Origin: a virus
Virus record (IMG/VR): IMGVR_UViG_3300028558_000100
Location: 1-22,899 of that record
Length of the DNA stretch: 22,899 nucleotides
Reading direction: 5' to 3' (one strand)
The notes under the pieces were generated by a model, which was not told the origin of the DNA, ran no database searches, and saw nothing but the letters and a program-made list of their open reading frames with translations. Every line of letters begins with the position of its first letter. Positions within the stretch are counted from its first letter, which is position 1. The position numbers and the translations under genes were made by a program. This document shows positions 1-22,899 of this stretch, in pieces.

Positions 1-65
1 TCTCCGAGAAGGACTTCCTCGCGACCAAGCAGAAGCACGCGGAGCGCGCGACCTCGGTCGCGTAG
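1..65 (+). CDS. 3' end of an upstream gene, probably Mu-like protease/scaffold (partial)
   Basis: An open frame enters the window with its first whole codon at 3 and ends at TAG 63-65. The visible 20 residues read SEKDFLATKQKHAERATSVA, a charged, helix-prone tail. In Mu-like phages the gene just before the head decoration and capsid genes is the protease/scaffold (gpI/Z), and a short charged C-terminus would suit a scaffold. The assignment rests on position and composition only, since no catalytic part is visible. The frame is read confidently; the product name is an inference. Confidence 0.5.
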   Translation, partial: SEKDFLATKQKHAERATSVA

Positions 66-159
66 CCGCCGGCACCCATACCGCGCTGGCTCGCCGGCGC
101 ACCAGTTCCACCACCACCCAGCACGAGCGCGGCCATCGCCGGCGCTCTGAGGAACCGCC
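66..159 (+). other. Intergenic leader of the head decoration gene
   Basis: This 94-bp gap has no gene. It holds two copies of the 9-mer CGCCGGCGC at 92-100 and 137-145. The first eight bases of each are self-complementary, so the copies could pair across a 37-nt loop. A GAGG at 149-152 lies 7 nt before the ATG at 160 and is the likely ribosome-binding site. I see no convincing promoter or terminator. Confidence 0.4.
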
Positions 160-969
160 ATGTCCCTGACCGCCGCCCGCAACACCAAGGAGTACTCGCC
201 CGACTCGAAGCCGAAGGGCTTCGTGTACCCGGTGAAGGGCTCCACGCACATCCAGAACGGCTCGCTGGTCGGCCTGCTCGCGGGCCTCCTGGTCCCGGCG
301 AGCGCCAACCCCGGCATCAAGATCATCGGCTGCGCGCAGCAGGAGGCCGACAACTCCGCCGGCGCCGACAGCGCGATCACCTGCCTCGTGTTCAAGGCGC
401 CCTTCTACTGGGACAGCGGCACGTCCGGCGACGCCATCACCTCGGCGAACGTGGGCTCGGACTGCTACGCGATCGACGACCACACCGTCGGGCTCACCGA
501 CGGCGGCAACGGCGCGCGACCGCGCGCGGGCAAGATCATCCAGGTCGACAGTGACGGCGTCGTGGTCGACCCCGACGGCACCAAGGACGAGGGCGAGAAG
601 CTCCTCATGTTCCCGATCGACCTCGCGAGCATCACCGCGGGCCAGGTGATCGGCGCGCTCACCCTGCCGTATGGCGGCAAGATCAAGAGTGTCAACTTCC
701 TCGTGAACAAGCCGGCCACCACGGCGGCGAAGCTCGCCACGCTCACGCCGCGCATCACCCCCGCTGGCGGCTCGGCGGCTGCGCTCACCGGCGGCGTGCT
801 CGCGCTGACCTCGGCCAACTGCACGCCCATGGGCGCCCAGGTCGCAGGCAGCGCGGTGACCGCGGGCAACAGCTTCAACGCCGGCGACGCCATCGACGTC
901 CAGGGCAGCAGCGTGACGGCCTTCGGCGAGGGCAGCGGCACCCTCATCCTCACCATCGCCGCGGCCTAG
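160..969 (+). CDS. Head decoration protein (DUF2190-like N-terminus with extra C-terminal beta domain)
   Basis: 269 residues, beginning at an ATG with GAGG 7 nt upstream. It lies directly before the major capsid gene, where Mu-like and lambda-like phages often encode a capsid cement protein. The N-terminal half (about 1-145) has the look of small phage decoration proteins: a gated series of short beta strands, then AIDDHTVGLTDGGNGARPRAG followed by a VDSDGVVVD turn, the usual signature before the end of such proteins. From about 150 to 269 there is a second Ala/Thr/Gly-rich beta segment with a hydrophobic end (LILTIAAA), which would make it longer than typical 110-150 residue relatives. It probably coats the capsid exterior. 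The role is inferred from pattern and synteny. Confidence 0.6.
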   Translation: MSLTAARNTKEYSPDSKPKGFVYPVKGSTHIQNGSLVGLLAGLLVPASANPGIKIIGCAQQEADNSAGADSAITCLVFKAPFYWDSGTSGDAITSANVGSDCYAIDDHTVGLTDGGNGARPRAGKIIQVDSDGVVVDPDGTKDEGEKLLMFPIDLASITAGQVIGALTLPYGGKIKSVNFLVNKPATTAAKLATLTPRITPAGGSAAALTGGVLALTSANCTPMGAQVAGSAVTAGNSFNAGDAIDVQGSSVTAFGEGSGTLILTIAAA

Positions 970-975
970 ATCCAT

Positions 976-996
976 CGGCGCCGAGCACCGGCGCCG
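976..996 (+). other. GC stem-loop before the capsid gene
   Basis: A perfect 7-bp stem (CGGCGCC at 976-982 pairing with GGCGCCG at 990-996) encloses a 7-nt loop in the 80-bp gap between the decoration and capsid genes. There is no T-tract, so it does not look like an intrinsic terminator. It could be an mRNA stabiliser or processing site. Confidence 0.45.
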
Positions 997-1049
997 CTCA
1001 CCACACGCCTCACCAACTTGGCGGATAGGCACCGCCCGGGAGAACCCTC

Positions 1050-1985
1050 ATGCTGATCACCAGTGGAAACATCGACAAGGCCTTCATTGGCTTCGACACG
1101 GCCTTCCAGCAGGCCCTGATGAACCAGCCCACCGTCTGGCAGAAGATCGCCAGCGAACGGCCCTCCACCGACGAGTCGGAGGTCTACATGTGGGCCGACA
1201 TGATCGGCGAGCTCCGCGAGTTCCTCGGCGAGCGCCAGATTGTGAGCCTCTCGGGCCGGTCGCAGCAGCTGTTCAACAAGAAGTACGAGAAGACCATCAC
1301 CATCCCTCGAACCAAGTTCGAGGATGACAAGTACGGCGTCTTCACCGACCAGGTGCGCCAGATCGCGATGCGCGCAGCGCAGCACCCGGACAAGCTCGTC
1401 GCCGATGCCATCGCCGCGGGTGACACCGCGGTCGTCTACGACGGGCAGTACTTCTTCGACACCGACCACCCGCAGAACCCCGACGACCCGAACTCGCCGG
1501 TGATGTCGAACAAGAAGACGGGCATGCCCCTGAGCGCGGACAACGTGGCCGCAGGTATGGCCCTCATGAACGGCTACAAGGACGCTGGCGGCGTTCCGCT
1601 GCTGGCGGAGCCGAACGTCCTCATGGTGCCGCCCGCGCTGCGCTACCTCGCGCGGCAGATCTGCTTCGGCACCACCATCGCCGTCCCGGTGGGCACCGCG
1701 GGCAGTTCGCCCGGCGGCGCGGCCGCTCCCGAGAACGTGCTGAAGGGCATGCTGGACGTGGTGGTGAACCCCCGCCTCACGAGTACCACCAAGTGGTACC
1801 TGCTCGACACCACCAAACCGGTGAAGCCGTTCATCTACCAGAACCGCATGGCCCCCGAGTTCGCGTACCTCAACAAGCCCGAGGATGCCGAGGTCTTCAA
1901 GCGGGACCAGTTCGTCTACGGCGTGCGCACCCGCGGCGCCGGCGGCTACGGCCCCTGGTTCCTGGCGGCCGAGTTCGACCAGTAG
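1050..1985 (+). CDS. Mu-like major capsid protein (gpT family)
   Basis: 311 residues, the usual size for Mu gpT-type head subunits (about 300). Family features visible: a tryptophan-rich N-terminal segment (W30, W48), GERQIVSLSGR at 60-70, NKKYEKTI at 76-83, the acidic turn EDDKYG at 91-96, and DGQYFFDTDHP at 131-141, which is the most recognisable gpT signature. The protein has the HK97-like capsid role: it self-assembles around the scaffold into the icosahedral shell. GGGAGA ending 7 nt before the ATG serves as the ribosome-binding site. The gene is flanked on both sides by GGCGCC stem-loops. I see no long cleavable delta domain, consistent with a separate protease/scaffold gene upstream. 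Confidence 0.9.
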   Translation: MLITSGNIDKAFIGFDTAFQQALMNQPTVWQKIASERPSTDESEVYMWADMIGELREFLGERQIVSLSGRSQQLFNKKYEKTITIPRTKFEDDKYGVFTDQVRQIAMRAAQHPDKLVADAIAAGDTAVVYDGQYFFDTDHPQNPDDPNSPVMSNKKTGMPLSADNVAAGMALMNGYKDAGGVPLLAEPNVLMVPPALRYLARQICFGTTIAVPVGTAGSSPGGAAAPENVLKGMLDVVVNPRLTSTTKWYLLDTTKPVKPFIYQNRMAPEFAYLNKPEDAEVFKRDQFVYGVRTRGAGGYGPWFLAAEFDQ

Positions 1986-2001
1986 CCCTCGCAGTGGTGA
2001 C

Positions 2002-2017
2002 GGCGCCTCCGGGCGCC
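2002..2017 (+). other. GC stem-loop after the capsid gene
   Basis: GGCGCC at 2002-2007 pairs with GGCGCC at 2012-2017 around a 4-nt loop (TCCG), 16 bp after the capsid stop codon. The stem is short but all GC. No T-run follows, so a classical terminator is unlikely. Its placement mirrors the hairpin at 976-996. Confidence 0.45.
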
Positions 2018-2051
2018 TCGCCGCTCGACATCCATCGACACGGAGCAACCC

Positions 2052-2408
2052 ATGGCCAACGAGAAGTTCAAGGTGCAGGTCGCCGCGAAGCTCAGCGACG
2101 ACCACAACCACTACCGCCGCGCCGGCCTCGTCCTGAGCGGCGAGCAGCGCGAGCACACCATCGACGCCGTCCAGCTGCGCATCCTGCGCGCCGACAAGCG
2201 CGTGGTGGTGGTGGGCGGGCCCGAGCTGCCGAAGCTCGAGACGGCCGAGAAGCCCGCCGATCCCAAGGAGGCACGCCTCCAGCAGATGGGCCTCGCGCAC
2301 GACCAGGCGCAGCAGCGCGCCGCCGCCGCGGAGGCAGAGAACGCACAGCTCAAGGCCGAGCTCGGCGCGCTCAAGGCCCGGGCGGAGTCGAAGAAGAAGA
2401 AGGAGTAG
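2052..2408 (+). CDS. FluMu gp35-like head protein with C-terminal coiled coil
   Basis: 118 residues. Residues 12-56 resemble the Mu-like FluMu N-terminal domain: YRRAGL at 21-26, then a Leu-rich helix ending in LRADKRVVVV (45-54). The family places this gene directly after the gpT capsid gene, as here. From about 74 to 113 the sequence is a heptad-like Ala/Glu/Leu/Lys helix, probably a coiled coil, ending in a lysine-rich tail. GGAG lies 6 nt before the ATG. Its role in Mu-like phages is poorly known; it is assumed to be a small head or head-completion protein. The domain call rests on motif memory and the context is strong. Confidence 0.65.
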   Translation: MANEKFKVQVAAKLSDDHNHYRRAGLVLSGEQREHTIDAVQLRILRADKRVVVVGGPELPKLETAEKPADPKEARLQQMGLAHDQAQQRAAAAEAENAQLKAELGALKARAESKKKKE

Positions 2409-2411
2409 TCC

Positions 2412-2816
2412 GTGTCCAGGTACGCGACGCCGACTGATTTGGCCAACCTGGCCATCAACAGCGGCGCGCTGACCGGGATCTCGTCCGACGACCAGCAGTC
2501 GGCGCTCGATGCCGCCAGCGGGCTCGCCGACGGCTACCTCCGCGCGCGCTTCATCCTGCCGCTCGTCGCGCCGTTCTCGCAGGACCTGGTGCGCGCGGTC
2601 TGCGGCATAGCTGCCTACGACCTGCTCACGCGGCGCGGCTACAACCCCATCGCCGAGGGCGCCAACGACAACTGGCGTCTTCGCTATAAGGACGCGATTG
2701 GCTGGCTCGAGAAGGTCGCTGCCGGGAACATCGCGCCCGCCCTCACGGACAGCTCAGGCGATTCCAGCGCGCCCAAGGCGCCACGGGTGATCAGTCGATG
2801 CCGACGCGGCTGGTGA
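2412..2816 (+). CDS. Head-tail connector protein (Mu gp36-like, DUF1320)
   Basis: 134 residues starting at GTG 2412, chosen because AAGGAG lies 6 nt upstream and the opening MSRYATPTDLANL is the standard start of DUF1320 proteins. The family pattern continues with alternating helices: ALDAASGLADGYLRARF, then a Pro-Leu stretch, then AVCGIAAYDLL and the R-x-G-Y-N near residue 75. The fold resembles the head-tail adaptors of long-tailed phages, which join the portal ring to the tail. It starts 3 bp after the gp35-like gene. The last 20 residues are basic and Pro/Ser-rich and look like a loose tail. Confidence 0.75.
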   Translation: MSRYATPTDLANLAINSGALTGISSDDQQSALDAASGLADGYLRARFILPLVAPFSQDLVRAVCGIAAYDLLTRRGYNPIAEGANDNWRLRYKDAIGWLEKVAAGNIAPALTDSSGDSSAPKAPRVISRCRRGW

Positions 2817-2819
2817 GCC

Positions 2820-3395
2820 ATGGCCGAGCCGACGTTTCACGCGTTTTGGCCGAGCCGTGAATTCGCAGACCTCGTCCAGCGCATGGAGCGTGTGGCGAAG
2901 GCCGACTTCAAACGCGGCATCAATGAGCAGTTCAGTGCCACCGCGATCTTCCTCGTAGGCACTGAGTTCGAGCGGGCGATGGACCCGTACGGCCGCGGAT
3001 GGAAGCCCACCACCAGCCGCGACGGAAGAACACTCCGTGACACCGGGCGCCTGCAGAACAGCTTCACGCCGTACGGGCGCGCAACGCCAAGCACCTTTGG
3101 CATCGGCTCGGGCACCAAGTACGTGGCCGTGCATCAATACGGCGCGACCATCAAGGCCAAGAACGCCCCGTTCCTGCGCTTCAAAGTGCCGTACGCCACG
3201 CGGGTCTTCAACCGGCGTTCCGGCGCGCGCCTGAAGCGGCACCAGGTGCTCTCGAACTGGGTCCAGGTGCAGCAGGTCACGATTCCGCAGCGCCAGATGG
3301 TGCCCGAGGACGACATCGGGGCGGTCTGGATGCAGGCATTCACCGCCGACGTCGACGCCGCGATGACCACGGCGATGGACAACACCGTCTCCTAG
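2820..3395 (+). CDS. Phage virion morphogenesis protein (Mu gpG / P2 gpS, tail completion)
   Basis: 191 residues, 3 bp after the preceding gene. The family hallmarks are in order: DPYGRGWKP at 55-63, LRDTGRLQNSF at 72-82 and YVAVHQYGA at 101-109, the classic D-x-G-W, L-x-x-T-G-x-L and Y-A-x-x-H-Q-x-G blocks. Members act at the neck in tail completion or head-tail joining. In Mu itself the gene lies among the early head genes; here it lies between the gp36-like and gp37-like genes, a rearranged but functionally sensible position. It is a little longer than typical (about 150), with extra residues at the C-terminus. Confidence 0.85.
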   Translation: MAEPTFHAFWPSREFADLVQRMERVAKADFKRGINEQFSATAIFLVGTEFERAMDPYGRGWKPTTSRDGRTLRDTGRLQNSFTPYGRATPSTFGIGSGTKYVAVHQYGATIKAKNAPFLRFKVPYATRVFNRRSGARLKRHQVLSNWVQVQQVTIPQRQMVPEDDIGAVWMQAFTADVDAAMTTAMDNTVS

Positions 3396-3875
3396 ATGGC
3401 ACTCACCGAAATCACCACTGCGATCCAGGCGCTGCTCGGCAGCACGCCAGTGCTCCTGGGCGCGCAGAACAAGTTGGAGAACTCCGAGCTACCCCGCGTG
3501 GTCTTCACGCCCACGGGGGACAAGTTCGGTCCGCCGGAGTCGCTCGACCAGGACGCTCGCCAGCTCTGGACCCGAAACTCCGGCTGCAGCGTGAGCATCT
3601 GGGCCGCGGACATCCCCGGCGTCGAGACGCTCATCAACCAGATCATCTCCGCGATTCACACCGCAGCAGGCGCGCCGAACTACATGCTCGACGGCGAGGC
3701 TGGCTGGCTGGACCAGCAAGGCTCCCTCAGCAACCAGGGCGTCGGCTATGCCTTCCACGTCGCCTTCAAGGTGCCCGTAACCGACGCGCCGCGGACCACC
3801 GCGACCGTCACCACGATTCCGCAGACCAACGTCATGTCCGAGGGCGATCCGCCTGAGGACGAAGACGCTGGCTAG
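3396..3875 (+). CDS. Neck/tail terminator-like protein (Mu gp37-like)
   Basis: 159 residues, with ATG immediately after the previous TAG. It starts with an amphipathic helix (ALTEITTAIQALLG), followed by alternating strands and a second helix (GVETLINQIISAIHTAA), then a strand-rich end and an acidic tail. This helix-strand layout and its position just before the sheath gene match the small gp37/DUF1834-type or tail terminator proteins of myophages, which cap the tube and set the head-joining end of the tail. I cannot identify a diagnostic motif, so the name rests mostly on synteny. Confidence 0.55.
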   Translation: MALTEITTAIQALLGSTPVLLGAQNKLENSELPRVVFTPTGDKFGPPESLDQDARQLWTRNSGCSVSIWAADIPGVETLINQIISAIHTAAGAPNYMLDGEAGWLDQQGSLSNQGVGYAFHVAFKVPVTDAPRTTATVTTIPQTNVMSEGDPPEDEDAG

Positions 3876-3890
3876 CGCTCGGAGAGCTCC

Positions 3891-5309
3891 ATGTCCTCGA
3901 TCCTTCCTGACGTCACCGAGTCCATCCAGGATGGCGCCCTCGGCATCATTCCGGAGTCCACGGACAACATCGCCCTGGTCGTTGGCGTGTGCTCCCAGGG
4001 CACCACGAACGTCATCCAGAGCTTCGGCGACAAGAAGTCGCTGGTCGCTGCGCTGGGCTCGGGCCCGCTCGTCGACGCAGCTGCGCTCATCCTCGACACC
4101 GCCGGCGGTCCGGTCGACTGCGTGCGCATCGCCGCGACCACGGCAGGAGCCGCTGGCGCGGTCACCACCGCGGGCACGGGCACTGCGACGATGACCGTCG
4201 CTGGCGCTGCGCTCGACGAATACGTGGTCCAGATCGTGATCACGGCCGCCGGAGCGAACCTCGCGGCGCTCACCGCGGCGTTCAAGTACACGCTCGATGG
4301 CGGCAACAACTGGTCCTCGCCCATCGCGATGCCCGTCGGCGGCGTCTACGCCATCCCGGGCACGAACATCACTGTGACCTTCGCGGACGGCACCTTCGTG
4401 GTCGCCGACACCTACAGCTTCAACGCCACCCAGCCGCTCTATGCCGGCTCGGACCTGACCACCACGATGGCCGCGATCTTGGCGGACCCGCGCGAGTGGA
4501 ACTTCCTCTTCGCGGTCGGACCGCCGGCCAGCGAGTCCGCGGCCGCGACGCTCGTGGGCACCCTCGACACCATCATGTCGAGCGCGGAGACGTCGTTCCG
4601 CTTCGCATTCGCTCTCGTGGAGATCCCCAAGGACACCGACGCGAACATCATCGCGGCGCTGGCGAACACCACGTCGAAGCGCGTGATGGGCTGCGCGGGC
4701 ACGGAGATGCTCGTCTCGACCGTGAACGGCCTTGTGCGTGAGCGCTCGAGCGCCTACGTCGCTGCGGCGCGCATCGCCGCCGTGCCCATCCACGAGGACC
4801 TGGGCCGCGTCCGCACCGGTCCGGTGCTCGGCGTGAGCTCGCTGGTGCGCGACGAGCGCGCCACGCCCGGCCTCGACGCTGCGCGGCTGACCACGCTGCG
4901 TACGATCGTGGGCCAGCCCGGCTACTACATCACCAACGGCCGCATGCTGGCGCCAGCGGGCAGCGACTTCACCTACGTGCAGAACCGCCGGGTGATGGAC
5001 AAGGCCTGCAAGGTCGCTCGCGACGGACTGATGGAGTACCTGAACGACAGCGTGCGCCTGAACGCGGACGGCACGATCCAGGAGATCGACGCGCGCGCGA
5101 TCGAGGCCTACGTGAACGCCCAGCTCGACGCCGAGCTCGTCAGTGCTGGCCACGCCTCAAGCACCGCGGTGCTCGTCGACCGGACCCACAACATCGCGTC
5201 CGACTCGACCATGCCCGTGACGGTGCGGATCCTGCCGCTGGGCTACGCCAAGTTCATCACGGTCGACATCGGCTTCACCTCTCCGGCGCTCCAGCCGAAG
5301 GCCGCGTAG
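3891..5309 (+). CDS. Contractile tail sheath protein (DUF2586-like) with an inserted beta-sandwich domain
   Basis: 472 residues. It starts at an ATG with CGGAGAG 6 nt upstream. The N-terminal part (1-80) is the membrane-distal sheath fold (IALVVGVCSQGTTN, then LVDAAALILDTAGGPVDCVRI). Residues about 92-181 form an inserted domain with ATMTVAGAALDEYVVQIVI, YTLDGGNNWSSP and an IPGTNITVTF strand, typical of a surface beta-sandwich decoration. The C-terminal core runs from about 185 and includes the Y-I-T-N-G-R-M and NRRVMDKAC segments and the AYVNAQLDAEL helix shared by sheath proteins. The sheath surrounds the tube and contracts on injection. It is followed by a tube gene, as in every contractile tail. 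Confidence 0.85.
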   Translation: MSSILPDVTESIQDGALGIIPESTDNIALVVGVCSQGTTNVIQSFGDKKSLVAALGSGPLVDAAALILDTAGGPVDCVRIAATTAGAAGAVTTAGTGTATMTVAGAALDEYVVQIVITAAGANLAALTAAFKYTLDGGNNWSSPIAMPVGGVYAIPGTNITVTFADGTFVVADTYSFNATQPLYAGSDLTTTMAAILADPREWNFLFAVGPPASESAAATLVGTLDTIMSSAETSFRFAFALVEIPKDTDANIIAALANTTSKRVMGCAGTEMLVSTVNGLVRERSSAYVAAARIAAVPIHEDLGRVRTGPVLGVSSLVRDERATPGLDAARLTTLRTIVGQPGYYITNGRMLAPAGSDFTYVQNRRVMDKACKVARDGLMEYLNDSVRLNADGTIQEIDARAIEAYVNAQLDAELVSAGHASSTAVLVDRTHNIASDSTMPVTVRILPLGYAKFITVDIGFTSPALQPKAA

Positions 5310-5324
5310 CTCTCGCCCACTCGC

Positions 5325-5336
5325 GCGCTTCGGCGC
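5325..5336 (+). other. UUCG tetraloop hairpin between sheath and tube genes
   Basis: GCGC (5325-5328), TTCG (5329-5332), GCGC (5333-5336) forms a 4-bp GC stem closed by C-G around UUCG, an unusually stable RNA tetraloop. It lies 16 bp after the sheath stop and 20 bp before the tube start. There is no T-tract. A plausible role is setting relative stability of the sheath and tube messages. Confidence 0.45.
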
Positions 5337-5356
5337 CCTGCACCTGAGGCCCCACC

Positions 5357-5818
5357 ATGGCCAATCCCCTCCAGTTCCCGCTCGTCAACGGCAACCGCTA
5401 CGCCTGGTCGTCCGTCCGCATCCAGGCGAACGGCCAGCGCTACGTGGGCGTGAAGGGCGTGAACTACTCGCAGGAAGTCGCGCCCGGCGAGGTCTACGGC
5501 ACCCACGCGCAGAAGATCGGCCGCACGCGCGGTGAGGTGAAGCCCGAGGCCAGCATCGAGCTCTACAAGGAGGAGTTCGACGCGCTCATCAACGACCTGG
5601 GCGACGGCTTCTACGAGGTCGAGTTCGAGGTCGTCGTGAGCTTCGACGAGAGCGGACGGGTCATCACCGACCAGATTCACAGCTGCCGCATCAAGAAGCC
5701 CGACAGCGGCCACAGCCAGGGCCCCGACGCGCTCACCGTGAAGGTGGACCTGGACGTGATGTGGATCGAGTACAGCGGCAAGAAGCCGCTGAAGACGATG
5801 GTCAACGGCATCGTCTAG
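5357..5818 (+). CDS. Tail tube protein
   Basis: 153 residues, in the fixed position after the sheath gene. It is strand-rich with few helices, as tube subunits are: NRYAWSSVRIQANGQRYVGVKGVNYSQ, then EVKPEASIELYKEEFDALINDLG and a long FEVVVSFDESGRVITDQI hairpin. Such a subunit forms stacked hexameric rings around the DNA channel, inside the sheath. The size is right for a myophage tube (120-170). The sequence family was not matched exactly, but position, size and secondary structure agree. Confidence 0.8.
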   Translation: MANPLQFPLVNGNRYAWSSVRIQANGQRYVGVKGVNYSQEVAPGEVYGTHAQKIGRTRGEVKPEASIELYKEEFDALINDLGDGFYEVEFEVVVSFDESGRVITDQIHSCRIKKPDSGHSQGPDALTVKVDLDVMWIEYSGKKPLKTMVNGIV

Positions 5819-5854
5819 CCGTCCGCTGTTCACCTCTCACGCGCATCGGGTCCC

Positions 5855-6184
5855 ATGAAGATCTCCAAAGAGCAGCTCGAGCAAGTGGTGCCGGAGCTGA
5901 AGAAGAAGTACGGCGACGACATCCACCTGATCACCGCTGACGGCGATCAGGTCATCGCCCGCGTGCCGAGCGGCGAGGAGTACCAGCGTTTCCTCGACAT
6001 GGCCGCGGACGACCGCAAGAAGACCCACGCGCTCGACTCGCTCAGCCGCAGCTGCATCTTGTTCCCGGCCGCGGCGGAGCTCGACCAGCTCCTAGCGAAG
6101 CGTCCGGGCCTCACCACGTCCTTCGGCGCCAAGCTCACCGAGCTCGCCGGTGCCGTCGAGGACGTCGAAGCAAAAAAACTGTAG
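5855..6184 (+). CDS. Tail assembly chaperone, zero-frame product
   Basis: 109 residues. It begins MKISKEQLEQVVPELKKKYG, is helical and highly charged, and lies between the tube and tape measure genes, the position of the tail chaperone (Mu gp41, lambda gpG) in nearly all long-tailed phages. The gene ends on codons GCA AAA AAA CTG TAG, which places seven A residues directly before the stop, the expected slippery site. The short form would coat the tape measure during tail assembly; the longer frameshift form (to 6336) would recruit tube subunits. No conserved catalytic residues are expected or seen. Confidence 0.75.
   Translation: MKISKEQLEQVVPELKKKYGDDIHLITADGDQVIARVPSGEEYQRFLDMAADDRKKTHALDSLSRSCILFPAAAELDQLLAKRPGLTTSFGAKLTELAGAVEDVEAKKL
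6172..6178 (+). promoter_or_regulatory. Programmed -1 frameshift slippery site
   Basis: A AAA AAA, in register with the zero frame (gcA AAA AAA ctg), is a canonical X-XXY-YYZ heptamer. GAGG at 6158-6161, 10 nt upstream, is a possible internal Shine-Dalgarno-like stimulator. Downstream, CGCGGC (6195-6200) can pair with GCCGCG (6220-6225); the 16-nt spacer is longer than the usual 5-9 nt. Confidence 0.75.
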
Positions 6185-6336
6185 ACCTGCTCCACGCGGC
6201 CTGGGTGAACCACTCGCTCGCCGCGCGATGCCTGCGCGAATACCGGCACGGCGAAAATTCCAAACATGCTGAGGTTGGCTCGCTGCTCGAGGCGGAGTTC
6301 TTTGCCCTCGTACGAGCGACGCTAACCGGGAAGTGA
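6178..6336 (+). CDS. Frameshift extension of the tail chaperone (-1 frame)
   Basis: If ribosomes slip at 6172-6178 and re-read base 6178, the -1 frame is open for 52 further codons to TGA 6334-6336, giving a fusion of about 160 residues (5855-6336). The extension has no Met codon, so it is unlikely to start independently. It encodes a helical segment with AAWVNHSLAARCLREYRHG and a leucine- and glutamate-rich end (LLEAEFFALVRATLTGK). It fills the otherwise empty gap exactly, stopping 4 bp before the tape measure start at 6341, as in lambda gpG-T and Mu-type chaperones. The other forward frame closes early. Confidence 0.75.
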   Translation, partial: TVDLLHAAWVNHSLAARCLREYRHGENSKHAEVGSLLEAEFFALVRATLTGK

Positions 6337-6340
6337 CCTC

Positions 6341-7990
6341 GTGGCTGGCAAGCGGCTCACCTGGATCTTCGAGCTCATGGATCGCGTGAGCGCGCCTGCA
6401 AAGGCCGCGGCGCGTGCTCTGGGCTCTGTCGCCGACGCGACCAAGAAGACCGCCGACGCCACGGAGAAGGCCAGCAGGCACTCGGAGAGCTTGCAGACGC
6501 GGCTTGAGAGCACGCTGCGGCTGGGCGAGCGCGCGTTCCATCTGGCCGAGGGCCTCGCGGAGATTGGGAAGAGCGCGGCGGAGGCGGCCATCGATGCGGC
6601 GTCGTTCAAGGAAACGACGACGCTCTCGCTGACGACCGTGTTTGGCAGTGCGGACCGCGCGCAGAAGGTGCTCAAGGACACGGTGGCCCTTGCGGCACAC
6701 CTGCCCATCCAGACTGAGGAAGCGATCAACGCCACCACGCGCCTTGCGCTGGCGGGCTTTGACGACCGCTACCTCGCGCCGCTGGTCACCGCGGCTGCGG
6801 ACGTGAAGGCCCTGAACCAGGGGCGCAGCGAGGCGATGGAGGCCTTCCTGCGGCAACTCACTGACATCAAGTCGGTGGGGCTCTCCGACAGGCACCTGAT
6901 GTACCTGTCGATGGAGACGCACCTGCCCGAGGACAAGATCCTCGCGAACATCAGCCAACTGACTGGGCTCAAAGGCACCGAGAAGCAGATCAAGGAGTAC
7001 ATCAGCAAGGGGATGGTGGACCGGAACACGGCCATCAACGCCGTGCTGAAGACGTTGCAGCAGGTCGAGGGCGGCCAGATTGGCGGGCTCTCGAATCGGC
7101 TCGCGGGCACCGTCTCGGGTCTGATGTCCACGCTCAAGAGCCGCAAGCTCGAGCTCCTCATGGATCTCGATGCGTCTCCCGGCTACGCGACGTTTCGCGA
7201 GTTCCTCGGCAACCTGACCACGCTGCTCGACCCGAGCGGCATGTTCGGCAAGAAGGTCTCGAGCAAGGTCGCCAAAACCTTCAACGCGGTCTTCGGCGGC
7301 GCGCTCGGTGACTTCACCGGCAAGGACGGGCTCTTCAACCTCAGCAACACGCTCGACAAGGTCCTGCGTGGCGCCGAGATGGTGGGCGTGGGCTTCCGCG
7401 CGGGCGCGGGCTTCATCCGCAACTTCGCCGAGGAGCTTCTGGATGCCGCGGGCATTGGCGGCGACCTCTTCGGTCCAGACGGCTCGCTCGACGAGAAGAA
7501 GGTGAAGACGATCGTTGACCGCTTCTCGCAGCTCGGCAAGGAGCTCGCGGACGTGGCCGCGAAGATCGGCGCCATCATCGACCAGGTGTCGGGGATCAGT
7601 TCGGGCGGCGGCGCGCTGGCTGAGGCCACCGGGACGCAGGTCTACAAGAGCTACGGTCTACCCGGCCTCTTCACGGTCGACACAGACAACGAGGGCGGCC
7701 TCGGCGCGTCGTTCTTCAAGGGCCCGCTGCAGAGCCCGTTCACCCATCAGGGCGACGCCCACACCGGCACGTACGCCTCCGACGACACCATCAACCAGTC
7801 CATCGGCGGGAACGTCTCGCGCGCGGCCTCACGCATGGGCTCGGGCGCGAACGGCGGCGGTGACCAGACCATCAACGTCACCGTGAACGCGCCCGGCGCG
7901 ACTCGCGAAGACGCGGATCACATTGGCAGGGTCACGGAGGAGGGCGTGAAGAAGACGGCCGCCTTCCTCAGCTACGGCTACTCAAACTGA
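6341..7990 (+). CDS. Tail tape measure protein
   Basis: 549 residues from a GTG start at 6341, with GGAAG 7 nt upstream. The early part (1-85) is a long Ala/Lys/Glu helix typical of tape measures. The centre contains LPIQTEEAINATTRLALAGF and the repeated helical blocks around 100-240 seen in Mu gp42-like tape measures. A Gly-rich C-terminus ends in QTINVTVNAPG and GVKKTAAFLSYG. The protein sets tail length; with roughly 0.15 nm per residue this would mean a short tail of about 80 nm (rule-of-thumb estimate). It stops within TGATG, overlapping the next gene by 1 bp. Confidence 0.85.
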   Translation: MAGKRLTWIFELMDRVSAPAKAAARALGSVADATKKTADATEKASRHSESLQTRLESTLRLGERAFHLAEGLAEIGKSAAEAAIDAASFKETTTLSLTTVFGSADRAQKVLKDTVALAAHLPIQTEEAINATTRLALAGFDDRYLAPLVTAAADVKALNQGRSEAMEAFLRQLTDIKSVGLSDRHLMYLSMETHLPEDKILANISQLTGLKGTEKQIKEYISKGMVDRNTAINAVLKTLQQVEGGQIGGLSNRLAGTVSGLMSTLKSRKLELLMDLDASPGYATFREFLGNLTTLLDPSGMFGKKVSSKVAKTFNAVFGGALGDFTGKDGLFNLSNTLDKVLRGAEMVGVGFRAGAGFIRNFAEELLDAAGIGGDLFGPDGSLDEKKVKTIVDRFSQLGKELADVAAKIGAIIDQVSGISSGGGALAEATGTQVYKSYGLPGLFTVDTDNEGGLGASFFKGPLQSPFTHQGDAHTGTYASDDTINQSIGGNVSRAASRMGSGANGGGDQTINVTVNAPGATREDADHIGRVTEEGVKKTAAFLSYGYSN

Positions 7991-8643
7991 TGGCCTTCGC
8001 GCCCGTCACAGACTTGCTCTCGTCCGCGCAGGGCGTGCGCTCTGGCACAGCGGCCGCAGATGGCTGGGTGGGCAACCCGGTCGCATGGGACACGCTCAAG
8101 GTCGCCGGCGAGATCATGCCGGGCGTCGCCCGCGTGGATCCCGAGCGCGAGTACGAGGTCGACCGTAAGCGCACGGCAGGCGCCGACGGCGCCACGCTCA
8201 CGGGCTTCGGCCACATGCCCGCCAAGGTGAAGATCAACCTGCGGCTGTGGAGCGACGAGCAGTTCCAGCGCTTCAAGAACATCCTGCCCACCATCTTCCC
8301 GAAGCCGAAGAAGGGGCGGCCGGTTCCAGTCGACGTCTCGCATCCCGCGCTTTCGGTTCTCGGGATTCGTTCGCTCTACTTCACGAAGATCAGCGCTCCA
8401 CGACCCTCGTCGACGCCTGGCGTCTTCGAGGTGCCGCTCGAGGCGGTCGAGTTCCTGCCGGTCTCGACGGCCAACATCACGCTCACGCCGAACCAGAGCG
8501 CTGCCTCTGGCGATGCTCTCGCGGGCATCAATTACGCCGGCGCCTCGGGCAAGCTGCCCTTGCCGCCGATCAACCCCCTCGACACGCTGCTTTCGAACGG
8601 GCTCCTGCCACCAAGCGAAGACTCTAGCGACACGGGGCCGTAG
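7990..8643 (+). CDS. Tail tip / baseplate adaptor protein, function not identified
   Basis: 217 residues, coupled to the tape measure gene by a TGATG junction. The position corresponds to the tail-tip protein between tape measure and hub (gpN in Mu, LysM-type gp53 in others). Visible features are a compact strand-rich core with GHMPAKVKINLRLWSDEQFQRF (76-97) followed by LPTIFPKPKKGRPVPVDVSHP. It has a Pro/Leu/Ser-rich C-terminus with no fold I recognise. I see no LysM or DNA-circularisation motif. It probably links the tube's distal end to the hub, but the role is inferred from order only. Confidence 0.55.
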   Translation: MAFAPVTDLLSSAQGVRSGTAAADGWVGNPVAWDTLKVAGEIMPGVARVDPEREYEVDRKRTAGADGATLTGFGHMPAKVKINLRLWSDEQFQRFKNILPTIFPKPKKGRPVPVDVSHPALSVLGIRSLYFTKISAPRPSSTPGVFEVPLEAVEFLPVSTANITLTPNQSAASGDALAGINYAGASGKLPLPPINPLDTLLSNGLLPPSEDSSDTGP

Positions 8644-8646
8644 ACC

Positions 8647-9969
8647 ATGGCGCTCGTCACCATCAACGGCTTCAACGTCATCCGGTCACACGTCACGCTG
8701 CCGCGCACGGGTCGGTGGGTGGCGGAATTCGTGGTCGACGCCGAGGACGCTAGCGAGCTCTCGGGCGAGCTCGAGGTGCAGCTGGGCTCGAAGCTCAAGT
8801 TGATCGGGACCGCCAAGCGCTCGGGGCCGTACCTGCAGAAGGTGAAGATCCAGGCCGTGGGTGGCGCGGGAGGCCTGCTCAAGCTCCTTCAGCCCAAGGC
8901 CTATCAGGGCGTGCCGTTGCGGATTCCGCTCTCGGACGCCCTCGCCGAAGTGGGCGAGTCGCTGTCGGCGGACGCAGACCCGAACGTCCTGGACACGGTG
9001 CTGCCGTTCTGGACGCGCATGGCCATGGAGCTCGGCGAAGAGCTGCGTGGCCTCACGCGCGCGGCGCCGGCGGGCACCACCGGGCGGATCTTGCCGGATG
9101 GGTCGTTCTGGATGGGCGTGGAGACGTGGCCGACGCAGGACATCGGTGACTTCAACCTCATCGACGATCACCGAGGGCAGGGCGAGGTGCTCTGCGGCAT
9201 TGAAGAGCCACAACTTCTGCCGGGCACGACGTTCCTGGACCGCCGCGTCCAGGAGGTCATCTACGAGATCGATTCGAACCGCGTGCGCATGAACGTGCAG
9301 TTCGTGCCCGACGCGACCGACGATGAACCGCAGCCGCTGACGATGGCCGCGGACCTGGACTACGTGGTTCAGAAGCAGCTGAAGCGCGCTCGCTACATGG
9401 GGGCTTACCCCGCGCGCGTGGTGCAGCAGAATGGCGACCTCTCGCTCGAGCTCGAGCTCGACTCCGAGGACGTTCCTGGCCTGAGCAACGTGCCGCTGCG
9501 CGCGTTCGCGCCGGGAGCAGTGGTGAAGGTCGCGCCGAACTCGCGCGTCACGGTGGTTTTCGAGAATGGAGATCCGCAGCATCCGGTCGCCGTGCAGTGG
9601 GACGCCGGCGCCGGCTCGGCGACGAACGTCGAGGTGCACGCGAGCGTGCAGGCCGCGCTCGTGGCGCCAGCGGTGATGCTGGGGAGCACGGAGGCGGTGG
9701 AACCGCTGGTGCTCGGGGCTACATGGAAGACCAGTGAGGACTCGTACGATCTGACTTTCTACGCAGCCTGCCAGGCGCTCCAGACCATTTTGGTGCCGCC
9801 ATCTGGACCGCCGCCGACGACAGTCGCAGAGCTCGTTGCCGCTCTGACAGTCTTCATCGGGGTGATTGGTGGGGCTCCGCAAACGCCCGTGCCAGCACCC
9901 ACCTCGGCCATCGGCAAGCGGCTGCTCGATCGGCTCGAGGAACTCTCCGCGGTGAGCAAGACGCTCTAG
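8647..9969 (+). CDS. Baseplate hub protein with fused OB-fold (gp44/gp45 or gpD/gpV-like)
   Basis: 440 residues. The N-terminal two-thirds (1-245) looks like a tail hub (Mu gp44, P2 gpD): a first strand-rich domain (VAEFVVDAEDASELSGELEV) and a long second domain with the FWTRMAMELGEELRG helix. Residues about 250-320 form a small OB-fold: GAYPARVV, then LRAFAPGAVVKVAP and VTVVFENGDPQHPVAVQW, with the E-x-G-x-P-x-x-P pattern of gp45/gpV spike bases. The C-terminus is Val/Ala-rich and helical. In Mu the hub and spike are separate genes; here they look fused, and no separate spike gene follows. The stop codon overlaps the minus-strand lipoprotein stop. Confidence 0.7.
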   Translation: MALVTINGFNVIRSHVTLPRTGRWVAEFVVDAEDASELSGELEVQLGSKLKLIGTAKRSGPYLQKVKIQAVGGAGGLLKLLQPKAYQGVPLRIPLSDALAEVGESLSADADPNVLDTVLPFWTRMAMELGEELRGLTRAAPAGTTGRILPDGSFWMGVETWPTQDIGDFNLIDDHRGQGEVLCGIEEPQLLPGTTFLDRRVQEVIYEIDSNRVRMNVQFVPDATDDEPQPLTMAADLDYVVQKQLKRARYMGAYPARVVQQNGDLSLELELDSEDVPGLSNVPLRAFAPGAVVKVAPNSRVTVVFENGDPQHPVAVQWDAGAGSATNVEVHASVQAALVAPAVMLGSTEAVEPLVLGATWKTSEDSYDLTFYAACQALQTILVPPSGPPPTTVAELVAALTVFIGVIGGAPQTPVPAPTSAIGKRLLDRLEELSAVSKTL

Positions 9970-10517
9970 CGGTACTCGAGGTGCAGCGGTCCCTTCCAGT
10001 CGGAGGGTGGCGAAGGCGCCTGGGTGACGGTGCTGAAGTCGATGACGTTCAGGCTCGAAAACTGGGCCACTAAATCAGAATCGCATCCGCCATCGGAGAG
10101 CATCACTGCAGCAAGACTTGGATCGGCGACGAAGGCCGACGATGCGGCCGGACGCTCCCAGTATCCGTCCTGGCCTTGGATCGTGAAGACCTCGAGCGGA
10201 TAGGGCGAGCCGAGGACTCGCGCATCGGCGGGAATGAGCCTCTGAGAACCTGTGCACTGCGCGTTGTCGTATCCGACGAGCATGCTCGGAGGCACGACAG
10301 AGCCCGTTGTCACGTTGACCGGATACATGTCGTTCGAAGCATCGAGATGGTGAGCGAAGCCATAGAGGTCCACGAAGCCGTCCAGCGTGACCTGGGCTCC
10401 AGTCGAGTCCACCCAGACGATGTTCTTCGCATTCGGTCCGGGCGGGCCAACGGGGCCTTGCTTGCCCTCGCACGCCGCGAACAGCAGCGCCGCCGCGACC
10501 GTGATGTTCCGAAGCAT
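9966..10517 (-). CDS. Antisense collagen-like lipoprotein (moron)
   Basis: 183 residues on the minus strand, inside the plus-strand baseplate operon. The start at 10517 is chosen because TTGGAG precedes it by about 6 nt and it gives a proper signal: MLRNITVAAALLFAAC, with a lipobox ending at Cys16. Directly after come four Gly-X-Y triplets (GKQGPVGPPGPN, 18-29), as in short collagen-like lipoproteins of myxobacteria. The rest is a probably folded extracellular domain with aromatic strands and a C-terminal EYR. An upstream in-frame start would extend it to 10712 but would bury the signal peptide. Hand counts of sampled lines give about 52-62% GC against 68-70% in flanking baseplate genes, suggesting separate acquisition. 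Function unknown; likely expressed in the lysogen and displayed on the envelope. Confidence 0.75.
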   Translation of the reverse strand: MLRNITVAAALLFAACEGKQGPVGPPGPNAKNIVWVDSTGAQVTLDGFVDLYGFAHHLDASNDMYPVNVTTGSVVPPSMLVGYDNAQCTGSQRLIPADARVLGSPYPLEVFTIQGQDGYWERPAASSAFVADPSLAAVMLSDGGCDSDLVAQFSSLNVIDFSTVTQAPSPPSDWKGPLHLEYR

Positions 10518-10534
10518 GTAGGTCTCCAAGAAAC

Positions 10535-10568
10535 GGAATTCCCAGCCTAGGCCAACCGGCCATCGCGA
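10535..10568. promoter_or_regulatory. Palindrome-rich divergent intergenic segment
   Basis: The 55 bp between the lipoprotein start (10517) and the gp25 start (10573) hold GGAATTCC (10535-10542), CCTAGG (10546-10551), two GGCC copies flanking AACC (10550-10561) and TCGCGA (10563-10568). It could hold an operator or promoter for the lipoprotein. No convincing -35/-10 pair was found on either strand. Confidence 0.3.
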
Positions 10569-10572
10569 TTCC

Positions 10573-11058
10573 ATGTCCCTCGAGTTTCCACTCGGATATC
10601 CCCTCGGCTTGCCCGAGGTGCCAGCGACGGACCTGAGCGGTGAGGCCATCGGCTTTGCGCTCGACCCGGCCGCGGCCACGCTCGGCGTGGATATCGGCAG
10701 CGTGCCCGACATCGATCCGACGTTGGCGCTGGTGAGCGGTTACCAGGCCCTCGGTGAGTCGATCGCGCGCCGCCTCGAGACGCCGCGCGGCGGTCTCTTC
10801 TACGACGGCGACTACGGCACGGACATCCGCGGCCGACTGAACGACAGCTTCACACCCGCCGAGATCTTCTCGCTGCAGTCGGACATCGAAGCCGAGGCTG
10901 AGAAAGAGGAGCGCGTGCAGTCCGCATCCGCGACGGTGACGTTCGATGCAGCCTCGAGTTCCATGAACATCCAGCTGGGCGTTGTTGCTGCCACTGGCCC
11001 CTTTCGATTCGTGCTCTCCGCTGACGCGCTCTCGGTGCAGCTCCTCGACGCCTCCTGA
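10573..11058 (+). CDS. Baseplate wedge protein (gp25/gpW-like lysozyme family)
   Basis: 161 residues. The gp25 hallmark, IARRLETPRGGLFYDGDYGTDIRG (64-87), is clear: R-R-L-x-T-P-x-G followed by an acidic-Tyr-Gly turn. An acidic helix (IFSLQSDIEAEAEKEERVQS) and C-terminal strands complete the small wedge fold. gp25 family proteins form the inner baseplate wedge with gpJ. I see no Shine-Dalgarno sequence before the ATG, unlike most genes here, perhaps because insertion of the lipoprotein gene separated it from its original upstream neighbour. Its message must cross about 600 bases antisense to the lipoprotein gene. Confidence 0.85.
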   Translation: MSLEFPLGYPLGLPEVPATDLSGEAIGFALDPAAATLGVDIGSVPDIDPTLALVSGYQALGESIARRLETPRGGLFYDGDYGTDIRGRLNDSFTPAEIFSLQSDIEAEAEKEERVQSASATVTFDAASSSMNIQLGVVAATGPFRFVLSADALSVQLLDAS

Positions 11059-11061
11059 CCA

Positions 11062-12207
11062 ATGGCCGCTCCCAATCTTCAAGACCTGCTCGCGCCGCAG
11101 ACGGCCGACCAGGAGAAGTCCACGCTGCTCTCGCGGCTGGCGGGCAAGGCTTTTCCCGTCACCACGTGGCAGTCGGGTGGCGTCGCTCGGACGATCATCG
11201 AGCTCATCGCACAGGGCCTGGCCGACGCGACCGCGCTCATCGCGAATGTCGCCGCTGGGGGCTTCGTTGGCTATGCCGCTGGCGCGTGGCTGACGCTGCT
11301 GGCCAAGCAGCTCTACGACCTCGACAGAAAGCTCGCGGTGGTCACGCAGGGAACGTGCGTGCTCACTGCGGCTGCCAACTCGAGCGGCTTCACGATCGCG
11401 CCGGGTCAGATCGTAGCGAAGAGCTCGAGCGGGCTTCGGTTCTCGAACATGAACGGCGGCAGCCTCGTCGCCGGCGGCACGCTGTCGCTGACGTTCCAGG
11501 GTGAGAGCGCGGGTTCCGCCTACAACGTTGGTGTCGGGGCGATCACGGTGATGGTCACGCCGCTTCCGGGCGTGGCGATCAACAACCCGGACAACGGCAG
11601 CGGAACGTGGATCACCAGCCAGGGCACCGACGACGAGAACGATGCGTCACTGCAGGCTCGGTGTCACGCGCGCTGGCCGTCGCTGGGCTCTGCTCCGACG
11701 CAAGACGTCTTCAACCTCTGGGCGGTGACCGCAGACGCGACCGTCACGCGCACGAAGGTGCTTCAGGACGCCACGACGCCTGGCCAGGTTGACCTGTATC
11801 TCGCCGGTTCGAGCGGTGGTGTGAGCGGCGGCGCGGTGGCAAACGTGCAGGCGTATGTGAATCCGCGGCTCCCGGTCACGAACACGTGCGTGGCCTCGAG
11901 TGCGACGAACGAGCTCATCGACGTCGTTGCCACACTCTACGTCCACGCCGGCTTCGAGACGTCGGCCCAGGATGCCGCGAACTCGAACCTCGTCGCCTAC
12001 ATGAACGGGGTCGACATCGACGGCGTGGTCTACGAGTCCGACGTGATCGAGGCGCTTCAGTCGCCCCAGGGCGTCCGCAACGTCACGCTCACCAAGCTCT
12101 GCCGCGACGCAGTCGGCACCGGGGTGGGGGACATCGATCTCAGCCTCATCTCCGGCGCAGCGCGCGTCGCCACGCTCTCGGCGGCGATCACCATCGTCAC
12201 GGTCTGA
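11062..12207 (+). CDS. Baseplate J-like protein
   Basis: 381 residues, 3 bp after gp25. The family core is evident: a strand-rich centre (FTIAPGQIVAKSSSGLRFSN), then GESAGSAYNVGVGAI, the G-T-D-D-E-N-D-A-S-L-Q-A-R loop at 188-200 and the downstream helix-strand unit PTQDVFNLWAVTAD. It builds the wedge arms that hold the baseplate closed until contraction. Gene order gp25-J-next gene is that of all contractile injection machines. The stop overlaps the next start in TGATG. Confidence 0.9.
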   Translation: MAAPNLQDLLAPQTADQEKSTLLSRLAGKAFPVTTWQSGGVARTIIELIAQGLADATALIANVAAGGFVGYAAGAWLTLLAKQLYDLDRKLAVVTQGTCVLTAAANSSGFTIAPGQIVAKSSSGLRFSNMNGGSLVAGGTLSLTFQGESAGSAYNVGVGAITVMVTPLPGVAINNPDNGSGTWITSQGTDDENDASLQARCHARWPSLGSAPTQDVFNLWAVTADATVTRTKVLQDATTPGQVDLYLAGSSGGVSGGAVANVQAYVNPRLPVTNTCVASSATNELIDVVATLYVHAGFETSAQDAANSNLVAYMNGVDIDGVVYESDVIEALQSPQGVRNVTLTKLCRDAVGTGVGDIDLSLISGAARVATLSAAITIVTV

Positions 12208-13055
12208 TGCCCTTCTCCGACTACCTCCAGAAACTCGCGCCGACGTCGTTGAAGCGCGCGCTCGGCTCGCTCTTCTTCAAGGGCATCGGCGAGGGCTTCG
12301 ACGGGAGCGCCGATGGCGTCGTGCGCGACGACAGCGGCAACCCGCTCGCGTACCACATCGACTCGAACGGGCTGTACCAGTCGGGCGCGCCGGCCGCGGA
12401 CTACGGAATCGTCGCGAGGATCCGCGCCGCGGTGAAGGCGCGCTTCCCAGACAACCCGGTCGGGGCCACCACGGCGACGGACGATGCCCTTGCGGCGATC
12501 GGCGGCGATCGCCTGCTCGAGCGTGGCAACAACGACACGACGCAGACCTGGGCCACGCGTCTGCGCACGGCGTGGGCGGTCTGGGTCTACGGCGGCACGG
12601 CGTACGGACTGCTCTCACAGCTCTGGATGCTCGGCTACCAGAACGTCCATCTCACAATCGTGAACGGCGTGAGCTACACGCTGCGGTCCTACACGGGCGA
12701 TCCGAATGTCGACCTGGTGATCGCGCCATTGATGGCGACGAGCTGGTGGCCGAATCCGGGCCTCGAGCCCGCGCGCCGATGGTGGACGAGGTTCGCGGTG
12801 ATCTTCGATGCGCCCTTGCCTGGTCGTTCGACCGGAGCTCCAAGCGACTGGACCACCGCGATCCCCGACGCTGCGAGCGACGAAGCCAACACCATCCGCC
12901 GAATCATCAACCGCTGGAAGCCCGCGTTCGCGATCTGCGACCGGATCATCATCCTCACCTCGGGCTGGGTCCTCGGTTGGCCCGTGGGCAAGAAGCTCGG
13001 TGACCCGACACTCGCAAAGCTCGGCGGCCCTGTCGTCACCTACTGGAGCGCCTGA
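12207..13055 (+). CDS. Baseplate/tail protein (Mu gp48 / gpI-like)
   Basis: 282 residues from ATG 12207, overlapping the J stop by one base. A larger open frame extends upstream but is internal to J. The N-terminus (MPFSDYLQKLAPTSLK) and the C-terminal block with TIRRIINRWKPAFAICDRI match the I/R-x-x-x-x-x-W-K-P-A pattern of baseplate proteins that attach fibres. The middle is aromatic-rich (WAVWVYGG, LLSQLWMLGY). By position it is the tail protein linking the baseplate wedge to the fibres (gpI in P2, gp48 in Mu). The match is by motif and order rather than overall sequence. Confidence 0.7.
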   Translation: MPFSDYLQKLAPTSLKRALGSLFFKGIGEGFDGSADGVVRDDSGNPLAYHIDSNGLYQSGAPAADYGIVARIRAAVKARFPDNPVGATTATDDALAAIGGDRLLERGNNDTTQTWATRLRTAWAVWVYGGTAYGLLSQLWMLGYQNVHLTIVNGVSYTLRSYTGDPNVDLVIAPLMATSWWPNPGLEPARRWWTRFAVIFDAPLPGRSTGAPSDWTTAIPDAASDEANTIRRIINRWKPAFAICDRIIILTSGWVLGWPVGKKLGDPTLAKLGGPVVTYWSA

Positions 13056-13057
13056 AC

Positions 13058-13987
13058 ATGCCCAACACCTACAACGGCGACGACACCGGCCTCACTGAGG
13101 CGACCACCTCCACGATCACCGTCCCGGCAGATGGCGACGATCCGGACGCCGCTACCTTCAATGCGGCCTACGAGAAGCTCGCGGACCTCGCGGCGTACTT
13201 CATGGCCAACAAGGCCAGCCGCGGTGTGAACTTCAAGAACACTGAGGCGATCTGGTTCCTGCTCGCTGGCCTCACTGGCGGCGCACGCGTCGTCGACTAC
13301 ACGGACCTGGGTGTCGCTGGCGTCAACAACGAGCGCGCGCTGATCGACACCTTCGTCGGCGGCGGTGGAGCTCAGGTCTACATCACGCCAGCGGGCGCGT
13401 TTGAGATCGCGATCAACTGCCAGTGGATCCCCACGCCCACCGTGAAGTGGCAGAGGCAGGCGGCTGCACCCGCCATGCTGGTTCGCATCGCCGACGACAA
13501 GGTCTATCTCTTCCAAGAAGTCACAGGATCGTCTCTCGACGAATGGAATGACTCGAGCTGGAGCACGCAGGTGCAGCTGGACCTGAGCTCGGCTTCGCAA
13601 GGCGACTTGCTCGGCATGACTGGAGCGGGACTCGCGAAGTTTGGCCGGCCGCGCGAGGCGCTCACCGTCATCGGCTCGGGCGGCGCTCCGGCGTTCCAGA
13701 ATAGCTGGGTCGCAGCCACGAGCGGCTCGCCCCAGGCTCCGGGCTATTGGGTGGACGGATTCAACGTCTGCCACCTGGTCGGAGCTGTCGTCGGCGGAGC
13801 AAGCAACAGCGTCATCTTCCAGCTTCCGTTTGTGCCCGAGTCGGGGAAGTCAGCCACTTTCCCAGTTGCGACGGGTGGCGGCGGCATCGAGACCGTCACC
13901 GTTGATGCTTCCGGCAACGTGAGCACTCACGGCGATGGCACCTCGCTGTTCCACATCTGGCTCGATGGCGTCTCGTTCCGCATTTAG
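13058..13987 (+). CDS. Tail fibre protein
   Basis: 309 residues, two bases after the previous gene. The N-terminus is acidic and short, suited to docking on the baseplate, followed by an aromatic strand-rich middle (WFLLAGL, VKWQRQAAAPAMLVRIADDKVYLF). The C-terminal 81 residues (229-309) form a typical fibre-tip beta sandwich: GYWVDGFNVCHLVGAVVGG, VIFQLPFVPESG and HIWLDGVSFR, the pattern of fibre heads that bind the host. No signal peptide. Receptor specificity cannot be read. It is the last gene of the standard tail block. Confidence 0.75.
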   Translation: MPNTYNGDDTGLTEATTSTITVPADGDDPDAATFNAAYEKLADLAAYFMANKASRGVNFKNTEAIWFLLAGLTGGARVVDYTDLGVAGVNNERALIDTFVGGGGAQVYITPAGAFEIAINCQWIPTPTVKWQRQAAAPAMLVRIADDKVYLFQEVTGSSLDEWNDSSWSTQVQLDLSSASQGDLLGMTGAGLAKFGRPREALTVIGSGGAPAFQNSWVAATSGSPQAPGYWVDGFNVCHLVGAVVGGASNSVIFQLPFVPESGKSATFPVATGGGGIETVTVDASGNVSTHGDGTSLFHIWLDGVSFRI

Positions 13988-14020
13988 CCCCTCTCACCAT
14001 CCCCACATCCACCGCGCTCC

Positions 14021-14030
14021 CCGAGCTCGG
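14021..14030. promoter_or_regulatory. 10-bp palindrome before the exported-protein block
   Basis: CCGAGCTCGG is a perfect 10-bp palindrome ending 11 bp before the ATG at 14042, at the end of a pyrimidine-rich 54-bp gap. The following GGCGGGAA is a possible ribosome-binding site. It could be an operator or simply a GC-rich coincidence. Confidence 0.25.
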
Positions 14031-14041
14031 CGGGAACCCCC

Positions 14042-15217
14042 ATGCCCAAGCACCTCACCCTCGCGGCCCTCGCGGCCGTCGCCATGCTCTGCGCCCCCGA
14101 GGCGGGCGCCACCAGCTACGTCTACGACGCGGGAGCGGACCTCGACGTCGACGGCGGGCAGTACCCGGACGGCGGGCAGATCCCCTGCGCGCCGAAGTCG
14201 AACTGGGCGGAGATGCCCGCGATTCCGGCCTGGCAGAAGGTCGTGGCCTACGAGGTGAACAAGTACCGCGGTGCAATCAGCGACGAGCGCGACGCCACGG
14301 TGCATGGCTACTTCCACGGCCTCGCGGACCAGGGCGTCACGCCGGTGCCGGCGCCCGCGGACGGCGTGCGCGAGTTCGCAATGGACGGTGGGCTGTACGG
14401 CGAGTACCCGGACGCTGGCGTGTTCCGCATCGGCGGCGCCGCAGGCTGGGTGTCCGCGTTCGACTGCGACTTCACCGCGCAGTCGCCGCAGAGCGTGAGC
14501 TCCAACGGGACGATGACCGTCTGTGGCGTGACTGCCGACGTGCAGGTCACCAACGGCGGGCACACCTACGCGAGCGCGATCGCCGTGCTCCCGGACGCTG
14601 GCGGGCTCAGCATTATCGACAACTGCGCGTACAGCGGCTCCAGCGGACTGCCGCTCGTCTCGGATGCAGGCGCAACCAACACCACGCCGCGCTTCGTATT
14701 CGGGCTCGACGCGCTCATCCCGAATCTGAGCTCGTCGACGGCCATCCGGGTGACCACTTGGAACGCGCCCTGGAGCGGCACGATCACGAACGACGGCTTC
14801 ATGGTCGCCGTGGACAACGGCGGAAACAACAGCGGCAACTTCGCTCTGTACGGCTACGGTGAGGGATACACAAACTCGGCCGGTTCGAAATACATGCAGT
14901 GGTCGAACCAGGAAGCCAGCAGCACAGCCACGAACGTCGCGGGGCAGCTGGACGTGATGGAGCAGATGACGATCAACCGCGGGATGATGAACCAGGACGC
15001 GCTCTTCTCGTCTGGGTCGACCACGACGTTTCCGCCCGTCGAGGACAGCTTCTCCGCGCGCGCCATCATGAGCGTCTCGTCCAGCATCACCGCGCTGAAC
15101 TGGACGTACACGGCCGCGTCGCCGGCGAACTTCCTCGCTGGTCTTGCGTGCCCGTGCGGCAACTCCGGCGTCACGCCCTGCACCGTGCGGCGCCTGAAGA
15201 TCGAGTACCGGCCGTAG
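14042..15217 (+). CDS. Predicted exported protein, function unknown
   Basis: 391 residues beginning MPKHLTLAALAAVAMLC and a likely signal peptidase I site after AGA (21-23), so it is probably sent to the periplasm or beyond. The mature part is strand-rich, has scattered cysteines (a C-P-C near the end), and contains seven D-A-G or D-G-G turns, for example YDAG, VDGG, PDGG and PDAG. No known enzymatic motif. The end is basic (VRRLKIEYRP). It follows the tail fibre in the operon, where a fibre chaperone or second fibre would be expected. Whether it joins the virion is unknown; a signal peptide is unusual for a virion part. Not recognised as any family. Confidence 0.7.
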   Translation: MPKHLTLAALAAVAMLCAPEAGATSYVYDAGADLDVDGGQYPDGGQIPCAPKSNWAEMPAIPAWQKVVAYEVNKYRGAISDERDATVHGYFHGLADQGVTPVPAPADGVREFAMDGGLYGEYPDAGVFRIGGAAGWVSAFDCDFTAQSPQSVSSNGTMTVCGVTADVQVTNGGHTYASAIAVLPDAGGLSIIDNCAYSGSSGLPLVSDAGATNTTPRFVFGLDALIPNLSSSTAIRVTTWNAPWSGTITNDGFMVAVDNGGNNSGNFALYGYGEGYTNSAGSKYMQWSNQEASSTATNVAGQLDVMEQMTINRGMMNQDALFSSGSTTTFPPVEDSFSARAIMSVSSSITALNWTYTAASPANFLAGLACPCGNSGVTPCTVRRLKIEYRP

Positions 15218-15282
15218 CAGGGCGGGGCACCTCACCACTCGAAGCACATCGGCTGCGCCTCGCGCGCGGCATGGAGACCCTC

Positions 15283-15774
15283 ATGCGTCGAACGCTCATC
15301 GGCTGCGCTTGCTTGGCGGCCACAATCGTCGGGGCCGCGTTCCTGTTCGGCAGGCCCGCCGACGCCTCGCCCGTGCGCCAGGTCGCGGAGCTGGTGCGCG
15401 CGGGCATCAACTCGATGGGCTCGCAGACCGTGGCTCCGGCGCCGCCTGCACCCGCTGACCCGCTCAACTGCGCCATGCCGAACGACGGCGGCAGCTGCTG
15501 CATCATCTTCCAGCACACGGGGCCGATGCAGATCGCCGTGACGTGCCGATCGGGCACGAATGGGACCGACTGCGATCTACGGAAGACGACTTCGTTCGGC
15601 GACGGCGGCGTGCCCGGCATCTACCCCGACGCGGGCGGCCCCTACGTGCAGCTTGGCGGCGGGAACCTCATCCAGGCGAACACGACCCGCTACATGCAGG
15701 TGGCGGCGAACATCGACACGATCTGCGAAGGCACGCCCGACGGCGGCACGAACCAGGTGGCGGGGCTCCAGTGA
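15283..15774 (+). CDS. Predicted exported small cysteine-rich protein
   Basis: 163 residues from ATG 15283, preferred over the in-frame ATG at 15271 because GGAG lies 6 nt upstream and it starts MRRTLIGCAC, a good signal peptide leading to a site near ADA (26-28). The mature chain has six cysteines that could form three disulfides (LNC, SCC, TC, DC, IC), consistent with an oxidising periplasm. It has four D-A-G or D-G-G turns, including GDGG and PDAGG. Its stop overlaps the next start in TGATG. Not recognised as any family. Confidence 0.65.
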   Translation: MRRTLIGCACLAATIVGAAFLFGRPADASPVRQVAELVRAGINSMGSQTVAPAPPAPADPLNCAMPNDGGSCCIIFQHTGPMQIAVTCRSGTNGTDCDLRKTTSFGDGGVPGIYPDAGGPYVQLGGGNLIQANTTRYMQVAANIDTICEGTPDGGTNQVAGLQ

Positions 15775-16112
15775 TGCGCGGGGTGTTGATCACCGCTGCT
15801 CTCGCGGCGCTCACGTCGACGACGCTACCCATCTACGTGCAGGACACGCCTGAGCCGTACCCGACGTCGATCGAGACGCTGATTCAGGTCGAGGACGTCC
15901 AGCAGCAGCTCAACGCCGGCCCCTACCACGGCCTCGCCATCCAGTCCCGCCCCCCCGCGGTCCCCGATGGCGGCCTCGCCACATTCGCGCACCTCAACGA
16001 CGCGGGCGCTCCGGTGCAGGCGCTCGTGCTCCCCGACGGCGGCGTTTACGACTACCTCGGCATCGGCGGACCCATCGCGCCGCAGTCGGCGACGCGGCTG
16101 GTGGAGGCGTAA
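15774..16112 (+). CDS. Small protein with hydrophobic N-terminus, D-G-G-rich
   Basis: 112 residues starting MRGVLITAALAALTSTTLPIYVQD. The first 20 residues are hydrophobic and could be a signal peptide or an uncleaved anchor; no strong cleavage site is obvious. The chain contains PDGG twice and NDAG once, each in a short strand context (for example LPDGGVYDYLG). Overlaps both neighbours by one base (TGATG and TAATG), so it is translated with them. Its role is unknown. Confidence 0.6.
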   Translation: MRGVLITAALAALTSTTLPIYVQDTPEPYPTSIETLIQVEDVQQQLNAGPYHGLAIQSRPPAVPDGGLATFAHLNDAGAPVQALVLPDGGVYDYLGIGGPIAPQSATRLVEA

Positions 16113-18100
16113 TGCGAACTCTCCTCGCGCTGCTCGTCCTTTCCCTGTCCGCCCCCGCCTACGCCCAGTGCGGCCCCGACGGCATGGATAGCGTGTGCGG
16201 GCCGGGGCGGCAGAACAGCATCCCTGCGCCCGTTTTCCTTTTCGCCGCTCCCTCCGCATCCGATCCCGCATCGCTGACCGCCTCCACGGGGCAGACCGCC
16301 ACCTGCACGGGTGGCTTTCCCGGCTCGCTCATGGCGGACGGCGGCCTGCTCGCGTACTCGGTCAATGGCCATTGCCGCGTCGACTATCGCGGCGTCGTGA
16401 GCGAGGAGGCTCGCCACAACTGGATCGCCCAACCGCTCGCGCTCAACAACGCTGCGTGGACGCACCAGCACAGTCCGTCGATCACCGCAGACGCCTGCAC
16501 GTTCATCGACGGCACCGCGACGGCCGATCTCGTGGTGAGCGGCGGCAGTGACGATTTCAGCGCCACCTATCAGGCGTTCTCATCTCCCGACGCAGGCCCG
16601 TGGACGCTGAGCGGGTGGCCATCTGGCTCGGACGCCGGGCCCAGTCTCGACATGGAGCGTAGCGGCGGCACGGCGTTCTCCTCGTGCGCCTGCTCTGTCG
16701 ATGCTCCCTACCTCTGCTACGGCTCAGGTGGAACGGACTGCTACGCGCAGTTCAACAAGGCCGTTGGACCGTCGCCGGCTCGCCTCTCGGTGACGACGGC
16801 CGACTCGTCGAATCTCACGTCGCTGCTGGGGATCGTCACGCCCGGCCAGTACGGAGCGGCGTCGAACGCTCCCGGCGCGTCTTCCTGCTGGGGCGGCATC
16901 CAGCTTGAGTACGGGCAGTTCGCCACCACGTTCATTCCAGACGGCGGCTCTCGCGCGGCAGACGTGATCGACTGGGGCGCCGTCACCCTCAGCACCACGC
17001 CGAGCTTTTCGGCGGCGGTGCAGCTTGAGGGTCTGCCGGTGGTCGGTACGGCCATGGTCGCAGACCTCACCGATGGCACGCACTCGTGGACGATCGCGGT
17101 GAATCCCGCCGGCACCGTTACCTGCTCCTATGGCGTGAACACCGACACCAGCTCGGCCACCGTCACGCCGGGCATGGTTGAGAGCGTGGCCTGCTCGTAC
17201 AACGGCACGGCGATCCAGACCTCGGTTCACGGCGTCACACACAGCACGGCCGCGAGCTTCACGCCGGCCACGAGTTTCACGCACCTCTACATGGGCAGCG
17301 ACGGCACGACGAACCAGCTCAACGGGTTCGTCTCTGCGGCGTGCGCGTCGAAGATCTCCACCCAATGCACGAGTTCCAGCGCGCCGAGCGTTCCCGCTTC
17401 GGGGCTCGTCTACTGGTTCGACGCCGACGACGTGGATGGCAGCAACAACTCCACGATGTTCACGGGCGCGTCCGTTTCGACCTGGGTCAACCTCGGCAGC
17501 GGAGAGAGCGGCACGGGAAACACCGCGCCGATGTTCATCTCGAATTTCGTCTACGGACATCCAGCCGTGAATCTCTCTGGGTCCACGCAGATGATCGACA
17601 TGGGCGCGGGCAGCGAGAGCACCGCGGCGTTCCTCCACCAGACGGCCGTGTTCGACATCGTGATCGCGCTACAGGGCGTGCGCTACACCGCGAGCAATCC
17701 GTTGCTCGACACGGACGAAAACGGATCGCTCGGAACCGGGCTCGACATCTCCGTCGACTCCAGCGGCCACCCGATCGCGCGCATCGCGTCCTCGGGAACT
17801 GCGGTTGTGAACTACACCGCCACGCACACGGCGCTTCCGCTGTTCTCGTGGGGGATCATCGAGGTGACCGGCGACGGGTCTTCGATCTCCATCTCCACCG
17901 ACATGCAGAAATTCGAGAGCGCGCCCATCACGGGTGCCCTGCCCGCAGGGATCTCCACCGACCATCTCTTCATCGGCGGCTGGAACAGCACGGCCGGCTG
18001 GGACGGCTCGATCGAAGGCGCGCTTATCTACAACCGCCAGCTCACGGCTGCCGAGCGCCTCGGCCTGAAGCAGTTGCTTGCACAGAGGGCCGGGCTATGA
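16112..18100 (+). CDS. Exported protein with fibre-type lectin and LamG-like domains
   Basis: 662 residues, the largest in this block. It begins with a clear signal peptide, MRTLLALLVLSLSAPAYA, with cleavage after A18. Residues about 98-285 form a phage fibre/carbohydrate-binding-like domain: RHNWIAQPLALNNAAWTH at the start and GIQLEYGQFATTFIPDGGS-RAADV at the end, a pattern common in tail fibres. Residues 290-415 and 430-662 are two concanavalin A/LamG-like beta-sandwiches, the second ending in GGWNSTAGWDGSIEGALIYNR and a short LTAAERLGL helix. Domains suggest glycan binding. A fibre would not normally carry a signal peptide, so this may be an exported surface lectin. Stop overlaps the SGNH start (ATGA). 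Confidence 0.75.
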   Translation: MRTLLALLVLSLSAPAYAQCGPDGMDSVCGPGRQNSIPAPVFLFAAPSASDPASLTASTGQTATCTGGFPGSLMADGGLLAYSVNGHCRVDYRGVVSEEARHNWIAQPLALNNAAWTHQHSPSITADACTFIDGTATADLVVSGGSDDFSATYQAFSSPDAGPWTLSGWPSGSDAGPSLDMERSGGTAFSSCACSVDAPYLCYGSGGTDCYAQFNKAVGPSPARLSVTTADSSNLTSLLGIVTPGQYGAASNAPGASSCWGGIQLEYGQFATTFIPDGGSRAADVIDWGAVTLSTTPSFSAAVQLEGLPVVGTAMVADLTDGTHSWTIAVNPAGTVTCSYGVNTDTSSATVTPGMVESVACSYNGTAIQTSVHGVTHSTAASFTPATSFTHLYMGSDGTTNQLNGFVSAACASKISTQCTSSSAPSVPASGLVYWFDADDVDGSNNSTMFTGASVSTWVNLGSGESGTGNTAPMFISNFVYGHPAVNLSGSTQMIDMGAGSESTAAFLHQTAVFDIVIALQGVRYTASNPLLDTDENGSLGTGLDISVDSSGHPIARIASSGTAVVNYTATHTALPLFSWGIIEVTGDGSSISISTDMQKFESAPITGALPAGISTDHLFIGGWNSTAGWDGSIEGALIYNRQLTAAERLGLKQLLAQRAGL

Positions 18101-18678
18101 AGATCGCTTGCCTCGGCGACTCAATCACCTACTACGGCTCGCCCGGGACGGCGTTCCCGTTTCCACAGGTGTTGCAGAAGTTGCTCACCGTCGCCTCACC
18201 GGGCACGCACCTGGTGGCGAACCACGGCGTGCACGGCGACAAGGTGACGGCCGGCATCACCACCCGCTACGGCACGGATATCAAGCTCAAGGGCTACGAC
18301 GCGTTGGTGTTCCTCGGCGGCATCAACGACGTGGCCGCAGACGTGAGCGCCGCGAGCATCGAGAGCGCGGCGCAGGCCATCCTCGACGACGCGCGCGGTC
18401 GCGGGATGACTGTCGTCATCATCGGCATGAGCCCATTCGGGGGCGACAGCACGGATTACACGGCGCCGCGAGAAACGACACGGCAGAACGTCAACACGTC
18501 GTATTCGAATTGGGCCGCAACCAACTCGGTGCCGTTCATCAATCTGGACACGCAGCTCGGCGACGGCGGAAGCCCGGTCAAGCTGCAGAGCCAATACGCC
18601 TATCTCGACGGCCTCCACATTCTGCAACCGGCCTGCGACCTCATCGCCGCGCAGATTGAGACCGCACTGGGGCTCTGA
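18097..18678 (+). CDS. SGNH/GDSL-family hydrolase
   Basis: 193 residues overlapping the preceding lectin gene by 4 bp (ATGA). The family blocks are present: block I CLGDSIT with nucleophile Ser9, block II around G44-G47 (NHGVHGDK), block III GGIND with Asn77, and block V DGLH with Asp171 and His174, so it is likely active. SGNH hydrolases remove acyl or acetyl groups from carbohydrates or lipids; the phage version often deacetylates a surface glycan or peptidoglycan. It has no signal peptide, so it would act in the cytoplasm, in the virion, or through the lectin neighbour. The tight coupling suggests a shared glycan target (inference). Substrate unknown. Confidence 0.85.
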   Translation: MKIACLGDSITYYGSPGTAFPFPQVLQKLLTVASPGTHLVANHGVHGDKVTAGITTRYGTDIKLKGYDALVFLGGINDVAADVSAASIESAAQAILDDARGRGMTVVIIGMSPFGGDSTDYTAPRETTRQNVNTSYSNWAATNSVPFINLDTQLGDGGSPVKLQSQYAYLDGLHILQPACDLIAAQIETALGL

Positions 18679-18680
18679 CC

Positions 18681-18719
18681 ATGACCTCCCGCACCGCCAT
18701 CCCGGAGCCCGCGCCGTGA
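18681..18719 (+). CDS. Possible 12-codon leader peptide
   Basis: ATG at 18681 opens a 12-residue frame (MTSRTAIPEPAP) ending at TGA 18717-18719, which overlaps the GTG start of the next gene (GTGA). Such an arrangement can couple translation. It may equally be chance; no Shine-Dalgarno for the ATG is clear. Confidence 0.25.
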   Translation: MTSRTAIPEPAP

Positions 18720-19066
18720 GCCCCCGCGACCCGCGACCGGACACGCTGGACCCCGACGACACGCCGCCGCGGCAGTCGGCTCGGACGGACATGCCCGCTG
18801 GAATCTCGGAGCTCGAACGCGTGGTGCTGGCCGAGGTGCGTCGCATTGGCCGCGCCGTCGACGCGCTCGCCGAGCGCGTGGAGTCGAAGCTCGACGTGCT
18901 CGCGCGCGACGCGAAAGCCGAGTCCGAGAAGCTCGAAGCGCGCGTCAGAGCGCTGGAGCTCGAATCCGCCAAAGCCGGCACGCGCATCGGCATGTGGGGC
19001 GCGCTCGCGGGCATCGCGGCTGCTGGCGCCGCCGAGGCGATCTTCGCCGCACTGATTCACCACTGA
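18716..19066 (+). CDS. XhlA-like coiled-coil membrane protein (possible lysis accessory)
   Basis: 116 residues from GTG 18716, chosen for GGAG 8 nt upstream; a frame extending further upstream overlaps the hydrolase. The N-terminal 25 residues are Pro/Asp/Arg-rich and disordered. Residues 30-88 form a strong heptad helix (LERVVLAEVRRIGRAV, then repeated V/L-E-x-x patterns), and 91-113 is one hydrophobic transmembrane helix (IGMWGALAGIAAAGAAEAIF). A coiled coil followed by a C-terminal membrane anchor recalls the XhlA/hemolysin-like proteins of lysis modules. Location before the lysozyme supports a lysis role, but it could also be a small envelope protein. Confidence 0.55.
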   Translation: MSPRDPRPDTLDPDDTPPRQSARTDMPAGISELERVVLAEVRRIGRAVDALAERVESKLDVLARDAKAESEKLEARVRALELESAKAGTRIGMWGALAGIAAAGAAEAIFAALIHH

Positions 19067-19101
19067 GCCGCCCAAGAGGGCACGAAAGAGGAGAACCGCA
19101 C

Positions 19102-19617
19102 ATGCTGACCACCATCCTCGCCACCGTCTTCGGATCCATCACCCTCGTCGGGGCCGTCGCGCTCGCTGCGAAATGGGGCGCGAGCTCGGGCCTGGGCACC
19201 AAGGCCGGCGGGCTCGTCCAGAACCTGCCCGCCGTGGACCTGCACACCAAGAGCGACACCTTCAACGAGGCCGCCGACGCCGCGGGGAACACCGTCGAGA
19301 CGGTGCTCAAGAACACGCTCACCGGCGACGCGCTCCAGAAGTTTTTGACCTTCCTCGCCACCGGCCCGAGCGAGACGCAGGTGATCACGTACCTGGAGAC
19401 GAACTTCGGCACGTCGCTGGTCGCGCAGGCGGAAGCGAGCCTGCCGGCGCTGCTCAAGCAGGAGCTGGGCATCCTCGGGCACGCGGTGCCGGGCGTGCTG
19501 GGCTCGTTGCTCGCGAAGGCCGCGCCGGTCGTGGCCACGCAGGCGGCGCAGCAGAAGCTCACCAGCGCCCAGGTGCTCGCGGGACTGACCGCGATGAGCG
19601 CGGCGAAGGCGGCGTAG
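19102..19617 (+). CDS. Membrane-anchored protein, possible holin-like
   Basis: 171 residues with GGAG 8 nt before the ATG. One clear transmembrane segment at about 5-24 (ILATVFGSITLVGAVALAA). The rest is a long Ala/Leu/Gln-rich helical region with some hydrophobic stretches near 120-150, ending in AMSAAKAA. Position ahead of the lytic enzyme makes a holin or related lysis role possible; a single transmembrane span with a large soluble C-terminal part is not a typical holin. Function unknown. Confidence 0.5.
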   Translation: MLTTILATVFGSITLVGAVALAAKWGASSGLGTKAGGLVQNLPAVDLHTKSDTFNEAADAAGNTVETVLKNTLTGDALQKFLTFLATGPSETQVITYLETNFGTSLVAQAEASLPALLKQELGILGHAVPGVLGSLLAKAAPVVATQAAQQKLTSAQVLAGLTAMSAAKAA

Positions 19618-20028
19618 ATGTTGACGCCCGCGCCCACGCCTCGGCCGTCGATGGCGGCGGAGGAAGAGTTTGAGGCGGCCCTGGACGCCCGGCGACGCAC
19701 CTTGCGGCGCATGGTCATTGGGTTCGCTCTCGCGGCGGCGGCCGTGGTGCTGCTCCTTGCCACACAGGCCCACGCCCAGGTGGTGCTTGGCGCTCCCGCT
19801 GCGCCCGACGCCGGCTTCCTCGACGTCCCGGTGGAGCTCGCTGCTGGACAGCCCGCGCCATTCGACGGCTTCGAGCTCTCCGAGGTCCGCGCGCGCCAGC
19901 TCGTCCTCAATCAGCAGCAGGCCGCGCCAGCGTCGAGCGTCACCACCAAGGCCGCCGTGGTGATTGCCGTGAGCGCCTTCGTGCTCGGCGTGGTCGCGAC
20001 GGCCGTGGTTTGGCACGAGGTGAAGTGA
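19618..20028 (+). CDS. Two-span membrane protein, possible inner-membrane spanin or lysis accessory
   Basis: 136 residues, with ATG directly after the previous stop. A basic N-terminus (RRRTLRR, 25-31) precedes a hydrophobic segment (32-50) that ends in AHA (51-53), which could be either a first membrane span or a signal with cleavage. A 54-110 region carries APFDGFELSEV and a PDAG turn, followed by a second transmembrane segment at 111-132 and a short cytoplasmic tail. The next gene overlaps by one base. Location suggests a lysis or envelope role. The small internal domain is not recognised. Confidence 0.5.
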   Translation: MLTPAPTPRPSMAAEEEFEAALDARRRTLRRMVIGFALAAAAVVLLLATQAHAQVVLGAPAAPDAGFLDVPVELAAGQPAPFDGFELSEVRARQLVLNQQQAAPASSVTTKAAVVIAVSAFVLGVVATAVVWHEVK

Positions 20029-20300
20029 TGGCTTGCATCGTCGGAAAGATCGTGGAGTCTCGTTCGCTGATGCCGCTCGCGGACGCCGTGGTCACTGCCA
20101 CCGGGCCCGAGATGGAGGACGAGAAGACCGTCGTCACCGATGAGCGCGGCATCTTCATCCTCACGGGCATCACGGGCCCAGTCCGCCTGCACCTGGAGAA
20201 GGAAGGGCACGTGGTCACCGACGACGTGGCCGCACCCGGGCAAGCGGTGCACCTGACGATGAGGAAGGCCAGCAAGCCGAGCGGCGAGAAGATCGAATGA
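20028..20300 (+). CDS. Small carboxypeptidase-regulatory-like (beta-sandwich) protein
   Basis: 90 residues overlapping the previous gene by one base (TGATG). The sequence has the CarboxypepD_reg pattern: GKIVESRSLMPLADAVVTATGP, then KTVVTDERGIFILTGITGPVRLHLEKEGH, the typical (G-x-V)-x-x-(P-L-x-x-A-x-V)-(T-D-x-x-G-x-F) layout of an Ig-like/prealbumin domain. No signal peptide is visible. Such domains mediate binding at surfaces; in a phage lysis block its job is unclear. An unusual neighbour here. Confidence 0.55.
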   Translation: MACIVGKIVESRSLMPLADAVVTATGPEMEDEKTVVTDERGIFILTGITGPVRLHLEKEGHVVTDDVAAPGQAVHLTMRKASKPSGEKIE

Positions 20301-20395
20301 TGCTCGTGCTCGGCTTCTCCATCGGCCTGCTCGTGGGCGTCCCGCTCGGGGCTTTCGTGCTCGGGCCGTGGATCAACCGGAATGGAGGGCCGTGA
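20297..20395 (+). CDS. 32-residue single-span membrane peptide
   Basis: ATG 20297 overlaps the previous stop (ATGA), and its TGA (20393-20395) overlaps the next start (TGATG). The product, 32 residues, is almost entirely one transmembrane segment: MMLVLGFSIGLLVGVPLGAF, then VLGPWINRNGGP. It is translationally coupled on both sides and lies directly ahead of the lytic enzyme, so it may be a small holin, antiholin or lysis regulator (inference). The second Met codon (20300) is an alternative start. Confidence 0.55.
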   Translation: MMLVLGFSIGLLVGVPLGAFVLGPWINRNGGP

Positions 20396-21063
20396 TGCTC
20401 GGCCCCGTCACCGCCCAATATGCCGACCTCATCGACGCGCTCTACAAGCGCGGGCCCACCGAGGCGCGCCCCTATGCCGAGTTCATCGCGAGCGCCGCGG
20501 TGTCGCGTCCCTCGCCGCTGATCACACCCGAGCGGCTGGCCTGGGTGATGACGGGCATCGGGCTGCGAGAAACCGCCTGGGGCACGTCGAAGGACCTGGA
20601 CGTGCTCGGGCCCACCGGCACGGGCGACTTCGGCGCGCGCCATCGCCGGCCGAACCCGAACCTCTTCAAGGTGCCGCCCGTCTACCAGGGCGTCGCGAAC
20701 CTGCCCGACGAGCACGGCCGCGTCTATGTGCTGCCCATCCACGGCCGCGGCTGGGGCCTCGGGCTCATGCAGCTCGACTGGGAGATGGAGAACGAGCGCG
20801 CTCAGGTGCTCCTACCCAGCGGCGCGCCGGCCTGGACCGATCCGCGATTCAACATCGAGGCGGGCACCGAGATCTTCCTGGAGAAGCTCGCCGCGCTCGG
20901 TGTCGAGCGGCAGGCCATCGCGGCCTTCAATTGCGGCGTCGGCGGCGTGCGCGCGGCGCTCTCCGCGGGGCAGAACATCGACGCGAACACGACGGGCGGC
21001 GACTATTCGCGCTGGGTGCTGGAGAAGCTGGCCGGGTGGGGCGCTCCGGCGGTGGCGGCGTGA
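20395..21063 (+). CDS. Lytic transglycosylase / lysozyme-like endolysin (GH23-type)
   Basis: 222 residues from ATG 20395, with GGAGG 6-7 nt upstream; an upstream GTG at 20368 is less likely. Catalytic Glu candidate is Glu59 in GIGLRETAWG. The family motif G-x-G-L-M-Q lies at 121-126 (WGLGLMQLDW), and A-F-N-C-G-V-G-G-V (177-185) is the Ala-x-Asn-x-Gly motif of SLT-type enzymes. It cleaves peptidoglycan, most likely for host lysis at the end of infection. There is no signal peptide, so a holin or similar would be needed. The C-terminal part (about 190-222) is a small helical tail. Confidence 0.8.
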   Translation: MLGPVTAQYADLIDALYKRGPTEARPYAEFIASAAVSRPSPLITPERLAWVMTGIGLRETAWGTSKDLDVLGPTGTGDFGARHRRPNPNLFKVPPVYQGVANLPDEHGRVYVLPIHGRGWGLGLMQLDWEMENERAQVLLPSGAPAWTDPRFNIEAGTEIFLEKLAALGVERQAIAAFNCGVGGVRAALSAGQNIDANTTGGDYSRWVLEKLAGWGAPAVAA

Positions 21064-21269
21064 CCTGCCAGAAGCATCCACACAGCTTGCCGGAGACGGC
21101 ATTCGACTGCCGGATGCGCGAGGTGAACAAGCGGCTCTCGCGCGAGCTCATGAAGCAGCGCAACGGCTGGGAGCGCGTGGTCTATGCGCCGCCGATGTTC
21201 CGCGAGCCCGACCTGACCCGCGACGAGGTGCCCGTGATGCACTTCTTCGGCGCGAGGCGGCGCCCGTGA
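21060..21269 (+). CDS. Small basic protein, unknown
   Basis: 69 residues from GTG 21060, overlapping the endolysin stop (GTGA). No strong Shine-Dalgarno is seen; coupling to the upstream gene is likely. The chain is rich in Arg, His and Lys (CQKHPHSLPETAFDCRMRE, and an RRR end) with two cysteines. No family recognised. Its position between lysis genes suggests a late gene of unknown purpose. Confidence 0.5.
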   Translation: MTCQKHPHSLPETAFDCRMREVNKRLSRELMKQRNGWERVVYAPPMFREPDLTRDEVPVMHFFGARRRP

Positions 21270-21433
21270 ATTACATCGAGTGGACCGACGCAGACGCCGC
21301 GATCGCGAAGCTCGTCGCATCGGGGCTCCTGGCGGTGCTCGGGCTGCTCGTCGTCTTCGTGGCTGGCGTCCTGGTGCTCCGCGCGCTCGGCGTCACCTGG
21401 CGCGACGTGGTGGAGGAGATCGGGGGAGAGTGA
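21266..21433 (+). CDS. Small single-span membrane protein
   Basis: 55 residues from GTG 21266, overlapping the previous stop (GTGA). An acidic N-terminus (EWTDADAAIAKLVAS) leads into one transmembrane segment (GLLAVLGLLVVFVAGVLVL, about 20-38), then an acidic tail (DVVEEIGGE). Coupled to the next gene by TGATG. With its neighbours it forms a chain of tiny membrane proteins next to the endolysin; a holin-like or lysis-control role is possible but unsupported. Confidence 0.5.
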   Translation: MNYIEWTDADAAIAKLVASGLLAVLGLLVVFVAGVLVLRALGVTWRDVVEEIGGE

Positions 21434-21765
21434 TGGCCAAGCTCCGATGCGCCAATGTTATTCCTCTTGGCGACGGCATCATTGCTGGCGTGCAGTTCGA
21501 CTGCCCCAAGCATCCGGGGCGCGTCCATGCTGTCAACTTCATGCCGCCGATCAATCCGTTCGCGAAGAACATGCCGGATGTCGCTGCGCTTATGGAGAAG
21601 GCTCTCGTCGCAGCAACGGCCGGCAGGTTTCACCGTAGGATTTCTGGCGAGACGCTGGACACGCTGACGCTCGCGCCGTCTGTGGGCTGTGCCGCCGGGT
21701 GGCTACCCGGAAAGCCTGAGTGCTGCCACGGGGTCATCATCAACGGAGAGTTCAGAGGCTCCTGA
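21433..21765 (+). CDS. DUF6527-like small Cys/His protein
   Basis: 110 residues. FDCPKH at 22-27, DTLTLAPS at 76-83, and CCHGVIINGEF at 97-107 follow the order of DUF6527 proteins (C-P near the start, T-L-x-P-S-x, then C-x-H-x-x-I-x-x-G), suggesting a small metal-binding domain. It is smaller than most and lacks the first C-x-C pair of many members. In phages these proteins have no firm function; elsewhere they have been seen beside ubiquitin-like systems, but no such partner gene is here. Its GC is lower than that of the lysis genes (about 60% versus 70+% by hand count). Confidence 0.5.
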   Translation: MAKLRCANVIPLGDGIIAGVQFDCPKHPGRVHAVNFMPPINPFAKNMPDVAALMEKALVAATAGRFHRRISGETLDTLTLAPSVGCAAGWLPGKPECCHGVIINGEFRGS

Positions 21766-21971
21766 CCCAGCACTCGCCCCGCGCGTTCCCCACGGTTTAC
21801 CCAGCACATCGATCCCGGGTGTCAGTTAGACCGATACCAGGGCCACGGGGAGCGCGTGGAGTGGGAAGATCCGCGCGAGGTGGTGCCGCTCGTGACGGAG
21901 ACAGGCGTGCGGATGGTCAGGGCGCTGGAGACGTGCGGCGAGGATGCGGAGCCGTGTCCGCCGATGGCGCC
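21766..21971. other. Gap between late operon and convergent genes
   Basis: A 206-bp stretch where the plus operon ends and the minus genes converge. It contains ACCCAGCAC twice (21765-21773 and 21799-21807). The same frame as the preceding gene stays open after its stop to TAG 21973-21975; a GTG at 21856 with GGAG just upstream could start a peptide of 39 residues. No hairpin with a T-run was found at the convergence, so no intrinsic terminator is called. Confidence 0.35.
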
Positions 21972-21975
21972 CTAG
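21856..21975 (+). CDS. Possible short ORF, unknown
   Basis: GTG 21856 to TAG 21973-21975 gives 39 residues, beginning VEWEDPREVVPLVTETGVRM and ending with two cysteines and PPMAP. GGAG precedes it by only 3 nt, which is short. The composition looks coding-like and the frame is in phase with the gene at 21433, so it may also be a decayed extension. It meets the minus gene at 21972. Low certainty. Confidence 0.25.
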   Translation: MEWEDPREVVPLVTETGVRMVRALETCGEDAEPCPPMAP

Positions 21976-22358
21976 CGACCCAGCAACGCCTTGGCCTCGT
22001 GCGATGGACACCGCCACTCCCCGTCACCAATGCTCTCGCCGTTCGGGTAGCAGGCGGCGCAAGCATGGTCCTGGGGCATCCCGTGAATTGTCGCCGCGTC
22101 GAGCATGCGCCCGATGACGCCAAGCAGTTTCTTCACTTCGGCCTGGTGTTTGATCTGCATCTGGTAGCGCGCCATCGCCGGACCCACGAGCCGTGCGACC
22201 TGTTCCTCGTCCACGTCGGCCTCAACGTTCGGGTCGCCGTCCAGTGCGAGATCCCGGGCGAACTCGGCGAGGGCCTCGGCGTGCTCCGGGTGCTTGGCCG
22301 ACAGCGACTCAAGTTGGGTTGGGTCGTTGGCTAGTTCCAAGGTCAATTCTTCGAGCAT
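21972..22358 (-). CDS. Unknown protein with C-terminal Cys/His zinc-like motif
   Basis: 128 residues from ATG 22358 on the minus strand. A frame open further upstream exists, but this start has GGAGG about 12 nt before it and gives a normal N-terminus (MLEELTLELANDP). The N-terminal 60 residues are helical and acidic. The C-terminus has C100-A-A-C103 and R-C117-P-S-H120, a plausible zinc site. No family recognised. It overlaps the end of the next minus gene (22309-22500) by 50 bp. Confidence 0.55.
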   Translation of the reverse strand: MLEELTLELANDPTQLESLSAKHPEHAEALAEFARDLALDGDPNVEADVDEEQVARLVGPAMARYQMQIKHQAEVKKLLGVIGRMLDAATIHGMPQDHACAACYPNGESIGDGEWRCPSHEAKALLGR

Positions 22359-22500
22359 GGTTATTGTGGCCTCCACTGATGTGCCAGTCGGCGCCGCAGG
22401 AGCACTGAGCATCACAGCAGATGTCGGAGCCCTTCCACTGCACCCAGACGTGCGGCGTTCCGGGCGAGGGCCGAGTCTCTCGTTGCATTGGGGTCGTCAT
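22309..22500 (-). CDS. Small zinc-ribbon-like phage protein, possibly truncated
   Basis: 63 residues from ATG 22500, overlapping the upstream minus gene in ATGA, with GGGGAG 5 nt before. The motif W-V-Q-W-K-G-S-D-I-C-C-D-A-Q-C-S-C-G (19-36) is that of small phage zinc-ribbon proteins, which usually continue to a second C-x-x-C. Here the second half is missing and the end is basic and Pro-rich, so the domain looks incomplete or diverged. It overlaps the 128-residue gene by 50 bp. Confidence 0.55.
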   Translation of the reverse strand: MTTPMQRETRPSPGTPHVWVQWKGSDICCDAQCSCGADWHISGGHNNHARRIDLGTSQRPNPT

Positions 22501-22883
22501 TTGCTCTCCCCGCCCGTGGGCGGACTGCGGTAGGGGTTCAGCGGGCACGGCACGACGTTGAGCCAGTCGCAGCATTCGCCCATGTCGCGTTCCATGTGGA
22601 CGCGCTGCCAGAGGTGCGCCGCCTCCTCCATGAGCCTGCCGTAATCGAAGGCGAGGCCACACGCCTCTTGCCGCTCCCGATCGAAGGCGCTCTTGAGACT
22701 CTCTGCCTCGGCCTCCAGCACCTCGGCATCCATCAGCCACGAGGTCGGCGGCACATAGCGATCGCGCATCCACTTGCGCGCTTCCGGGCCGTGGTTGAAT
22801 GGCCACGCGTCTTCGGGGATTGCCGCTCGGATTCGCTCGGACAACTTCTCCGCCGTCGGCGCCCTCGGCTCTTTCACGTCCAT
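22497..22883 (-). CDS. Unknown acidic helical protein
   Basis: 128 residues from ATG 22883 on the minus strand with a strong GAAGGAGG 6 nt upstream. The chain is acidic and largely helical (AEVLEAEAESLKSAFDRERQEACG), with a W-rich N-terminus (EDAWPFNHGPEARKWMRDRY) and a GECCDWL turn near the end. No family recognised. The bases just upstream (ATGAAGGAGGACTGA) read as the end of another minus gene, cut by the window edge. With the two genes after it, it forms a small minus-strand operon. Confidence 0.55.
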   Translation of the reverse strand: MDVKEPRAPTAEKLSERIRAAIPEDAWPFNHGPEARKWMRDRYVPPTSWLMDAEVLEAEAESLKSAFDRERQEACGLAFDYGRLMEEAAHLWQRVHMERDMGECCDWLNVVPCPLNPYRSPPTGGESK

Positions 22884-22899
22884 GTCAGTCCTCCTTCAT

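Follow-up and report, generated by a model that had tools for sequence, protein, structure and literature searches.

Candidate Sec-exported fibre-type proteins encoded between the tail and lysis genes of a temperate contractile-tailed phage

According to textbook teaching, tailed phages assemble entirely in the cytoplasm. They are not known to export their fibres, and no account of a tailed phage doing so turned up in a search of the open-access literature. Here we analyze four consecutive genes in a fibre region whose products all begin like Sec substrates. The genes lie in the window, i.e. the whole stretch of 22,899 nt of viral DNA (67% GC) that we analyzed, which is also contained in IMG/VR 3300028573_000019 (58,193 b) at ~20,534-43,432. 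The phage is temperate and contractile-tailed, with a sheath, baseplate J, an integrase-like gene, and an XRE-type repressor (contig G001), and it resembles Myxococcus phage Mx4, whose baseplate and tail genes are homologous and likewise ordered (39.5% identity for baseplate J and 36% for tail I). Since the baseplate J proteins of Thermus and Meiothermus phages are as similar (39-43%, slightly above the Mx4 figure), and two scans of genome contigs gave no prophage, we can only infer the host from sequence similarity; it is likely a member of the Myxococcota.

Four genes with Sec-type N-termini behind a conventional fibre gene

In the window, baseplate J and tail I are followed by P0006, a fibre without a signal peptide (SP), then by P0001-P0004, by P0005, an SGNH hydrolase, and by the lysis genes (Table 1). 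P0006 contains 2 Cys and matches a PHROG virion structural protein (7e-5), and its N-terminal 79 aa are weakly similar to Mx4 p67 (24%, E 0.013). Genes were called with a hand-made gene caller, and P0001-P0004 had good coding scores (126, 49, 39, and 142) and coding-like codon usage. The sequence-only reading had noted good SPs at 14042, 15283, and 16112, a hydrophobic start at 15774, and one-base overlaps coupling the last three genes, all of which we confirmed: the overlaps are TGATG at 15772-15776 (P0002/P0003) and TAATG at 16110-16114 (P0003/P0004), and P0005 is coupled to P0004 by an ATGA overlap at 18097. SD sequences accompany the starts at 15283 and 16112; at 15283, GGAGA lies ~5 nt upstream, and an alternative start at 15271 adds METL only. 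A start-codon artefact was rejected as the source of the SPs in the block.

Table 1. Features of the four-gene block and its neighbours (window coordinates)
Feature	Coordinates	Strand	Description	Evidence or context
P0006	13058..13987	+	Conventional SP-less tail fibre, complete	Context gene, not exported; downstream of Mx4-like baseplate J and tail I genes
P0001	14042..15217	+	391 aa; Sec SP ~14042-14110 (EAGA/TSY); 7 Cys in mature part	
P0002	15283..15774	+	163 aa, small; Sec SP ~15283-15366 (PADA/SPV); 6 Cys in mature part	
P0003	15774..16112	+	112 aa; hydrophobic N-terminus, SP likely, ambiguous cleavage site; 0 Cys	
P0004	16112..18100	+	662 aa; Sec SP ~16112-16165 (PAYA/QCG); 14 Cys in mature part	
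P0004 fibre adhesin domain	16247..17386	+	Cys-rich (aa 46-425); ends in conserved C-x6/7-C	Alignments A1, A4, A10
P0004 Laminin_G_3 domain	17702..18055	+		Pfam PF13385 E 3.9e-7, above gathering score
P0005	18097..18678	+	SGNH/GDSL hydrolase, no SP, ATGA-coupled to P0004	Pfam PF13472 E 2.3e-20

For SP scoring we used a home-made rule predictor; the 14 E. coli SPs that served for calibration scored 7.2-10.4, and P0001-P0004 scored 9.6, 8.4, 8.2, and 10.7, respectively. By this rule the N-termini have the n-h-c structure and AxA-type site of Sec/SPase I substrates. The SPs of P0001, P0002 (PADA/SPVRQ), and P0004 are convincing, with the cleavage sites of P0002 and P0004 set by eye and that of P0002 placed 10 residues earlier by the rule; P0003, which has a good h-region, is the weakest of the four. 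As a null, 1.5% of internal 60-mers from the same phage passed the rule, and SP-like starts were found in 3.3% of genes of at least 100 aa from 78 unrelated fibre loci and in 6.0% of those from mixed control phages. At these control rates, four SPs in series would occur by chance at ~1e-6 to 1e-5 per position. Whole-protein shuffles reached the observed score 4, 26, 22, and 0 times (each of 2000) for P0001-P0004. A predicted SP in all four sets them apart from conventional fibres, and none contains the lipobox of the Cor/Llp exclusion lipoproteins.

In the tail operon, an antisense gene (9966-10517, -) encodes a lipoprotein-like product with a collagen-like start (MLRNITVAAALLFAAC/EGKQGPVGPPGP) and is a candidate conversion moron; antisense lipoprotein-like genes lie near the fibre regions of Mx4 and Mx8 as well. 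D-A/G-G tripeptides (PDGG, PDAGG, NDAG) are strongly enriched in SP proteins (0.69 per 100 aa vs 0.09 in SP-less cohort genes), with 1.9, 2.8, 3.0, and 0.6 per 100 aa in P0001-P0004.

Fibre homology of P0004 and a recurring cysteine-rich cassette

Tail-fibre-adhesin homology was found for P0004 only. Its residues 46-425 match proteins of MW202637 and MW202477 (tblastn and profile alignment; hhalign 95.9%, E 6e-9), through which the P0004 branch connects to tail fibres of RcapMu, cyanophages, Nonlabens phage P12024S, and MW202748; the branch also matches PHROG tail family 5939. The terminal C-x6/7-C pair is common to P0004, P0007, and P0011, and P0004 closes with a LamG lectin-like domain, the sole Pfam match among P0001-P0004, none of which matched OmpX/Lom. 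The structural model of P0004 is poor (pLDDT 45) and its fold matches, with a Pseudomonas phage tail fibre/baseplate protein at the top and CBM-type lectins lower, offer a hint only; a PDB sequence search gave no significant match. For P0001 and P0002 there were no relatives in PHROGs, Pfam, or phage tblastn, and only the same phage in IMG/VR; P0003 had none in PHROGs or Pfam. Comparisons of the profiles of all three with SP families were negative, and a single-sequence AlphaFold model of P0001 reached a pLDDT of 30. A fibre-type role for P0001-P0003 is thus putative, suggested only by their position and SPs.

The sequence-only reading held that homologues without a conserved SP would speak against export. 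In the P0004 branch, found in ~13 other viral genomes and rich in Cys, the SP is almost always kept, whereas it is absent from ordinary low-Cys fibres. Specifically, the seven SP-type homologues that we compared contain 1.5-2.7% Cys and conserved Cys pairs, and 6/7 pass the SP rule; the homologue in L017 has a short hydrophobic start below the SP threshold, as do a few other relatives with very short N-termini, and that of L039 lacks an SP start as called. Ordinary fibre homologues lack an SP in 9/9 instances and contain 0-0.85% Cys. Enrichment of Cys together with an SP is what export into an oxidising compartment would predict.

Neighbouring tail-fibre-type genes with export signals occur in ~15 further phages, among them Mx8, a laboratory phage. 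The cassette consists of a small SP protein, an SP fibre-domain protein, and an SP or membrane-anchored Cys-rich protein ahead of the lysis genes, and it is present in the IMG/VR contigs L013-L017, L031, and L034-L043 and in the complete genomes MW202477 and MW202637. Every IMG/VR phage with the P0004 branch (L013-L017, L031, L034-L039, L043), like these two complete genomes, carries one or, mostly, a run of SP Cys-rich genes, flanked on one side by internal or tail virion genes with almost no Cys and on the other by the lysis genes. Among same-strand genes of at least 100 aa at 12 cassette loci, 35.7% were SP-like, compared with the 3.3% and 6.0% of the control loci above, and the median Cys content was 3.13% in genes with an SP vs 0.26% in those without (p=2e-11). 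A second fibre-region family bears an SP and Cys in L013:9312, L017:3884, and L035:8753, but its counterpart in MW202795, encoded in the structural module a few genes beyond that for the major capsid protein, has neither SP nor Cys. We recognised no SP-less fibre gene in MW202477 or MW202637; in the former, an SP-bearing structural-module gene matches a PHROG tail fibre (E 6.6e-6), and in the latter an SP-bearing gene has a fibre-like N-terminal motif. L017 and L036 encode a T7-like SP-less fibre plus the SP array, just as the window combines its SP-less fibre, P0006, with an array.

Several other genes in these regions deserve mention. A family of ~265 aa with an N-terminal hydrophobic segment and 10-12 Cys directly follows the exported fibre gene (L013:7251-8036, L014:7188-7994, L011:7062-7853, L043:6001-6801; alignment A5), and its L014 member had no Pfam or PHROG match. 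In MW202637, an SP-bearing 146-aa Cys protein is encoded immediately after the major capsid gene (L045:21412-21852), so that head decoration could be exported as well, and an SP-bearing 170-aa protein within the cassette (L009:7077-7589) contains an HExxH motif (HELFHVAQG) and is perhaps an exported metallopeptidase. Many SPs in the fibre regions of L013-L017 and L034-L038 are only 10-12 residues long and have no charge in the n-region (M-L-x-x-L-L-x-L-A-Q), which may be a kind of SP peculiar to the host.

The cultured M. xanthus phages Mx8 and Mx9

In Mx8, the SP genes p64, p66, and p67 occupy the same pre-lysis slot. Mx8 p64 consists of a 28-aa SP and a fibre N-terminal domain, and its predicted cleavage exposes TRNSVGTYTLP, exactly where SP-less homologues begin. 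Among 80 viral proteins with this domain, 78 start 1-2 residues before it and have no SP; the only exceptions are Mx8 and L063, both with an SP that is cleaved, by prediction, at the domain boundary. The p64 counterpart in Mx9, p14 (annotated as tail fibre), conserves the SP and the predicted cleavage at the boundary. In the slot of P0005, both phages encode an SGNH-type protein with an SP, namely Mx8 p67 and Mx9 p15, p67 scoring below the Pfam gathering score. Mx8 p64-p67 and Mx9 p14-p15 thus share with the window an SP fibre-type protein in the pre-lysis slot together with an SGNH-type gene, but their fibre N-domain differs from that of P0004, p64 has fewer Cys, and their SGNH proteins have an SP, which P0005 lacks.

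These data also bear on whether the hydrophobic N-termini are export signals at all, rather than membrane-insertion or assembly segments of the virion or products of start calling. The N-termini of some relatives are indeed very short, uncharged, and hydrophobic (MLTALLLILAQ), atypical of E. coli SPs. We nonetheless regard this reading as very improbable given that the window, Mx8, and L063 show the n-h-c structure with AxA sites, and given the enrichment of Cys only in company with an SP, the predicted cleavage at the domain start in Mx8 and L063, and the SD sequences at two of the block's starts. Because the SPs, the fibre homology of P0004, the association of Cys with SPs, the recurrence of the cassette, and the precise insertion of an SP in Mx8 are independent patterns, the comparative sequence evidence strongly suggests that Myxococcota-type phages export fibre-type proteins.

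Possible destinations: virion adhesins or envelope proteins

We infer that the block products are expressed late, exported, disulfide-bonded, and sugar-binding. We give an even chance to the proposal that the block encodes Sec-exported, mostly disulfide-bonded, carbohydrate-binding fibre-type proteins, most likely accessory adhesins that join progeny virions at lysis. The proteins would be made late, cross the inner membrane via Sec, lose their SP, and fold in the oxidising periplasm; once lysis opens the envelope, the mature adhesins would bind progeny virions, or their receptor-facing tips, and act alongside the conventional cytoplasmic fibre P0006, with the adjacent SGNH esterase P0005 as a possible partner enzyme on envelope polysaccharide. 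We favour a place on the virion because, in the fibre slot, these proteins stand in for fibres or add to them, and because Mx8 p64 keeps the domain that starts virion fibres. The block resembles conventional fibres (RcapMu gp58, PHROG 5939 and 1640, T7-like gp17) in the domain homology of P0004 and in its slot between tail or internal virion genes and lysis, but differs from these in its SPs, high Cys content, and predicted periplasmic export. We rejected the idea that the block encodes lysis proteins: holins and spanins are encoded beyond it and do not look like its products.

Given the complete SP-less P0006 of the window phage and the T7-like SP-less fibres of L017 and L036, the virions of these phages may lack the exported proteins. 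These could instead stay in the periplasm or outer membrane, where, by binding the polysaccharide that serves the phage as receptor or by altering it, they would block superinfection and re-adsorption of progeny to debris. T5 Llp, Cor-type lipoproteins, and a neuraminidase are known to mask or destroy phage receptors. In coliphages, exclusion lipoproteins are established near tail or lysis genes (PMC9586334, PMC11893012), and a lipobox is present in P0007, the relative from MW202637; the fibre domain is moreover an adhesin domain, LamG/CBM-like, next to an SGNH esterase. Llp, Cor, and the mEpimmI Lpp resemble the block in being exported phage proteins, encoded close to tail or lysis genes and able to act on receptors, but they are small single lipoproteins without fibre domains. 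Exclusion proteins usually come from one small gene, whereas here 4-6 genes lie in series. The late position, the virion-fibre domain of p64, and the lack of another fibre candidate in MW202477 and MW202637 also argue against this reading. We consider receptor masking or release possible though somewhat doubtful, and a serious rival nonetheless, since the window also encodes a conventional fibre and Llp, Cor, and Lom set precedents.

Another precedent is lambda Lom, which has an SP and is encoded between J and the fibre gene (PMC12309495). The block might accordingly comprise lysogenic-conversion morons, i.e. surface proteins that the prophage makes and that change the host's surface or behaviour, which would suit a phage with an integrase-like gene and an XRE-type repressor. 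Lom resembles the block as an SP gene inside the tail region of a temperate phage, but it is a single-gene outer-membrane beta-barrel expressed in lysogens. Furthermore, we found no promoter-like site in the region (a weak test at this GC range), the genes are tightly coupled to the late operon, and the same cassette occurs in MW202477 and MW202637, which are annotated with DNA polymerase and without integrase. We therefore find conversion unlikely. Overall, the sequence-only reading is partly supported: homology, Cys content, and recurrence in unrelated phages, cultured Mx8 among them, speak for the exported fibre-region proteins and, possibly, the periplasm-matured adhesin that it proposed; the functions it preferred (conversion, receptor masking, and superinfection exclusion) are less favoured because of the late structural-to-lysis slot and the tail-fibre type of P0004 and its Mx8 counterpart.

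Returning to virion adhesins, we put at slightly below even the chance that there is a whole class of tailed phages, probably of Myxococcota, whose virion adhesins are made via Sec, processed by SPase, given their disulfides in the periplasm, and fastened to virions only as these leave through the envelope opened at lysis. If true, tailed phages would have a second, post-lytic assembly compartment, disulfide-rich phage adhesins would have a reason, and receptor-binding proteins would have to be sought among the SP genes that pipelines label as host-like or hypothetical. If the proteins only coat the envelope, the multi-gene cassette of exported adhesins would still be a system for exclusion or release, and one larger than the single lipoproteins known to date. 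As Mx8 is in culture, the idea of exported fibres is testable now.
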